Below, piece by piece: positions 1 to 64,000 of a stretch of DNA of 64,000 bases (within the stretch, counting starts at the first letter, position 1; every line of letters starts with the position of its first letter). A program made the position numbers and the translations under genes. The notes below the pieces were generated by a model, which made no database searches, had not been told where the DNA came from, and was given only the letters and a program-made list of their open reading frames with translations. The stretch is taken from positions 19,602 to 83,601 of the forward strand of contig JAKQEQ010000037.1 in assembly GCA_029556545.1 (NCBI GenBank), given 5' to 3'. Source of the stretch: Candidatus Hydrogenedentota bacterium. Its GTDB lineage: Bacteria; Hydrogenedentota; Hydrogenedentia; Hydrogenedentales; JAGMZX01.

Positions 1-1155
1 GGATATGTGGAATCTGACTATCTGGATACACATGCAAGTTCTGACCGAACGGCATTCAGCATAACTGAAGATGATTCAGAACTTCTTTCGAGCGAGATCA
101 CCTGGACTGCAATACGCAAAGGTGTTCACGAAGCGTGCAGGGTCTTCCTAACTCCCTTTACAGAACCCGTCCGTATCCGCAAAGCCGAACGCATACAGGA
201 GTTTGTGCGCAATCAAGCGCCAATGTACCGACCTATTTTGGACCTGATTCCCGATGAAGTCAATTCAATCAGTCCGGATGCCTCGGATGGTGAAATGGAC
301 CTCCACTTGTATCGTGGTCTTCAGCGAATTGAACTCTCTCTGAAAGAGGAAGGGCAGAAATTGCTGAATACCACCAGTGGTGAGGAAGAGAACGTTGACG
401 AGTATCGGGACAAAATGAAGGAATACTTCGAGAAGGTCACAAAAATAAAGGCGGCGGACCTCGCGCGCTACGTATGCCAACGCAAAGCCATTCTTGAATT
501 CCTCAAGAAACAACTGAGCATCGCAGATGACGGCAAGTACCCAAAGGAAGACAGGGTACACAATATCATCTTCCCAATGGGCAAAACCTCCGATGAGGTG
601 CGCCTTGACGAACACAATCTATGGCTGCTTGACGAAAGGCTCGTATATCATTTCTTCCTTGCGTCTGACAAGCAGCTTCGAGTTTTGGTTCCCCTCACGA
701 ATTCCGATCACAGCGAACCAGATATCATCGTGTTCGATAAGGCGTGCGCGTTTGTTGGCTCTGAGGAACATCCGTTTTCGAGCATTACCATTATTGAGTT
801 CAAGCGCCCAATGCGGAAGGGTTACACAGAGAACACGAATCCCTTTGTCCAAGTTCGTGAGTACATTGATGAGATTCGAGCGGGAAAAGCGCGAACCCCC
901 GATGGGCGCGACATCCCGATTCTAGCTGGGATGCCCTTCTACTGTTTCATTGTCTGCGATATCGACAGCACCATCGAAAAGCAGGCCTACGATTTTGAAT
1001 TAACCAAGACACCAGATGGTCAGGGTTTCTTTGGGTTCAAGCGACAGTACGATGCCTATTTCGAGGTCATTTCCTATAGCAAAATGGCTATGGACGCCCA
1101 GAAGCGAAATGCTGTGTTCTTTGACAAACTAGGCCTACCCTCACGGGTGGGATGA
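1..1155 (+). CDS. C-terminal part of a PD-(D/E)XK nuclease-like protein upstream of a type III-like R-M locus
   Basis: The frame is open from base 1, so the gene probably starts left of the window; the GTG at 7 is only the first possible start inside it. The visible part is a helical, charged N-terminal region followed by a C-terminal domain with an Asp in PDIIVFD and then IIEFKRP. The spacing of this D...ExK pattern is what PD-(D/E)XK nuclease folds use. It stops 6 bases before the methyltransferase start and so is likely cotranscribed with it. Function is inferred from the motif and the neighbours; it could be the tail of a larger ATPase-nuclease. G+C content is low compared with the right side of the window, which fits horizontal transfer. 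Confidence 0.6.
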   Translation, partial: GYVESDYLDTHASSDRTAFSITEDDSELLSSEITWTAIRKGVHEACRVFLTPFTEPVRIRKAERIQEFVRNQAPMYRPILDLIPDEVNSISPDASDGEMDLHLYRGLQRIELSLKEEGQKLLNTTSGEEENVDEYRDKMKEYFEKVTKIKAADLARYVCQRKAILEFLKKQLSIADDGKYPKEDRVHNIIFPMGKTSDEVRLDEHNLWLLDERLVYHFFLASDKQLRVLVPLTNSDHSEPDIIVFDKACAFVGSEEHPFSSITIIEFKRPMRKGYTENTNPFVQVREYIDEIRAGKARTPDGRDIPILAGMPFYCFIVCDIDSTIEKQAYDFELTKTPDGQGFFGFKRQYDAYFEVISYSKMAMDAQKRNAVFFDKLGLPSRVG

Positions 1156-1161
1156 GGAACT

Positions 1162-2835
1162 ATGAGTAATCGAGCGAAACTAGAGTTGACCTGGATTGGC
1201 AAGGAGAACCGGCCCAAGTTGGAGCCACGCATTCTCTTGGAGGATCCGGAGAAGTCGTATCACGCCAAGAGCCGGGTGTCGGAGAGCGATATCTTCGACA
1301 ATATGCTGATCTTCGGGGACAATCTGCTGGCGTTGAAGGCGTTGGAGCAGGAGTTCACAGGGAAGGTCAAGTGTATCTATATTGATCCGCCTTACAACAC
1401 GGGCTCCGCTTTCACCCACTATGATGACGGCGTTGAGCACTCACTGTGGTTATCTTTGATGAGGGACAGACTTGAGCTCTTGCGGGTTCTCCTGTCCGAA
1501 AACGGAACGATCTGGATTTCCATCGACGACAATGAGTGTCACTATCTCAAAGTGTTGTTGGATGAGATCTTCGGCAGACCGAATTTCGTCGCAACGGTGA
1601 TTTGGCAAAAGATGTTCTCGCCCAAAAGTACCGCACGCCACCTGTCAGACATGCACGATCACGTCTTGCTCTACGCGAAGAATAAGGATAAGTTTGAGCG
1701 CAATCTGCTTCCGAGGAGCGCAGAGCACAACAAGATGTACAAGAATCCAGATGATGATCCAAGGGGGCCATGGACTTCTGGCGACCTTTCTGCGCGCAAT
1801 CCTTACAGCGCAGGCATTTATCCCATTACGGCCCCATCGGGAAGGATAATCTCTGGTCCACCCAAAGGGATGTACTGGCGTGTTTCAAAGGAGAAGTTCC
1901 GGGAGATGGATCGGGACAACCGGATTTGGTGGGGGGCGAAAGGGGACAATCAGCCACGAATCAAGAGGTTCCTATCCGAAGTGATGGAAGGCATTGTTCC
2001 GCAAACGATCTGGTTCCATGAAGAGGTGGGAAACACTCAGGAAGCAAAGAAAGAGGTAATGGCCGCTGTGCCATCTGAGGCGGAGGTGTTTCAGACGCCA
2101 AAACCGGAAAGGCTAATAAAACGCGTTCTTGACATCAGCACAAAACCAGGGGATCTTGTGCTTGATTCCTTTGCCGGGACTGGCACTTTGGGCGCGGTGG
2201 CGCACAAGATGGGCCGCCGCTGGATTATGGTGGAGTTGGGCGAGCATTGCCACACGCACATCATCCCGCGGTTGAAGAAGGTTATCGACGGCGAAGATCC
2301 TGGCGGCATTACGAAGGCGGTGAGTTGGGGTGGTGGGGGTGGGTTCCGCTACTACCGGCTCGCGCCGTCGCTCCTGGAGCGGGACAAGTTCGGGAACTGG
2401 GTGATCAGCAAGAAATTCAACGCGGCGATGCTGGCGGAAGCGGTGTGCAAACTCGAAGGGTTCACCTATGCGCCAAGCGATGCGGTGTATTGGCAGCAGG
2501 GACACTCAACCGAGACGGATTTCATCTACGTGACAACGCAAACGCTGACGCGGGATATGATGCAGCAATTGAGCGACGAGGTCGGCGAGAAGCGGTCGTT
2601 GCTGGTGTATTGTGGCGCGTTCCGGGGAAAGGGCGACGCATTCCCGAATCTGACGGTCAAGAAGATACCCAAGGCCGTGCTCAGGAAATGCGAATGGGGC
2701 CGCGACGACTACAGCCTCGAAATCCGCGATCTGCCCCCACCCACCCCACCACCCCAACCCGAAGGCACACCTCCTGTTTTGAGAGGCAAGGAGCGCCGTA
2801 AGAAAGAACAAGAAGGCCAGGGAGAGTTGTTTTGA
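1162..2835 (+). CDS. Site-specific DNA adenine methyltransferase, type III Mod-like
   Basis: 557 residues. Motif IV DPPYNTG is at residues 75-81 and the SAM-binding FAGTGT motif I is near 337-342. This IV-before-I order defines beta-class amino-methyltransferases, the class of type III Mod subunits; DPPY indicates N6-adenine (or N4-cytosine) methylation. The region between the motifs (about 150-320) would hold the target recognition domain. The C-terminal tail is Pro-rich and basic. It should methylate host DNA and, with the Res-like protein at 3304-5970, form a restriction-modification pair. The ATG follows GAGGA 6 bases after the preceding stop. A GxxExxY gene separates it from res, which is not the usual compact mod-res layout. 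Confidence 0.9.
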   Translation: MSNRAKLELTWIGKENRPKLEPRILLEDPEKSYHAKSRVSESDIFDNMLIFGDNLLALKALEQEFTGKVKCIYIDPPYNTGSAFTHYDDGVEHSLWLSLMRDRLELLRVLLSENGTIWISIDDNECHYLKVLLDEIFGRPNFVATVIWQKMFSPKSTARHLSDMHDHVLLYAKNKDKFERNLLPRSAEHNKMYKNPDDDPRGPWTSGDLSARNPYSAGIYPITAPSGRIISGPPKGMYWRVSKEKFREMDRDNRIWWGAKGDNQPRIKRFLSEVMEGIVPQTIWFHEEVGNTQEAKKEVMAAVPSEAEVFQTPKPERLIKRVLDISTKPGDLVLDSFAGTGTLGAVAHKMGRRWIMVELGEHCHTHIIPRLKKVIDGEDPGGITKAVSWGGGGGFRYYRLAPSLLERDKFGNWVISKKFNAAMLAEAVCKLEGFTYAPSDAVYWQQGHSTETDFIYVTTQTLTRDMMQQLSDEVGEKRSLLVYCGAFRGKGDAFPNLTVKKIPKAVLRKCEWGRDDYSLEIRDLPPPTPPPQPEGTPPVLRGKERRKKEQEGQGELF

Positions 2836-2841
2836 TGGATG

Positions 2842-2868
2842 CACCACGAAGCCGCGAAGGACACGAAG
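2842..2868. repeat. Left arm of an inverted repeat framing the GxxExxY gene
   Basis: The 26 bases at 2843-2868, starting ACCACGAAGCCGCGAAGG, reappear as the reverse complement at 3260-3285 with a single mismatch. The arm lies directly after the methyltransferase stop and just before the ribosome binding site of the next gene, so the pair brackets that gene exactly. Confidence 0.85.
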
Positions 2869-2879
2869 GGAGGCGATGA

Positions 2880-3251
2880 ATGGAGTTCGATTCGTTGTCC
2901 AACCGCGTGATCGGGTGCGCCTTGGAGGTGCATCGCCACTTGGGGCCTGGACTTTTGGAGTCCGCCTATGAGGAATGCCTTGCCTATGAGTTGCAGGTGG
3001 CGGGGCTGGCATTTTCGCGCCAGGTGGATTTGCCGGTGACCTATAAGGGTTTGCGCCTGGATTGCTGTTATCGAATGGATGTGGTTGTCGAGAATACGCT
3101 GCTGCTGGAACTCAAGAGCGTGGAGGCGTTGTTGCCGATCCACGAGGCGCAATTGTTGACCTATATGAAACTGTCCGGGCTGAAAACCGGCCTGCTCATG
3201 AACTTCAACGAACGCTATCTGAAAGATGGACTGAAAAGGATGGTGTTATGA
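2880..3251 (+). CDS. GxxExxY protein (small PD-(D/E)XK-like fold)
   Basis: 123 residues. The family signature is visible as GPGLLESAYEE near residues 22-32, with conserved HxHLGPG before it. A later YRMDVVVE...LLLELKS segment carries the Asp and E-x-K expected of a PD-(D/E)XK fold. The ATG is preceded by AAGGGAGG with 6-base spacing. Members of this family are small, scattered across many bacteria and of unclear role; nuclease activity is not established. Here the gene is inserted between mod and res genes and is framed by inverted repeats, so it may be a small mobile passenger rather than a working part of the restriction system. Confidence 0.85.
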   Translation: MEFDSLSNRVIGCALEVHRHLGPGLLESAYEECLAYELQVAGLAFSRQVDLPVTYKGLRLDCCYRMDVVVENTLLLELKSVEALLPIHEAQLLTYMKLSGLKTGLLMNFNERYLKDGLKRMVL

Positions 3252-3258
3252 ATTTCCT

Positions 3259-3286
3259 TCTTCGTGCCCTTCGCGGCTTCGTGGTG
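3259..3286. repeat. Right arm of the inverted repeat framing the GxxExxY gene
   Basis: CTTCGTGCCCTTCGCGGC and the following bases are the reverse complement of the arm at 2843-2868. The arm begins 8 bases after the GxxExxY stop and ends just upstream of the AAGGAG that serves the helicase gene. Confidence 0.85.
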
Positions 3287-3303
3287 AACCAAAGGAGTGG
3301 CAT

Positions 3304-5970
3304 GTGAACCCCCAAGTAAACGCCATCAGCAACCGCCTGAGCCTGCGTCCGCCGCAGCGCGAGGCGCTGGAGATTTTGGACCGCGTGTGCGAGATCATCT
3401 CGCTGGAGAAGGGGGCGGACCTTGATCAGGCGCTGAGCGTCATCCGGTCCGAATTCCCTACGGTCGCCGATTTCGAGCGGGAGTTTCCCTCGCTGTGCTT
3501 CGCACTGGCGACGGGCGTGGGCAAGACGCGGCTCATGGGGGCCTTCATCAGCTACCTGTTCCGCGTCGAAAACATCCGGCATTTCTTCGTGCTGGCCCCT
3601 AACCTGACCATCTACAGCAAGCTGATCGCGGACTTCACGCCGAACACGCCAAAGTACGTACTCCAAGGCATCTCGGAATTCGCCACCACCCCGCCCGTGA
3701 TTATCACGGGCGACACCTACGAGCAAGGCATCGGCGTGCGCGAGGGCTACCTGTTCGAGGCGGGCGAGGTGCACATCAACATCTTCAACATCTCGAAGAT
3801 CAACTCCGAGGTGCGCGGCGGCAGCGCCCCGCGCATCAAGCGCCTGAGCGAGTACATCGGCGAGAGCTATTTCGAGTACCTGTCCAAGCTGGATGACCTG
3901 GTGCTGATCATGGACGAGTCGCATCGGTATCGCGCGACCGCCGGGGTGCGCGCCATCAACGAACTTCGACCTATTATCGGCCTGGAACTGACGGCCACGC
4001 CCCAGATCGAACGCGGCGGCGGGGCGGACCCGTTCAAGAACGTCATCTACAGCTATCCGCTGTCGTGCGCCCTGGACGACGGCTTCGTCAAGGAGCCCGC
4101 CGTGGCCACGCGCGAGAATTTCATCGCGGACAATTACGACCGCGACGGCCTGGAGCGGCTGAAACTCGAAGACGGCGTCCGGTTCCACGAGAACACCAAG
4201 GTCGAGTTGGAGGTGTTCGCCCGCGAAAACAGCCGCCCCATCGTAAAACCGTTCATGCTGGTGGTGGCGCAGGACACGGAGCACGCCGACGCACTGGTCA
4301 AGGTCATCGAGGATGACGCCTTCTTCGAGGGGCGGTACAGGGGGAAGGTGATCACGGTGCACTCGAACCTGCGCGGCGAGGAGAAAGACGATACCGTGCA
4401 GCAGTTGCTCTCCGTGGAGGATCCGGCCAATCCCATCGAGATCGTGGTGCACGTCAACATGCTCAAAGAGGGCTGGGACGTGACCAACCTGTACACCATC
4501 GTGCCGTTGCGCACCGCGAACTCCCGGACGCTGGTCGAGCAGTCCATCGGGCGCGGCCTCCGCCTGCCCTACGGCAAGCGGACGGGCAATCCCGCCGTGG
4601 ACCGGCTGACCATCGTGTCGCACGACCGGTTCCAGGAAATCATCGACCACGCCAACGACCCCAACTCCATCATCCGCACGGGCATCATCATCGGGCGCGA
4701 TGTCTCGGACGAACGGACGAAGGTGGTGGTGGTGCCGCCGACCATCGAGGCGCGGATAACGGGCGATGACGCCCAGGCGGCGGGCCAGCAGGGCCTGCTG
4801 TTCGACCGGCCCGAAGAGCGCCAAATCGCCCGCACCGTGCTCAACATCATCCGCGACTACGAGCGGCTGCCGCGCTCGGGCGATCTGTTGTCGCCCGAAG
4901 TGCAGAAGGAGTTGGTGGAGAAGACGGCGGCGGTGGTGACGCCGAAGCAGTACGAGATCGAGGGCACGTCCGAAAGGGTGGACCTGGTCAGGGTCGTTCG
5001 CGAGACGGCGGCGCAGTACGTGGCGATGTCGATCGACATCCCGCGGATCGTGGTGGTGCCGACCGGCGAGGTGACCGGCGGTTTCCAGGACTTCGATTTG
5101 GACACCTCCAACGTGCATCTCCAGCCGGTGGCCAACGACCTCATTTCGCAGGGGTTGCATAAAGGCCAGCGCTACCACCTGATCAGCGGCGACGGCATCG
5201 TGCCGGAGGAGCGGCTGGAAGACTACCTTGTTCGCGGCCTGATCGACTTTGACGACATCAACTATGACGATAACGCGGACCTCTTGTACAAGTTGGCCGG
5301 ACAGATGGTCCGGCACCTGCAATCGTATCTGAAAAGCGAAGACGACGTGCTGAACGTGCTGCAGTATCACCAGCAGACGCTGGTTAACCTTATCCATGCG
5401 CAGATGCTCGCTTATTATAAGGAAGAGGCCACCGAGTACACGGCGCAGGTGACCAGGGGGTTCACCACCATCCGCGCGAACGCCTACAACGCGCCCGCCG
5501 ATGAGCCCGTCCGTGACGTGCGCACGCCTGTGCCGGACTTGCAGAACATCCGTCGGATGCTGTTCGGCGGGTTCCGCAGGTGCCTGTATGGCGTGCAGAA
5601 ATTCGATGCGGATTCGGAGCGTCGCTTCGCCGTGATCCTGGATACCGACCGCGACGTGCAGAAGTGGTTCAAGCCGGTGCGCGGCGACTTTCAGATCCAT
5701 TACGGCCATGACGACGCGGCGTACAACCCCGACTTCGTGGTGGAGACGGATAAGGCCAAGTACATTTGCGAACCCAAGGCCGCCAACGAGATGACCGATG
5801 AGACGGTGCTGGCTAAGGCGCGGGCCGCCGCCGTGTGGTGCGAGCATGCTTCCAAGCATGCCCGCGACCATGACGGGAAGCCCTGGTCCTACCTCCTCAT
5901 CCCCGACGACCAAATCCGCGAAAACATGACGCTGCAAGGACTTGCAGCGGCGCACACCTTCCGGGCATGA
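3304..5970 (+). CDS. DEAD/DEAH helicase-nuclease, type III Res-like restriction subunit
   Basis: 888 residues with a GTG start behind AAGGAG (7-base spacing). Superfamily 2 motifs are in order: Walker A ATGVGKT at about 69-75, MDESH at 203-207, TATP at about 230-233, KEGWDV, and motif VI QSIGRGLRLP at about 413-422. Near the C-terminus PDFVVE (Asp 810) followed by CEPK (Glu 823, Lys 825) forms a PD-(D/E)XK nuclease site, as in type III Res subunits. It would translocate on and cleave unmethylated DNA in complex with the Mod-like protein at 1162-2835. All expected motifs look intact. The gene ends at the edge of a G-rich tandem repeat. Confidence 0.9.
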   Translation: MNPQVNAISNRLSLRPPQREALEILDRVCEIISLEKGADLDQALSVIRSEFPTVADFEREFPSLCFALATGVGKTRLMGAFISYLFRVENIRHFFVLAPNLTIYSKLIADFTPNTPKYVLQGISEFATTPPVIITGDTYEQGIGVREGYLFEAGEVHINIFNISKINSEVRGGSAPRIKRLSEYIGESYFEYLSKLDDLVLIMDESHRYRATAGVRAINELRPIIGLELTATPQIERGGGADPFKNVIYSYPLSCALDDGFVKEPAVATRENFIADNYDRDGLERLKLEDGVRFHENTKVELEVFARENSRPIVKPFMLVVAQDTEHADALVKVIEDDAFFEGRYRGKVITVHSNLRGEEKDDTVQQLLSVEDPANPIEIVVHVNMLKEGWDVTNLYTIVPLRTANSRTLVEQSIGRGLRLPYGKRTGNPAVDRLTIVSHDRFQEIIDHANDPNSIIRTGIIIGRDVSDERTKVVVVPPTIEARITGDDAQAAGQQGLLFDRPEERQIARTVLNIIRDYERLPRSGDLLSPEVQKELVEKTAAVVTPKQYEIEGTSERVDLVRVVRETAAQYVAMSIDIPRIVVVPTGEVTGGFQDFDLDTSNVHLQPVANDLISQGLHKGQRYHLISGDGIVPEERLEDYLVRGLIDFDDINYDDNADLLYKLAGQMVRHLQSYLKSEDDVLNVLQYHQQTLVNLIHAQMLAYYKEEATEYTAQVTRGFTTIRANAYNAPADEPVRDVRTPVPDLQNIRRMLFGGFRRCLYGVQKFDADSERRFAVILDTDRDVQKWFKPVRGDFQIHYGHDDAAYNPDFVVETDKAKYICEPKAANEMTDETVLAKARAAAVWCEHASKHARDHDGKPWSYLLIPDDQIRENMTLQGLAAAHTFRA

Positions 5971-5997
5971 GGGTGGGGTGGGTGGGGTGGGTGGGGT
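5971..5997 (+). repeat. G-rich 9-bp tandem repeat, potential G-quadruplex
   Basis: Three units of TGGGTGGGG type begin on the base after the helicase stop codon. The run supplies more than four tracts of three or more G separated by single bases, the pattern that can fold into a G-quadruplex on the coding strand. It may act in termination or genome instability; that role is inference. Confidence 0.7.
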
Positions 5998-6044
5998 ATT
6001 CCCCAATCCGGTTGCGCAGACGCGCCAGACCATAGGTTTAGGTA

Positions 6045-6899
6045 ATGATGAATAAAGTTGATTGGGAGAGCCTTGAGCGCCTCCAGAATAGAATCGAGAA
6101 GCGCATTCACAAGCGCCTTACACGGGAGAACCGTCCCGGACTTCAGGCATGGCTCTTGGACGAGTTTCGTCTTCGGGCTGAGGCAGAAACGGAACTCGAT
6201 ATCACGCTTGGCAAGGACGGATGGACGGAGCTTGAGGTTTTGAAGCTCTACCTTGACGAGCTTTCAACCGGGGAACGTGGTCTGCATGGCCGTCTCTTGC
6301 CCGATTTGATTATGGCTCTTTTTGCCGAGTTGAGACTATTTGAGGCGGCCAAGGCGTTCGAAGACGGCAACAAACGCGCTGGAAGTGTTGCGATGTGCGA
6401 CGCAGAGGCCGCGATTGCGTTCGCGGAGAATCGTGCCAAAGAAAAGAAGAAAGGCCGACGCGCAAAGTATTTCCCCGGTCCCAAAGGCGTCCGCCTAGTG
6501 ATTCCGACTGAGCCGGAGCGACGAGACAAATCGGTGCGGCGTGATTCGGTCAAGTGGGCAGCCCTTTATCATCTAATGACAAAAGCGTGGAATTCCGGTG
6601 GGTGCGAACTTCGGGGTCTGCGCAAACACCCGAGGGAACGGCTGAGCAAGGTCACTTCTCTTTGGGATTCGGTGCATCGCGAAATGGAGCAAACAGGAAC
6701 TGATGTTCAAGAGTCTGTAGGCGATGAATTGCAGACCGTGCTGAACCGCTGGATGCGTAGCTTCGCCTGCCCGTCGCGTCTTTCTCCTTCGTATAGACTC
6801 TGGGCTTACGAACACCGAGACGCACTTCGAGACACATTCACGAATGAGTCCGATACAGGATTCGCCAAAGGTTCAAAGCAAGACCGTATGCGTTTCTAA
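6045..6899 (+). CDS. Protein of unknown function at the R-M/replication module junction
   Basis: 284 residues, highly charged and mostly helical, with a Lys/Arg-rich segment near 130-145 (EKKKGRRAK) and another basic patch near 165. No signal peptide, membrane segment or recognised catalytic motif is visible. It starts 74 bases after the helicase gene and reads in the same direction, and it is followed by a 292-base gap before the ATPase gene. The overall makeup suggests a cytoplasmic nucleic-acid-associated protein, but I recognise no family. Confidence 0.6.
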   Translation: MMNKVDWESLERLQNRIEKRIHKRLTRENRPGLQAWLLDEFRLRAEAETELDITLGKDGWTELEVLKLYLDELSTGERGLHGRLLPDLIMALFAELRLFEAAKAFEDGNKRAGSVAMCDAEAAIAFAENRAKEKKKGRRAKYFPGPKGVRLVIPTEPERRDKSVRRDSVKWAALYHLMTKAWNSGGCELRGLRKHPRERLSKVTSLWDSVHREMEQTGTDVQESVGDELQTVLNRWMRSFACPSRLSPSYRLWAYEHRDALRDTFTNESDTGFAKGSKQDRMRF

Positions 6900-7191
6900 G
6901 CTTCTGGTTGGTGTGAGGGTACGTCACCTCTCTTGAACCGGCGCATCCTTTTCGCTGAAGTCCATTTCCCTGCGCGTTAATGAACGCTATCACACCGACA
7001 CTCGATTTCTCTACACCCCCCGATTTTGACAATCTCGCACGTGAGGGGCGGTTTTGCGCCGTCGCGCCGAACGGTAAGACCCCTCCCCTACCTCGTCTTG
7101 CTATCCACATCACAAGGCTGCGCATCAGCAATAATTACATGGCGTAAGAACCACTTTATGCAGCAGTCAAACTACTGGAGGTTGAAGTTAC
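6900..7191. other. Intergenic gap before the replication module
   Basis: 292 bases without a convincing gene. A TTGACA hexamer lies at 7026-7031 but has no good -10 partner at normal spacing. The ribosome binding site of the next gene (GGAGG, 7177-7181) is at the right end. Nothing else is recognised. Confidence 0.5.
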
Positions 7192-8979
7192 ATGATGAAA
7201 GACAAGTCGAAGTTAGATGTGCCGGATGAGGCCCTCATCGCTGAAATGCAGGTTGAGGTTAACGCGGAGCGTGCGGAACTGGCCAAGGGCACGGTTGAGC
7301 AAAAGTGTGATGTTACTTACGAAAGCACACCTGACGGTGTGGTCACTACTGTCTCAGACGACGTTCTCTTTGCCGATGGCCTTCCGGTGATAGAGATGGT
7401 CGACCGTGCGCGGTACGAAGTTTCTGATGATGCCCTTCGCGCGTTGGTGTTGCGGAACACGCCGCCGTGGGTGTTCACCATGCGCCGAGAACTTGTTCGC
7501 GTCGTGCAGGATGAGAATGGCGCATTCCTGGACCCATACAATATTGACAGCCTTCGAGGTGATCTTGACAGGAGCGCTCATTATACCAGGACCGCCCGCT
7601 CGCATATCGCTGTTTCCACTATCACCGAAGCTTACGTCCGCGACATCTTAGCGCGGCGGAGATTCCCTGGGTTCCCTTCGTTGCGCGGTGTCATCACCGC
7701 ACCTTGCATCAGCCCTGACGGATCCCTGATTGACACGCCGGGGTATCACGAAGAGTCTGGGCTGTACTATGCGCCCGGCTCCGGACTCGAAAGCATTCGT
7801 GTCTCTGACCGTCCGACGAAAGAGGAAGTGAAGATGTCCATCGCTCTTATCAGCGAGGTCATTGTAGATTTCTGCTTTCTGGATGAAGCCAGCCGCGCAA
7901 ATGCGTTTGCCCTTATCATTACACCTTTCGTACGCCCGAACATTGAAGGTCCGGTGCCGTTAGCAATCGTCTCAAGCCCGGCGCAAGGAACGGGAAAATC
8001 ACTTCTAGCAGACGTGACATCTATCCTCTATACCGGCACGCACTACAAAGGCTTGATGCTCGAATCAGAGGCCGAAACCCAGAAGCGTTTGACGACAGCG
8101 CTGATGAAAGGCCGCCCGATTATTGTCCTTGACAACCTCGTTGGCCGTGTGTCGAGCCCGAGTGTCGCGAGGGCCGTCAGCGAATCCATTTGGAGCTCTC
8201 GTCTGTTGGGGCAAAACAGGGAGGTTGAAATCCCCGTCTGGGTTACGTGGATTGGTAACGGCAACAATGTCGGCCTGAGTTCCGAGATCGTGCGCCGTTC
8301 ATATCCCATTCGTCTTGATGCCAAGATGCGGCGGCCTCACACGCGCAAGGGCTTTCGTCATCCCAAACTGCTTGCTTGGGTAAAGAAGGAACGGACCAAG
8401 ATCGTGTCTGCAATTCTGACGCTGCTCAAAGCGTACTCCGTGTCTTTGGATCGGCCTCCCGTGGACGTTCCAGTCATGGGTCTGTTCGGGGAATGGGCGG
8501 AGCTTCTTGGCGGAATACTGGCCTTTGCCGAAATACCTTCGTTCTTAGGCAACCTTCAGGAATTCTGGTCGGAAGATGACGACGAAGCCCAGCAATGGGA
8601 GATTCTCTTGCTCGAAGTGTACCGAAAGTATGGTGGAAAACCGATGGAAGCGAACAAGATCGCCGCCCTGCCTGTGGAATTCTTCCCAGAGTTCCTCGCG
8701 GATTATTACGAGCGACCGTCATTTCCGGTTAGGCTCGGCAAGGCGCTGGCCAACATTAGGGACCGCGTGTTCAACGACGATGGCCTTCGTGTCGAGAAGG
8801 TGAAGTCTGTGCATGGCAAGAGTCTGTGGCGCGTGGTTACCCCGACGGCGCATTCGGATGGGCCGAATATCGTACCGCTGCCCACCGTAGCGGCATCGCC
8901 TGCACCTCTCCCGAAAAGGTCTCAGACCAGTCAAGACGACGGAAGCCAGGTCGCCCCGAACTTGCAAGCCGGTCAATAG
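7192..8979 (+). CDS. P-loop ATPase of a mobile-element replication module (helicase/initiator-like)
   Basis: 595 residues. The core has Walker A AQGTGKS at 264-270, a Walker B-like PIIVLDN near 309-315, an Asn-bearing sensor-1-like strand WIGNGNN near 353-359, and an RRS...IRLD arginine segment soon after. The layout resembles AAA+/superfamily 3 type helicases of phages and plasmids, as does an upstream GYHEESGLYYAP segment (compare the phage GYDP-TGL type motif). The gene stops 8 bases before the zinc-finger primase gene, which supports a role in element replication, probably as helicase or loader. Either ATG of the ATGATG at 7192 could be used. No integrase is visible inside the window. Confidence 0.7.
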   Translation: MMKDKSKLDVPDEALIAEMQVEVNAERAELAKGTVEQKCDVTYESTPDGVVTTVSDDVLFADGLPVIEMVDRARYEVSDDALRALVLRNTPPWVFTMRRELVRVVQDENGAFLDPYNIDSLRGDLDRSAHYTRTARSHIAVSTITEAYVRDILARRRFPGFPSLRGVITAPCISPDGSLIDTPGYHEESGLYYAPGSGLESIRVSDRPTKEEVKMSIALISEVIVDFCFLDEASRANAFALIITPFVRPNIEGPVPLAIVSSPAQGTGKSLLADVTSILYTGTHYKGLMLESEAETQKRLTTALMKGRPIIVLDNLVGRVSSPSVARAVSESIWSSRLLGQNREVEIPVWVTWIGNGNNVGLSSEIVRRSYPIRLDAKMRRPHTRKGFRHPKLLAWVKKERTKIVSAILTLLKAYSVSLDRPPVDVPVMGLFGEWAELLGGILAFAEIPSFLGNLQEFWSEDDDEAQQWEILLLEVYRKYGGKPMEANKIAALPVEFFPEFLADYYERPSFPVRLGKALANIRDRVFNDDGLRVEKVKSVHGKSLWRVVTPTAHSDGPNIVPLPTVAASPAPLPKRSQTSQDDGSQVAPNLQAGQ

Positions 8980-8987
8980 GTGCCCCA

Positions 8988-9530
8988 ATGGATCTGCTGG
9001 ATCTTCTGCTTGAGGATGGCTTCAAACCGTTGCGCAAGACGGTGAACGAATGGGCGTCGCCTTGTCCATGGTGTCCGGACCACGGGCGGGATCGGTTCAT
9101 CATCAGACGGACAGGATCCGTTCTGCGGTTCTGGTGCCGTCGTTGCGGACGCCGTGGTGCGGCGTATACGTATCTCGTCGAGTTCCGGCAACTGGCTCCC
9201 GAAGCGGCACGGCGAATCCTCGGCGTGTCCGAGCAGGAAATGCGGCGGCTTCAAGGTGATTCCTCACACCCCAATTCGCGTAGCAATTCGGACGCACGCC
9301 GCCGCCCTCCACTGATTTGGCGGGAGAAGGCGTGGCTGACCGTCCTGGCGTGTGAGCGTGAGCTATGGTCCGGCTCACAGAAGACCGAGGACGTTCTTCA
9401 TTGGCTCAGAGATGAGCGCGGTCTGTCGGACGAGACAATCAAGGAATTCCGTCTCGGTTATGTGGCGCGAACTGTCTTCCGCGAGCGCGAGAGTTGGGGC
9501 CTGTCCGACTCCAGAGAGGTACGCGAATGA
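8988..9530 (+). CDS. CHC2-type zinc-finger primase N-terminal half
   Basis: 180 residues. Cys26-x2-Cys29 with a nearby His32, then Cys50-x2-Cys53 in FWCRRC, is the DnaG-type CHC2 zinc ribbon that recognises template DNA. Residues 140-175 (LRDERGLSDETIKEFRLGYV) match the start of the Toprim_N region of DnaG-like primases. The protein then stops and the rest of that region continues in another frame in the next gene, which overlaps by ATGA. The ATG at 8988 is chosen because the zinc finger starts soon after it and it lies 8 bases past the previous stop. It probably works together with the downstream Toprim-polymerase protein. Confidence 0.8.
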   Translation: MDLLDLLLEDGFKPLRKTVNEWASPCPWCPDHGRDRFIIRRTGSVLRFWCRRCGRRGAAYTYLVEFRQLAPEAARRILGVSEQEMRRLQGDSSHPNSRSNSDARRRPPLIWREKAWLTVLACERELWSGSQKTEDVLHWLRDERGLSDETIKEFRLGYVARTVFRERESWGLSDSREVRE

Positions 9531-12067
9531 GCGTGTTCGTTCTTCCAGAAGGCTTGCTGTTTCCCCACGTCGAGGCAGACGGCGTGACCGGGGAGGTCTC
9601 TGTTGGTCGCCTGAGAATACGGAAGGCCGAACAGAGCGGCTCGAAGTATCACACGGTGGCGGGTTCCAGCATGACGCCCCTCTGCATCGGCCTGCGCCGG
9701 ACGTTCCCGGTTGTCGTAGTCGAATCGGATCTGGACGCGATGCTCGTGTCGCAGGAGGCTGGCGACCTTGTCGGGGTTGTCGCCTTGGGGTCCGTGACCA
9801 ACCGCCCGGATGAGGAGACGTTCCGCATTCTCAGGAGGGTCCCCCTGATCATCGTGTCCTTGGATAGCGATCCTCCTGCGGCGCGGGAATCGCGGCAGTA
9901 CTGGGAGCGGCATTTCCCTCGGAGCGTACGCTGCCCCATACCGCGAAGGTTCGGGAAGGACCCCGGGGAGGCCTTCCGCAACGGCCTCGACATCCGAACG
10001 TGGGTTGTCAGCGCCCTCAAGATGGCCGATTGGTCGCTGCCAGACGAGGAAGATTTGGACGCAACGCGCCTGAGCGCCTGCGATGTGCATGGCCCATCCG
10101 ATCCGCTTCCCATTGAGGACGACAAGCCTGACGACTACGCAGCACCGGCGTGTGACGCGCCCGTTGCCGTTGCGTCCTCCGGGGAATCGCCCGCACCGGC
10201 GTGTGCGGTCGGCGAGACCCCGCCCGACGAAGGTCCAGAGGGTTCTCTTGCTCCGGTTCCGACGTTTGAGTACATCACGGACGACGACCACGCGCGGAAG
10301 GCCGTGGCGTCTCTGCTGGAGGCACCGAGCCCGTACGGGGCCGATATCGAAACAGCGAAGCACCCTGATTATGCCGGGCATCCCCAGAGCGGCCTGGACC
10401 CCCACCTCTCGCGCATCCGCTTGGTGCAGATTTGCGCAGCGGGCCTGCCCATCTATGTGTTCGACTTCTCCGGGATCGACCCGAGTATCCTAGCGCCGCT
10501 GTGGGACCGCCCGATGGTCTTCCACAACGCCCTTTTCGATATCCGCCATATCCTTCACTCCGGCGCGAATCCGTCCAAGGTCGGCTGCACGATGCTGATG
10601 GACAATGCCCTGGCGGGGGGGATGCGCGGCCTCGCCGACCTCGCGGAGGACTATCTCGGACTCGCGGTTTCCAAGGCGGAGCAGACATCAGACTGGAATG
10701 CCCCACACCTGACAGAAGATCAGCTTGCTTATGCCGCCCTCGATGCCTGCTTGGTTCTTCAGCTCTATCACATACTCCGGGAACGGCTCGCGGGCGAGGG
10801 GCTCGGGCGATGCTACGCGTTGATGCGCGACGCGCAGCGCGCCGTCGCCGAGACGATGCTGGCGGGGCTCGGTTTCGACGTCGCGGCGCACGCCGACGTG
10901 GTCCGCGAGTGGGAGGCTCAGCGGGACACGGCGAAGGCGAGGGTGGTCGAGGTACTTGGCCCTGACATTGACCGAAACAGCCCTACTCAGGTGGCCCGGT
11001 GGTTCGAGACCCACCTTGACGAGGGAACGTTGCGGGAGTTGCCTCGAACGAAGACGGGGCAAATCTCCACGGCGGCGGAGTCCCTGGCCGCCATCGGTAA
11101 TCATCCCGCTGTGCGTAGCTTGATCGAGTACAAAGCTGTCCAGACGCTCTTGTCCACGTTCGGCGCGCCGTACGCTCGGCATGTGAACCCCGTGACCCGC
11201 CGCCTTCACGGTGGTTTTCGTTTCTGCACCTCCACGGGTCGCATGAGATGCAAGAATCCCAATGTTCAGAACGCCCCAAGGCAGCAGTCTTTCCGCGCCC
11301 TTTTTGTGGCCAAGCCCGGTCACGTTCTTCTAAAGGCCGACTACAACCAGATGCAGCTTAGAGTGGTGGCCGAGCTTTCCCAGGACGCCACCATGCTCGA
11401 AATCTTCCGGGAGGGGCGGGACATCCACCGCCTGACCGCCGCCGCTATCACCGGCAAGATGCCGTCCGAGGTGACGAAGTCTGAGAGGAGTGCTGCCAAA
11501 AAGAGCAACTTTGGTTTCATCTTTGGAATCGGACCGAAGAGATTTCGTATGGATGTTATGGAGGAATATAGTATAGATATGACATTTGAAGAAGCAAAGC
11601 AAATTCGCAGCATCTTCTTCAGGACCTATCCGGGCGTTGAGAGATGGCACAGGTGGCTGTCCGCACGTGCCAAGCAGACCTGGAGTGTCACGACGCCGGG
11701 CGGTCGTGTCCGCAGATTTCCGCGAAAGGGGAACCAGCCGCCCTACACGGAAGTGCTCAATACGCCCGTGCAGGGCGGCGAGGCCGAGGTCCTGCTATCG
11801 GCGCTGGCCCTGTTCCCCGAGCGGCTCGGGGGGCTGGACGCCAAACTCGTGAATGTCGTTCATGACGAGGTCCTGTTCGAGGTCGCAGAGGCGGACGTCT
11901 CCAAGGCGGTTCCCATTATCGAGGCCGTCATGGTCGAGGCCATGCAAGCCGTCTTCCCGGATTGCAGCACCAGGAATCTGGTGGATATCTCTGTAGGCAA
12001 GGACTGGGGTAATACGGCGAAGTACTGCGCCGACTCCGTGGCGGGCTGCGCCGGATTGGAGGGTTGA
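9527..12067 (+). CDS. Toprim-exonuclease-family A DNA polymerase fusion
   Basis: 846 residues. Residues 1-165 carry a Toprim-like domain: Glu66 in VVVVESDLDA, Asp111 to Asp115 in VSLDSD, then GKDPGEA. After a Pro/Ala-rich linker, a DEDD 3'-5' exonuclease begins (DIET at 273-276, FHNALFD ending at 338, and AYAALDA near 402-407). The polymerase region has motif A KADYNQMQLR (Asp605), motif B KKSNFGFIFG (near 658-667) and motif C HDE (779-781). All catalytic acids are present. The start overlaps the primase zinc-finger gene by ATGA, with GAGAGG 7 bases upstream, implying coupled translation. Bases 11500-11640, around motif B, are clearly more A+T-rich than the rest. Confidence 0.85.
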   Translation: MSVFVLPEGLLFPHVEADGVTGEVSVGRLRIRKAEQSGSKYHTVAGSSMTPLCIGLRRTFPVVVVESDLDAMLVSQEAGDLVGVVALGSVTNRPDEETFRILRRVPLIIVSLDSDPPAARESRQYWERHFPRSVRCPIPRRFGKDPGEAFRNGLDIRTWVVSALKMADWSLPDEEDLDATRLSACDVHGPSDPLPIEDDKPDDYAAPACDAPVAVASSGESPAPACAVGETPPDEGPEGSLAPVPTFEYITDDDHARKAVASLLEAPSPYGADIETAKHPDYAGHPQSGLDPHLSRIRLVQICAAGLPIYVFDFSGIDPSILAPLWDRPMVFHNALFDIRHILHSGANPSKVGCTMLMDNALAGGMRGLADLAEDYLGLAVSKAEQTSDWNAPHLTEDQLAYAALDACLVLQLYHILRERLAGEGLGRCYALMRDAQRAVAETMLAGLGFDVAAHADVVREWEAQRDTAKARVVEVLGPDIDRNSPTQVARWFETHLDEGTLRELPRTKTGQISTAAESLAAIGNHPAVRSLIEYKAVQTLLSTFGAPYARHVNPVTRRLHGGFRFCTSTGRMRCKNPNVQNAPRQQSFRALFVAKPGHVLLKADYNQMQLRVVAELSQDATMLEIFREGRDIHRLTAAAITGKMPSEVTKSERSAAKKSNFGFIFGIGPKRFRMDVMEEYSIDMTFEEAKQIRSIFFRTYPGVERWHRWLSARAKQTWSVTTPGGRVRRFPRKGNQPPYTEVLNTPVQGGEAEVLLSALALFPERLGGLDAKLVNVVHDEVLFEVAEADVSKAVPIIEAVMVEAMQAVFPDCSTRNLVDISVGKDWGNTAKYCADSVAGCAGLEG

Positions 12068-12089
12068 CGTGAGAACGGAATTCAGAAGG
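12016..12089 (+). repeat. Copy A of a local direct repeat (polymerase 3' end plus leader)
   Basis: The last 16 or so codons of the polymerase gene and the bases after its stop align with 12879-12952. Long shared blocks include GACTCCGTGG, GGGCTGCGCCGGA and CGTGAGAACGGAAT, broken by scattered substitutions and small indels. Copy B is not coding for a polymerase tail. Confidence 0.8.
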
Positions 12090-12272
12090 CACAGGTTTCA
12101 CTTGCGCGGCCCTCCCGCCTTCGGGGGTGGCGTTCTGCCGCGTCCGACTTGGTCCGGGCGGGGTTCGGAGGCCGCGCGAGCATGGCGTGGGCCAGCATCT
12201 GATGGGCAGAGAGAACTCCTGGCAATTGGTGCCAGGAGGAAGGCGCGAAAGGCGCATTGAGAGGAATACGAC

Positions 12273-12824
12273 ATGAGTAAGAACGGAAAGACAAACAAGT
12301 CGATTGTTCGGGAGGCCGCCGACGACAGTTCCATCTGCTACGACAACCAGGCTGCCGACGGCCTGTACGAGGTCCACGTCGACAGCACGTGGGACCAGGC
12401 GGTGCTGGAGCGGAGCGGCGAGCTCTATCACCGCGTCTGCGTCGCGATGAGTGCGCGGACGGAGGACGGCGTCGAGGTGGGACTGTTCCGCGCGTACGAG
12501 GTGCGCCGGGCAGCGGACGTGCGCGACCTGCGCTGCCTCGCGGCCCAGGTGGACCTGCCTTTGAATGACGAGCGGGACATCCCGGAGCTGATCAAGCGGC
12601 TCTGGTACGAGCGGTTCAAGGTCTTGTTGTCGACGGACGACGGCGGCCGCCGGATCGTGCACTTCATCGACAAGGCACCCGGCGACCGCGACGTTCCGGA
12701 CGCACGCGACGGGGACAACATCTGGGACCATGCGTGGCATCATGAACTTCGCCGGGAGGAAGGGTTCAACAGGCACCTGAGGGAGCACGGATACGGCTAC
12801 CTGCTGCCGCAGTCTGCCCGCTGA
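12273..12824 (+). CDS. Protein of unknown function following the polymerase gene
   Basis: 183 residues, acidic, with no signal peptide or membrane segment. The middle has an alternating beta-like segment (LYHRVCVAMSARTEDGVEVG) and a helical region around RDIPELIKRLWYERF. GAGAGGA stands about 10 bases before the ATG. It is preceded by a 205-base gap and followed within 14 bases by a perfect hairpin. I recognise no family; position alone links it to the mobile replication module. Confidence 0.6.
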   Translation: MSKNGKTNKSIVREAADDSSICYDNQAADGLYEVHVDSTWDQAVLERSGELYHRVCVAMSARTEDGVEVGLFRAYEVRRAADVRDLRCLAAQVDLPLNDERDIPELIKRLWYERFKVLLSTDDGGRRIVHFIDKAPGDRDVPDARDGDNIWDHAWHHELRREEGFNRHLREHGYGYLLPQSAR

Positions 12825-12838
12825 ACCGCAGAAACTGT

Positions 12839-12878
12839 GGGCGATGGGGCCTGCGGAATCCCGCAGGCCCCATCGCCC
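12839..12878. terminator. Perfect 18-bp stem-loop after the 183-residue gene
   Basis: Arms 12839-12856 and 12861-12878 pair perfectly around the loop AATC, starting 14 bases past the stop at 12824. There is no T tract afterwards, so it is not a textbook intrinsic terminator. It could instead protect the 3' end, terminate in a Rho-assisted way, or be a recombination structure. It directly abuts copy B of the local duplication. Confidence 0.55.
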
Positions 12879-12952
12879 GGCGAGTACGGCGCAGACTCCG
12901 TGGTGGGCTGCGCCGGACGAAGAAGTTGCCGTGAGAACGGAATCCGAAAAGG
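12879..12952 (+). repeat. Copy B of the local direct repeat, now the leader of the next gene
   Basis: It aligns with 12016-12089. In this copy the repeat ends in AAAAGGAG, the ribosome binding site for the ATG at 12961, so the duplicated sequence serves as a gene leader. Confidence 0.8.
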
Positions 12953-12960
12953 AGAACGAG

Positions 12961-13485
12961 ATGTCTATGCGATTGCAGATCATCAAGACTGGCGTCGCGC
13001 GGCCCGTCGCCGCGAGTTGGTATTCAAGGTGTGGGCTTACCGCGTGGAACGACTACAGCATGGGCAGGCACGACGGGGAGCTGTACATCTGCCTTAGGGG
13101 CTTCAGGGTCGGCGGCTTCGATTCGCCGGGGAAATCAACCGAGAAGTGGGTCCCCTTCTCGGTGTTCGTCCCTATTCTCGATCTGTGGCCCCGCGACAGG
13201 GCGCAGGCTTGGTCCTCGGCCATGCTGAAAGGGCTGGTCCCGCCCAACCACAACAACCAGGCCCGATTCGTAGCGGTCCTACGGGCCGAGAAACTCCTGC
13301 TCGAATGCGTGGGGGTGCCCGCGAACCCGCTCATGCCCAAGTGCGCGCGCGCCGGATACGCCAGCGTCCGCAACCGGGGCACCACTATCGCGGGCTACGT
13401 GCAGCGGATGCTCAAGAGGAGGCCGAGACGGGAGATATTCGTCGACGTGCCCGACGATATGATTTGGACGCCAAGAGGCAAGTGA
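12961..13485 (+). CDS. Basic protein of unknown function at the end of the replication module
   Basis: 174 residues, start chosen at ATG 12961 because AAAAGGAG lies about 8 bases upstream; a longer frame upstream would read through the duplicated leader and is unlikely. The N-terminal half is rich in aromatic and Gly residues, and the C-terminal half is strongly basic (RMLKRRPRR near 155-163), suggesting nucleic acid binding. No catalytic motif, signal peptide or membrane helix is seen. No family is recognised. Confidence 0.6.
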   Translation: MSMRLQIIKTGVARPVAASWYSRCGLTAWNDYSMGRHDGELYICLRGFRVGGFDSPGKSTEKWVPFSVFVPILDLWPRDRAQAWSSAMLKGLVPPNHNNQARFVAVLRAEKLLLECVGVPANPLMPKCARAGYASVRNRGTTIAGYVQRMLKRRPRREIFVDVPDDMIWTPRGK

Positions 13486-13524
13486 CGGGACCGGCCGGTT
13501 GGATGGCTCGCGTGGAGATGTAAA

Positions 13525-13578
13525 GGCGCGTGGCGGAGTCCGGTTCGTCAACCGGACATCCATTCGTAGGCACGCGCC
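13525..13578. other. Nested inverted-repeat structure at the left edge of the direct repeat
   Basis: An outer stem GGCGCGTG (13525-13532) pairs with CACGCGCC (13571-13578). Inside it GTCCGGTT (13538-13545) pairs with AACCGGAC (13550-13557) around the loop CGTC. The structure ends 2 bases before the 180-bp direct repeat. It could be a terminator of the rightward genes, a small structured RNA or a recombination site. Confidence 0.55.
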
Positions 13579-13580
13579 GT

Positions 13581-13760
13581 CCCCGACTGTCCTCCCACGG
13601 TCCACCGGCGTGATGTGGCGCGGAGCGGGGTTCCGGCTTCCGGCGGGAAACGGGCGGGCGGTTCTGCGCTTCGGCGGCGGCGGGCGGGAGTGCAGGCGGG
13701 GCCTGCTTTCCCATGGAAACGCTGGGGTTGGGCGCGGGGGCGGGCCGGGGGCGCGTCCGG
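13581..13760 (+). repeat. Left copy of a ~180-bp direct repeat
   Basis: It aligns along its whole length with 21225-21405 in the same orientation. Both begin CCCCGACTGTCCTCCCACGG, share CGGAGCGGGGTTCCGGCTTC and a GGCGGCGGCGGGCGGGA core, and differ by scattered substitutions and short indels. It separates the rightward replication module from the leftward helicase/ATPase operon. It may be a dispersed genomic repeat or a trace of how the operon was inserted. Confidence 0.85.
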
Positions 13761-13969
13761 AGCCATCGAGCCTTTCCTCGCCCCACAAGGCGAGGCCCCA
13801 TTGAAGCTCTGTCTCTGTCTCTGTGTGCGCTGCGGCAGCCCCCTGCTATGACGTGCTCATCTCGTGGCTTAGTATGTCTCACCGCGATATTTTCCACCGC
13901 GGTGATAGGTGGTATCATCTCTCACGGACAGCCTGTGTAATCGTTGTGCCGCGATTCCGGCGTCAAGGC

Positions 13970-14200
13970 TTGGCTGCCCTCAATGATAATCAAAAGGAAA
14001 TCATCTGCCACCTCTGCCAAACCCTCGCTCGTCCAGAACCATCTTGGGTACCTGCGACAGAGATCTCTGGATTCGCCCGTCTGAAGGCTTACCCAGGTCG
14101 GGTGCAAGCGGAACGACGGGCAATACCACTACGAATATGACCGGATTCGCGCCATGCGGAGATCTATTGACAACTCCGAACAGACCTCTGCAGGCGATGC
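13970..14200 (+). pseudogene. Possible frameshifted remnant of a small winged-helix-like gene
   Basis: One forward frame reads LAALNDNQKEIICHLCQTLA and then WVPATEIS, which looks like the start of a small helix-turn-helix protein. About 30 codons later the +1 frame reads CKRNDGQYHYEYDRIRAMRR, which looks like its C-terminal part. No single frame joins them and no start with a good ribosome binding site is seen. A broken regulator or cargo gene is one reading; chance is the other. Confidence 0.3.
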
Positions 14201-14201
14201 A

Positions 14202-17200
14202 CTACACACCGCGCCTCTCCGACACCATCGCCCGCAGGTCGATGGCATGGCTTTGGACGAAGCGGATGGTTGCAGATTCCTCGCCAAGCGTGACGGGCAA
14301 CTCCAGGGCGTCGCCGATTTGGGCAAAGGCATCCCGGAGTGTGTCTCGCGCATCGTCTGATCCATGGAACACGAACTCATCGTACTTAGCCGCGCAGACC
14401 GGGCAAAGGGCAAGGTAGTTGGCGTCAAGTTCCTTCGGCAAATCGAAGGCTTCGACCTTCTCGAAGTAGTGCTTGCCGTTCTTCTCTCGGAAGGGCATCT
14501 CGTCCTGGCAGATCTGGCAAATCAGCTGATCATCGTCATTCGTGTAGAGATCTCGAAGGTACGCTTCCACTTCGGCTTTGCCTTGCGTGCGGCTGGTTCG
14601 GACGCTTCGCTCCCGCTTCTCGTGCTGCTTATCGGGTGCGCCAGCCGCTTTCTCCTTAGCCTTTCTTTTGCGCCGTTCTGGATCAGCGGAGGTCCGCTCC
14701 GGGAACGCGGGTTGCGCTTGCCGGCTTTCCCGCCACCTCTGAAACCCCTCGGGATCCTCTTTCTTCAGCCTGGCCATTTCCTTAGCTTCTTCCAATGAAT
14801 CGAAGCCGACATCTTTTATCGCAGCATCTATGTCTTGCTGCTCAGAAAGCATCACTCCTAGAGCCCTTGCCAGTTGTTCGTTTCTGTTCCAATCTTCAGG
14901 AAGGTCGTGATAGCGCACATCGTTAGGTCTGCGAAATCCACCGGTGCCGTCCGGAATCCACTCCGTGTGATGCAGCAACTGGCCTGCCTTAGAAAACTGC
15001 TCTTCGCGTTTCTGTGGAATGAAATCCTTTGTCACGTACTTGCCATATGTATTGCATTCTTCAACTGTCCCTTTGATGAAACGCAAACGGTTTAAGAGAA
15101 GCTCATTCCAGATGTATGCGCTCTTCTCCATTGAGGCCGGGAGCTCACTCAAAGCAGTTTTCAGATGCTCGATGTCAAAATCTGGATGGAACCCATCAAG
15201 GCATCGAAGTTTGTGAGAATAGGATCGTTCAATGCGAACGAGTTGACCTGCCTTTCCGTCTCCATGGTAAGTCTTCGGGGATGATTGCACACTCATCTGG
15301 CCCAACGCAGACCCAAGAACTTCAATGACATCTTCGTGTACGAGCCACACTTTTTCATTCCCGTGCAGATAAGCCAGGAGCCCGTCGTCTTCTGGAAGCC
15401 AGACATCGCCGGGTTTCTTTAGAGCCAATTGCATGTTGCCAGCATTCTCAGCCTTTATGAATGGCGTCTTACGGCACTCCGTAAGTAAGCGCTCAGTCTT
15501 CTCCTTAGAGTCACTTAACAGTGCGCTGACTATACGTTTGAGCTCTGCGGAAGTAGGAAAATCTACGGTTTCAAGATCGGGAGCAGTCTGATACTTTGAG
15601 AGGATGGTCCTGATTACGCGTTCAATCCTATCAAGCTCTTGTACTCCTACTTCGCTCAGAAACGTCTTGGCTTTCTCCTTCTGACTGTCATCGCTTCCAC
15701 TAGAATAGACGCCGCTCGCGACTCGGGGAAACTCGTCTTCGTGCTCAACCCCGTCGGTCGGGAAGAAGCATTCGCTTCCCTTGCGATAAGTCTCATCACT
15801 GCATCGAACAAGAGCAAGATTCTTAATAGTCGTTGTTCTTTCCGTCTTTGCATAGCTAGGAGGCGCATTCAGGTACTCATTCAACATGGAATATAGCGCT
15901 TGATGCCATCTTTCATCCTTGCTACCCATCCATTGCCCCAGGGCATCCTTGTTCAGCCTGCCCAATGCTTTCACGACTGCGGCTGTGTCCCATTGCTCAA
16001 TACCGAGCATCGACGAAAAGTTGTCCTCACGCTGATTGCGCTGGGGGGGATTGGAAGCCCATATCGGAGCAACATAGTTGTCACCCAAGAGCGTGAGCAT
16101 ATCGTCATCATCAATAAGGTCCGAGAGTGCCTTCGTGCCCCGAAAGATGCCGTCGGCCGCGGCGTGGCTGCCGCGCTTCATGGGGACAAGATCCTCTTCC
16201 TTGAATTCCGTAACTAGCCGTCCCATTAGCGGCACGTAGAACTCCGACAGATTGTCCCTGTCGTTGGGAAGTACCGCCAAGGCTCGTACGGTCAGCAAGC
16301 CTTGATCGCGGATCGCGGACATCGATTCGGCCAGCAGCTCGGCCAGGTGATCGCGCAACACATTGTTTCCCGCACAATCGCGGACACTGTCGCGCGCGAC
16401 CGTTGAGGCGAACGGCGCATGGAGATGGAAACGCAGATTGGAGGTTTCTTTGTCCGCCGGGAAATAGATGCATACGCGTCCCGGCTCCATCGCCGCGAGT
16501 TCCCACTCGGGGGTGGCAACCGCGTCGTCGCCTTTCTTTTCCTTGGCACCCGCCTTCGCTGCAACTGGCGACAATCCGAAGGCCACGGCGATGCGGCAGA
16601 GCTTTGTTTTCTCGTCTTCCTTTTCAGACTCTTCGTCTTCAACCTCCACTTCCTTATCGAACTTCAAGAACCAGGTCGATGAAGGGGCAAGTTCGTTCGG
16701 TTGTTGGACGCGAATCTCGTAGCGGTTGTAACCAATGTCGATTCGTTCAATGTAACCGAGCGATGAATCAGGGAGAAGATACTCTATCTTGCGGATGTGC
16801 GTAAGGAAGAGCAAGGTTGTCGCGCCGAGCGCCTTTAACAGTCTTTCGATCTCGCCCTTTGCCTGCTCCGGTCCCTTTTTGTGGTTATCAAACGGCAAGA
16901 TGAATCGCGTTTGCTTGTCCCCCAATTGGCTTCTTGAACGCCCGTTCGGTTCTGGAACCACCATATCACGAATTCTGAAATGAAACTCACCAGATTCGAC
17001 TTCCGGTGTTTCAGTGTAGGCAAACACGGCTTTGAATCCAACGCCGAATTGACCGATACTGGTTGCGTCATCGCGTTTGGTGCTGAACCCGATGCTGGTA
17101 ATGGCATCCACGTTATCGATAGAAAAAAGTCGCTCGCCGTCGTGCTCGAATTCGATGCGATCCTCATGCAGGATAAACCGCACCTCTTGAGCTCGTGCGT

Positions 17201-17369
17201 CCTCGGCATTCTGAAGCAATTCATAAATGAAATGGGCATTGTCCGGATAGAGGTCCGTGAGCAGGCGCTTGAGACCTGCTTCAAATCCGTTCTCTCGGTT
17301 TGCGTCAACCCATTTTCGGCGTTTCAAGGCGATGGACTCGATCGTTTCAGGCATGGCTTCACTATCCAT
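14202..17369 (-). CDS. Sacsin-like GHKL ATPase with C-terminal Cys4 (HNH-like) domain
   Basis: 1055 residues. Residues 43-60 (NAHFIYELLQNAEDARA) hold the N-box of a sacsin-type GHKL ATPase, with Glu50, Asn54 and Asp57. The G-box GQFGVGFKAVF follows at 106-116. A charged acidic linker comes near 225-245, and a basic Lys/Arg-rich segment near 895-925. The end carries Cys951-x2-Cys954 and Cys989-x2-Cys992 in an HNH-like layout, but the usual catalytic His positions are not evident. The ATG overlaps the end of the helicase gene by 8 bases, so the two are translated as a unit. The likely role is a conformational ATPase partner of the helicase in anti-invader defence. G+C is much lower than in the chromosomal part. 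Confidence 0.85.
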   Translation of the reverse strand: MDSEAMPETIESIALKRRKWVDANRENGFEAGLKRLLTDLYPDNAHFIYELLQNAEDARAQEVRFILHEDRIEFEHDGERLFSIDNVDAITSIGFSTKRDDATSIGQFGVGFKAVFAYTETPEVESGEFHFRIRDMVVPEPNGRSRSQLGDKQTRFILPFDNHKKGPEQAKGEIERLLKALGATTLLFLTHIRKIEYLLPDSSLGYIERIDIGYNRYEIRVQQPNELAPSSTWFLKFDKEVEVEDEESEKEDEKTKLCRIAVAFGLSPVAAKAGAKEKKGDDAVATPEWELAAMEPGRVCIYFPADKETSNLRFHLHAPFASTVARDSVRDCAGNNVLRDHLAELLAESMSAIRDQGLLTVRALAVLPNDRDNLSEFYVPLMGRLVTEFKEEDLVPMKRGSHAAADGIFRGTKALSDLIDDDDMLTLLGDNYVAPIWASNPPQRNQREDNFSSMLGIEQWDTAAVVKALGRLNKDALGQWMGSKDERWHQALYSMLNEYLNAPPSYAKTERTTTIKNLALVRCSDETYRKGSECFFPTDGVEHEDEFPRVASGVYSSGSDDSQKEKAKTFLSEVGVQELDRIERVIRTILSKYQTAPDLETVDFPTSAELKRIVSALLSDSKEKTERLLTECRKTPFIKAENAGNMQLALKKPGDVWLPEDDGLLAYLHGNEKVWLVHEDVIEVLGSALGQMSVQSSPKTYHGDGKAGQLVRIERSYSHKLRCLDGFHPDFDIEHLKTALSELPASMEKSAYIWNELLLNRLRFIKGTVEECNTYGKYVTKDFIPQKREEQFSKAGQLLHHTEWIPDGTGGFRRPNDVRYHDLPEDWNRNEQLARALGVMLSEQQDIDAAIKDVGFDSLEEAKEMARLKKEDPEGFQRWRESRQAQPAFPERTSADPERRKRKAKEKAAGAPDKQHEKRERSVRTSRTQGKAEVEAYLRDLYTNDDDQLICQICQDEMPFREKNGKHYFEKVEAFDLPKELDANYLALCPVCAAKYDEFVFHGSDDARDTLRDAFAQIGDALELPVTLGEESATIRFVQSHAIDLRAMVSERRGV

Positions 17370-20300
17370 TGGCGGTTCTCTCTACCCGCAGCATCCCCCA
17401 TCCAACGGGGCGGGTGGTGATGTCGGCTTTCTGTGTGGCTTCCTCAATTTCGCTGATGTGGCGGTCGAAGTCGGCTTGAGCGTTTTCCTTCTGACGTGAT
17501 TTCATGGTGCGGATCTTGTCGTTTCGGGCCTCGGCCAGTTGGGAGTCAAGGACCGCCATGCGGGCCTTGTGGCTGGTATCAAGACTGGAGCGGCGAAACT
17601 CGGCAACGCGCTGAGTGTTCTCGATATGTCCCGCGCGGGCATCGGACCAGGCTTCGTAGTGGCGGCTTTCGAGCGCGTTGCGCGTTTCCTCGGTAATCCT
17701 GTCGGAAGCAACCTCGAACCCCTCGGCGTCGGCCAGCAACCGCAGGAACTCGCCGGTGAGGGCCGGATTAGTCGTGACGGGCCGGAACTCGACATCGTCG
17801 CGGATGCCGTGGTACTGCCACTGATAGACGGCGAAGGGATAGTCGCCCGGTGAGACGGCGTCGGTAGAGACACGAATGCCAACGACGGGCACGCCGTCAC
17901 CGGCTCCTCCGACGGTACGGGCAGCTTGTACGGCCAACGGGTGAATGGGCGTGATGAGACAGATGGTCCGATCCTCGACTGCGCAGGCCGAATCGAAGGT
18001 GACGGCCAAGTTTGGCTCATTGCCCTTAAGCCATGTTTCCCACTCCCGGGCGATGGGAGAAGTACGGTTCTCGATCGCCGCAAAATCCTTTAGCAGCGCC
18101 TCGCGGACCTCGCGGGCCAGACGCAGGCGTTTCTTCGGGCCATCTCCGCTAAGGGGGGATTCCTCCTTTCCGGCGCGGCCGCGCAAGTATTCCACGACCA
18201 GGCGTTCGAGCGAGGTGGCGGAGAGCCAGTAGCTGGAAGCGTCCTCGATATCCTGCTTGAACTGATCGGCGGGCATGCGCAGGCCGAACAATTCAGTCTG
18301 GCGCGTTTCAAGATCCTGTTGTTCCTTGACAAGCCGAATGCTGTTGTCAGCGAGTTGTTCCAGTTTGGCCTGACGTTCCGCCGGCGACAGGGAGAGGTTT
18401 TCGGCAACGCTTGTGATCTCGCGGGTGACTTCGCCCAGGATCGCCTCGTTGGCCCCAAGCGCGCGTTCGAAGACGCCGATGCGCAGCAGACAGCGTTCGT
18501 AGATTTCGGCGTCGATGGTGTCCGGGGTGATGAGGTTGTAGATCGCCACGGCCTCGCTGGTCTGCCCCCAGCGGTCAATACGACCGATGCGCTGGTCGAT
18601 GCGCATAGGGTTCCAGGGCAGGTCATAATTCACCATGCAGTCGCAGAACTGATAATCAAGCCCCTCGCAACCGACCTCGGAGAAGAGGAGCACATCGAGG
18701 GCTTCGGCATCGTCACGGTTCGTTTCGAATCGCGCGCGAAGCGCGACGCGTTCGTCGTCGCCTACGCCGCCATGGATCAGACCAACGCGGAAACCTTCAT
18801 CCTGAAGCGCCTTGTAGAGGTAGGCGAGCGTGTGGCGGAAACTGCTGAACAGCATGACTTTGTTATTCGGGAGCGCCTGTTTGTCTTCGAGAATGCCTTT
18901 CAGGGCAAGGAACTTGGGGTCGGCGTCGGGATCGCATGGCAGGGTTTCAGCCTGACGCAGGGCATCGTCGATGAGTTGCCGAACCGTCGGCGCCGCGCGG
19001 TCGATGTCGAGGTCAATCCCGTCGTCCTCGCCCTCCTCCACACTCAGGCAGTCGAGTTCGTCAAATCGGCGCGAGAGGATGTCCTGGAGGAACGGTGCCA
19101 GCGCCTGGATACAGCTCGCCGCCTGTCGGCGAATGGTCGTGAGGAGAAACCGGACCGATTGAACGCCATGCAGTTCGGCATAGACGGCGGCCTGGGCGGC
19201 GATGACGGCATCGTGCAGACTCTTCTGCTCGGGGGTGAACTCGACTGTCACCGTCTGGGGTTTGCGTTGGGTGAATTCGCCAATGTCGCGGCGCAGAGTA
19301 CGGTTCATCAGGCCGGACAGCGTGTGCAACTGCTCAATGCTTCGAATCGCATGAACGCGCACAGCCCGGTCGTCCCCGGCATGGGCGAGGGAATCAAAGA
19401 CCTCCTGAAAGCGTGGGTCATTCCGCAGCACTGACCGGCCCCAGGGCGTTCCGGCGGCCTCCGTCAAGGCTTCACGCGCTTCTTCGGCCCAGCCAGGGCC
19501 ACCCTTGCGTGCGCAGAGAGCGGCCTGGTTGATGTGTGCGTTCGGTTCTGTGATGGCCCCATAACTGGCCTTGTCGATGATGATGTCGGGACGCAAGGTG
19601 TTCAGAAGCACGAAAAGATCGTTATCGCTCATCTGAATCGGTGTCGCGGTGAGAAAAACGACGGCTTCGGCGTTTTCGCAGAAGAATCGAATGGCCTCGT
19701 GGCGCTGCGTATTCGTGTTGCGGATGTGGTGCGCCTCGTCAACGACCACAAGGTCGAACTGCGGCGGCGGGTCGAGTTGGAGCAGGCCCTTCCGGCGCTT
19801 GCCGCTCCCATGCAGGACTTCGTCGGTCAGGAGCGAGAAGGGGAGGATGGCCTTCTCGTAGCGCTGCGGCCATTCGCCGTCGAGGTCCATTTCGGAGATG
19901 CAATGGCGTAATTTGGGGCCGTCGAGATGTTCGAAACGCTCATCGAATCGCTTCATTTCCCGTCGCCATTTCTCCTCCGTAACAAGTGGGCGGGGACAGG
20001 CGATGAGCACGCGCCGGATATCGCGGCGGGCCTGGAGTTCGCGAAGAATCAGCCCGGCCTCGATCGTCTTTCCAACGCCGACACTATCGGCGATCAGTAA
20101 GCGCGGCCGGTCGGAGCGGATGAACTTCAGTACGGGACGGAACTGATAGGGGATCAGTTCGATGCGCGCGGCGTGGAGCGAGTAAAGATTTGATATGCCC
20201 GGGTGTAGCAGTTGCAGGGCCGTCAGGTGGGCATGGAATTCACGCAGAGACGCAACAGTCATCGACTCGTCTTTGAAGTCGCCCGGCATGAGTTGGCTTT

Positions 20301-20958
20301 CGTAATAAGAGGCCTTCCCGCCGTCGAGGAAGACGTGGTAGCGGGTTTCCTTTTCGCCTGGCATCGCGGCGATAACCGCGCCGGATTTTGAGGGATTGGC
20401 GCGCAGCCGAACGACGTCGCCGGGGGCGTATGTCGTCTGCCGCTCTGGTTGCGAAGCGGCCTGCTGCTGGAGCGCAGTTTCAGGGTATGGAGATGGTGGC
20501 TTGCTCAAAACGGTTTCCTTTGCTTCCCGAATCTCCGATAGAAGCGGGTCGTCGGGGGCAAGGAGAATCAGGAAACGCTGAAGCGTATCCAGATCACGAT
20601 AGATGTCTTCGCCCGATGGAGCCGCCACCTGCGCGTGCGCCCAGCGGTTGCGGACCGTCTGCATCTCCTTGACGAAATTGCGACTCTCGTAGGGCCAGTT
20701 CCGTGATTGCACGAGCTCGAACCAGTTTTGATCCAGAACGCGTAGCAGCGCGGCAAGGTCGAGTTGTTCCAGATGGTCGATGCCTTGACGTTCCACGGCC
20801 TCCTGTTGCCGAAACGAGAGTTTGCCATAGACCCGCTGGCCCCACCAATCCGAGCCGAGAATGGGCAACATCTCTTCCAGAGCATGGCAGAGTGAATGGG
20901 CTGCTTTCTGCAGCAGACCTTGCATGCTTACTAGGTGGGGGTTGACGTCTGTATCCAT
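17362..20958 (-). CDS. SNF2-family helicase with N-terminal Swt1-like HEPN domain
   Basis: 1198 residues from the ATG at 20958; a longer frame to 21099 would start with an unconserved basic stretch and overrun the likely promoter. Residues 8-125 resemble a Swt1-type HEPN domain and keep the R-x-x-x-x-H signature in VRNRWAHAQ (about 102-110), the usual metal-independent RNase site. Residues 177-226 (YAPGDVVRLRANPSKSG...) look like a small beta-barrel. The SNF2 motor has GVGKT at 294-298, DEAH at 407-410, TATP at 437-440 and QRIGRIDRWGQ at 789-799. A long C-terminal region ends in charged helices. Being first in the operon and sharing overlapping frames with the sacsin-like ATPase, it probably senses or remodels foreign nucleic acid. 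Confidence 0.88.
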   Translation of the reverse strand: MDTDVNPHLVSMQGLLQKAAHSLCHALEEMLPILGSDWWGQRVYGKLSFRQQEAVERQGIDHLEQLDLAALLRVLDQNWFELVQSRNWPYESRNFVKEMQTVRNRWAHAQVAAPSGEDIYRDLDTLQRFLILLAPDDPLLSEIREAKETVLSKPPSPYPETALQQQAASQPERQTTYAPGDVVRLRANPSKSGAVIAAMPGEKETRYHVFLDGGKASYYESQLMPGDFKDESMTVASLREFHAHLTALQLLHPGISNLYSLHAARIELIPYQFRPVLKFIRSDRPRLLIADSVGVGKTIEAGLILRELQARRDIRRVLIACPRPLVTEEKWRREMKRFDERFEHLDGPKLRHCISEMDLDGEWPQRYEKAILPFSLLTDEVLHGSGKRRKGLLQLDPPPQFDLVVVDEAHHIRNTNTQRHEAIRFFCENAEAVVFLTATPIQMSDNDLFVLLNTLRPDIIIDKASYGAITEPNAHINQAALCARKGGPGWAEEAREALTEAAGTPWGRSVLRNDPRFQEVFDSLAHAGDDRAVRVHAIRSIEQLHTLSGLMNRTLRRDIGEFTQRKPQTVTVEFTPEQKSLHDAVIAAQAAVYAELHGVQSVRFLLTTIRRQAASCIQALAPFLQDILSRRFDELDCLSVEEGEDDGIDLDIDRAAPTVRQLIDDALRQAETLPCDPDADPKFLALKGILEDKQALPNNKVMLFSSFRHTLAYLYKALQDEGFRVGLIHGGVGDDERVALRARFETNRDDAEALDVLLFSEVGCEGLDYQFCDCMVNYDLPWNPMRIDQRIGRIDRWGQTSEAVAIYNLITPDTIDAEIYERCLLRIGVFERALGANEAILGEVTREITSVAENLSLSPAERQAKLEQLADNSIRLVKEQQDLETRQTELFGLRMPADQFKQDIEDASSYWLSATSLERLVVEYLRGRAGKEESPLSGDGPKKRLRLAREVREALLKDFAAIENRTSPIAREWETWLKGNEPNLAVTFDSACAVEDRTICLITPIHPLAVQAARTVGGAGDGVPVVGIRVSTDAVSPGDYPFAVYQWQYHGIRDDVEFRPVTTNPALTGEFLRLLADAEGFEVASDRITEETRNALESRHYEAWSDARAGHIENTQRVAEFRRSSLDTSHKARMAVLDSQLAEARNDKIRTMKSRQKENAQADFDRHISEIEEATQKADITTRPVGWGMLRVERTANG

Positions 20959-21102
20959 CCTGGCTTTCGTCCTCTCATGTGGTCTCCATGATCCATTGCG
21001 GTGCTGGGCGAGGTCTCGGTTCGATTGCAGCCCTCTGGCGACGGCGAGTTCGCGTGCGCGTATTCGACTCGTGAGTACATGTTCTGTGGCCGCGTGCACT
21101 AT

Positions 21103-21132
21103 ATTCTACAGTTACACCACATGCCTGCTCAA
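21103..21132 (-). promoter_or_regulatory. Predicted sigma-70 promoter of the helicase/ATPase operon
   Basis: On the minus strand TTGAGC (21132-21127) and TAGAAT (21108-21103) are 18 bases apart, giving a leader of roughly 138 bases before the ATG at 20958. It lies inside the segment bounded by the direct repeats, so the module would bring its own promoter. Confidence 0.4.
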
Positions 21133-21224
21133 TTTGGAACCGCTGGGTTCAACAGCAGTCTTTGCCGTTACTGATTCTCGTTTCGGGTTCGTTACCCAAC
21201 GATGCGTTCCCGGCCGTCCAGGAG

Positions 21225-21405
21225 CCCCGACTGTCCTCCCACGGTCCACCGGCGTGATGAGGCGCGGAGCGGGGTTCCGGCTTCCGGAGCGAAAGGGCCG
21301 CACGGTTCTGCCGTTCGGCGGCGGCGGGCGGGATCGCAGGCGGGGCCTGAATTCCTCATGGAATCGCTGGGCTTGGCGCGGGGGGCGGGCCAGGGGCGCA
21401 CCCGG
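21225..21405 (+). repeat. Right copy of the ~180-bp direct repeat
   Basis: It is the partner of 13581-13760, in the same orientation. It ends 16 bases from the 3' end of the tRNA-Ser gene. A smaller hairpin (GGGT/ACCC with flanking TCGTT/AACGA, about 21177-21201) sits just outside it, in the same relative place as the nested hairpin beside the left copy. Confidence 0.85.
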
Positions 21406-21420
21406 AAAAGTGCAGGAAAA

Positions 21421-21510
21421 TGGCGGAGAGGCAGGGATTCGAACCCTGGTTACGGTAAACCGTAAAACGGCTTTCGAGGCCGCCGCCTTCAACCACTCGG
21501 CCACCTCTCC
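21421..21510 (-). tRNA. tRNA-Ser (anticodon CGA)
   Basis: Read on the minus strand, the gene starts GGAGAGGTGGCCGAGTGG and ends in a GGTTCGAATCC T arm, CCTCTCC acceptor strand, G discriminator and encoded CCA. The anticodon loop CTCGAAA gives CGA, which reads the serine codon UCG. The long variable arm (ACGGTTTACCGT-type stem) is the class II feature expected of serine tRNA. Its 3' end faces the accessory region, the usual geometry for an integrative element inserted at a tRNA 3' end. Confidence 0.95.
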
Positions 21511-21618
21511 GCGGTAAGTCGCCGGTTGATGTGAGGAATGTACACGCTGTTACCCGGAAGGATAGCAAACGTCGCGCGGGTCGTTCCACATAGGAGCGCG
21601 TTCGCGGGTACGTCGGGA

Positions 21619-21641
21619 CATGGGCAAGATGCCCATGCCAC
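21619..21641. repeat. Short palindromic dispersed repeat, copy 1
   Basis: CATGGGCA and TGCCCATG pair around the loop AGA and are followed by CCAC. The same 23 bases, with one difference in the loop, recur at 55661-55683. It lies between the 5' side of the tRNA and the 3' end of the porin gene. Confidence 0.75.
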
Positions 21642-21688
21642 GGAAGAAGCTGCCCGCGCGCGGGGCGCCGGAGGGCGCGGGAACAAGG

Positions 21689-21720
21689 CAACGCCCCCGC
21701 GGGCAACCGCGAGGGCGTTG
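21689..21720 (-). terminator. Stem-loop terminator of the porin gene
   Basis: Arms 21689-21702 and 21707-21720 form a 14-bp stem (one G-U pair in RNA) around a 4-base loop, 30 bases past the porin stop on the minus strand. The bases after it (CCTTGTTC) are only moderately T-rich. Confidence 0.65.
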
Positions 21721-21750
21721 TAATGATCAGGTAGTCGCGCTTCGAGAAGA

Positions 21751-23085
21751 CTAGAAGCGGATCTCCGTCTCAAGGAACAGATAGTCGATGTCTTCGTCCT
21801 CATCCGCGACGAGAGGCGCCAGGCCGTTCAGACCGACCAGGTTGCCTTCTTCGATGCCGTCGTCGGCGAACAGATGAGCCCACCCGGCACGGAAGACGAG
21901 GTCTTCGCTGTACTGGTAGTTGGCATAGAGACCGACTTCAAGACCCAGGTCTTCGTCGGCCGTCCAGCGCCAGAACCACCAGCCGCCTTCCAGTTCCTCG
22001 TCCACTTCCAGGTAGGTCAGGGCGAGGGCGAGGTCAAGGCTCTCGGTCGGCTTGACACTCAGGCCGGCGCGATAGATGAACACGTTCGACAGGTTGGCCG
22101 CCGACACGTTGTCCAGGACTTCGGTGTACTCCCAGTCGGAGAACAGGCGATTGAAGGCCAGATCATCGTCGTCGTTCCACCAGCCCCAGCCGTTGTCCTG
22201 GTCGCCGCCTTCGAACCAGGCGGCACCCAAGTAAATACGGGGCTGCCAGCTGGCGTCGAAGGTGTAACCGAGTTCAAGGTTGACGCCGAACGCGTCGATG
22301 TCCGCATCGTTGTCCCACCACAGGAATCCGGGCAGGTCCCATTCGCCGAACTGATAAGCCACTTCGGCTTCGAAGTCAAACGCACCGATTTCGCCAGCTC
22401 CGCGGAGGCCGATGGTGTGGAGGTCGATGTCGGCGTTCGTCAGCGACTCGTCATCGCGGATGAACAGCCAGTAGGCGTCGATGACAACGTCCTCGAGGCC
22501 GAGGTAGCTGCCGTAGATGCCGTACAGGTCGACGTCGTCATCGCCGAAGTCCGAGAAGGTCTCGTTCAGCTTGGCCGCGAAGGCGCTGATGCTGACGATA
22601 TCCGTCCCGTAGTTCAGCAAGAGGGCGTCATAGGACAGGCCGCGGAACAGGGCGCTGGTGTCGTTGTTGCCGAGCAGCCACTCGCTCCCGAACTGCAGTT
22701 CCTGGCGGCCGACGCGCATCATCAGCGGGGTGTCCCACATCTCGCTCGCTTCGATGTACGCCTGGTAGACTTCCACATCATCGCCGCTGGCGGCACGGCC
22801 GTCGACGCCGGTGATGTAATTGGAGCGGAAGTCTTCGCCCCAGATGTCATAGCTGTCGAGCTCGATGAGCGCGCTGACGTTGTCGGTGAAGTCGGCCTTC
22901 ACGCTCAGACGGGTGCGTTGTTCGACGAATGCCGTGTCGAGCACGTCCGCTTCGTCCGCTTCCCACACGTTGCCGCGAATGCGGATGTTGCCGCCGACTG
23001 AGACATTCTGCAGTTCGGCGTAGGCGCCGACGCCCATGCACACCACGAGCGCGGCCAGAACGGTTACTTTCATCAGAGAATGCAT
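21751..23085 (-). CDS. Outer-membrane beta-barrel protein, alginate-export/porin-like
   Basis: 444 residues. A signal peptide is evident (basic start, hydrophobic stretch, VGAYA then ELQ). The mature part alternates hydrophobic and polar residues with many Trp, Tyr and acidic residues. It contains the GRQELQFGSEWLLGNND motif typical of alginate-export (AlgE-like) family proteins, and it ends in Phe (ETEIRF), as outer-membrane barrels do. AAGGAG lies about 10 bases before the ATG; an in-frame ATG four codons later is an alternative. It probably allows diffusion of acidic or neutral saccharides through the outer membrane. The divergent neighbour is a secreted putative glycosidase. The extracellular loops are unusually acidic. 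Confidence 0.8.
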   Translation of the reverse strand: MHSLMKVTVLAALVVCMGVGAYAELQNVSVGGNIRIRGNVWEADEADVLDTAFVEQRTRLSVKADFTDNVSALIELDSYDIWGEDFRSNYITGVDGRAASGDDVEVYQAYIEASEMWDTPLMMRVGRQELQFGSEWLLGNNDTSALFRGLSYDALLLNYGTDIVSISAFAAKLNETFSDFGDDDVDLYGIYGSYLGLEDVVIDAYWLFIRDDESLTNADIDLHTIGLRGAGEIGAFDFEAEVAYQFGEWDLPGFLWWDNDADIDAFGVNLELGYTFDASWQPRIYLGAAWFEGGDQDNGWGWWNDDDDLAFNRLFSDWEYTEVLDNVSAANLSNVFIYRAGLSVKPTESLDLALALTYLEVDEELEGGWWFWRWTADEDLGLEVGLYANYQYSEDLVFRAGWAHLFADDGIEEGNLVGLNGLAPLVADEDEDIDYLFLETEIRF

Positions 23086-23158
23086 GATGCGAAATCTCCT
23101 TCGCTTATGCTTACCGCCTTTCGGCGGTCACACCATGGCGCGCTTTCCAAGGGTCGCC

Positions 23159-23200
23159 CCACTATATTGGCAACCTCACGCGCCACGCCACTATATATGG
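23159..23200. promoter_or_regulatory. Twin CCACTATAT sites upstream of the porin gene
   Basis: CCACTATATTGG (23159-23170) and CCACTATATATGG (23188-23200) are near-identical and 29 bases apart. They lie 75-115 bases upstream of the porin start. Both are A+T-rich islands and could hold leftward -10 elements or operator half-sites. Confidence 0.35.
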
Positions 23201-23550
23201 CCACATCCCTTTCCCCGACGCACTGGGAGCAAGCCTTACGCTCGCTGGGGTTTCATCCCTCCTTTCCTCTCCAGTCTGTACGTCGGGCCGGATGCGAAAA
23301 AGCGCTTCTCAGCTCCTTTTTATACAGGGAAACTCACTCAGGAAGGCCCGAGCTTTCCCCTCGCCGACCCGGATGCTAGCATATCGTCGAAGCCATGTCA
23401 AGCGTTTGATCGATCGAAATTTGCTCTGTGGCCGCCGGTTCGGCGCCCCCTTGGCGGGGGGATATTCCGGGTGTTTGCGCCGCGCCTGACACGGCGGAGC
23501 GTTATCTGTTACCCTTGGCGGGAGGCGATGCACGCTTGGGAGGTATGACC
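23201..23550. other. Intergenic region between the porin gene and the DUF4838 gene
   Basis: No gene is supported. It contains a near-palindrome TTTGATCGATCGAAA (about 23406-23420) and the ribosome binding site GGGAGG (23538-23543) of the next gene. Confidence 0.5.
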
Positions 23551-26139
23551 ATGCCGTGGGTGAAAAAGTGGGTGTTCTTGCTGCCGTTGCCGGCCTTGGC
23601 TGGGCTTCCAGCGTCTTCCGGGCCGTATTGGCTTGGGGCGCACGAATACGGCGAGGTGGAGGTCGTGGTGGCGGAGGCGGCCTCGCCTTCGGAGCATTAT
23701 GCGGCGCGGGAGTTCCAGAGGTACTGGGCGCTGTGCACGGGTCACGAGCCGCCGATCCGGGATGTGGCCACGCCCGGCGTGACGACGGTCTGGATTGGGC
23801 GGCTGGGGATGCGCCTGGCGGAGCGGCTGAAGCTCGACGGTCTCGGCGACGATGGTTTCCACCTGCGGACGGCGGTCTTCGAGCAGGAACCGAAAGTCCC
23901 ATACCTGACCTTCCGCCACAAGACGCGCTTCCCGTTGCAGGCGCGGCATCTACTAATCGCCGGCGGGTCGCAGCGGGGCACGCTTTACGGGGTGCACCAG
24001 TTTTTCCATGACTATTTCGGCGTGCGGTGGCTCACGCCGGAGACGACCCACGTGCCGCCCGCGCCAGAGGGCGTTCCGGAGATCAACTATCGCTATGCGC
24101 CGCCGATCCCGTATCGGGACACGAATTACTGGGTGTTCACGCGACACCCGGAGTTTGCCGTCGCGCACCGGCTCAACGGCAACAGTGTGGCCGCAATCCC
24201 TGAGGAAATGGGCGGGTTCATGGGCTATGCGGGCGGGTTCTGCCACACGTTTTACGGTCTGGTTGATCCCGACAAGTACTTCGAGACGCATCCCGAGTAC
24301 TTCTCCGAGGTCAACGGGAAGCGGATGCGGCAGTCGCAACTCTGCCTCACTAACCCGGAGGTGGTCCGCATCGCGACGAACAGCGTGCGCGAGCACCTGC
24401 GGAACAATCCGCCGAATCGGCGCATCGTCAGCGTGACCCAGATGGACTGGCCGTTCTGGTGCGAGTGCGCCGATTGCGCCGCCGTGGACGCGCGGGAGGG
24501 ATCGCAGGCGGGCACGATGATTCGCTTCGTGAATGCGATCGCCGAGGCCATCGCGGACGAGTTCCCCGAGGCGTTCATCGACACCTTCGCGTACACGTAC
24601 ACGCGCAAGCCGCCGAAACACGCGCGGCCACGGGACAACGTCATCGTGCGGCTGTGCTCGATCGAGTGCGATTTCGCGCGGCCGCTCGGGGACCGTTCGA
24701 GCGCCGACAACCGGGCGTTCCAGGAGGATATCCGCCGTTGGCGCCGCATCGCGAAGCATCTTTACATCTGGGACTACACGCAGAATTGGCACGCCTTCCA
24801 GGGGCCGCACCCGAATTTCCAGGTGTTGCAGCCGAACGTGAAGTTCTTCGTCGACAATGGGGTCAGCGGGGTCTTCGAGCAGGCGGCGCACTCGCCGGGG
24901 GCCGATTTCGAGTATCTGAAGGCGTACATCCTCGCGCAGGCGCTGTGGAACCCGGAGGTCGACTGGCGCGCGCTGTACGACGAGTTCCTCGCGTTGTATT
25001 ACCGGGAGGCCGCGCCGTTCATCCGCGAGTATCATCGGCTAATCACGGACAAGGTCTTCGCGGACGACTATGTGTTGGGCATCTTCACGAAGATGGAGTG
25101 GATGGACCACACGACGGTCGAGCGGGCGGAGGCCGTTTTTCAGCGGGCCTTCGCGGCGGTTACGGACCCGGAGATCGTCGAGCGCCTCCGGCGCGCGCAC
25201 TTGCCGGTCCAGTACGCCGCGCTGGTCTGCCCGCCGGAGATCGAGATCGCGGAGGACCACTATGTGCTGCGCCGTCCGCCGAGTCTCAGTTTCGATGAGT
25301 ACTGGGGCGTGCTCGCGGGCCACGGGGTGACCCACCTCGGCGACCCGGACATAGAGGCGTTCCGCGAGCGGCTCGAAGGGCGGACGCCGCCGCGCTACCA
25401 GGAAATCCCGTTTGCGCGCCTCGAAAACAAGCGCTACGAGGTGTGGGTCGTTCCCGAGGTCGGCGGATCGGTCGTCCGTTTTCGCGACAAGGAGCGCGAT
25501 CACGAATTGTTGCGGGGGTACGCCGCGTTGAGCGCCGGCAACGGCATGATCCAGGACTGGCGCATCATGGACGCGGACGCGCCGGAAATCGAGAGGCGAG
25601 TCGCGGACCGTTACGAGACGGTCGCGCAGGCGGAGAACAGCGTTTTTGTGCGGGCCGCGCTGGCAAACGGCCTCGTGGTCTCGCGGCAGGTGTCGTTGGA
25701 CGACGAGGGATTGCGCGTCACGCTCGAAGTGAGCAACCACGGCGGGGAATTGGTGGCGCCGCGGGTGAAGTTGCACCCGGAGTTTACTTACGAGGGCAAG
25801 AACTTGCCGGAAATCTGGATCGAGCGCGACGGGATATGGGCGCGGCAGCCGCTACGCTTCGTCACGGGAGACACCGTCGCCTTCGACCGGATCGAGGCCT
25901 CGGGGGTAACGCGCTGGGGTCTGCGCCTGCCGGGGAAGAAGGGTTTTCTCGTCAACGAAGTCGACGCGGACCAATTGGAAGCACTGTTCTATTTCTGTAA
26001 TCGTGCCACGGGCATGGTTAATCTGGAACTGTATCCGAGTCAAGCGCCACTCGAACCCGGCGAGTCTTGCGTCGTGGCGACGGGCTACCGCGTCGAAAAC
26101 CGCCATAAACCGCCGAATCCATCCCATAAGACGCCATAA
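23551..26139 (+). CDS. Secreted DUF4838-type putative glycosidase
   Basis: 862 residues from the ATG at 23551, chosen because GGGAGG is 7 bases upstream; ATG 23545 would be too close to it. A signal peptide (VKKWVFLLPLPALAGLPASSG) is followed by a GH20-like N-terminal fold: SEHYAAREFQRYW, then GGSQRGTLYGVHQFF and a conserved VRWLTPE. The central region has the C-x2-C pair in WCECADC and the long aromatic segments typical of DUF4838. The last 230 residues look like a beta-sandwich or mutarotase-like domain. A role in extracellular or periplasmic carbohydrate breakdown is inferred from the family. The next gene starts 14 bases later, so the two form an operon. Confidence 0.82.
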   Translation: MPWVKKWVFLLPLPALAGLPASSGPYWLGAHEYGEVEVVVAEAASPSEHYAAREFQRYWALCTGHEPPIRDVATPGVTTVWIGRLGMRLAERLKLDGLGDDGFHLRTAVFEQEPKVPYLTFRHKTRFPLQARHLLIAGGSQRGTLYGVHQFFHDYFGVRWLTPETTHVPPAPEGVPEINYRYAPPIPYRDTNYWVFTRHPEFAVAHRLNGNSVAAIPEEMGGFMGYAGGFCHTFYGLVDPDKYFETHPEYFSEVNGKRMRQSQLCLTNPEVVRIATNSVREHLRNNPPNRRIVSVTQMDWPFWCECADCAAVDAREGSQAGTMIRFVNAIAEAIADEFPEAFIDTFAYTYTRKPPKHARPRDNVIVRLCSIECDFARPLGDRSSADNRAFQEDIRRWRRIAKHLYIWDYTQNWHAFQGPHPNFQVLQPNVKFFVDNGVSGVFEQAAHSPGADFEYLKAYILAQALWNPEVDWRALYDEFLALYYREAAPFIREYHRLITDKVFADDYVLGIFTKMEWMDHTTVERAEAVFQRAFAAVTDPEIVERLRRAHLPVQYAALVCPPEIEIAEDHYVLRRPPSLSFDEYWGVLAGHGVTHLGDPDIEAFRERLEGRTPPRYQEIPFARLENKRYEVWVVPEVGGSVVRFRDKERDHELLRGYAALSAGNGMIQDWRIMDADAPEIERRVADRYETVAQAENSVFVRAALANGLVVSRQVSLDDEGLRVTLEVSNHGGELVAPRVKLHPEFTYEGKNLPEIWIERDGIWARQPLRFVTGDTVAFDRIEASGVTRWGLRLPGKKGFLVNEVDADQLEALFYFCNRATGMVNLELYPSQAPLEPGESCVVATGYRVENRHKPPNPSHKTP

Positions 26140-26153
26140 AACCACCAAAGCGA

Positions 26154-27878
26154 ATGAAAATCAACAGATCGAAGATCGCGAGGGCGCGCGGCATGAGTGC
26201 AACGTGCTGGTGTGCGATCATGGGCATATCGGTCGCGCGCGTGGCCGTCGCCGGGCCACCTGAGCGGCTTTTCCCGCCGTGTTCGCCCGTTGCGGCTTCC
26301 GTGGACGTAGTCGATTTCCGGGATGCGCCGCCGTCGCGGCGGTTGGCGGCAACCACGCTTCAGGGTCTGGTCAATGGGGGCGCGGAGGCGCGCGTGTACC
26401 TGCTGCTGCTGCCCACGGATGCGTTCTGGCTGGACCGCATGGTGGAGAAGGGCCAGATTCGCCAAGTGCGCCGGTTGGCGCCGGAGGCGTTCTTCGCAGA
26501 ATACGCGCCGCTGGTGCAGCGGGTTTACGCTTACGACGGGGCCCTGCCGGCGACAATCAATGTCGCCACGATGCTGGCCGCGCTCGAAAACGGGGTCGTG
26601 GCCGATCCGGGGGACGCGGGGGCGCTGATGCCGGGCAAGCCGATCGAGCACCTCAGTGGCCGCTGGGCGGATGCGGCCTCCACTTATGAATGGGCCTTCA
26701 TTGAACTGTGGCCGCGGCTGCGCCATGACGTCCTGGCCTGTTACCACCCGAGCGCGAAGATGACGGGGCTCCGGGATTACCTGGTCCGGCAGCGGGTCTT
26801 CACGTTCTGGGTTTCGGCGCCGGGTGATGAGGGCGCGCCGAATCCGGGGCACGCACGGGAGCGCGCGCTGGCGGAGCGCGTGCTGGCGGCGGCGCCGCCT
26901 AATACGGCAATACTCGGATTCTGGTACAGTGGTATTGACTCGGGGATCGGCGAATACGACGGGGTGGGGTTGGCGGGGGAATACGGCAAGATCACGGTGG
27001 TCTCCGACTGGAGCACGAACCTCAGTTTTCTGGGCGGCGTATCCGTGGATTTCGCGCCCATCGCGAAGGCGCAACAGGCGCGCCAGGACATTCAAGAGCC
27101 CGCGTTCGACCCGGAGAAAGTCTACATCGGGTTCAACGTCGTCGAGTCGGGCGACGCCCCCTGCTACCTGCAAACGCGGCAGACGGCGGTGTGGGCCGAT
27201 CCTGACCGGGGGCGGATCCCCATCGGCTGGGGCATGGGCTTGGGGGCGCTCGAATTGATGCCGCCCGTGGCCGCCCATTTCCTGGAGACGGCCACGCCGA
27301 ACGATCATTGGTTCGCGGCGATCTCGGGGGCGGGATATGTCCACCCGTATCGGCGTTTCATGAGCCGCGTCGCAGACCCCGGGGCGGGCTGGTCGGCGTA
27401 TCTGCGCTTGACCGAGACCCTGATGGGGCGGGCGGGCTTCGCGGAACTGGGGCTTTACACCGACGCCTGGAAGCCGTATGAGCGGGGCGTGATGGACCCG
27501 GTCACGCTTCGGTTCGCGGAGGGCGTGCCGTCCGCCGCGCTGCTGCTGCTGGGCATGGGCCGGGACGAAGGGGTCACGGCGGCGAACGGGGTTTACACGA
27601 TTGGCGAACGCGGCGTGACGGCGGCGCACATCCTGACGCGCTGGCCCACGGACTACGCCGCGCTGGACCGGGAGACGCGCGTTGCGCGGCTGCTTGGCGA
27701 AATTCGGGAGCAGACGCCGCCCGCGCGCCCGGCCTTCATGCAGGTAATGGCGCTGAGTTGGGCCTATGGTCCGGGCGAGATCGCCGAGGTCGCCGAGGCG
27801 CTCGGGCCGGAATATGAGGCGGTGTCCCTGCCGCAGTTCCGCCGCCTGTGGCGCGCGGCTGCCAGTGTTGGCCGCTGA
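26154..27878 (+). CDS. GxGYxYP-family putative glycoside hydrolase
   Basis: 574 residues. The N-terminus has a positively charged start and a hydrophobic stretch ending near AVAGPP, consistent with export. The family signature reads GAGYVHPYR near residue 392, close to the GxGYxYP motif for which the family is named. RLAATTLQGLVNG near 66-78 matches the usual N-terminal repeat region. It is located 14 bases after the DUF4838 gene and probably cotranscribed with it. The family is predicted to be a hydrolase but its substrate is not known. MSATCW at 26193 is an alternative start that would still leave a signal peptide. Confidence 0.8.
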   Translation: MKINRSKIARARGMSATCWCAIMGISVARVAVAGPPERLFPPCSPVAASVDVVDFRDAPPSRRLAATTLQGLVNGGAEARVYLLLLPTDAFWLDRMVEKGQIRQVRRLAPEAFFAEYAPLVQRVYAYDGALPATINVATMLAALENGVVADPGDAGALMPGKPIEHLSGRWADAASTYEWAFIELWPRLRHDVLACYHPSAKMTGLRDYLVRQRVFTFWVSAPGDEGAPNPGHARERALAERVLAAAPPNTAILGFWYSGIDSGIGEYDGVGLAGEYGKITVVSDWSTNLSFLGGVSVDFAPIAKAQQARQDIQEPAFDPEKVYIGFNVVESGDAPCYLQTRQTAVWADPDRGRIPIGWGMGLGALELMPPVAAHFLETATPNDHWFAAISGAGYVHPYRRFMSRVADPGAGWSAYLRLTETLMGRAGFAELGLYTDAWKPYERGVMDPVTLRFAEGVPSAALLLLGMGRDEGVTAANGVYTIGERGVTAAHILTRWPTDYAALDRETRVARLLGEIREQTPPARPAFMQVMALSWAYGPGEIAEVAEALGPEYEAVSLPQFRRLWRAAASVGR

Positions 27879-27937
27879 CGCGCGGCCAGGGCTTGCGTGA
27901 GCTTCGAATATCGACGCATTGCCGGAGCGGGGTTGGG

Positions 27938-29023
27938 TCAGCGTTCCGCTTCGAGCGCGCGCCGCTGCACGCTGATGTCGCGCCGGAACCGCGCGACGGC
28001 GCGGTTGTGTTCGTCGAGGGTGCTGCTGAAGGTGTGGGTGCGTCCGTCGGCATTCGAGACGAAGTAGCGGTAGCTGACGTTGGCGGGCTGCAACGCGGCG
28101 CGGAGGCTGGCGCCGCCGGGATTGGCGATGGGACCGGGCGGCAGTCCCGCGTAGCGGTAGGTGTTGTAAGGCGAGTCCGCCTGCTTGTCCGCTTCGAGCA
28201 AGCGTTGGCCGTACTTCCCGAGGGCGTATTGCAGCGTCGCGTCGATTTGGAGCGGCATCCCGGCGTCGATCCGGTTATAGATGACCGCCGCGATGAGGGG
28301 GCGTTCCTCGTCTATCTTGGCTTCCTCCTCGACGAGCGAGGCGACCGTGACCACCGTGAGCGGGTTGACGGCGGGCACATCGCGCGCGAGCCGGACGTAT
28401 TCCGCCTGAAACTGGCGGAACATGCGCTCGACCAGGTCGCGGGCCGTCGGCTCCCGGTCGAAGAAATACGTGTTGGGCATGAGGAACCCTTCGAGGGACT
28501 CGACCTTGAGGCCGAGTTCCGCGATGAGATCGGGGTCGCGCGCCGCTTCGAGAAACGCATCGGGGTCCTCGAAGAGGGCGGCGGTCTGCGCGAGGGACAG
28601 TCCCTCCGGTATGGTGACGCGGAACCGGTCCACGTCGATGGGGCGGAGCGGGCCTTCATAGAGCGCGTGCAGCAGTTGCAGGGCGCTGAGGCCGTGGGGG
28701 AGTTCGTAGACGCCGTGACGGATGGGCGTGTTCGCCCCGTCGTACTTGAGGGCGATGCGGAAGAAGAATTCGTGGTCGATGAGCCCGGCGTCGGCAAGCA
28801 ATTCGCCGACTTTCTGCGCCGGCACGCCTTCCGGCACGATGAACGTGACGGGCGGCCCCGCCACGCCGGGCTGGAGCGCGTGTTCGTAAATGAGCAACGC
28901 GACAAAGCCGACGGCGATCCCGAGCAGGCCCACCACCACCCAGGCAAGCAATACGGCGCGCACCAGCCACAGCGAAAACCGTGACCGCCTGCGCGGCGCC
29001 TGCGCATCCTTTGCGTTCGTCAC
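27938..29023 (-). CDS. mltG: Endolytic murein transglycosylase MltG
   Basis: 361 residues if translation begins at the GTG at 29023. A single membrane helix (LVRAVLLAWVVVGLLGIAVG) lies near residues 22-42, then a LysM-like region, and a C-terminal catalytic domain with VASLVEEEAKIDEERP (catalytic Glu), VIYNRID and YRYAGLPPGPIANPG, all standard for the YceG/MltG family. It cleaves nascent glycan strands at the inner membrane. It follows ruvX with about 50 bases between. The start is uncertain: the frame stays open upstream through a GAGGACGCG microsatellite that encodes the HAEDAEDAEE run, and no ATG is near. Confidence 0.88.
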   Translation of the reverse strand: MTNAKDAQAPRRRSRFSLWLVRAVLLAWVVVGLLGIAVGFVALLIYEHALQPGVAGPPVTFIVPEGVPAQKVGELLADAGLIDHEFFFRIALKYDGANTPIRHGVYELPHGLSALQLLHALYEGPLRPIDVDRFRVTIPEGLSLAQTAALFEDPDAFLEAARDPDLIAELGLKVESLEGFLMPNTYFFDREPTARDLVERMFRQFQAEYVRLARDVPAVNPLTVVTVASLVEEEAKIDEERPLIAAVIYNRIDAGMPLQIDATLQYALGKYGQRLLEADKQADSPYNTYRYAGLPPGPIANPGGASLRAALQPANVSYRYFVSNADGRTHTFSSTLDEHNRAVARFRRDISVQRRALEAER

Positions 29024-29073
29024 TTCTTCCGCGTCCTCCGCGTCCTCCGCGTGTCGCGCGCGTTTCGCGTCGC

Positions 29074-29529
29074 CTACGTTTCTTCCGCCCTCTTCGCGGC
29101 CGCAAGGCGGTCCAGGAACGAGCGCAGAATCTCGGCGGCCGCGACTTGATCGATCACCTTGCGGCGTTTGCGGCCGCGGACCTCCGCCATGCGCAGGGAG
29201 CGCTCCGCCCCGGCCGTGGTGAACCGCTCGTCCACGGTCTCGACCGGTATATCCAGCGCCGCGCGCAGTTGTTCCACGAAGGCGAGCACCTTTTCCGCCT
29301 GCGGGCCGGGTTTGCCCTCGCGGTCGTAGGGCACGCCCACGACGACGCAGACGGCCTCCGTCTCGGCGACGGCGCGACGTACCGCCTCGATATTGGCCGC
29401 CGGGGCGGCCATGGCGATGGTGTCGCGCGGCGACGCGATCATGCGCATGGGGTCGCTGACCGCGACGCCCGTGCGCACTTCGCCCACGTCCAACGCGAGG
29501 ACGCGGCCCATTTCCGGCAGAGAGATCAT
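29074..29529 (-). CDS. ruvX: Putative Holliday junction resolvase RuvX/YqgF
   Basis: 151 residues. GRVLALDVGEVRTGVAVSDP carries the first catalytic Asp of the RNase H-like fold, VVGVPYDREGKPG follows in mid-protein, then VDERFTT and KVIDQVAAAEIL with the second and third acidic sites. YqgF-type proteins act in 16S rRNA maturation and possibly recombination. The gene precedes mltG, a common pairing. The start could also be the internal ATG at 29511. Confidence 0.9.
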   Translation of the reverse strand: MISLPEMGRVLALDVGEVRTGVAVSDPMRMIASPRDTIAMAAPAANIEAVRRAVAETEAVCVVVGVPYDREGKPGPQAEKVLAFVEQLRAALDIPVETVDERFTTAGAERSLRMAEVRGRKRRKVIDQVAAAEILRSFLDRLAAAKRAEET

Positions 29530-29837
29530 GGTGTGATTCCGTTTCGTCTCGTGGTCGGGCGCTTACTATACCATCCGCGTCGGTCGGGGGCATCTCACGG
29601 GCCAGCGCGGCATTTTTGCCGCGACCAGAATCTTGCGTCGGCGAGTGCAGTAAGTGACACACCTGGGCCGAAAGGACCAAAAGGACCAAGAGGACCAAAA
29701 GGACGGAAAGAAGGACTTGGTTCGGGCACACGCTTTGCAGGCTTTGCGTCTTGGCGTGAGGGTTCTTCTCTTGCGTCACGCAAGGACACCAAGGTCGCAA
29801 AGAATGCCCCTCCGCGTGGGAATGGGCGAGGGTTCAT
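29530..29837. other. Intergenic region filled with dispersed repeats
   Basis: 308 bases. 29605-29712 is a dispersed repeat with an AAAGGACC microsatellite. It is followed at about 29740-29800 by a second repeat type (GCGTCTTGGCGTGAGG and, around a TTGCGTCACGCAA palindrome, CAAGGACACCAAGG). No gene is supported. Confidence 0.6.
29605..29712 (+). repeat. Dispersed intergenic repeat with AAAGGACC microsatellite, copy 1
   Basis: It matches 44707-44819 in the same orientation: a GCGCGGC...GCCGCGA hairpin, TCGGCG(A/G)GTGCAG, AGTGACACA, then 9-bp units of AAAGGACCA. Both copies are intergenic and lie upstream of minus-strand genes. Confidence 0.8.
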
Positions 29838-30698
29838 CTACCGCGGCTGATCTCCCGACGGCGACTCCGCGTGCGCCCGATCCCGTCGTGCGCGGCGCAC
29901 CTCGTCCATGAAGCGCGCGAACAGCGCGTCGAACCGGGCGTCCTTCGCGCGCAGCCGCTCGGGGTGGAACTGGACGCCGAGCATGAACGGCGGTTCCCGG
30001 CGCTCGATGGCCTCGACGAGGCCGTCCTCGGTTCGCGCGGACACGACGAACCCGTCCGCGAGCCGCTTCACCGCTTGATGATGATACGTATTCACGACCA
30101 GCCGCGTGACGCCGAAAACCTCGTGCAGCACCGTGCCTTCCTCGATCACGATGGGATGCTCCCGCCGTTCCTTGCTCGATAACGGGAACCGGTGCGCGAC
30201 CGGCGGGTTCCCCTCGAAATGCGACGGGATGTCCTGGGTGAGCGACCCGCCGAAATGGACGTTCATCACCTGGTGCCCGCGACAAATCCCGAGCACCGGC
30301 AGCCCGCGCTCGATCGCGTAGTCAAGCGCCGTGAATTCGAGTTCGTCCAGCGCCGCATCCGTCTCCTCGAGCTTGTCATGCCGATCCTCGCCGTAGAACT
30401 TCGGGTCCACGTCGATCCCGCCCGGCAACAACACCCCGTCCAACGACGCGAGCGCCGCGTCGAGCGCCGCCCGATCAAACGACTGCGCCAACACGGCCAC
30501 CGCGCCGCCGTTCTCCTCGATGGCCGCGCGATACCGCCGCAGGTCGTCCTTGCCCTCCCGTTCGAGCCGATCGTGCTGCGCCGTCGTATACACCACGCCG
30601 ATGACCGGCGTTTCCGCCGCAGCCCACGCGAGAGCCAGACACAACGACAAGACCGCGAAGATAACGCGCTTGCACCTTGAATGCTTCCTGTCCCGCAT
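29838..30698 (-). CDS. Exported class I glutamine amidotransferase (peptidase C26, PuuD-like)
   Basis: 286 residues. Nucleophile Cys139 lies in LGICRGHQ, and the catalytic His245/Glu247 in GVQFHPE; LPGGIDVDP near 92-100 and NTYHHQAV near 203-210 are typical of gamma-glutamyl-GABA hydrolases. Unusually for this normally cytoplasmic family, the N-terminus has a basic start and a hydrophobic core (VIFAVLSLCLALAWAAAE) that reads as a signal peptide or anchor. It would hydrolyse gamma-glutamyl bonds in the periplasm. It stands alone on the minus strand, with a repeat-rich gap after it. Confidence 0.85.
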   Translation of the reverse strand: MRDRKHSRCKRVIFAVLSLCLALAWAAAETPVIGVVYTTAQHDRLEREGKDDLRRYRAAIEENGGAVAVLAQSFDRAALDAALASLDGVLLPGGIDVDPKFYGEDRHDKLEETDAALDELEFTALDYAIERGLPVLGICRGHQVMNVHFGGSLTQDIPSHFEGNPPVAHRFPLSSKERREHPIVIEEGTVLHEVFGVTRLVVNTYHHQAVKRLADGFVVSARTEDGLVEAIERREPPFMLGVQFHPERLRAKDARFDALFARFMDEVRRARRDRAHAESPSGDQPR

Positions 30699-30775
30699 CG
30701 TTGCTCCTCTGTTCGCGCCCTACGCCGTGGCATAGGCGACCCGCCCATGATTCAGGGGTCGCCCTCGGAAGTCAA

Positions 30776-32314
30776 TCACGGGCGAGACGCCTGTGCAGCC
30801 GCGGGACTATTCGGCGCGATGCGCGCCTGGAGGTAGCGGAGGGTGTTGCCGACCTGGCCGAGGAGGTCGATGGTGTTGGAGGGGGCGTTTCCGGCGCGGA
30901 CGCCGGCGAGGCAGAAGGACGGTAGCGGGGCTTGGGCGGGAATGGGGATGAGGGGCGGGTTCTCGACGGGGGGATGGACCTGGAGGAGCTTGTTGCCGGG
31001 GTCGGGTCCGGTGACGTAGAGGACGGCGTAGAGAGTGCCATCGGCGGCGACGTGGAGCCGGGCGCAGCCGGGTTGGGTGTTTTCGTCGCCGGGGTAGAGG
31101 AGGCGGCGCGCGATGACCGCGCCGGCGTCGGCGGCCGCGGCAGCCGCTTCGTCGGACTTATCGGACAGATCGGACTGATCGGACGGATCGGACGGATCGG
31201 ACCGATCGGACCGATCAGACCGATCAGACCTATCGGGCTTATCGGTTTTGTCGCAGTTGTCCATGTCGTCCGTAGCGGGGCCCTCGGGCGCCGGGCCGCC
31301 GCTCACGATGGCGAGGCGCAGCGAGGCGATGATGGACTTTCCGGGGAAGAACTTGTCGCGCAGGAGGGCGGAGGCCACTTCGCGCTCGGTGTAGAGGATG
31401 TAGGCGTCGCCGTCGGGGCTGATCCAGAGGTCCTGGTTCGAGATGTGGCCGCCGGTGGCGTCGACGTTGGCGATGTCGAGGGGCGCGGCGAAGGCCGACT
31501 TGGCGATGTCGTGCGTTCGGGTGTAGTAGAGGATGCGGAAGACGTAGTCCCACGCGCTTTGGGTCTGATCGAACTTGTAGGTCCGCCACTCGGGGATCGG
31601 CTCGACGATGTCGCCGATGGCCAGGACGTGAACGGCGTTCCCGCGCAGCGCGACCTGGGGGTAGCAGGCGCGAATCGGGAAGCTGACGGACGCCGTGCCG
31701 ACGGTCTCCCCGTCGGCGGTCATGAGGCAGGCGTTCTGCTCGCTGGTGTTCGCGTCGATGTTGAGCAGGACCACTTTGCCCGCGGGCGGGTCCGCCGCGA
31801 AGCCGCGGTAGCTGTGGTCGGTGAAGGTGTGTTGTTTGGCCCAGGCGGGTGAGAGCTTGGCGCGCGCGACCTCGCCGTCCGTGAACGTGAAACGGAGCAC
31901 GTGAGGCTCGCAGTTGCCGTACTTCGTGCCGGGGGGCTGGGTCGAGTCGTTCACGGACAGGAAAAGCGTGTCGCCGATGACGGCGAGCGGGCACGGCTCG
32001 CGTTGGACGAAGCGGTCGGCCTCGGCGACGGCCACCCAGCCCGCGTCACGGCGTTCGAGGAGGCGCCAGCGGGTGTTGCTGAGCGGCGGGACGCCTTCGC
32101 CGGTCTCCATCTGGCAGACGAAGACGCGGTCGTCGGCGCGGGCGATCTCGGTGCTGCCGTAGGCCCACATGGGCCCGGACCCGTTGTCGGGGCTCACGAA
32201 GGCGTAGACTTCTTCTTCGGCGAGCACCTGGACCTCGACGGCACCGGCGACGCACGTCAGGCAGGTGAGGAACACGAGGAGCAGTAGTCCGCGCTTGTTC
32301 GTGGAGTCTTGCAT
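30776..32314 (-). CDS. Secreted protein with a Ser-Asp tandem repeat, possible beta-propeller
   Basis: 512 residues. A signal peptide (LLLLVFLTCLTCVAGA) is followed by beta-rich segments with blade-like patterns such as YAFVSPDNGSGPMWAYGS and WISPDGDAYILYTER, suggestive of a BNR or propeller fold. Around residues 358-390 a 9-bp DNA tandem repeat (31150-31245) encodes DRSDRSDRSD and related triplets, then an Ala run. The repeat looks like a flexible linker splitting the propeller. No enzyme motif is evident. The family is not recognised. Confidence 0.6.
   Translation of the reverse strand: MQDSTNKRGLLLLVFLTCLTCVAGAVEVQVLAEEEVYAFVSPDNGSGPMWAYGSTEIARADDRVFVCQMETGEGVPPLSNTRWRLLERRDAGWVAVAEADRFVQREPCPLAVIGDTLFLSVNDSTQPPGTKYGNCEPHVLRFTFTDGEVARAKLSPAWAKQHTFTDHSYRGFAADPPAGKVVLLNIDANTSEQNACLMTADGETVGTASVSFPIRACYPQVALRGNAVHVLAIGDIVEPIPEWRTYKFDQTQSAWDYVFRILYYTRTHDIAKSAFAAPLDIANVDATGGHISNQDLWISPDGDAYILYTEREVASALLRDKFFPGKSIIASLRLAIVSGGPAPEGPATDDMDNCDKTDKPDRSDRSDRSDRSDPSDPSDQSDLSDKSDEAAAAAADAGAVIARRLLYPGDENTQPGCARLHVAADGTLYAVLYVTGPDPGNKLLQVHPPVENPPLIPIPAQAPLPSFCLAGVRAGNAPSNTIDLLGQVGNTLRYLQARIAPNSPAAAQASRP
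31150..31245 (-). repeat. In-frame 9-bp tandem repeat (GGACCGATC type)
   Basis: About ten imperfect 9-bp units are read as Ser-Asp-X triplets inside the secreted protein. Unit variants (CGGACGGAT, CGGACCGAT, CAGACCGAT) come in blocks, as expected from slippage. Confidence 0.8.
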
Positions 32315-32348
32315 GATTTTTCAGCCTCTTCTGACGTCTGGTTAGGTG

Positions 32349-34010
32349 CTATTCTTGTGTTTCTGGGTTCCCGCTTTCGCGGGAATGACGGATAGGAGCG
32401 CCGCTTTCCTCGGGTATGTACCGGCCCGGCGCGAGGATGCCGGCGGGATCGAGGGCGCGCTTGAGGTCGCGGAGCAGGTCTTGGAAGGTATCGTCGTCGC
32501 GCCAGAGTCGGGCCATGCCGTGGACGGCCACCCGGTAAGGGGGATAGCCCGCGTCGAGGAGGGCGTCCATGACGGCGTGGTAGCAGCGGGCGGCGGCGGC
32601 GCATTCTTCAGAGAGCGTCTTGTCGAAGGAGATGTTGAAGATGCCGATCATGGCGCGCTCGTTGATGAAGGTGAAGGTGGCGAGCAGGTCGAAGCCGGCC
32701 TCGTGGAAGCGCGGCGCGACGATATCGAGGACGGCGCGGGCGTCTTCGCCTGTGGCGGGGACGACGGGGGATATCCAAAGCAGGCCGCAGGCTGCGGCGA
32801 GGGGATCGTCCCATTGCGCAGGGGCTTTCCGCAGCCGCCAGGCGAGGGCCTGCAACGGGAAGTCCGTGGGGATGCCCTTCAGGAGGCCGTAGTTTGGGCG
32901 GAGGGCTTCGAGTTGCCGCCGCAAGCGCGCGCCGAGCCCGAATCGCCCGAGCGCGCCCGCGACCCAATTGCCCAGGGCAAGGCGGGCGTCGTCGACGAAG
33001 ACGACGCGGCCGAGGCCGCGCATGGCGCGCTTGAGCATGCGGCGCGCGCCGCGCACCTGATCGCGCGTCCCGGTCAGACTGCCGGACACGTTCCATGCGC
33101 CGACGCCCCAGCGCGCCCGGAGCGCCGCGCGCACGGGATCGGGCAGGGGCGTGCGCCCGTCTGCGGCCTCCCAGGGATATTGCTGCTGGCTGCTGACAAT
33201 GCGGAGGTCGTTGCCGACGTGTACGGCGCTGTTCAACACGCCGTCCATGCGGAGGGCGCGCAGGCGATCGATGACCGGTTCGAGGGCGGCATCGCGGTCG
33301 ACTTTGACGTAGAAGAAGGTGAATGCGCGGGGCGCGGGCTGGAGCCAGAGACCGAGTTTCGTGACGATGCCGAGGTTGGACTGCATGAACAGGCCGTCGA
33401 CCGCGGGCCCGACGCCGTAGGGGTAGACGTGGACGGTCCGCGCGTTCGCATGATGGCCGAAGCCGGTGAGGACCGCGCGCCCGTTCGGCAGGACGACCTC
33501 GATGCCGCAGGTGGTGCGCACGTGGTCGCCATAGGGGGTGTGGCCGAAGCCGCGTTCGAGCGCGTTGCCCACGATGCTCGCGTCGGGCCCCGCGCCGGTG
33601 GCGTCCATCCAATAATCGGGGGCGTGGCGCCGGAGGTGATCGAAGAGTTGTTGTTGCGTGACGCCCGGCTCGATGACGACGTAGCCGAGGCGCGTGTCCA
33701 ATTCGAGGATGCGGTTCATGCGGCCGAGATCGAGGATGACCGCGCCTTCCGTCGGGGCGCAGGCGTCGCCGTAGCCCAGGTTGCGTCCGCGCGAAATGGG
33801 ATACAACGCGACCCGGTGATCATTCGCGAGGCGGACAATCGCGGCGACCTCTTCCGTCGTCGCCGGGAAAAGGACGGCGGCGGGCCGCGTGCCCGCGGGT
33901 TGCGTCGTGCGCGCGTAGCGGTCGCGGGCGGTCGCATCGGCGCACACCGCGTCGTCCGGCAGGACCTCGCGCATGGCGCGCAGAAACGCCTCGATATCGG
34001 GCGTGCTCAT
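32349..34010 (-). CDS. FAD-linked oxidoreductase of the VAO/4-cresol dehydrogenase type
   Basis: 553 residues from the ATG at 34010, behind GGGAGGAG. The PCMH-type FAD-binding domain is seen in AAVLFPATTEEVAAIVRLAN, then PISRGRNLGYGD, and IVGNALERGFGHTPYGDH. The C-terminal FAD-oxidase substrate domain follows. Close relatives oxidise phenolic or hydroxylated substrates; the actual substrate is unknown. The last residues (RHSRESGNPETQE) are encoded by a TTCCCGC...GCGGGAATGACGG dispersed repeat, so the natural C-terminus probably ended earlier. It is divergent from aroB. Confidence 0.85.
   Translation of the reverse strand: MSTPDIEAFLRAMREVLPDDAVCADATARDRYARTTQPAGTRPAAVLFPATTEEVAAIVRLANDHRVALYPISRGRNLGYGDACAPTEGAVILDLGRMNRILELDTRLGYVVIEPGVTQQQLFDHLRRHAPDYWMDATGAGPDASIVGNALERGFGHTPYGDHVRTTCGIEVVLPNGRAVLTGFGHHANARTVHVYPYGVGPAVDGLFMQSNLGIVTKLGLWLQPAPRAFTFFYVKVDRDAALEPVIDRLRALRMDGVLNSAVHVGNDLRIVSSQQQYPWEAADGRTPLPDPVRAALRARWGVGAWNVSGSLTGTRDQVRGARRMLKRAMRGLGRVVFVDDARLALGNWVAGALGRFGLGARLRRQLEALRPNYGLLKGIPTDFPLQALAWRLRKAPAQWDDPLAAACGLLWISPVVPATGEDARAVLDIVAPRFHEAGFDLLATFTFINERAMIGIFNISFDKTLSEECAAAARCYHAVMDALLDAGYPPYRVAVHGMARLWRDDDTFQDLLRDLKRALDPAGILAPGRYIPEESGAPIRHSRESGNPETQE
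32364..32392. repeat. REP-like palindrome absorbed into a coding end
   Basis: TTCCCGCTTTCGCGGGAATG is a hairpin of a type common in intergenic REP elements; here it forms the last codons of the oxidoreductase gene. Confidence 0.6.
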
Positions 34011-34256
34011 GGCGGCGACTCCTCCCGCGCGAGTGTAGCATGGGCTTGCGCGGCGGCGCGAAGGAAGCAGGCGAGGCGAACCCTCCGGCGCACGTAAACT
34101 CCTTGGACAATTGGCGGTGTAACGTGCAAGAATCCCTAACGAGTAATCTGGCGTTTCGGCGCGGCGCTTCGGGGCGCGCGCGGACGTCATCGAAGTTGCG
34201 GGTTGGACGTCAGACATGACAGGCCCGTCTTGAAATCAGACACGGAACGGAGCCAC

Positions 34257-35354
34257 GTGGAAACAACCGTACTTAACGTCGCGCTCGGCGCGCGGTCCTA
34301 CCCGATCCATATCGGGGAGGACACGCTGGACAGGCTGCCGGAAGTCCTGCGCGGTGTAGGCGCGCGCGGGGCGGTGGGTCTCGTGACGGACACGCAGGTG
34401 GGCCTGCTCCATGGGGCGCGGGTCGAGGCGCTGGTGGCGGCGGCGGGCTTCCGTTGCGTGACGTACACGATGCCAGCGGGGGAAGAGCACAAGCGGCTCG
34501 ATGAAATCGAGAAGATGTGCGGCTGCTTTCTCGATGGGGGGCTTGACCGGTCGAGCCTGATCATCGCGCTTGGCGGCGGGGTACCGGGCGACATGGCGGG
34601 GTTCGCGGCGGCGGTCTTCATGCGCGGGGTGCCGTTTGTGCAGATTCCGACGACGATCGTGGCGCAGGTCGATTCGAGCGTGGGCGGGAAGACGGGGGTG
34701 AACCATCCGCTGAGCAAGAACAGCATCGGCGCGTTCCACCAGCCGCGGGCGGTGATCATCGATATGGCGCTGCTGCGCACGCTGCCGGAGCGGGAACTGC
34801 GCGCGGGTCTGGCCGAGGTCATCAAGCACGGCGTCATCGCGGACGCGGCGCTGTTCGCCTATATGGAGGAGCGTCGGGACGCGGTATTGGGCATGGACCT
34901 CGAGGCGCTGCGTGTTCCGATAGTGCGGTCGTGCGAGATCAAATCGGTCATCGTGGCCGAGGACGAGACGGAGCAGGGCCGGCGCGCGAATTTGAACTAC
35001 GGGCATACGTTCGGGCACGCCATCGAGGTGGTAACGGATTTTGCGCGTTTCCTGCACGGCGAGGCGGTGGCGCTGGGCATGTGCGCGGCGGCGGCGCTCG
35101 CGCGGGACCTTGGCATGGTGGATGACGGGTTTGTCGCGCGGCAGCGCCGGTGCCTCGCTGCGTACGGCCTGCCTACGGCGTGGGCGGAGTTGCCCGTCGA
35201 GGACACGCTGCGCGCGATGCGCAAGGACAAGAAGGTGCGGGCCGGAACGATGAAGTTTATCCTGCCGACGGCGCTGGGCGTTGTCGTGCAGCGGACGGAC
35301 GTGGACGAGGCGCAGGCGCGGGCCGCGCTCGAGGCGCTGCGGTCGGGCGCATAA
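34257..35354 (+). CDS. aroB: 3-dehydroquinate synthase
   Basis: 365 residues with a GTG start at 34257 (ACGGAG 5 bases upstream). NAD-binding and active-site motifs are clear: GGGVPGDMAGF (106-116), PTTIVAQVDSSVGGKTG (131-147), the metal ligands in GLAEVIKHG and NYGHTFGHAIE. It converts DAHP to 3-dehydroquinate in the shikimate pathway. A TPR-protein gene follows 12 bases later in the same direction. Confidence 0.97.
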   Translation: METTVLNVALGARSYPIHIGEDTLDRLPEVLRGVGARGAVGLVTDTQVGLLHGARVEALVAAAGFRCVTYTMPAGEEHKRLDEIEKMCGCFLDGGLDRSSLIIALGGGVPGDMAGFAAAVFMRGVPFVQIPTTIVAQVDSSVGGKTGVNHPLSKNSIGAFHQPRAVIIDMALLRTLPERELRAGLAEVIKHGVIADAALFAYMEERRDAVLGMDLEALRVPIVRSCEIKSVIVAEDETEQGRRANLNYGHTFGHAIEVVTDFARFLHGEAVALGMCAAAALARDLGMVDDGFVARQRRCLAAYGLPTAWAELPVEDTLRAMRKDKKVRAGTMKFILPTALGVVVQRTDVDEAQARAALEALRSGA

Positions 35355-35366
35355 GAGGAGTATCCG

Positions 35367-36209
35367 ATGGCTTTCGGAGGCGAAAGTGCGGAGAGTTACT
35401 ATGACGAGGGGCTGACCGCCGCTATGAAGGGCGACGTCGAGCAGGCCATTGCGCTATTCAAGCAGGCGGTGCAGCTCGACAGTTCCTTCCTTGCCGCGTT
35501 CCACCAACTCGCGCGGTGCTACCTGCGCACGGGCCAGTCGGAGAAGGCGGCGGAGCTGCTGCGTCGGGTGCTGGCGATCAACCCGAGGCTTGTCCCGCCG
35601 CGCGTGGATTTGGGTTTCGCGCTGCTCGAGCTTGGTCACGCGGAGGAAGCGCGCAAGCACTTCAGCGACGCCATCGCGATCAAGGAGAATGATGCTCGCG
35701 CCCATCTCGGCCTTTCCCAATGCGCTTATGACGAGTGCCAATGGGACGCCGCGACGGAGTTGGCGCGGGCGGCGGTGAATTTGGGCGGCGCCAATTTCGC
35801 GGGGCTGTTCCTGCTGGGTCGGGCGGCGCGTCTGGCGGGGTTTCTCGAGGACGCCGCCGAGGCCCTCACCCGAGCGGACGCACTCCTCGAGAAGTCCATC
35901 GAATCGAGTCCGGAGGCGCCCGAGGCGTATTATCTTCGGGGAGAGGTCTGCTTCGTGAAGGAGGACTACACGAAGGCGCTGGACTTCTTCCGCGCGGCGG
36001 AGGACCGCGCCGAGCCGGGACGCCGCTACACGAGCTACGGCGAGACGTTCACGCGCGCGGACGTGCTCGCGAAGCGCGGGCTCTGCCTGCAACATCTGGG
36101 CCGCATCGAGAACGCGCGCGAACTGGGCGAACAGATTCTTCTCCTTGATCCGAATCATCGTCTCGGCGCGGCGCTGGCCGACCTCGGCAAGGAAGGCGGT
36201 GAGCCATGA
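35367..36209 (+). CDS. TPR-repeat protein
   Basis: 280 residues, almost entirely tetratricopeptide repeats; recognisable units are GDVEQAIALFKQAVQLD, GQSEKAAELLRRVLAINP, GHAEEARKHFSDAIAIK, EDYTKALDFFRAAED and GRIENARELGEQILLLDP. No signal peptide is present, so it is a cytoplasmic scaffold. It is transcribed after aroB and overlaps the next gene by ATGA, indicating translational coupling with that partner. Confidence 0.88.
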   Translation: MAFGGESAESYYDEGLTAAMKGDVEQAIALFKQAVQLDSSFLAAFHQLARCYLRTGQSEKAAELLRRVLAINPRLVPPRVDLGFALLELGHAEEARKHFSDAIAIKENDARAHLGLSQCAYDECQWDAATELARAAVNLGGANFAGLFLLGRAARLAGFLEDAAEALTRADALLEKSIESSPEAPEAYYLRGEVCFVKEDYTKALDFFRAAEDRAEPGRRYTSYGETFTRADVLAKRGLCLQHLGRIENARELGEQILLLDPNHRLGAALADLGKEGGEP

Positions 36210-36853
36210 GCGACATCAACGTGCAATTGGCCCGGGAATGCTTCGAGTTGAACTTGTTCCAGGTATTGCCTTATTGGCGGCACGCCCAGCCCGCCTCCGT
36301 GAGCGCTTTGCCCGCTCTGGCCGGCGACGCCCCGCTGCTTCTTTTCGTCGAGAACTCGCGGCCCGAGGCCGTGCGGCCCGTGGACTTTCTGATCGAGCCG
36401 GGCGACGTCGCGGGATTGCAGCGGGCCGTGGTCGAGGTTCGCGCGTGGCATGCGGACCGGTTCTACGCGTCGGTCATCGAGGCGAATCCGGTGCTGGGCC
36501 ACGTCGCCTACGAGGAGACGCGCCAATTGGCGCGACAGGTCTTCGGCGGGCGCGAGTTCGCGACGGTATTGGTCATTTCGGAGCTGCCCGCGTCGCCGGA
36601 TGCGCGGGACCGGGCGCTACGCTTGCTGCGCGACCTCGATATTGATCATGTCATCGAGTTCCCGACCCTGCTCGAAGAAGTGCTGTTCAAGGTCAGCGCC
36701 TACGGCCAGTACGCGCCCTCGGCGACGCTGCAGACGCTGCGCCTCCTCAAGCGCTACAGCCTGATACGGCGCCTGCAACTCGAATTCGCGTTCGCGACCG
36801 AGCCGCCGCCGCCGCCCGCCGAAGCGCAGGACGCGCTTGCCCAAAGGACGTAA
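36206..36853 (+). CDS. Protein of unknown function coupled to the TPR protein
   Basis: 215 residues, starting within the stop of the TPR gene (ATGA). A possible nuclease-like or Rossmann-like core is hinted at by LLLFVENSRP and FATVLVISELPASP followed by LLRDLDIDHVIEFPTLLEEV. The C-terminus is a long helix and then a Pro-rich tail. No family is recognised. The coupling suggests a complex with the TPR protein. Confidence 0.65.
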   Translation: MSDINVQLARECFELNLFQVLPYWRHAQPASVSALPALAGDAPLLLFVENSRPEAVRPVDFLIEPGDVAGLQRAVVEVRAWHADRFYASVIEANPVLGHVAYEETRQLARQVFGGREFATVLVISELPASPDARDRALRLLRDLDIDHVIEFPTLLEEVLFKVSAYGQYAPSATLQTLRLLKRYSLIRRLQLEFAFATEPPPPPAEAQDALAQRT

Positions 36854-36975
36854 GGGACGCAAGGGACGTAACGGATAAAGACGGGGCCCGGGTATCGGAC
36901 GACGCGAGAGTCGCCCCCGGCGCCCGAGGTTGAGGCGATCCAGGGGGTCATTGCGGCGCTGCGACGGCCCGCGGA

Positions 36976-37422
36976 TCAAAGGTCCTGGAGCCCTCGAACC
37001 AAGCGCTTTTCTTCTTCTCGCTCCATTTCGAGGATGGCGTCGATCGCGGCGCGGAGGTCGCCGGGAAGGGCCTGTTCCGCGAGGCGCTGATAGAATGCGA
37101 TGAGCGCCTCGTCAAATCGGATGGCGAGGCCCAGGACTTCCTCGACGGACATTTCGGGATTCACGCGCTTCTCGCGCAGCCCGTCCGGATATTGGAAATC
37201 GGGCGGGTTCTTGAGCCACGCCTGGGTCACGGGCTTAGGCGCGGCGACTTCATAGTCATGAAAGCACAGTTGCAGGCACCGCTCGTGGTGGGCCATGTAA
37301 TCGAGCGCTTGCCGAACGTCCTCGCGGCGCATCTCGTGGCCCAGGCGCTCGTAATAGTCGGCGAGGTCCTTGTGGAATTGTTCGGTAAATCGCAGCAGGT
37401 CGATCATCTGATGCGCGGCCAT
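36976..37422 (-). CDS. Ferritin-like/rubrerythrin-type four-helix protein
   Basis: 148 residues, predicted to be four helices. Acidic and His residues are placed like di-iron ligands: FTEQFHKDLADYYERL in helix 1, MAHHERCLQ in helix 2, FDEALIAFYQRLAEQA in helix 3 and ILEMEREEEKRL in helix 4. It could bind metal or act in oxidative stress, but metal binding is not certain. The gene is alone on the minus strand, with its start 289 bases from the cold shock gene. Confidence 0.65.
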   Translation of the reverse strand: MAAHQMIDLLRFTEQFHKDLADYYERLGHEMRREDVRQALDYMAHHERCLQLCFHDYEVAAPKPVTQAWLKNPPDFQYPDGLREKRVNPEMSVEEVLGLAIRFDEALIAFYQRLAEQALPGDLRAAIDAILEMEREEEKRLVRGLQDL

Positions 37423-37711
37423 GACCAGCCCTCCTTCGTTTATGTGCCCTCTTATATGATACGCTCTTTGGCGGTGCTGTCAAGGCTTTTGTTGGCGCGA
37501 GGCAGGGTCTCCGCGCATGGCCGCCAAGACGGCGGGTATGGTTCTCGTCGAATTTTCCTTGATTTTTCGGCACGGGGCTGCTAGACTACGTGCCCGGGAT
37601 GTAAGGGTTCGCCTTTGTCCCTCGTAGTGTGTGCGAAACGCCACATATATTCCCCGAGTCGCAGACAAGAGTGCACCGTGCTCGGGCCGTATGCGGCAGG
37701 AGGATGTGTTT

Positions 37712-37912
37712 GTGGCTACGGGTACGGTGAAGTTCTTTAGTGATCAAAAGGGTTACGGTTTTATTACGGCGGACAGCGACGGCAAGGATTTGTTCGTCCA
37801 CCGCTCGAACATCGAGGGCGCCGATCAGAGTTTGATCGATGGTCAGCGCGTCGAGTTTGAGGTTGGCCAGGGCCGAAAGGGACTGGAAGCACGGAACGTG
37901 CGCGTTTTGTAA
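37712..37912 (+). CDS. Cold shock protein (CspA family)
   Basis: 66 residues with a GTG start; AGGAGG at 37698-37703 is 8 bases upstream and decides the start. RNP1 KGYGFIT and RNP2 DLFVHRSNI are intact, as is the opening TGTVKFF. It binds single-stranded nucleic acid and melts RNA structure. Members of the family often carry long leaders for cold control; the 289-base upstream gap would leave room for one. Confidence 0.96.
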   Translation: MATGTVKFFSDQKGYGFITADSDGKDLFVHRSNIEGADQSLIDGQRVEFEVGQGRKGLEARNVRVL

Positions 37913-37959
37913 CGGCACGACCGTAAGTCCGGCGTCCTCATAGCGGGAAGTAGTGTATC

Positions 37960-38184
37960 ATGATGAAGCCTAAGCGATGCGACGCACCGACGGGACGGCA
38001 TGACTCGGCGGCGACCCGGCGCGAGCAGGCGCTGTGCAAAGCGGCGCTCGAGTCGGGCGATTGTGACGCTATGTCCGATGACGAATGGGTCGCGCTGTGC
38101 GAGGCTGTCGCCGGGGCGGCCGGCACGGATTCGTCCGAGGGAGAGTACGTGCAATCCGGGTCGGGGGCCAAATCGGCGTTCTGA
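37960..38184 (+). CDS. Small acidic protein of unknown function
   Basis: 74 residues with an odd makeup: a basic start (MMKPKRCDAPTG), a helical middle, and an acidic, Ser/Gly-rich end. The ribosome binding site is weak (GGGAAG about 16 bases upstream). It may be genuine or a chance frame in a 467-base gap between the cold shock and glycosidase genes; nothing else is seen in that gap. Confidence 0.35.
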   Translation: MMKPKRCDAPTGRHDSAATRREQALCKAALESGDCDAMSDDEWVALCEAVAGAAGTDSSEGEYVQSGSGAKSAF

Positions 38185-38379
38185 CCGCGTTATCAGCGCT
38201 TCGTTCCACGCTTCACCCGCAAGTTCATCCCTTCGGCGCGTGTTAAGAGCTTGGCCGTTACGTCGTGCGCGCGTCTCGTTGAGGACCTGCATCACCGCCG
38301 GGAAACGCCTCGTTTGGCGCGAGGCGGACTTGTGTCGGGGATGCGTGCGCCGGCAGACAGCACACGGGGAGGTTCGGCG

Positions 38380-40329
38380 ATGTTACACGGTGCGTGCGCG
38401 TATCCAATGCCGGTTATGGGGCTCGTGTTGCCGCTGTTGACCGCAGGGGCACTGTGTCATCCCGCAGCGGGGACCGTACTGCGCGTCGAGACCGACGCGG
38501 ACCATGCGGCGATCACCGCGTTGAGTTGGGACACCGCGGGCGGCGACCGCGCCAAGAACAATCTCCTGCGCGCGCCGGTCGGGCCGCAACTCCGAGCCGC
38601 GGGAGAATGGCGCGACGGGGTTGGCGAAAGGGTATCGGCGGACGCGGCGCGCGTCATCTACCGGGTCCGTTCGGGTGAATCCGCCACGTTGGTGTGGACG
38701 ATTGGTCTTAATGACGCAATTATGACCATGGGTTTCAAGGGGAGCGGCTGCGACCGGGTCCGACTCGTGTTTCCCTTCGATGCGCGCATGGCCGCGACCA
38801 CCGTATTCCCTGCCTCATGGACCGCAGACGGCAGCCTGCGGCTGCCCGCAGTCCTGAGCGCGCCGGATTTCGGCCAGGTGCTCGTGACCTCGGACGAAAG
38901 CGCTGATATCGCGGGCGAGCTTGTGGGCAGCCGTAAGCAACACACGGTGGATTTCGTTCTCGACCTGCCAGCCGTCTGTTCCCTCCGATTCACACCGCTG
39001 TTGCTGGGCATGCCGGAGGGATTCCACGACACGGCCCGCTGGCGCGACGCGCGGCGCGGCTGGTTCAACATCTGGCAACCGAGCGCGCGCTGGGGCGATC
39101 AAGGGCATCCGTTCAGCGCGCCACCCGGCATCCTCTCGAATAATGTCATCAGCGATCCGGTCAGTTGCCTTATCCACCTCTACGCGGACCAGGCGTTTTT
39201 CACGCCGGAAATCGCGCCGGGCGTCTCCATCGCGGCGCATGTCCGGCGGACGGTGGACTACTGGATCATGGAGAAGACGCGCTCCACAGGCGAGGTGGTG
39301 GCCTACTGGGACTATGGCGACATGTTGGACGCGAACGCGAGTCCGATCATCGCCGCGTGGGATTACGTGGAGTCGACGGGCAACGCCGACTGGCTGGAAG
39401 GGCGGATCGAGCGTCTGGAGTTCGTGGCGGACTACCTCGCGGGACGCGACGTGGACGGGGACGGTCTCGTGGAGTGCACGCACAGCGGCAATTACGGGAC
39501 GCTGTTCGATCCGGCGCGCAGCGCGTCGGCTTATGACACGATCAATGCGGGGCACAAGGACGCCTACAGCAACGTGTTGACGTATCGCGCATGGCGGTGC
39601 CTCGCGGACCTGGAGGCGAAACTGGGCCGCGAGGAGCAGCGCGCCCGCTACACGCTGCTGGCGGACCGTCTGAAACAACGGTACTTCCCCACGCTGTTCG
39701 ACCCGGCAACCGGCTGGGTTGCGTGGTGGAAGAGCGAGGATGGGGAATTGCACAACCTGGGGTCGCCCATGATCAATGCCCTTGCAATCGTGTACGGGCT
39801 GGTCCCGGCGGACACCGCCCGCGATATTCTGCTTCGCCTGTGGGCGAAGATCGAGGAGGCGGGTTTCACGCGCTTTGACTTGGGTGTTCCGCTCACGCTC
39901 ACGCCCGTCCGCCGGGGGGACTACCTCCAGCCGAAGCCCGGCAATCCGGCGGCCTCGATTTGCGGCGCGCCGGAACGCGAGGACGGCACAGACACTTTCG
40001 GCAAGTATCTGAACGGGGGCTGTTGTGTGAGCGACGCGGTGCACTTCATGACCGCGCTGTATATGACGGGCGAGCGTGAAAAGGGCGACCTCATCTTGAA
40101 CGCCATGCTTGAGCGCCAGCGGCGCGGTGTTTTCCCCAATGGCGGCGCCTTCCAGAACGGCATTGTGGATCAATATCCGCGCGGCGCGGAATTCTTCGAC
40201 TGGCAAGGCAATACGTGCGGGTATGAAGGCCACCTCACGTACAGCTTCTCGTTTTTGCAAGCCGTTCTCTTGCGTGAGCCGGAGTTTCGCGAGCGGTTGC
40301 TCCGCCCGCTTCGGTCCGCGGACGAGTAG
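38380..40329 (+). CDS. Secreted six-hairpin glycosidase-like protein
   Basis: 649 residues from the ATG at 38380 (GGGGAGG 7 bases before). A hydrophobic signal (MGLVLPLLTAGALC) leads the mature protein. After a beta-rich N-terminal third, the helical part has repeated aromatic hairpin segments such as WIMEKTRSTGEVVAYWDYGDM and VEFVADYLAGRDVDGDGLVE, typical of (alpha/alpha)6 barrels of GH15/63/78-type enzymes. The line HSGNYGTLFDPARSASAYDTIN continues that pattern. The substrate is not predictable from the sequence. It is alone in its transcription unit. Confidence 0.75.
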   Translation: MLHGACAYPMPVMGLVLPLLTAGALCHPAAGTVLRVETDADHAAITALSWDTAGGDRAKNNLLRAPVGPQLRAAGEWRDGVGERVSADAARVIYRVRSGESATLVWTIGLNDAIMTMGFKGSGCDRVRLVFPFDARMAATTVFPASWTADGSLRLPAVLSAPDFGQVLVTSDESADIAGELVGSRKQHTVDFVLDLPAVCSLRFTPLLLGMPEGFHDTARWRDARRGWFNIWQPSARWGDQGHPFSAPPGILSNNVISDPVSCLIHLYADQAFFTPEIAPGVSIAAHVRRTVDYWIMEKTRSTGEVVAYWDYGDMLDANASPIIAAWDYVESTGNADWLEGRIERLEFVADYLAGRDVDGDGLVECTHSGNYGTLFDPARSASAYDTINAGHKDAYSNVLTYRAWRCLADLEAKLGREEQRARYTLLADRLKQRYFPTLFDPATGWVAWWKSEDGELHNLGSPMINALAIVYGLVPADTARDILLRLWAKIEEAGFTRFDLGVPLTLTPVRRGDYLQPKPGNPAASICGAPEREDGTDTFGKYLNGGCCVSDAVHFMTALYMTGEREKGDLILNAMLERQRRGVFPNGGAFQNGIVDQYPRGAEFFDWQGNTCGYEGHLTYSFSFLQAVLLREPEFRERLLRPLRSADE

Positions 40330-40431
40330 CGACCTGGACGGGACCGTCTGCCGCCGGAACGCCGGAAAGGAATAGGGCAGTTGATTCAGGACGGGGCATG
40401 CCGAACGTGAAGATGCGCTCGATTCGCGCAC

Positions 40432-40460
40432 TTGACGAATTGCGCGCCTTCAGATATTGT
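40432..40460 (+). promoter_or_regulatory. Predicted sigma-70 promoter for the secreted protein/metalloprotease pair
   Basis: TTGACG (40432-40437) and TATTGT (40455-40460) are separated by exactly 17 bases, about 126 bases before the ATG at 40587. Confidence 0.55.
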
Positions 40461-40586
40461 AGTCTCATTGGCTGTTTGGCGCCGGGGGTGATGGAGCTGC
40501 GGAATTCTGGTGTATGAGGCCGACTCGGGGCGAGACCTACAGCCCCGGTCAGGGAATGGCTATAGGCCCAAGTAGGAGGAATCGTC

Positions 40587-41000
40587 ATGCGGCGTCTTAT
40601 TCGATTGGCGTTGTATTCCGCCGTGCCCGCGCTAATCGCGCTGGGCGCGTTTGTCCTGGGGGGCAGTGACACGCCGCTTCCCGCGGACGGGGAGATCGCG
40701 GCAACGCCCGCCTCCCCGTCGATGCCCGGCGTCGAAACCGGACCGGCCGTCCAGGCGTATGTGGACGAGGCGGGCAACCTGGTCGCGCCGCCGGCGGGCG
40801 CGCTTCCGAAAAAGCCGGGCGTAACGCGGTCGTTCAGCCGATTCACCATGGAGCAGACGGACCGAGGCGGCGTGCTGGTGAATTTCAACGACGGCTGGCA
40901 GAACGCGGCCATTGCGCACGTGGGCCCGGACGGGAAGGTGCACGTTGAGTGCGTCCCTGTCGGCGATGCCGCGCCAGGGACCGCCGAGGGGGAGGAATAG
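40587..41000 (+). CDS. Small exported protein paired with a metalloprotease
   Basis: 137 residues. The hydrophobic N-terminus (LIRLALYSAVPALIALGAFV) is a signal or anchor; a Pro/Ala-rich linker is followed by a compact C-terminal part with GGVLVNFNDGWQNAAIAHVG and GKVHVECVP. A similar GGV...F...A.V..DGK....C pattern occurs in small secreted proteins next to secreted proteases in other bacteria, from memory of the pattern. The stop is 2 bases before the ATG of the metalloprotease, so the two are translated together; it could be an inhibitor, chaperone or pro-domain-like partner. Confidence 0.65.
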   Translation: MRRLIRLALYSAVPALIALGAFVLGGSDTPLPADGEIAATPASPSMPGVETGPAVQAYVDEAGNLVAPPAGALPKKPGVTRSFSRFTMEQTDRGGVLVNFNDGWQNAAIAHVGPDGKVHVECVPVGDAAPGTAEGEE

Positions 41001-41002
41001 TC

Positions 41003-43126
41003 ATGCGTACCCGCACCCTATTCACTTGCTCCGCAGTCCTGGGGCTCTTGATCGCGCCCGCAGCCGGAGCGGCGTTCAACGTGAACATCACGTATGCGGA
41101 CAGCGCGGGCGAAGGCTTCAACGACGCCACGCTGGGCGCGCCGCGCCGCGCGGCGCTGGAACACGCCGTCGCCGTGTGGACCAGTCAGCTCGATGGCGCC
41201 ATCGACCTCGAACTCAAGGCAACTTTCGATCCGCTCGGCGGCGACGCAAGCTCCGCGGTGCTCGGTCAGGCGGGCTCGACGGCGAGCGTGCGCGACGATC
41301 CCGCTCTACCGCTCGCGGGGACGTGGTATCCGGTGCCGCTTGCCAGCCAGCTCATCGGGGTCAGCATCCCGTCTTCGAGCGGCCCGAACGCGGGTTTCCA
41401 CATGGCGGCGGTGTTCAATTCGGACGTGGACGGGCCGGTGGTGCTGGGGTCGACGACGTTCTATTACGGTACGGACGGCAACCCGCCCGGGGGAACGGTG
41501 GATTTCGTTTCGGTAGCGTTGCATGAGTTCGGCCATGCTTTCGGTTTCTTCGACATGATCGATCCGGTGACAGGCGGCTTTTTCAATGGGTTTCCGGACG
41601 CCTACGCGGTGAACCTGAGACGCACGGGGGCCGTGAACAAGAACTTCACCGATATGACGAACACGGAGCGGCTGGCGGCGCTCACAAGCGGCGAGGTGTA
41701 CTGGAAGGGGTCGAGCATCATGGGCGCGGGCATTTCGAGTCCCGCCCCGTTCGTCAACGCCCAGGGCGAAGTCGAGATTTTCGCGCCGGGAACGTATCAA
41801 GCGGGATCGAGCATTTCGCACTGGGAATCGGGTCATACGCCGGACTTGCTCATGGAGCCCGTGCTCACGAGCGTTTTCAGCGGCATCGACGTCACGGGCG
41901 CGGCTTTGAACGACATGGGCTGGAACCTTCAGGCAAGCGAGGGCGAGGGAGAAGGCGAGGGCGAGGGAGAAGGTGAAGGTGAGGGAGAAGGTGAAGGAGA
42001 AGGCGAGTGTCTCGTTTATGCGAGCACCGATGTGCCGCGCCTCATCGATTACATCGTGTTCCCGGTAACTGAATCGACGCTGGTGGTTCCGGGGCCCCTC
42101 GTTGTGAGCGACCTGAACGTCAAACTCAACATCACGTATCCCTTCGACGTGGACCTCACCGTCAATTTGCGATCGCCCATCGGCACCGAGATCACGCTGT
42201 TCACCGGCGTGGGCGGCGGCGGCAGCAACTTCACGGACACCGTGCTGGACGACCAAGCCGCGACGCACCTCAGCGCGGGTGTGGCGCCGTTCACCGGCTG
42301 TTTCCGGCCGCAGTCCAACCTATCGGCCTTCACCGGCGTGAATGCGGCGGGCACGTGGCGGCTGAGGATTCAGACGAGCGACTTCTTCGAGACCGGATCG
42401 CTCACGGGCTGGGAACTGCATTTCGGGTGTCAATGCCCGCTGAGCAGCGAAGGCGAGGGAGAAGGAGAAGGAGAAGGAGAGGGCGAGGGAGAGGGCGAGG
42501 GAGAGACGTGCCCGTGGACCGGACCGTGCCCGGATTTCGACGCGGAAGGCGCGGCGGTATACGGCTTGTTGAGTCTAGACTGGAATACAACCGACCTCGA
42601 CCTGACCGGTATCATCGACAGTTGGGAGGTGGCCCTGTTCAGCGAAGTGTTGTGCAAGCGATCCGGCCCCTTGCGCAATGCCGCGGCCTGCGCGTTCCTC
42701 CACAACCTTGAGACGCTGCGGGCGGAACCGGGCTACGCGCTTGCCGCGCCGTACGAGAACGTGGCGGCGGCGCTTCTGGCGGTCAGCACGGAACTGCAAC
42801 AGACCATCGTCGCCAGCCTGTCGCTGACGGGTACGTATCGCGTCGCGGGCGGCGCCGCCAAGGCCTGGGGCGAACCGCTGGCGCCGCAAGGCGATCCGGA
42901 CGTCGACAGCCTCACCAACGCGCAAGAATACTTGAACACCGTAAGTGCCAGCCTGGACCGCGCGGATTACGTTATCGCGGCACTGAATCCGCTTCTGGAC
43001 GGGAGTGTCGGGGCATCGGCCCTGCCGTTGCTGGGAGGGCTGGGCCTGTGCGGGCTTCTGGCATGCGTGACGGCGTTGGGCACGGCCGGGCTTGCCCGGC
43101 GGCGGGGGGCGCGCGACGCGGAGTAG
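41003..43126 (+). CDS. Secreted metalloprotease-P-domain protein with Gly-Glu linkers and a C-terminal sorting-like tail
   Basis: 707 residues from ATG 41003 (GGAGG at 40991-40995). After a signal peptide, a zinc protease domain bears HEFGHAFGF at residues 174-182 (HExxHxxG/F zincin-like). A Gly-Glu run at about 311-335 separates it from a proprotein-convertase P-domain (SPIGTEITLF, TGSLTGWELHFGC). A second Gly-Glu run at about 483-502 precedes a helical domain. The tail reads ALPLLGGLGLCGLL, a hydrophobic helix and then ARRRG, a tripartite pattern like other C-terminal sorting signals. It is probably exported and anchored, and cleaves extracellular protein. Confidence 0.82.
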   Translation: MRTRTLFTCSAVLGLLIAPAAGAAFNVNITYADSAGEGFNDATLGAPRRAALEHAVAVWTSQLDGAIDLELKATFDPLGGDASSAVLGQAGSTASVRDDPALPLAGTWYPVPLASQLIGVSIPSSSGPNAGFHMAAVFNSDVDGPVVLGSTTFYYGTDGNPPGGTVDFVSVALHEFGHAFGFFDMIDPVTGGFFNGFPDAYAVNLRRTGAVNKNFTDMTNTERLAALTSGEVYWKGSSIMGAGISSPAPFVNAQGEVEIFAPGTYQAGSSISHWESGHTPDLLMEPVLTSVFSGIDVTGAALNDMGWNLQASEGEGEGEGEGEGEGEGEGEGEGECLVYASTDVPRLIDYIVFPVTESTLVVPGPLVVSDLNVKLNITYPFDVDLTVNLRSPIGTEITLFTGVGGGGSNFTDTVLDDQAATHLSAGVAPFTGCFRPQSNLSAFTGVNAAGTWRLRIQTSDFFETGSLTGWELHFGCQCPLSSEGEGEGEGEGEGEGEGEGETCPWTGPCPDFDAEGAAVYGLLSLDWNTTDLDLTGIIDSWEVALFSEVLCKRSGPLRNAAACAFLHNLETLRAEPGYALAAPYENVAAALLAVSTELQQTIVASLSLTGTYRVAGGAAKAWGEPLAPQGDPDVDSLTNAQEYLNTVSASLDRADYVIAALNPLLDGSVGASALPLLGGLGLCGLLACVTALGTAGLARRRGARDAE
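41937..42006 (+). repeat. Gly-Glu linker microsatellite, copy 1 of 2 in the protease gene
   Basis: GAGGGAGAAGGC-type hexamers are repeated; they encode about twelve Gly-Glu pairs. Third positions vary between A, C and T, so the protein repeat is kept while the DNA drifts. Confidence 0.8.
42450..42506 (+). repeat. Gly-Glu linker microsatellite, copy 2 of 2 in the protease gene
   Basis: The same repeat type as 41937-42006, encoding about ten Gly-Glu pairs. Confidence 0.8.
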
Positions 43127-43147
43127 AAGATCGCAACCGCATATGAT

Positions 43148-43181
43148 GCGCCCCGGCGCTCGCAACGAGCGGCCGGGGCGC
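43148..43181. terminator. Stem-loop terminator between convergent genes
   Basis: GCGCCCCGGCGCTCG (43148-43162) and CGAGCGGCCGGGGCGC (43166-43181) pair with a single bulge around the loop CAA. It lies between the metalloprotease stop (43126) and the stop of the minus-strand oxidoreductase (43205), so it may serve both. Confidence 0.75.
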
Positions 43182-43204
43182 TTGCTTATCAACCGTCTGC
43201 GCGA

Positions 43205-44599
43205 TCAGCCGACCTGATAGGGCGCTTTCAGACACCAGCCGTTCAGATACGGCCGATACGCCCATGCATTGCCTTTCTTCGCGGTCTCGTCCTCGCCCTT
43301 GAACCGCTCCGTTTCGAGGTCCCAGTAGAGCCTGCCGCCGGCCACGTACGAGCAGGTGCCCATGTGGCAGGTGCGCGTCGTGTTGTGGAGGAGTTCGACG
43401 GTCGAGATGGGATCTTTGCGTTCGCGGACGCACTGGCAGAAATTCTCCCAGTGCGGCTCGTTGATCGGGCTTCCGCCGCGCTTCTTTGGTTCGCACCCGC
43501 CGTTGTTCGGCACGGGATAGACCTCGTAGCCGCCGCGGTCGACCCGCAGCGTGCCCAGCGGCCCGTGAAAGAGGACGCCGTGGCTTTGGAATCCCTGCGG
43601 CAGGAACTGGTTCCAAACGCGGTTGGAGAACTTGAGGGTGAAGGTGTCGTACTCCCAGACGACATCGAGCGTGTCGGGCGTGGTACGGTTGTCGTTGACG
43701 ACGTACTTGCCGCCCATGGCGCAGGCGGAGATCGGTTGCTTCTCGGCGTCGCCCATGCCCCAGAGCGCGACGTCGATGAGGTGCGCGCCCCAATCCGTGA
43801 TCTTGCCGCCGGAGTAATCGAGGAACCAACGGAAATTGTAAATCCAGCGGTTTGTATTGAAGGGGCGGTGTTCGACCCAGCCCTGATGGAATTCCCAATC
43901 CAGCCCCTCCTTCTCCCACTTGGCCTGATCGTCATCGCCCATGCCGATGCCGTCCGTGGTTTCCTCGTCGTGGATATACGCCTCGACGCTTCCGACGGGG
44001 CCGATGTAGCCGTCGCGCACGAGCGCCATGGCCTCCTGAAAATGGGCGCCGCTCCGTTGCATGTTGCCGCCCTGGAACACCACCTTGTTCCGCCGCACCG
44101 TCTCAATCATGACGCGGCCTTCCTCAATGGTGGTGGAAAGCGGCTTCTCGCAATAGATGTCCTTTCCCGCGTCCGCGGCATAGAGCGTGCAGAGGCAATG
44201 CCAGTGGTCCGGGGTCGCGATAACGACCGCATCGATGTCCTTGTTTTCAAGCAGTTCGCGGAAATCGTGGTGCTTCGTGATGTTCGGAAATTTCTGCGAA
44301 GCCATCTGCGCGCCCCGCTCGAGGTTCTTGCGATAGAGGTCGCAGACCGCCACGATCTCCATGTCGTCGCGCTGCATGACGAAGCCGAGATTGGCCCGGC
44401 CCATGCCGCCCGTGCCGATGTGGCCGGTGTAGATCTTCTCGTTCGCGCCGATGATGCTCTGCGGCAGAATCGACTTGTAAACGTGCGCGCCCGCGTGCGC
44501 CGCAGCGGCGCCGCCGAGCGCCGCGCCCGCGGCCGCCTGCGCCGACCGCCGCATGAAGTCCCGCCGACTCACCTGTCCCCGCGAAGGTTCTGTTGCCAT
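43205..44599 (-). CDS. Tat-exported Gfo/Idh/MocA-family oxidoreductase
   Basis: 464 residues. SRRDFMRRS (11-19) is a twin-arginine signal followed by an Ala-rich hydrophobic region. The Rossmann nucleotide-binding loop IGTGGMG is at 61-67, and CEKPLS at 150-155 is the conserved EKP of the family; the C-terminal dehydrogenase domain has KITDWGAHLIDVALWGMG. AAGGAG precedes the ATG. The family uses NAD(P) to oxidise or epimerise sugars and inositols; here it would work in the periplasm with the bound cofactor imported by Tat. Confidence 0.92.
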   Translation of the reverse strand: MATEPSRGQVSRRDFMRRSAQAAAGAALGGAAAAHAGAHVYKSILPQSIIGANEKIYTGHIGTGGMGRANLGFVMQRDDMEIVAVCDLYRKNLERGAQMASQKFPNITKHHDFRELLENKDIDAVVIATPDHWHCLCTLYAADAGKDIYCEKPLSTTIEEGRVMIETVRRNKVVFQGGNMQRSGAHFQEAMALVRDGYIGPVGSVEAYIHDEETTDGIGMGDDDQAKWEKEGLDWEFHQGWVEHRPFNTNRWIYNFRWFLDYSGGKITDWGAHLIDVALWGMGDAEKQPISACAMGGKYVVNDNRTTPDTLDVVWEYDTFTLKFSNRVWNQFLPQGFQSHGVLFHGPLGTLRVDRGGYEVYPVPNNGGCEPKKRGGSPINEPHWENFCQCVRERKDPISTVELLHNTTRTCHMGTCSYVAGGRLYWDLETERFKGEDETAKKGNAWAYRPYLNGWCLKAPYQVG

Positions 44600-44925
44600 G
44601 TTCGAATCTCCTTGGATGCAACTCCGTTGAATGCGGCATCAAACTCCAGAAAATCCATAATACCCTTCAGGGGATGGCGCATGCAACGGCTTCTGGCAGC
44701 GGGGTGGCGCGGCCTTTGGCCGCGATCAAGGTACGACTTGCATCGGCGGGTGCAGCTAGTGACACAACGGGGGCAAAAGGACCAAAGCGACCAAAAGGAC
44801 CAAAGCGATCAGAAGGTCCGTTGGGTAAGCGCGAACGGCCGGATGAAGGAGCCGAGGAATGACCAGCAATCATCGAATGAGCGGACGGGCGTTCTTTGAG
44901 GCCGCGGGCGTGGGAGTGTCCGCGT
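44600..44925. other. Intergenic region with a dispersed repeat
   Basis: 326 bases between two minus-strand genes. 44707-44819 is copy 2 of the AAAGGACC repeat; the rest shows no gene or clear site. Confidence 0.6.
44707..44819 (+). repeat. Dispersed intergenic repeat with AAAGGACC microsatellite, copy 2
   Basis: The partner of 29605-29712. The microsatellite here alternates AAAAGGACC and AAAGCGACC units. Confidence 0.8.
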
Positions 44926-46509
44926 CTATGTCCGGCGACGAGTCCTTGCGGAGGCTGTCGCGCCCGTCACCGCGGTCAGCACTGTCAAGGCGGCCAGTCC
45001 GAGGAGGCCGGCTGTGGCCGCACCGGGCAGCACAACAAGTTGCACCGCATCGGAATGGACGGACGTCCACAGGTCGGACACTACGCAGACGTAGTATCCG
45101 GCATGCGCGAACTCAATCTTCGGCAAGGTGTAACTCGGGGCATTTGCATCGGGGATCGGGATTAAGGTTTTCGTGTCGGACTCATGATACCACTGGAATG
45201 ATATCGGGCCGACGCCGCCGGATGCGCTGGTTTGAAAAGTGTGGGAAGCGCGCCGGGCGACATGTACGACGGTGTCGCCGAGAATCAGCACCCTGAGCGG
45301 CTCGCTTTCGCCTTCACCCTCGCCTTCACCCTCGCCTTCACCTTCGCCTTCACCTTCACCTTCGCCTTCGCCTTCACCCTCGCCTTCGCCCTCACCCTCA
45401 CCTTCCCCTTCGCCTTCGCCCTCACCCTCGCCTTCGCCCTCGCCTTCGCCCTCGCCCTCGCCTTCGCCTTCACCCTCGCCCGGAACCCAAGTCCACAAGA
45501 AGTAAGGGTACGAGACTCCTTCCTGAATCGTCCAGACGTTCACGAAATCCCACCCGCTGTTCACGAACGTTGCCTGCTGCATCATCTGCGCGGTAGGCAG
45601 GCCCGTTCCGCCGCCCGAGGACTGCGTCTGGCCGGTCGTCGCAATGTCCCAGAACGCACTCGCCAGGGACCCTTGCGACAGCCCTACCAGGCCGCCGGTA
45701 TAGCCGGAGCCTGTTACCCGCCCAGTCGCGTAGCATTCCGCCACTGTGGTGTTCGTGGTGCTTGTTCCGATCAGGCCGCCGGCGCCAAGGCCGGTGGCGG
45801 TTGCGGCGCCGGTCGCGAAACAACGCGACACGGCGGCTGGCGCGTAGATGTTTCCAATGAGGCCGCCGATAAGCATGTTGCCCGCGGCGGCGCCGGTCGC
45901 GTACGAGCGGGTGATGATGTGGGTGTTGCGTCCGGCGAGGCCGCCGACGTAGAGGTCGCCCGTGGCGTGGCCCGCCGCACGGCAACGTTGTATCTGCCCG
46001 TGATTGACGCCGACGAGGCCGCCCACTTCTTCGACGCCGCTCACGTCGCCTGTGGCGTAGCAGAGCGTGATCGCGCCATACGTTCTTCCGGCCAGGTGCC
46101 CGACGAAGTCTTCTCCCGACACGGCGCCGCCCTCAAGCCCCAACCGCTCGATTATGCCTGCGGCGGCGACGTATCCGAAGAGGCCGACGTTGTCGGTTGT
46201 GGGGCGGTTGATGAAAAGGCCTTGAACGACGTGCCCGGCCCCGTCGAAGTGGCCAGTGAACGGCGCGACCGCGTTGCCGATGGGGTTGAAGCCCGCGCCG
46301 GCGTTCCATGCGGCGGTGGCCGATGCATCAATGTCTTGCGTAAGGAGGTAGGCGGCGTCGAGTGGATAGTCGAGGTGATTTCCGATTTGCTGCAGTTCGA
46401 CGATGGAAGTTATGGGAATGGACTGTTTGGCTTCCTGGGCCGGGGCGCGAACGGCGAGGATGATGAGAAAGCACGAGATAAGCGCGGGGGCCGTCAGGGT
46501 GTTCTTCAC
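44926..46509 (-). CDS. Secreted GLUG-repeat/Ig-like protein with a long Gly-Glu linker
   Basis: 527 residues with a GTG start (GGAGGG upstream). A signal peptide comes first. Successive GLUG units (GGLVGVNHGQIQRC, GGLAGRNTHIITRSYATG, GGLIGTSTTNTTVAECYATG, GGLVGLSQGSLASAFWD) form a beta-helix-like surface domain typical of adhesins. Residues 342-402 are almost pure Gly-Glu. An Ig-like domain follows (FQWYHESD, AGYYVCVVSD). The tail VVLPGAATAGLLGLAAL, a hydrophobic helix and then RTRRRT repeats the pattern seen in the protease at 41003-43126. It is probably surface-exposed. Confidence 0.82.
   Translation of the reverse strand: MKNTLTAPALISCFLIILAVRAPAQEAKQSIPITSIVELQQIGNHLDYPLDAAYLLTQDIDASATAAWNAGAGFNPIGNAVAPFTGHFDGAGHVVQGLFINRPTTDNVGLFGYVAAAGIIERLGLEGGAVSGEDFVGHLAGRTYGAITLCYATGDVSGVEEVGGLVGVNHGQIQRCRAAGHATGDLYVGGLAGRNTHIITRSYATGAAAGNMLIGGLIGNIYAPAAVSRCFATGAATATGLGAGGLIGTSTTNTTVAECYATGRVTGSGYTGGLVGLSQGSLASAFWDIATTGQTQSSGGGTGLPTAQMMQQATFVNSGWDFVNVWTIQEGVSYPYFLWTWVPGEGEGEGEGEGEGEGEGEGEGEGEGEGEGEGEGEGEGEGEGEGEGEGEGEGEGEGEGESEPLRVLILGDTVVHVARRASHTFQTSASGGVGPISFQWYHESDTKTLIPIPDANAPSYTLPKIEFAHAGYYVCVVSDLWTSVHSDAVQLVVLPGAATAGLLGLAALTVLTAVTGATASARTRRRT
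45303..45481 (-). repeat. Long Gly-Glu coding microsatellite
   Basis: About 180 bases of (GGCGAA/GGTGAG/GGCGAG) hexamers encode roughly 29 Gly-Glu pairs. On the plus strand it appears as CTTCGCC and CTTCACC units, a repeat that would confuse assembly. Confidence 0.85.
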
Positions 46510-46754
46510 GTTGCATCCCTCCGTTTCGCGAGCATGGGGAATCAGACGGCAATCCCCCCGCTCGACGCCCTATTCCGTTGGTATAGCCTGACTTCTGCGG
46601 TAGTGTAACGACGGTATGCGGCGGCGGTCAACTGCTGATTTGGGACGCAGGTCCGCTGTGCGTCGTCTTGTGGCGGCGCGGCGGCGTGGGTAGAATCGAG
46701 CCCGGCGGAGAGAACGCAAACAATAACCGAGACTGACAAGAGGGACGGGACTCC

Positions 46755-49130
46755 ATGTGTTATTTCTTCATAATCTTTGGGCTTGCCGCGGGGATCGTGG
46801 CGAGTACGGCGAGCGCGGATTCGATCGTGCCCCTCATGGGCGCGCATATCGTGACACGCGGCCCGGACGCGTCCCCGGCGGAGCAAATGGCGGCGCGGAT
46901 ACTCGTCGAGGAAACGGCGAAACGGTGGCGCGGCGCGGCGACGAATGTCCCCGGCCCTTGGCAATTGGCCGAGGCATGGCCCGAAGCTCTGGAGCCGATC
47001 ATCGCGCTCGTCTCGGGAGACATCGATACGTTACAGGGCATGCCGCTTCCGAATACGCAACGACCGAACAAGCCTGAGAGTTATGTTATTCATACGGATG
47101 CCTCCCGACCTGTCGTCTGGCTTATCGGGGCGGACGGGCGCGGGGTGTTGTACGCGGCGGGACGCCTCTTGCGCGAGTTGCAATGGAATGGGTCCTCCTT
47201 CAGCCTGGACCGTGGGCTCGACGTCTCCGAAGCGCCGGCGTATCCGCTGCGGGGCCATCAGTTGGGGTACCGCGCGCGGGCAAACTCGTATGACGCCTGG
47301 GACGCCCCGCAGTATGAACAGTACATCCGCGAGTTGACGTTCTTTGGCACGAACGCGATCGAGAACATCCCGTTCGAGGACAGCGACCCGAGTCCGCACA
47401 TGAAGTTGTCGCGCGAGGCGATGAACATCGAGATCGGGCTCATCTGCGCGGAATACGAACTCGAACATTGGATTTGGTCGCCGGCCACGTTCGATTTGAC
47501 GGATACCGCGAAGCGCGCCGCGCTGCTGGAACAGCACGAGGCGTTTTTCGCCGCGTGCCCCCGGCTCGATGCGGTCTTCGTTCCCGGCGGCGACCCCGGC
47601 AATAACCATCCGAAGGAGGTGATGCCGTTTCTCGAAGAGATGGCCGGACTCCTGGCGGCGCATCATCCCGGCGCGAAGGTGTGGCTGTCGCTGCAAGGCT
47701 TCGACCCGGCGCGCACGGCTTATGCCTTCAAGTGGATCGAGGACCACCTGCCCGACTGGTTCGGCGGCGTGGTCGCGGGGCCGGGGAGCCCGCCCATCCC
47801 GGCGACGCGCGCGCGGCTACCGCGTCAGTACGGACTGCGGCATTACCCGGATATCACGCACACGGTGCGGTGCCAGTACCCGACGCCATGGTGGGACCCG
47901 GCGTTCGCGTTTACGCTGGGTCGCGAGCCGGTGAATCCGGAACCCGTGCGCTACGCGGCGGTACACAACGTTTACGCGCCGTATACCTGCGGCTTTATCA
48001 CCTATTCCGACGGCATCCACGACAATGTGAACAAGATCATCTGGAGCGCGCGCGGCTGGGACCCGAACGCCGACGTGCGCGACACGCTCATCGCGTACTG
48101 CCGCGTCTTCTTCGGCAGCGGCGTGGCCGAGCAGGCAGCGGACGGCATCCTCGCCCTTGAACGGAACTGGCAGGGGCCGCTGGCGCAGAACGGGGGCGTC
48201 GACGCGACCCTCGCCTTATGGCGGGAGCTTGAGGCGGCCGCGCCGGAACTCGCGGGGAACTGGCGGTGGCAGTCTCTCCTGCTGCGGGCGTATTACGACG
48301 CCTATGTGCGACATCGGCTGCTGTACGAGACGGACTGCGAGGCCCGGGCGTATGCGGCGCTGGCTGGAGTGGCCAAGGAAAGCGCCGATGCCCGGATGGA
48401 CCACGCGTTGGCCATACTGCGGCAGGCCGACGAGGCGCCGGTCCGCGGCGAGTGGCGCACGCGGGTCGTGGATTTGTGCGAGGGGTTGTATCAATCCATC
48501 GGTCTGCAAACGAGCGTCGAGCAGTACGGGGCGAGCGGCGCGGAACGGGGCGCGGTACTCGATTATCTCGATATTCCGCTCAATAACCGTTGGTGGATCG
48601 AGGACGAGTTCGAGAAGGTCCGCGCGATGAGCGACGAAGCGGAGAAACTCGCGCGGCTCGGCGCGATCCGCCTGTGGGAAGACCCCGGACCCGGCGGGTA
48701 TTATGACGACATCGGGAACGTCGCGAAGTCGGATCGCGTGATACGCGGCGAGGACGCGAACACGGACCCGAACAACGATCGCAGCCCGAGCCCGGACTGC
48801 ATGTGGTGGCAGGACGGGAAGACGCGGGCGCGACGATCGTGGGTGACGTATATGGACTGGCCGCTCGGGCTGCGCTATGAGGGCCTGGACCCGGAGGCGA
48901 CGTACGTGGTCCGCACGACGGGGAACAGGGATTGCCTGTTGCGCGTGAACGGCGAACGGGTCAAGCCCGCGGTGGACGGCAAGGGCATCGGCGAGATCAA
49001 GGAGTTTCCGGTGCCGCAGAAGCTGCATAAGGACGGGCTGATCGTGTTGACGTTTGATCGACCGCTCGAACCGGGGATCAATTGGCGCGAGGCCTCCCGG
49101 CTCACGGAGGTCTGGCTGATCAAGAAGTAA
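46755..49130 (+). CDS. Secreted glycoside hydrolase-like protein (GH20/GH67 N-terminal-type fold)
   Basis: 791 residues. The N-terminus is a signal peptide (FFIIFGLAAGIVASTASA). Residues about 50-160 contain AARILVEETAKRW and later VVWLIGADGRGVLYAAGRLLREL, the layout of the GH20/GH67-type N-terminal domain. A TIM-barrel-like central part follows with aromatic substrate-side segments (ELEHWIWSPATFDL, AVFVPGGDPGNNHP), and a beta-rich C-terminus with WWQDGKTRARRSW. A role in polysaccharide hydrolysis is inferred from this fold; the catalytic acids cannot be fixed from the sequence alone. It is followed 42 bases later by a thymidylate-synthase-family gene. Confidence 0.7.
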   Translation: MCYFFIIFGLAAGIVASTASADSIVPLMGAHIVTRGPDASPAEQMAARILVEETAKRWRGAATNVPGPWQLAEAWPEALEPIIALVSGDIDTLQGMPLPNTQRPNKPESYVIHTDASRPVVWLIGADGRGVLYAAGRLLRELQWNGSSFSLDRGLDVSEAPAYPLRGHQLGYRARANSYDAWDAPQYEQYIRELTFFGTNAIENIPFEDSDPSPHMKLSREAMNIEIGLICAEYELEHWIWSPATFDLTDTAKRAALLEQHEAFFAACPRLDAVFVPGGDPGNNHPKEVMPFLEEMAGLLAAHHPGAKVWLSLQGFDPARTAYAFKWIEDHLPDWFGGVVAGPGSPPIPATRARLPRQYGLRHYPDITHTVRCQYPTPWWDPAFAFTLGREPVNPEPVRYAAVHNVYAPYTCGFITYSDGIHDNVNKIIWSARGWDPNADVRDTLIAYCRVFFGSGVAEQAADGILALERNWQGPLAQNGGVDATLALWRELEAAAPELAGNWRWQSLLLRAYYDAYVRHRLLYETDCEARAYAALAGVAKESADARMDHALAILRQADEAPVRGEWRTRVVDLCEGLYQSIGLQTSVEQYGASGAERGAVLDYLDIPLNNRWWIEDEFEKVRAMSDEAEKLARLGAIRLWEDPGPGGYYDDIGNVAKSDRVIRGEDANTDPNNDRSPSPDCMWWQDGKTRARRSWVTYMDWPLGLRYEGLDPEATYVVRTTGNRDCLLRVNGERVKPAVDGKGIGEIKEFPVPQKLHKDGLIVLTFDRPLEPGINWREASRLTEVWLIKK

Positions 49131-49172
49131 CGACGGCCGCGCCGATACGGTCGTACAGGATGAAGGGAACCC

Positions 49173-50168
49173 ATGATGACTGCTTCAACGACACAAGCGG
49201 GACGCATTCCGACGCTGCACATCGTCGCGGACTCCATTCCGCAGGCCCATTTCCGGGCGATGAAGGCGGTATGGGAACACGGTCTTGCCATCCGCACCGA
49301 ATATGACCGCAGGAACGACGCGGGCGAGTACATCGATCCGCCGAGCCGTGACGCGCGGGTGCTCATCGAGGTGCGCGATCCGTTCGCGCAGCCGCGGTTC
49401 CCGCCGACGTCGTTCTGCGAGATTGGCGCGTATATCGCCGAGATTATGGGCGTGAAGGACCACCTCGTGCTGCCGATGGCGACGCTCAAGACCGCGATCA
49501 CGGGCGACCTGACGGCGCAGGAGTGGCCGTACACGTACCACCAGCGGTTGTTCGCGCACCCGGACGTGGACGGCGGCACGGTGAACCAGATCGCGATGGC
49601 GGTCGAGCGCGTGGCGCAAACGCCGTACACGCGGCGCGCCGTGGCGACGACCTCCGTGCCCAACGTCGATCCGTATCTGAAGGAGGACATCCCGTGCCTG
49701 CGCGAGGTGCAGTTGCGGTGTCCGGAGGATGGCGACGGCGGGCTCGTCCTGAACATGAACACGATGTGGCGGTCGCGGGACTTGTACAAGGCGTGGCCCG
49801 ACAACGTCATCGGCCTGACCTTCCTCATGCGCGAGGTTGCCGGCATGATCGAAGAGAAGAGCGGGCGTCCGGTCCGTGTCGGCAGCTACGCCGACTATGC
49901 CGCGTCGCTGCACATCTACGGGCAGGACTTCGGCGCGGTCGGCGGCGACGCGGCGCGCGGTTTGAAGAGCTTCTTCGACACCTTCGACGAGGAGACCTAT
50001 CTCGCGCGGTCCCTGACGAGCGAGATGGCCGCGGAGATGCTGGTGCTGCCGCAACTGCGGCAACTGATGGCGCCGTCAAGCGCCGCGCAGTGGCGTTTTT
50101 CGGCGGAGGCAATCGCGTTGGGCGAACGACTGATTCGAGCAATCGAGACGGGCGCCGTGATCGTATAG
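49173..50168 (+). CDS. Thymidylate synthase-family protein
   Basis: 331 residues. EWPYTYHQRLF, then PYTRRAVATT, and DIPCLREVQLR with a candidate nucleophile Cys, and finally MWRSRDLYKAWPDNVIGL, follow the order of thymidylate synthase: the PC-[HR] nucleophile, the R-S-x-D phosphate site and the P-x-N dUMP contact. It would methylate a deoxypyrimidine monophosphate, or be a related hydroxymethylase. It is longer and more divergent than standard ThyA and sits among secreted-protein genes. It is convergent with the ATP-grasp gene 13 bases away. AAGGG precedes ATGATG. Confidence 0.65.
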   Translation: MMTASTTQAGRIPTLHIVADSIPQAHFRAMKAVWEHGLAIRTEYDRRNDAGEYIDPPSRDARVLIEVRDPFAQPRFPPTSFCEIGAYIAEIMGVKDHLVLPMATLKTAITGDLTAQEWPYTYHQRLFAHPDVDGGTVNQIAMAVERVAQTPYTRRAVATTSVPNVDPYLKEDIPCLREVQLRCPEDGDGGLVLNMNTMWRSRDLYKAWPDNVIGLTFLMREVAGMIEEKSGRPVRVGSYADYAASLHIYGQDFGAVGGDAARGLKSFFDTFDEETYLARSLTSEMAAEMLVLPQLRQLMAPSSAAQWRFSAEAIALGERLIRAIETGAVIV

Positions 50169-50181
50169 CCTTGAGACGAGG

Positions 50182-52791
50182 TCACGGTCCCTGTCGGTCG
50201 ATATAGCAGAGCAGCCGCTGCTTGAGGGAGTCCGCATGAACGCGGACGGGCGCGCCGGGCGAGAGGTCGGCGGCGTCGACAAGGTGGACCACGTCCTTGA
50301 AAGGCGCGGCCTCAGGCAGCAGTTCCGTCAGCCGGTTCGGGGCCTCCTCGAAGACGCCGCGGCGGAACCGTACGCCCTCATGATTCGGGAAGACGGCGAA
50401 GTAGAGAATATCCATCTCGACGAGTTCGCCGAAGAAGTGCGTGCCGAGAGAGACGTCGGGCACGAGGTCGTCGCGCATGGCGACGATTTCGCAGAGCACG
50501 GCGACGGTGTTGATCTCGGCGAACGAGACCGGCACCCCGAGCGACGGCGTCGTGGTGCCCCAGCGACCCGGGCCGAGCAACATGGTGACTGGGTTGTCCT
50601 GGGCGGCGTGCAGATGGGTGAGCCGTCCGATCAGGCGCGCAACGGCATAGCGCTCGGTGAGTTGCAGGCGCGCATAGGACGCGGGGGCCACGTAGATGAA
50701 GCGTTCGATGAAGTCGGTGCGGCTTGGGCCGATAACGGGCCCGCGCGTTTCGATGAGGAGGTCGTCGTCCGGGATGTCGCGGGGCGGGGGCGTGGCGGCG
50801 GCGCTGCCGCGCACCTGGAGAGGCCGGCATTGCACGAGGTTGATACGATAGGACCCGCCATTCTGGAAGTTGGCCGTGAATTCGGTGTCGACCGGGCTGC
50901 CGTAAGCGGCTTCGAGGGCGGACAGCAGCGCGCGCATATCCTCGACGAACGAGGTATTGGAGAGCAACTGCTCGAAGTCGAGTAGCATGGGCGGGGGGGT
51001 ACGGCGGCCCATGGCGCGCGCTTCGCGGGCCATGGCGGGGTCGCGCGAGGCGAAGAGGTCGAGCGGCAGGGCGCCGCTTTGCGCGACCACGTCGGAGAAA
51101 TCGGCGGTAACGAGGCGGTTCGCGTCCAGGTCGAGGATGTCCACCTTGCGCTGCACGTACCGCGCGCCGGCGCTCCCCGTGCCCTCGGGGCGGCGGTCGG
51201 GCGCGTTGAGGGCGACGACGCGGGTGTAGTCGTCGTCGGCGCGGTTGACGGCGCGGGTGCCGAGCCCGAAGACGATGCGGAGCACGCCCGCGTCGGGATC
51301 GATTTCCTCGCTCCAGACATAGGGGTTAAACGAGAAGCCGACGCCCGCCAAGTGGGGGTAGTAGAGGTTGCCGTGGGTGGCGCCGGAGACGCGCTGGACC
51401 AGGAGCGCCATCTGTTCGTCGCGTTCGAGGAGGCCGTGGCGCGCGCGGTAGGCGAGCGCCTCCTCTCCCATTGCGCTGGCGTAGACCTGCTTCACGGCGG
51501 ACAGGAAGTCATCGAGGCGCTGGCGCTGGGAACCCTGGTTCGCGCAGAAGACGCTCTCGTACTTGCCCGCGAAGGAATTGCCGAAGTTGTCTTCGAGCAG
51601 ACTGCTGGAACGCACGATGATGGGCGACTGCCCGAAGTATTCGAGAATGCGAAGAAACTGTTCCTCGGTTTCCTCGGGAAAGGTGCCGGTGGTGATGCGT
51701 CGCCGCACGAGTTCCGCGCCTTCGAGAAAACGCATCGAGTCCTTTTGCCGTCGGCGCAGCCACCAGCAGCCGTTGCGCACGAGGAAGGTATAGAAGACGT
51801 CCGAGGCGATGTAGAAGCTGTCGTGCTCTTCGAGGAGCGTGCGCCAGCGCGGGTCGGTGCGCTTGAGGATGGCGCGGGCCAGCAACATGCCGACGGACTT
51901 GCCGCCGATAAGGCCGGTGCCCACGGTGCGCCGCCGCACGTCGAGGACGTCCTCGAGGGTAAGATGTTTTCGCGCAAGTTCGAGGACGCGGTCGTCGCGC
52001 GAGACGAGCATGCGCATCAGGCGGTCCGTCACGGCTTGCGCTTCTTCGCCGGTTTGTCGCTGTTCGAGCAGTTCCTCGGCGCGGAGGAAGGCGCGGTTCC
52101 AGACGTCGAGCGGGCCTCTCACGCTGTTGTTGAGGGGCGGGGCCGCGTCGGCGAAGACCTCGGAGATGGTGCAGCTATCCGTAACGGGGTCGAAGGCCTC
52201 GCGGTCCCACCGATGCAGCATGTGCATGGTGGGGGAATAGCGCTGCTGGACCTTGAGCGGGCGCACGTAGAGCGTGTCGCGGCTGCGGTAAACGTCAAGA
52301 AACACCTGGCAGGTGTTGCGTATGGGGTCCGCGGCGTAGTGCGAACTCTCGCGCCTGACCAGCGCGAAATAGGCGACGTCGCCGCGGTCGAGGAGGTAGG
52401 GGCACGTGAGCATGAAGAAGTTGGCGAGCATCTGGTCGCTGTGCCAGTGCACGGCCAGCTCGGAGAGGTTGTCGAATACGTAGAACGCGCCGCGATCGGT
52501 CTGCTCGATGACGCCGTGCACGTGGTCGAGCGCGATCTCGAAACCGGTTTTCGGGTCGACGACGTGTCGCGCGGCTGCCATGTCCTCCGGTAAGACGGGT
52601 TCGTGGTTGGCGAAGCGGAAGTAGATCAGCTTGCGTCCGGTGGTGACGGCGTATCGGGCATAGGGGCGCGCGAAGGCGCGATAGTCCTCCATGTCCTCGA
52701 CGCGCAAGACGACGTTGTCGCCGGGGATGACGCCGCGAATGAGCCGGTCCAGTTCCGGCAGGCCCGTACTCAGTTCCAGGTTGGTCTGCAA
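50182..52791 (-). CDS. PEP/pyruvate-binding ATP-grasp protein with a degenerate KaiC-like N-terminal domain
   Basis: 869 residues with a TTG start at 52791, fixed by AGGAGG 6 bases upstream; a longer ATG frame would bypass that site. Residues 8-30 (TGLPELDRLIRGVIPGDNVV) resemble a KaiC/RecA P-loop domain, but the GKT/GKS Walker A signature is lost. FYVFDNLSEL near 114-123 mimics the Walker B strand. From GLIGGKSVGMLLARAIL on, it matches the PPDK/PEP-synthase ATP-binding domain (PIIVRSSSLLEDNFGNSFAGKYES, then NLYYPHLAGVGFSFNP). The His phosphotransfer domain of full PEP synthase is absent. It is downstream of gdhA and may sense or use pyruvate/PEP. Confidence 0.75.
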   Translation of the reverse strand: MQTNLELSTGLPELDRLIRGVIPGDNVVLRVEDMEDYRAFARPYARYAVTTGRKLIYFRFANHEPVLPEDMAAARHVVDPKTGFEIALDHVHGVIEQTDRGAFYVFDNLSELAVHWHSDQMLANFFMLTCPYLLDRGDVAYFALVRRESSHYAADPIRNTCQVFLDVYRSRDTLYVRPLKVQQRYSPTMHMLHRWDREAFDPVTDSCTISEVFADAAPPLNNSVRGPLDVWNRAFLRAEELLEQRQTGEEAQAVTDRLMRMLVSRDDRVLELARKHLTLEDVLDVRRRTVGTGLIGGKSVGMLLARAILKRTDPRWRTLLEEHDSFYIASDVFYTFLVRNGCWWLRRRQKDSMRFLEGAELVRRRITTGTFPEETEEQFLRILEYFGQSPIIVRSSSLLEDNFGNSFAGKYESVFCANQGSQRQRLDDFLSAVKQVYASAMGEEALAYRARHGLLERDEQMALLVQRVSGATHGNLYYPHLAGVGFSFNPYVWSEEIDPDAGVLRIVFGLGTRAVNRADDDYTRVVALNAPDRRPEGTGSAGARYVQRKVDILDLDANRLVTADFSDVVAQSGALPLDLFASRDPAMAREARAMGRRTPPPMLLDFEQLLSNTSFVEDMRALLSALEAAYGSPVDTEFTANFQNGGSYRINLVQCRPLQVRGSAAATPPPRDIPDDDLLIETRGPVIGPSRTDFIERFIYVAPASYARLQLTERYAVARLIGRLTHLHAAQDNPVTMLLGPGRWGTTTPSLGVPVSFAEINTVAVLCEIVAMRDDLVPDVSLGTHFFGELVEMDILYFAVFPNHEGVRFRRGVFEEAPNRLTELLPEAAPFKDVVHLVDAADLSPGAPVRVHADSLKQRLLCYIDRQGP

Positions 52792-52830
52792 GGCGCGCCT
52801 CCTACGGGGACTCGGAGACAGGCACGTCTC

Positions 52831-52897
52831 CCCCGCGAAGCGCGGGGTCGCTTGTGCCAGTCCCCATCCATCGGGGCGGGCCGGCGCGCGGCCGGCC
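52831..52897. terminator. Two stem-loops between gdhA and the ATP-grasp gene
   Basis: CCCCGCG/CGCGGGG (52831-52847) and GGCCGGC/GCCGGCC (52879-52897) are perfect 7-bp stems in the 126-base gap. They could terminate or attenuate readthrough from gdhA. No T tract follows on the minus strand. Confidence 0.4.
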
Positions 52898-52917
52898 TTC
52901 GCCCGCACGATCCGCGA

Positions 52918-54429
<1,512 letters not shown>

Positions 54430-54465
54430 TCAAGCGACGATCAAAGCGCGCAACCACGCCGTATT

Positions 54466-54490
54466 TGCGATAATTATTGACTTGATCGCA
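54466..54490. promoter_or_regulatory. Inverted repeat TGCGAT-N13-ATCGCA in the gdhA/nrpR gap
   Basis: TGCGAT (54466-54471) and ATCGCA (54485-54490) face each other around an A+T-rich core that includes TTATTGACTT. It is a candidate operator for either divergent gene. Confidence 0.3.
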
Positions 54491-54554
54491 TCACAATGCG
54501 TGGCGAGGCCTCGATGTTGTTCAGTATGCTATACGGCAAAACTGCCGGTTTATC

Positions 54555-54596
54555 TTGATTCTTGGTTGCGGGCGTGCTACGGTACCGTTCCGGAAC
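54555..54596 (+). promoter_or_regulatory. Predicted nrpR promoter overlapped by two palindromes
   Basis: TTGATT (54555-54560) and TACGGT (54578-54583) are 17 bases apart. ACGGTACCGT (54579-54588) and GTTCCGGAAC (54587-54596) are perfect palindromes that overlap and cover the -10 and start region. NrpR of methanogens uses GGAA/TTCC half-sites (GGAA-N6-TTCC); TTCCGGAA here contains the same letters in a different arrangement. Autoregulation is inferred. Confidence 0.45.
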
Positions 54597-54627
54597 CACA
54601 ACAACGTACCAAGGGGAAGAGCGACCG

Positions 54628-55638
54628 ATGGACTTGAAGACACGACGGCGGATGGTGGCGATCCTGCGCGTGTTGCGCGATCTGGCCGGCCCGGCGGGCA
54701 GCGACCGCATCGCGCGAGAGCTCGGCTACGCGGGCATCGAGCTGAGCGAGCGCGCCATCCGCAACTACCTCGCCCAGGCGGACGCGCTCGGCTGGACGGT
54801 GAATCTCGGACGGCGCGGGCGGCGCCTGACCTCCCAGGGTATACAGGAAATCGAGGGGGCGCTGGTCGTTGACAAGGTGGGGTTCGTATCGGTGCGTGTG
54901 GACACGTTGGCTTACCAGATGACGTTCGACCCGGAGTCCCTGACGGGGAAGGTGATTCTGAATATATCGACGGTCGGGCCACGGGATCTCCGCGCGGCGG
55001 GCCGATGCCTGGCAAAGGCGTATGAGGCCAACCTGGGCATGGGCCGCTACGTGGCGGTGGGCGGGCCGGGCGAGACGATCGGCGATTTTCACGTGCCCGC
55101 GGGGTGTTTCGCCGTCGGGACCATCTGCAGCGTCAGCATCAATGGGGTGTTGTTGCGAGCAAACATCCCCACGACGTCGCGATTCGGCGGGCTGCTGCAG
55201 GTCGAGCACCGCCGTCCGGAGCGATTCACCCAGATCGTCAATTACGACGGTTCGTCGCTTGACCCGCTCGAGATTTTCATTCGCGGGCACATGACGAGCG
55301 TGACGCAAGTCGCGCGCACGGGTTCGGGGATGCTCGGGGCCAGTTTTCGCGAGACGCCGTCGGTCGCGCTCGCGGAGGTGCACCGGCTGCTGAAATTCTG
55401 CGACGAGATCGGCCTCGGCGGCGTGCTTGCCGTGGGCTCGCCGAATCAACCGTTACTCGATGTGCCCGTGGCGCAGGGCCGCGCGGGGATTATCGTGCCG
55501 GGCGGTCTGAACGCGGTGGCGATGGTGGTCGAGGCGGGCATCGCGGTGACGAGCACGGCCATGTGCACGTTATGCCCGTTCGAGGAATTACTCGACTACC
55601 GGGCGCTGTACGACGCCATCAAGGCCCGCGGGGCGTAA
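54628..55638 (+). CDS. NrpR-like (DUF128) transcriptional regulator
   Basis: 336 residues from the ATG at 54628 (AAGGGGAAG upstream). An N-terminal winged helix (RRRMVAILRVLRDL, SERAIRNYLAQAD, GRRGRRLTSQG) precedes a DUF128/NrpR sensory domain (GPGETIGDFHVPAGCFAVGTICSV in two parts, GLGGVLAVGSPNQP, GIIVPGGLNAVAMVVEAGI). In methanogens NrpR represses nitrogen assimilation genes and responds to 2-oxoglutarate. Its divergent placement beside a glutamate dehydrogenase supports the same theme here. Only one NRD-like domain is present, whereas some archaeal forms have two. Confidence 0.82.
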   Translation: MDLKTRRRMVAILRVLRDLAGPAGSDRIARELGYAGIELSERAIRNYLAQADALGWTVNLGRRGRRLTSQGIQEIEGALVVDKVGFVSVRVDTLAYQMTFDPESLTGKVILNISTVGPRDLRAAGRCLAKAYEANLGMGRYVAVGGPGETIGDFHVPAGCFAVGTICSVSINGVLLRANIPTTSRFGGLLQVEHRRPERFTQIVNYDGSSLDPLEIFIRGHMTSVTQVARTGSGMLGASFRETPSVALAEVHRLLKFCDEIGLGGVLAVGSPNQPLLDVPVAQGRAGIIVPGGLNAVAMVVEAGIAVTSTAMCTLCPFEELLDYRALYDAIKARGA

Positions 55639-55660
55639 TACGGGGTAGTCTCCACGAGAT

Positions 55661-55683
55661 CATGGGCAGGATGCCCATGCCAC
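55661..55683. repeat. Short palindromic dispersed repeat, copy 2
   Basis: The CATGGGCA...TGCCCATG hairpin lies between the 3' ends of nrpR and the convergent dehydrogenase. It matches 21619-21641 and may serve as a bidirectional terminator. Confidence 0.75.
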
Positions 55684-55703
55684 AGGCGGCCCGATTCTCC
55701 CGG

Positions 55704-56651
55704 CTAGACGTGCAGCAGCACTTTCAACACGTCCGGGTCCTGGGCTCGGCGCATCGCCGCGACACCCTCGGACAACGGAAATACCTCGGTGATCATTGGG
55801 CGCACTTCGACGTTTCCCATGGCGAGCGCGTCCAAGGCCGGGCGGAACGGCCCGCATCGGCTTCCCACGATGTGGACCTCGTTGACAACGGGGCCGGCAA
55901 GTTCGAGCGCGGTGGGATGGGCGGTGGTGGTTTTCAGGACGATCGCGCCTTCGGGGCGCACGAGTTCGAGGGCGCGCGCGAGGCCGTCGTGGGCGCCCGT
56001 CGCTTCGACGACGATGTCGGCGCCGCGCTCGACCGGGTCCTCGTCCAGGGCCGTGCTGATGCCGAGCCTCGCCAGCAAGTCGAGCTTCCAGGCGTGTTTG
56101 CCGACGCAGACGAGGTTCTTGGTTTGCAGCCACAGCACCTGGGCGCAGAGTTGCCCGAGTTTGCCGTCGCCAAGGACGACAACGCGGTCTTCGCCCGTGA
56201 CGACGACCTGTTCGAGGATGCGGAACGCGGCGGCGACGGGCTCGGTGAAGACGGCCACGTCGTCGCGGGCGGAAGACGGGGCGAGATGCAGGTTCTCCTC
56301 CGGCAGGGCGAGGAATTCCGCGAACGCGCCGTTGCGTCCCTGAATGCCGAGGACGGTGCGGTTCAGGCAGTGGTGCGGCATTTCGAGTTGGCAGAACTGG
56401 CACGTGTGGCACACGCAGTTAATCTCGCCGACGACGCGCTTGCCGAGCAGTTGCCGGTTCTCCGCCTCGTCCACAATGCCGACGAACTCATGGCCGAGGA
56501 CGCCCTGGAACTGCATGTAGCCGCGGGTGATCTCGATGTCGGTATTGCAGATGCCGGCGGTCAGCACGCGGATCAACGCCTCGCCCGGTCCCGGCCGCGG
56601 CGTCGGAACCTCGACCAGCCGAACTTCGCCGTCATAGACGATCGCACGCAT
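55704..56651 (-). CDS. Zinc-dependent MDR alcohol dehydrogenase
   Basis: 315 residues. Catalytic zinc ligands are in GICNTDIE and GHEFVG; the structural-zinc lobe has CVCHTCQFCQLEMPHHC with four Cys. The nucleotide-binding strand reads VVVLGDGKLGQL, so the usual GxGxxG is slightly altered (GDGKLG). It is shorter than the typical 340-350 residues. The substrate is not predictable. It is alone on the minus strand, its 3' end facing the nrpR 3' end across the palindromic repeat. Confidence 0.85.
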   Translation of the reverse strand: MRAIVYDGEVRLVEVPTPRPGPGEALIRVLTAGICNTDIEITRGYMQFQGVLGHEFVGIVDEAENRQLLGKRVVGEINCVCHTCQFCQLEMPHHCLNRTVLGIQGRNGAFAEFLALPEENLHLAPSSARDDVAVFTEPVAAAFRILEQVVVTGEDRVVVLGDGKLGQLCAQVLWLQTKNLVCVGKHAWKLDLLARLGISTALDEDPVERGADIVVEATGAHDGLARALELVRPEGAIVLKTTTAHPTALELAGPVVNEVHIVGSRCGPFRPALDALAMGNVEVRPMITEVFPLSEGVAAMRRAQDPDVLKVLLHV

Positions 56652-56818
56652 GCGCCGCCCTCCCTGCGTTGATGCGAGGCAACTCGGGTGGTATTGAATA
56701 GGACGCGGCGAGCGGAGTCAAGCCGGAGCGTCGCGAAACAATCGCCGACGTTTTTCGGTCTAGAAGCCGAGCGCGCTCCATGGTACACTGCGCGCGCAAC
56801 GGACGCCGGGAGGGCATT

Positions 56819-58516
56819 ATGAATCTGTTCACGAAGGCGAAGCTGACTTACGATTTCATCAAGTGGCGGCTGACGTGGGACCGGCGCAATACGCATTACA
56901 GGTTCACAGTCCCCGGCAACGGCCGGTTCATGGGGCCGCGCGACGCCGTGAAACTGATCCCGGACGGGGCGGTCGTCGGCCTGACCGGCCTCGGCGCGAA
57001 CATGCGCGCTTCGATCATGTACTGGGCCATCCGCGAGGTGTTCGAGGAGACCGGACATCCCCGGGGCCTGACGCTGCTGTGTCCGGGCGGATTCGGCGGG
57101 CGCGGCCGTGTGCCGGGCACGCCGGAGGAACTCGGCGTGGAGGGGCTTTGCACGCGGCTGTTCACGGGGCACACGGAGACCTTCAAGTCGCTGCTGCGGT
57201 TGGCGGACAAGGGGAAGCTGGAGTTGCAGTGCATCCCGCAGGGCACTTTCATCCTCCTCCTTGCGGCGATGGCGGAGGGGGAGGACGCATTCGTCACGGA
57301 GACGGGCACGGGCACGGTCATCGACCCGCGCGTTGGGCGCGGCACGCCCGTGCTGAACGTCGGGCCGCAGTACGTGCATGCGGAGAACGGGGGGCTGCGG
57401 TACACGTGCCCGAAGCTGGACGTGGCGGTGTTCAACGCGCCTGCCGCGGACCGGAAAGGCAACCTGTACGTGAAGCGCGCGGCGATGATCGGCGAAAGCC
57501 GCGAGATGGCCAAAGCGGCCAAGCGCAACGGCGGCCTCGTGATCGCGAATGTCGGCAAGATTGTCGACGAGGGATACGACGAGATCTTTCTCCCAGCGGA
57601 AGAGGTAGATGCGATTGTCTACTATCCGAAGACCGAACAGACGGGATCGAAATACCACCGCCGCCCCCTGAAGATGCTGACGACCGAGAGCAACCTGCGC
57701 CTCGATGAGGGCCTCGCGCGGGTCCGGTTCGTGAACCGGCTCGTCGGTGTGACGCCGAAACGGTCGGAGGTGGACGCCGTCGTGGCGCGACTCGCCGCGA
57801 CGGTATTTGCCGAGCACCTTCGCAAAGGCGCGCTCGTCAACTTCGGCGTCGGCATGCCGGAGGAAGTCTCACGACTGCTCTTCGACAGCGGGCTCTTCAT
57901 TGACATGACGGGCTTCACGGAGAGCGGGGTCTTCGGCGGCGTTGCGGCGCCGGGGATTTTCTTCGGGGCCGGAATCAACCCGACCGAGATCGTGTCCTCC
58001 GCCGAGACGTTCCGGCGCATGTACCGCCATCTGGACGCGACGGTGCTCGGTTTTCTGCAGGTGGACAGCGACGGGAATGTGAACGTCTCGAAGCGCGGCG
58101 AGGGGGCGATCAACTACGTGGGGCCCGGCGGGTTTATCGACATCACCACGTGTGCGCAACACGTGTTTTTCGTTGGCGCGTGGATGGCGAACGCGCGTTT
58201 CGGTTTGGCAAACGGCGGCATCCGGGTCGAGCAGCCGGGGCCGGTCAAGTTCATCGAGCGGGTCGATGAAATCACCTTCAACGGACGGGAAGCGCTCAAG
58301 CGCGGCCAGAAGGTCTTCTACATTACGCAGGTGGGCGCGTTCCGCCTGACGGATCGGGGTATGGAGCTGTTTCGCGTGATGCCGGGCATCGACGTGCGGC
58401 GCGACGTACTCGACGTGACGCCGATGAAGGTGGCGCTTCCCGAAGATGACCGAGTTCCTGTCGTTGACGCCTCGGTAATCACGGGGCGGGGATTGAGACT
58501 TTCGTTGCCGGCATAG
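56819..58516 (+). CDS. Fused-subunit family I acyl-CoA:carboxylate CoA-transferase
   Basis: 565 residues from ATG 56819 (GGGAGG 5 bases before). The N-terminal half resembles the alpha subunit (GAVVGLTGLGANMRAS, then LCPGGFGGRGRVPGT). The C-terminal half is the beta subunit, with GVGMPEEVSRL and the catalytic Glu368 in FTESGVFGG. Fusion of both subunits is as in acetate/propionate CoA-transferases of the YdiF type. It transfers CoA between short carboxylates; the partner acid is unknown. Confidence 0.85.
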   Translation: MNLFTKAKLTYDFIKWRLTWDRRNTHYRFTVPGNGRFMGPRDAVKLIPDGAVVGLTGLGANMRASIMYWAIREVFEETGHPRGLTLLCPGGFGGRGRVPGTPEELGVEGLCTRLFTGHTETFKSLLRLADKGKLELQCIPQGTFILLLAAMAEGEDAFVTETGTGTVIDPRVGRGTPVLNVGPQYVHAENGGLRYTCPKLDVAVFNAPAADRKGNLYVKRAAMIGESREMAKAAKRNGGLVIANVGKIVDEGYDEIFLPAEEVDAIVYYPKTEQTGSKYHRRPLKMLTTESNLRLDEGLARVRFVNRLVGVTPKRSEVDAVVARLAATVFAEHLRKGALVNFGVGMPEEVSRLLFDSGLFIDMTGFTESGVFGGVAAPGIFFGAGINPTEIVSSAETFRRMYRHLDATVLGFLQVDSDGNVNVSKRGEGAINYVGPGGFIDITTCAQHVFFVGAWMANARFGLANGGIRVEQPGPVKFIERVDEITFNGREALKRGQKVFYITQVGAFRLTDRGMELFRVMPGIDVRRDVLDVTPMKVALPEDDRVPVVDASVITGRGLRLSLPA

Positions 58517-58522
58517 CGGCGG

Positions 58523-59245
58523 CTATTTGAGCGGTTCGAGACTCACCGTGCGGAATTCGATGGGCGTGCCTTCGCTCTGGAGGCCGATGTAGCCGTTTGT
58601 CACGGTGCATTCCGTGGCGACGTTCTGGAGGACGCCGTTGACGAACACGAGGATGCGGTCGTCGCGGCACTCGATTACATACTCGTTCCACTCGCCGAGC
58701 GGCTTCTCGGTGGAGGGCTCCTTTTTCGGCACGCGGCGGTCGATCTGGCCGCGATGCTCCTTGAAATCGGTACCGCCGATGACCCAGAAGTCGCCCGCGT
58801 TCCCGGACATCAGTTGGGCCTCAATCGATTTCGGCCAGACCTCGTCCTTATCCTGGATGTGCAGCAACACGCCGCTGTTGCCAGCGTCGCGCGGCCAGCG
58901 CCACTCGACGCGTAACCGGTAATTGCCGTACTTCGTCTCGGTCCGCATGTAACCCGCCGGGTTGCCGGTACAATGGACCACGCCATCCTTCACGGACCAC
59001 ACCGTCGCGGGATCCACGTTCGCGTCCGGGATGAACAGCTTCCAGCCATTGAAATCTTCGCCGTTGAAGAGGTTTATCGGCTTCTTCACGGCGCAGGCTT
59101 CCGTCTCGCCGGCGGTCGCCTTCTGCTGTGCGGGGCAGGCGCCCGCCTCTTTCGCGGCCGCGCATGTCGCCCGCTGCGCGGGGCACTCCGCCGCGAAAGC
59201 CGGCGTCGCGCAGCACAGGATCAGGATCATCGTCACTGCTTTCAT
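58523..59245 (-). CDS. Secreted DUF1080 (3-keto-disaccharide hydrolase-like) protein with a Cys-rich N-terminus
   Basis: 240 residues. A signal peptide (VTMILILCCATPAFAA) is followed by an unusual Cys-rich low-complexity stretch, ECPAQRATCAAAKEAGACPA, before the DUF1080 beta-sandwich. That domain begins INLFNGEDFNGWKLF and has SVKDGVVHCTG, FRLRVEWRW-like YRLRVEWRW and GNSGVLLHIQ. GAGGAG precedes the ATG. DUF1080 domains occur in proteins acting on keto-sugars; the N-terminal Cys repeats are not part of the usual fold and could form disulfides or anchor the protein. Confidence 0.85.
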   Translation of the reverse strand: MKAVTMILILCCATPAFAAECPAQRATCAAAKEAGACPAQQKATAGETEACAVKKPINLFNGEDFNGWKLFIPDANVDPATVWSVKDGVVHCTGNPAGYMRTETKYGNYRLRVEWRWPRDAGNSGVLLHIQDKDEVWPKSIEAQLMSGNAGDFWVIGGTDFKEHRGQIDRRVPKKEPSTEKPLGEWNEYVIECRDDRILVFVNGVLQNVATECTVTNGYIGLQSEGTPIEFRTVSLEPLK

Positions 59246-59725
59246 GATGGTCTCCTCAGTTCCAGGTTATGGTCGATTGGACCCGACCATTATCCTCAAG
59301 AGACGAAGAATGATTCCACTGCGCGCGCCACGACGCGTACGCGGAGTCAGGTCCCCGTTCCCGGCGCGGTCCCGTCCGCATACTCGTGCTCACCGTCCCC
59401 AGAATGCGGTTTGGGGCGAGCTATCCCGCCGCCCACTCGCGGCGACCAGCAACGACGCACGCCAGTCAACACTCCTCGTGTCTCGGTTGTTTTCCCTGTT
59501 TCTTCCGTTCGACTTCACTCGGGCATGCTGTGGGCCTTCGATATCGATACCGTTTATTCTGCGAACCCCTATTGCCGCTTTTCACGCGGCACGCTTATAA
59601 TGGTTTCATGATCGTCGGGGGGGCGGGGAAGAGCGCAACGGGGTGTTTTCAAGCGGTCTTGTCGAGCGATAAGCCGAAGGACCATGGCACAACCTTTCGC
59701 CGGGTTGGATGAGGAGAGCGATACC
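59246..59725. other. Intergenic region before the giant surface-protein gene
   Basis: 480 bases with no supported gene. The ribosome binding site GAGGAGAG (59710-59717) is at the right end. No terminator or clear promoter is seen. Confidence 0.5.
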
Positions 59726-62700
59726 ATGCAAGCGAAACAAGCCCTGACTGCCGCGTTCCTGGCCTTGATGATTACCGTCAGCGCGGCCAACGCAGCGGAT
59801 GTGACGTTCAACGATGCGATCTTGGAACAGGCCATTCGCGCCGTGTTCACGGACAACGGGTGGACGTTGAGCACGCCGCCGCAGGACACGGAACTGTCGC
59901 GGCCTGAATTCACGCAACTGGACGCGAGCGAATTGGGCATTACCGACCTGACGGGTCTCGAGGCGTGTACGTCCCTGGAAGAACTGAATCTCGCGCGCAA
60001 CCAGATATCGGACCTCACGCCGCTGAGCGGGCTCACGTCGCTGATTTGGCTCGATCTTGGGAAAGGCGTGGGATTCTTCGATGACGACGACGACCCGGAA
60101 CCGGTACTGACGGGCCTTAACCTCGTTGCGGACATTTCGCCGCTCGCGGGGCTGACCAACCTCGAGTATCTCAGCCTGATGGGCAATGACCTGCTCACGG
60201 ATATCTCGCCCATCGCCGCCATGTCCAGCCTGGCGGAACTGAACCTGTCCGCGAACCCGATCGCCGATTTCTCGCCGCTGAGCGCGCGCGCGGCCAGCTT
60301 GGAGTTTCTGCTGATCAGTGGTTGCGGCGTGCAAGACAGCGATATGGCCACGTTCAACACCCTTACCACCATCCAGGCCCTTATCTTCATCGCGGAGCCC
60401 AACGTGACGGACATCAGCGGCCTGTCCGCCCTGAATCCCGGTATTGCCTTCGGCCTATGGTCCGTGCCCGGCTTGACGGATGTGAGCGTCATCTCCAACT
60501 TCACGGGCCTCGAGGAGTTTGTGGTGATCGCGGGGACTGGTATCACGGCCGTGCCCGACCTGTCCGGCCTGACCAATCTGGCGGAACTCGAATTGATGTA
60601 CAACCCGCTGCTCACGGACATCGCCGGGCTTGCGGGCATGGCCAACATACAGAGCCTCGATTTCCGCGAATGCGCGATAGCCGACATCAGCGTGCTCGAG
60701 GGCTTGACCACGCTCAGAAGACTCGATCTGGGAGATAACCAGGTCACGGATATTCAGGCGCTCGTGGATAACCCCGGCTTGGGCGGTGACGACCACGTCG
60801 TCTTGTTGAACAATCCCCTGTCCCAAGATGCGGCATGCAATCAGTTGCCCGCGTTGCGCGCAAAGTTCAACAACCCGAATGATGTCGAATCCAACGCGGT
60901 CTGCGGCGATGCCATCATACTCACCATCAATGTGGTGGGGGTCGGCACGACTTGGCCGAGCCCGGGCACACACGCCTATACCGAGGGCGAGTTGGTTTGG
61001 ATCGGCGCAGACACTGTCGCTGGCTCCGGCTATGCGTTCTCGCATTGGGAAGGCGACGTCTCAGGCACGAATCCGAACACCTCGGTAACCATGAACGGCG
61101 ACAGGACGGTGACCGCGGTCTTCGTGACGCCCGGGGACCATACGCTCACGATGATCAAGAATGGCGGGGGAGGCGACTTCATGAGGCCGGAGGCCGGGGT
61201 GCATGCCGCACTTGCCGGACGTACCGTGTTCTTGAGTGCGAACCCCGGGTCCGGTCGTTACTGGGGCGGCTGGTCCGGCGACGTGACCGGTTATAACCTT
61301 AATTCCCAAATATTCATGGATGGCGACAAGACCGTGACAGGGACGTTCACGACCTCCGGCTACACGCTCACGACGACGGTCAACGGCAACGGCAACCTCA
61401 ATTTTGGGCCCGGCACGTATAGGCTGGCGTCGGGCGCGGTGGTGATGTTGCAGGCATTCCCCAATTTTGGCTGGGCCTTCGACCACTGGGAGGGCGACGT
61501 GCCGCCGGGCAGCGAGAATGACAACCCCCTCGATGTCACCATGGACCAGGACCGCGCCATTATGGCGGTCTTCGTGGAAGGCAGCCGTGCCCTGACCATC
61601 TCCGTGGGCGGCTCGGGATCGGGCACGACCGACCCCGCGCCGGGCACATACAACTACTTCGAGGGTTCCTCCGCCTGCGTTACGGCCATCCCGGACCCCG
61701 GTTCGTCCTTCGCGGGCTGGACGGGCGACTTGGGCGGCGGGCCTTGGAATGAGCCAAACATCTGCGTGATGATGAACCAGGACCGGAGCATCACGGCGAA
61801 CTTCGAGCCAGCGGACTGGAACCTGACCATCCAGGTAAGCGGCAACGGCGCGACGTGGCCGAATCCGGGCACGTACGGTTATGTAAACGGCATCCAAGCG
61901 GGCGTGAGCGCGAATCTGGTCGACGGCGGGGACGCCTTCGATCAATGGAGCGGCGACCTGCCGCCGGAGAACAACCCGCAGAATACGTGGCAGCAGTTCA
62001 TTATGGACCAGGACCGGACGGTGACGGCCGAGTTTGTGCCTGGCGACTGGAGCTTGACCGTGGCGCGTGCGGGCGCCGGCGCGGGCAGCACGTTCCCCGA
62101 GCCGGGCGCGTATGCCTACCTGGACGGCCAGATCGGGTTGGTGAGCGCGTACCACGGGCCGGGTGGGTATTTCGCGGGCTGGTCTGGCGACGCCTCGGGC
62201 CATAATCCGCAAATCCAATTAGCGATGAACGCGGACAAGTCGGTGACAGCGAACTTCGCGACGTCTGGCTATACTCTGAACCTGTCCTCCAGCGGCCCCG
62301 GCAACATCAGTCCCCATCCCGGATTTTACGCCTTGGCCTCCGGCGCGGTGGTGACGCTCGAAGCCTTTCCACAATTCGGCGCGGTGTTCGATGGCTGGAG
62401 CGGCGACATCGGCGGCGCCAACCCGATGGACAATCCCATCGACGTGACGATGGACCAGAACCGCACCATTGCGGCCACATTCGTGACGGCGCCGCGGTTG
62501 CTGACGATCATCATCGAGGGCACGGGCCAGACGGACCCGCCGGGCAGCGCGGATCCCGGCACGCAGCACCAATACACGGACGGCCAGACGGCCTTCGTCC
62601 AGGCGTTTTACGGCACGGACGGCTGGGCGTTCAGCCACTGGAGCGGGGACCTCGGCGACGCCGGTTCGCAGGACTATCGGATCAACCTGCTCATGAACCA

Positions 62701-64000
62701 GGACCGCACGATTACGGCGCATTACGTGGCGGCGAACTGGACCCTGACGCTGGACTCCACGGGCAACGGTTCGCTATGGCCCGGCGCGGGCGTGTACGGC
62801 TTCGTAGACATGGGCGAGGCCGAGTTCGGCGCGAACCTGCTGAGCGGCGGCGATGCCTTCGACCAGTGGACCGGCGATCTGCCCGAGGACCGCAATCCCC
62901 AGGAGACGCACCACCGGTTCCCGATGACGCAGGACCGCACGCTTACGGCGGTGTTCACGCCGGGCGACTGGAATCTGACGATCAACGGCATCGTAGGCGG
63001 AGGCTCGGCTTACCAAGACCCGCAACCGGGCGTGTACGGGTACCTTGATGGCCGACTGGGCCGGGCGGAGATACGCCTGAATCCCGGCGCGTTCTGGGGC
63101 GGCTGGTCCGGTGACGTCGAGACGTATGATTTCATCGCGCGTCCCCTTATGGACAACGACAAGACGGTGACGCCGACCGTGACGACCACGGGCTACTTTC
63201 TGAACCCGAGCGTTTCCGGTCCGGGGACTACCGTGCCGAGCGGCACGACCGGGTACACGGCGGGCGCAACGCCAACCCTCGTGGCGATTCAGAACAACGA
63301 CGGCAGATGGAGCCACTGGACCGGCGACTTGCCGCCGGGCGCGGATGAACTGGACCCGGAGCTGCCGCTGGTGATGGACCAGAACCGGAGTATCACGGCC
63401 AATTTCATCCTGCTGGACTGGTACCTGTACATCCAGGCGATCGGGAACGGGACGACGGACCCGGCGCCGGACGTTTACTGGTTCCTGGACGGTGAGCCGT
63501 TCAGCGTGACGGCGCTTCCGGCGGCGGAGCATGTGTTCTGGCGCTGGTTCGGCGATTTGCCGGAGGACTTCGATGCGACATCGCCGACCGTGTCCGGGTT
63601 CATGACGGAGAACCGCGAAGTAACGGCGCGCTTCGTACCGGCGTCGGTGCTTGTACCGGACGTGCTCGGGTTGACGATGATCCAAGCGGAGAACGCGTTG
63701 ATCGCCGCGGGCTTGACCTTGGGCGAAGTGACGTATGACTACAGCGACACGGTGGAGGAGAACCTGGTGATGGGCCAGGACCCGACGGCGGGGACGGGGG
63801 CGCCTTATGGGACGGCGGTGGACATTGTGATCTCGCTGGGCCCGTGCTTCACGACGGTGCCGGACCTTGTCGGGCTGACGGTGGAGGCGGCGGAGGCGGT
63901 GCTTGACGCGGCGCTGCTGGTGCTGGGCACAGTGACGGAGGAATCGAGCGAGACGGTTCCGGCGGGCGAGATCATCAGCCAGTTGCCGTTGCCGGAACAG
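59726..64000 (+). CDS. Giant secreted surface protein: LRR, twelve B-repeats, PASTA domains (3' end outside the window)
   Basis: 1425 codons are visible with no stop. A signal peptide (LTAAFLALMITVSAANA) is followed by leucine-rich repeats in LTGLEACTSLEELNLARNQ style (about 59930-60780). From 60920 to about 63645 there are twelve units of about 75 residues, each ending in a GWSGD...MDQDRTVTAxF pattern like InlB B-repeats. Unit starts are 60920, 61145, 61367, 61592, 61823, 62054, 62276, 62501, 62744, 62975, 63200 and 63425. Units four apart resemble each other most. The end has two PASTA domains (VPDVLGLTMIQAENAL, then VPDLVGLTVEAAEAVL). It is probably a cell-surface or secreted adhesin-like protein. 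Confidence 0.88.
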   Translation, partial: MQAKQALTAAFLALMITVSAANAADVTFNDAILEQAIRAVFTDNGWTLSTPPQDTELSRPEFTQLDASELGITDLTGLEACTSLEELNLARNQISDLTPLSGLTSLIWLDLGKGVGFFDDDDDPEPVLTGLNLVADISPLAGLTNLEYLSLMGNDLLTDISPIAAMSSLAELNLSANPIADFSPLSARAASLEFLLISGCGVQDSDMATFNTLTTIQALIFIAEPNVTDISGLSALNPGIAFGLWSVPGLTDVSVISNFTGLEEFVVIAGTGITAVPDLSGLTNLAELELMYNPLLTDIAGLAGMANIQSLDFRECAIADISVLEGLTTLRRLDLGDNQVTDIQALVDNPGLGGDDHVVLLNNPLSQDAACNQLPALRAKFNNPNDVESNAVCGDAIILTINVVGVGTTWPSPGTHAYTEGELVWIGADTVAGSGYAFSHWEGDVSGTNPNTSVTMNGDRTVTAVFVTPGDHTLTMIKNGGGGDFMRPEAGVHAALAGRTVFLSANPGSGRYWGGWSGDVTGYNLNSQIFMDGDKTVTGTFTTSGYTLTTTVNGNGNLNFGPGTYRLASGAVVMLQAFPNFGWAFDHWEGDVPPGSENDNPLDVTMDQDRAIMAVFVEGSRALTISVGGSGSGTTDPAPGTYNYFEGSSACVTAIPDPGSSFAGWTGDLGGGPWNEPNICVMMNQDRSITANFEPADWNLTIQVSGNGATWPNPGTYGYVNGIQAGVSANLVDGGDAFDQWSGDLPPENNPQNTWQQFIMDQDRTVTAEFVPGDWSLTVARAGAGAGSTFPEPGAYAYLDGQIGLVSAYHGPGGYFAGWSGDASGHNPQIQLAMNADKSVTANFATSGYTLNLSSSGPGNISPHPGFYALASGAVVTLEAFPQFGAVFDGWSGDIGGANPMDNPIDVTMDQNRTIAATFVTAPRLLTIIIEGTGQTDPPGSADPGTQHQYTDGQTAFVQAFYGTDGWAFSHWSGDLGDAGSQDYRINLLMNQDRTITAHYVAANWTLTLDSTGNGSLWPGAGVYGFVDMGEAEFGANLLSGGDAFDQWTGDLPEDRNPQETHHRFPMTQDRTLTAVFTPGDWNLTINGIVGGGSAYQDPQPGVYGYLDGRLGRAEIRLNPGAFWGGWSGDVETYDFIARPLMDNDKTVTPTVTTTGYFLNPSVSGPGTTVPSGTTGYTAGATPTLVAIQNNDGRWSHWTGDLPPGADELDPELPLVMDQNRSITANFILLDWYLYIQAIGNGTTDPAPDVYWFLDGEPFSVTALPAAEHVFWRWFGDLPEDFDATSPTVSGFMTENREVTARFVPASVLVPDVLGLTMIQAENALIAAGLTLGEVTYDYSDTVEENLVMGQDPTAGTGAPYGTAVDIVISLGPCFTTVPDLVGLTVEAAEAVLDAALLVLGTVTEESSETVPAGEIISQLPLPEQ

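Follow-up and report, generated by a model that had tools for sequence, protein, structure and literature searches.

Do two overlapping genes encoding a HEPN-SNF2 motor and a sacsin-type ATPase form a defence system that has not been described, as an initial annotation had suggested, and if so, how might such a system work? The genes lie in a 64,000-nt stretch of DNA from a Candidatus Hydrogenedentota bacterium, the whole of which is called the window here (Table 1).

The gene pair and its setting

Both open reading frames were borne out at their annotated lengths (1198 and 1055 residues) and places, with an overlap of 8 nt. An in-frame GTG at 21099 offers an alternative 1245-residue motor; homologues start near residues 8–12 of the 1198-residue form. 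The annotated domains were likewise recovered: the N-terminal Swt1-like HEPN domain scored 52.4 bits against PF18731 (HEPN_Swt1, curated cut-off 27.5) and has the R-N-x-x-A-H motif, SNF2-rel_dom and Helicase_C matched the motor at 61 and 66 bits, and the ATPase matched SACS (PF25794) at 64 bits (cut-off 32.8) and the NCBIfam sacsin N-terminal domain NF047352 at 90.6 bits (cut-off 50), with the expected cysteine pairs at its end. No DNA nuclease domain was found by Pfam in either protein. A weak HNH_2 match (E 0.012) was seen in one relative (L017); a treble-clef or HNH-like nature of the Cys4 domain, which rests on this match and on motif spacing, is no more than a lead.

Structure prediction, which the initial annotation had proposed as a check, gave a RapA-type fold for the motor and a GHKL/sacsin SR1 fold for the ATPase. 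In the AlphaFold2 model of the motor (pLDDT 83) the HEPN domain is all-helical (helices H7-34 to H139-152). The best PDB match to the motor was RapA 6bog (Foldseek E 1.4e-32), matches to the core reached Z ∼20–22 over residues 251–834, and RapA 8t0l_F aligned to residues 195–1194 (Z 20.5, rmsd 7.9, 780 aligned); an SNF2 core with RapA-like flanking parts, our criterion for a RapA-type protein, is met. The GHKL domain matched GyrB, Hsp90, MutL and MORC (Z 14–16) and sacsin SR1 (Z 14.4, rmsd 3.0 over 171 residues), and Hsp90/TRAP1 led the Foldseek matches for the ATPase. These searches used long models, and the motor core and the GHKL domain accounted for the lists of matches.

An element of ∼41 kb, inserted in tRNA-Ser, carries the pair together with type III restriction-modification (R-M) genes (PADLOC scores of 752 bits for MTase_III and 755 bits for REase_III), in agreement with the annotated tRNA and defence genes nearby; the R-M genes are on the strand opposite to the pair and more than 8 kb off, with a primase/PolA block between. 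The foreign composition that had been claimed is clear for the ATPase gene (53.1% GC vs 65.1% for 24–64 kb) and less so for the motor gene (60.6%). A promoter of the pair's own remains unproven: one sigma-70-like match (9/12) lies at 21132-21103, and the five such sites in the region are not significant against 2.5 ± 1.4 in shuffles.

Table 1. Coordinates of the gene pair, its domains and neighbouring features in the window.
Feature	Position	Strand	Details
Motor gene, HEPN-SNF2 (RapA-type)	17362..20958	−	1198 aa; ATG start at 20958
HEPN domain, Swt1-like	20560..20925	−	∼residues 12–133; PF18731
RNRWAH, putative HEPN catalytic R-x4-H	20635..20652	−	residues 103–108; R103, H108
SNF2/SF2 motor core	18457..20208	−	residues 251–834; PF00176 and PF00271
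Motor core motifs			Walker A GVGKT 294–298; DEAH 407–410
RapA-like C-terminal part of motor	17365..18456	−	residues 835–1198; RapA 8t0l_F alignment
ATPase gene, sacsin-type GHKL	14202..17369	−	1055 aa
GHKL ATPase and transducer	16290..17306	−	∼residues 22–360; N-box ELLQNAED, G2 box IGQFGVGFK
Central ATPase part, proposed recognition region	14700..16172	−	∼residues 400–890; poorly conserved, function inferred
Cys4 domain, ATPase C-terminus	14220..14693	−	∼residues 893–1050; C951-Q-I-C954, C989-P-V-C992
tRNA-Ser(CGA), integration site	21421..21510	−	3′ part duplicated at contig C137:177-234
Direct repeat, right copy, bracketing pair	21225..21406	+	162/183 positions identical to left copy
Direct repeat, left copy, bracketing pair	13581..13761	+	
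Type III R-M genes, same element as pair	1162..5970	+	Mod 1162-2835, Res 3304-5970

Linkage, spread and ATPase exchange among relatives

Eighty relatives were gathered by helicase similarity alone, and 75 of them could be tested for co-occurrence of the two genes, which the initial annotation had left to be checked. The ATPase gene lies directly downstream on the same strand in 73 of the 75; the two genes overlap or abut in 40 of these 73 loci and are within 50 nt of each other in 67. The pair is a real, widespread module. It is carried by numerous unrelated bacteria and by some archaea (Pseudomonadota, Thermodesulfobacteriota, Planctomycetota, Latescibacterota, Poribacteria, Bacillota, Spirochaetota, Cloacimonadota and Methanobacteriota, with others), and its presence is patchy: 6 of 693 genomes of two families had an ATPase match at E 1e-60, and three of the six carry the module, two of these being centre genomes. 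ATPase matches of ∼485–524 bits in the two families were set aside as another sacsin subfamily (1126–1132 residues as called, beside a UvrD-like helicase, without a match to the Cys4 end). The pair is absent from the one other genome of the source genus, and a distant blastn search with a Vibrio homologue as query gave no match in E. coli. Besides the tRNA-Ser element, plasmids and IMG/VR contigs carry the module, and its neighbours, surveyed without a matched control set, include type I and type III R-M, BREX genes, PglX/PglZ, PDC-S68, LmuB, McrBC and TIR. The module is often on mobile defence islands, and its distribution is partly mobile.

The HEPN domain is carried by 54 of 76 testable loci; because it is missing from the other 22, it cannot be the sole effector. 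Of 53 aligned copies, 52 retain R103 and H108 and the remaining one lacks both; N104 is present in all 53, and the SNF2 catalytic residues are also conserved. Residues E50, N54, D57, G106, G109 and G111 of the ATPase are invariant in 46 sequences; by our reading of the motifs a nearly invariant histidine (H76) occupies the usual place of the G1 aspartate, so ATP turnover is not certain. A separate HEPN reading frame was found only in L087, which is probably decaying, since its HEPN and motor are separated by one in-frame stop and the locus lacks the ATPase. A gene of ∼177 codons upstream of HEPN-less helicases was considered as a detached HEPN and rejected (no HEPN match, no blastp similarity). 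Six HEPN-less loci of Alphaproteobacteria share this gene, and its product looks sigma-factor-like, a reading of ours without a Pfam match.

Among these relatives the ATPase has been repeatedly replaced while the motor stays. Helicases that are 91% identical (L036/L129) stand beside ATPases of 23% identity, and the corresponding values are 85% and 25% for L066/L077, 96% and 35% for L103/L108, and 80% and 29% for the window and L023; among the 77 locus pairs with helicase identity above 70%, the ATPase value is lower in 76. Near the gene junction the DNA ceases to be similar, and in L103/L108 similarity picks up again just past the ATPase stop codon; few pairs are this extreme, and only a part of them have clean DNA breakpoints. 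L022, L023, L051, L084 and L129 have C-terminal stubs of other ATPases downstream, the Cys4 domain occurs in other loci as an orphan reading frame or a downstream stub, and in several pairs identity to relatives drops in the central ATPase part while the ends remain similar. A difference in GC was dropped as a sign of exchange because the ATPase gene is lower in all 70 measured loci (mean −4.3 points). Alternatively, specificity may not be what selects among the ATPase genes: they may simply be fast-evolving, or phage inhibitors may displace them.

A proposed mechanism and its alternatives

With no system named for the pair in PADLOC-DB, near-constant linkage, R-M and BREX neighbours and patchy spread, the suggestion of an undescribed defence system is supported. 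Some anti-invader function is very probable, if only by inference in the absence of functional data, and the invader is most likely phage, although anti-phage activity is not shown. We propose that the pair would be a mobile two-gene anti-invader module with the sacsin/Hsp90-type ATPase as recognition and switching subunit: its variable central region would read an invader cue, its GHKL domain would close as an ATP-driven dimer clamp, and it would thereby license the RapA-type SNF2 protein, a constant engine translocating on dsDNA. The motor's HEPN would be an RNase that, once switched on, stops translation or kills the infected cell, and some lineages would have lost it. Defence function, sensing subunit, DNA translocation, RNase target and abortive outcome are all inferred. 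That the HEPN RNase is the main effector where present is, in our judgement, probable; that the ATPase does the recognizing we favour by a little; for the whole scheme of ATPase switch, constant motor and HEPN RNase our confidence stops just short of even. It is only a tentative suggestion that this is a distinct defence system in which an exchangeable Hsp90/sacsin-type recognition ATPase, with a part like that of HsdS in type I restriction, drives a constant HEPN-armed DNA motor, its specificity changed by whole-gene replacement between the motor stop codon and the downstream flank. Were the scheme true, it would add an Hsp90-family switch to the known sensors of bacterial immunity, and the natural exchange series, with one nearly constant motor and many ATPases, would make ATPase recognition testable by swaps. 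It would also bear on the repeated meeting of sacsin-type ATPases and HEPN domains in unrelated lineages.

Alternatively, the pair could be a backup module of restriction, held quiet by an R-M or BREX neighbour until a phage disables that neighbour and frees the HEPN RNase in a PrrC-like manner. PMC3710099 proposes that HEPN domains encoded in R-M operons act by this logic, L112 and L081 have the pair and type III Mod-Res in a single run of genes, in L102 (and, by layout, in L113) the pair follows PglX-PglZ, and the window's element has its own type III R-M. However, many pairs have no large same-strand gene directly upstream, the systems that accompany the pair belong to several unrelated types, 22 loci have no HEPN to be freed, and the distance, strand and intervening block in the window speak against such control; we hold this reading to be unlikely. 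More doubtful is a DISARM- or BREX-like machine short of some genes, in which the SNF2 protein itself would directly degrade unmodified DNA or block it, with the ATPase as a loader and the HEPN as secondary. DrmD is indeed the motor's best PADLOC match (PDLC02623, 389 bits), and RapA-type helicases occur in BREX-related, DISARM class I and ARMADA systems (PMC12839542, PMC12458937), but the DrmD score is half of the NCBIfam cut-off (306 vs 610 bits), the helicase tree (FastTree, long branches flagged) sets both DrmD sequences outside a 90-row motor clade with support 100, and the lack of a recognizable DNA nuclease domain does not suit a degrading machine. Nor did blastp at 1e-5 match Nocardia DrmA, a DUF1998 fragment or MmeI to any of 4531 reading frames from ∼97 loci, a search that included 26 kb of the window and could have missed distant homologues. 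That the pair instead serves stress, by RapA-like RNA polymerase recycling and an Hsp90-like chaperone with no defence role, is very improbable: the top Foldseek matches and the sigma-factor-like protein would fit, but the module's rarity and patchy spread, its occurrence on plasmids, on viral contigs and in an integrated element, the R-M and BREX neighbours and the conserved HEPN catalytic pair would not.

Comparison with known systems

PADLOC-DB and NCBIfam assigned the pair to no named anti-phage system, giving only partial or sub-cut-off matches to DrmD and TmtA, and our literature search found no paper describing it. TmtA is the gene of Tiamat, a single-gene system. The first ∼590 residues of the ATPase match TmtA profiles, with scores of up to 203 bits, but the best match covers 5–575 of 1302 profile positions, short of full length; the rest of the protein, including the Cys4 domain, has no match to TmtA, and the ATPase here nearly always adjoins an SNF2 gene. 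The motor is of RapA type, as are the defence helicases BrxHII, HmaA, DpdE and ArmA and, nearest among PADLOC and NCBIfam models, DrmD; unlike DrmD it is below the equivalog cut-off, belongs to a separate clade, bears an N-terminal HEPN and has a sacsin-type partner.

The HEPN-SNF2 fusion as such has been known since 2013, when WQE_15321, of the Swt1-like family, was listed as an active HEPN with a SWI2/SNF2 ATPase (Anantharaman et al. 2013, PMC3710099). This protein has the same domain pairing and is possibly a member of the pair's motor family; the passages found in the paper mention neither a partner ATPase of sacsin type nor a module, its distribution or an exchange of ATPases. Hma, the DUF499-centred BREX-related type 1, likewise encodes a Swt1-type HEPN, an ATPase and an SNF2 helicase within a single operon (PMC12839542, PMC3710099). 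It carries its HEPN on an AAA+/STAND ATPase and includes a methylase, whereas the pair has its HEPN on the motor, an ATPase of GHKL type and no dedicated methylase; with no Pfam match to DUF499 in either protein, the pair lacks the set that marks Hma, a DUF499 AAA+ ATPase with an N6-methylase and a helicase.

Eukaryotic sacsin shares the sacsin-type GHKL domain, and its SR1 structures match. The initial annotation saw in the pair a sacsin divided between partners, a view that the HEPN families do not bear out: that of sacsin is assigned to HEPN-T/PF05168 (PMC3710099), whereas the pair's is Swt1-like/PF18731, and no SNF2 motor is among the domains described for sacsin. Because the HEPN families differ, the likeness is a convergence of parts at best.

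Linkage of the motor and ATPase genes

Both overlapping genes reported in the initial annotation are present, sharing 8 nt (window 17362-17369), and they carry the domains assigned there (Table). For the motor, ATG 20958 is a better-fitting start than GTG 21099, because residue 8-12 of the 1198-aa protein is roughly where its homologues begin. Structure prediction, also proposed there, gave AlphaFold2 models (mean pLDDT 83 for each protein) with a RapA-like motor (best Foldseek match RapA 6bog, E 1.4e-32; RapA 8t0l_F by VIA-align over residues 195-1194, Z 20.5, rmsd 7.9) and an ATPase whose residues 22-360 resemble GHKL proteins, including the transducer domain (GyrB, Z 16.2, rmsd 5.0; Hsp90, Z about 15; sacsin SR1, Z 14.4, rmsd 3.0 over 171 residues).

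Features of the pair, its surroundings and related loci
Feature	Position	Strand	Remarks
Motor ORF	window 20958-17362	minus	1198 aa; Swt1-like HEPN, then SNF2 motor
ATPase ORF	window 17369-14202	minus	1055 aa; sacsin-type GHKL domain
Direct repeat	window 13581-13761 and 21225-21406		flanks pair; 183 columns, 89% identical
tRNA-Ser	window 21421-21510		3' part duplicated at contig C137:177-234
Element	contig C137:177 to window 21479		about 41 kb; right end is tRNA-Ser
Two full sacsin ATPases, stub of a third	L022 4.5-11.3 kb; L023 3.4-10.2 kb		one HEPN-SNF2 motor upstream
Orphan C-terminal Cys4 domain	L024:8458-9120 (genome G067)	minus	245-codon frame without GHKL part

Whether homologues of the two proteins co-occur as neighbours was examined in 80 loci, taken from one scan of genome contigs with the helicase alignment and chosen without regard to neighbours. 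Of these, 75 extend far enough downstream to be judged, and 73 have a sacsin-type gene adjoining the motor on the same strand, with a 4-nt overlap at 23 junctions. The order is reversed at L107, and L087 is without a sacsin-type gene. The pair also occurs in another genome of the same order, on rhizobial plasmids, on IMG/VR contigs and on a Methanomethylovorans plasmid, where the motor is more distant (27% identity). In the families of one Pseudomonas and one Roseovarius carrier, the ATPase found a match at E 1e-60 in 3/348 and 3/345 genomes, respectively; three of these six (the two centre genomes and G687) carry the module, and the remaining three have a different sacsin subfamily adjoining a UvrD-like helicase. 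Genes of a second sacsin-ATPase subfamily, which is about 1130 aa long and does not match the Cys4 end, are divergent from a UvrD-like helicase gene at L178, L179 and L181, with two further genes at L178 and L179; this group is possibly another defence cassette.

Exchange of the ATPase and a proposed mechanism

Median pairwise identity across 68 loci was 47% for the motor versus 25% for the ATPase, which was the less similar partner in 76 of 77 pairs with motors >70% identical. The contrast was extreme in four comparisons (L036/L129, 91% vs 23%; L066/L077, 85% vs 25%; L103/L108, 96% vs 35%; window/L023, 80% vs 29%). DNA alignments end no more than some tens of bases from the point where the two genes meet; between L103 and L108, similarity of 94% runs until 13635 and returns at 93% from 16620, the L108 ATPase occupying 13630-16611. 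At L022 and L023 the first ATPase is followed by a C-terminal stub and then a second full ATPase; in the window ATPase gene, the stub's counterpart is the C-terminal end (L023 versus window 14233-14524, 73% over 300 nt). Stubs of this kind are also present in L051, L084 and L129. The orphan Cys4 domain, with type III R-M genes adjacent, is 65% identical to window ATPase residues 884-1049. Judged from sequence alone, stubs, orphan frame and junction-bound similarity are the traces to be expected if the gene has been replaced repeatedly.

Because the motor is constant and its partner exchangeable, we suggest that the ATPase sets what is recognised. Its GHKL end is conserved, its middle variable and its Cys4 end more conserved than the middle, a pattern that fits a putative switch whose reader can be changed. 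With ATP bound, GHKL proteins close into dimers. HEPN RNases are likewise active as dimers (PMC13092281), and from these two properties we propose that ATPase closure could place two motor-borne HEPN domains side by side; in HEPN-less loci, action would fall to the motor itself or to neighbouring genes. The recognition and dimerisation steps are inferred.

HEPN was found in 54 of 76 testable loci. The Arg and His that the initial annotation had described as kept are indeed conserved: among 53 aligned full-length motors, R103 and H108 of the RNRWAH motif are each retained in 52 and N104 in all, L074, which has lost both R and H, being the sole exception. The motor tree requires a minimum of 15 HEPN state changes, of which well-supported branches force no fewer than 9, although contig ends truncate some of the rows scored "absent". 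HEPN is present on the deepest branch, which makes repeated loss the simpler explanation, with the rooting uncertain. A conserved protein of ~176-184 aa, sigma-factor-like by the look of its sequence, lies upstream of the motor at six loci (L014, L015, L016, L089, L091, L093), and was seen only beside HEPN-less alphaproteobacterial motors.

Genomic setting and known systems

The window (C137:19602-83601) lies within a 6.1-Mb genome. Because the 3' part of tRNA-Ser is duplicated, about 41 kb looks like an element integrated there, as far as sequence can indicate. It holds type III Mod and Res (confirmed with PADLOC-DB), which with the tRNA-Ser account for the defence-gene and tRNA neighbours first noticed, a primase/PolA block (PolA confirmed with Pfam), and genes read by eye as AbiE-like, serine recombinase-like, tyrosine integrase-like and TOTE-like. 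The direct repeat around the pair may mark a nested insertion; the search used found no third copy in the genome.

The large codirectional neighbours, 58 in all, include several type III or type I R-M, LmuB, PDC-S68, McrBC and TIR proteins; the survey had no control set and is descriptive, without an enrichment test. L102 reads PglX-PglZ-motor-ATPase, then a 1236-aa gene clustering with PDC-S68; L112 reads type III Mod, ResIII helicase, motor, ATPase, PDC-S68; and L081 has a codirectional 550-aa gene and type III Res ahead of the pair. Downstream of the ATPase, a RecD-like helicase (complete copies 1211-1290 aa) recurs as third gene at L050, L102, L109, L112, L113 and L129, scoring >1500 bits to the PADLOC candidate PDC-S68 at L050 and L112.

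A HEPN-SNF2 fusion is already listed in a 2013 HEPN survey, which also predicts R-M-tied HEPN domains to act as released RNases (PMC3710099). The literature searched, which left out most subscription papers, yielded no description of the motor-sacsin pair; with coverage partial and DefenseFinder not part of the comparison, an existing name may yet apply. The PADLOC scan left the pair unmatched to a named system; its nearest models were DrmD for the motor (389 bits) and TmtA for the ATPase (203 bits, covering the first half alone). On the separate NCBIfam DrmD model the motor scores half of the cut-off. Unlike DISARM loci, the pair has no DISARM partner genes that we found nearby, and its motors form a clade separate from DISARM DrmD.
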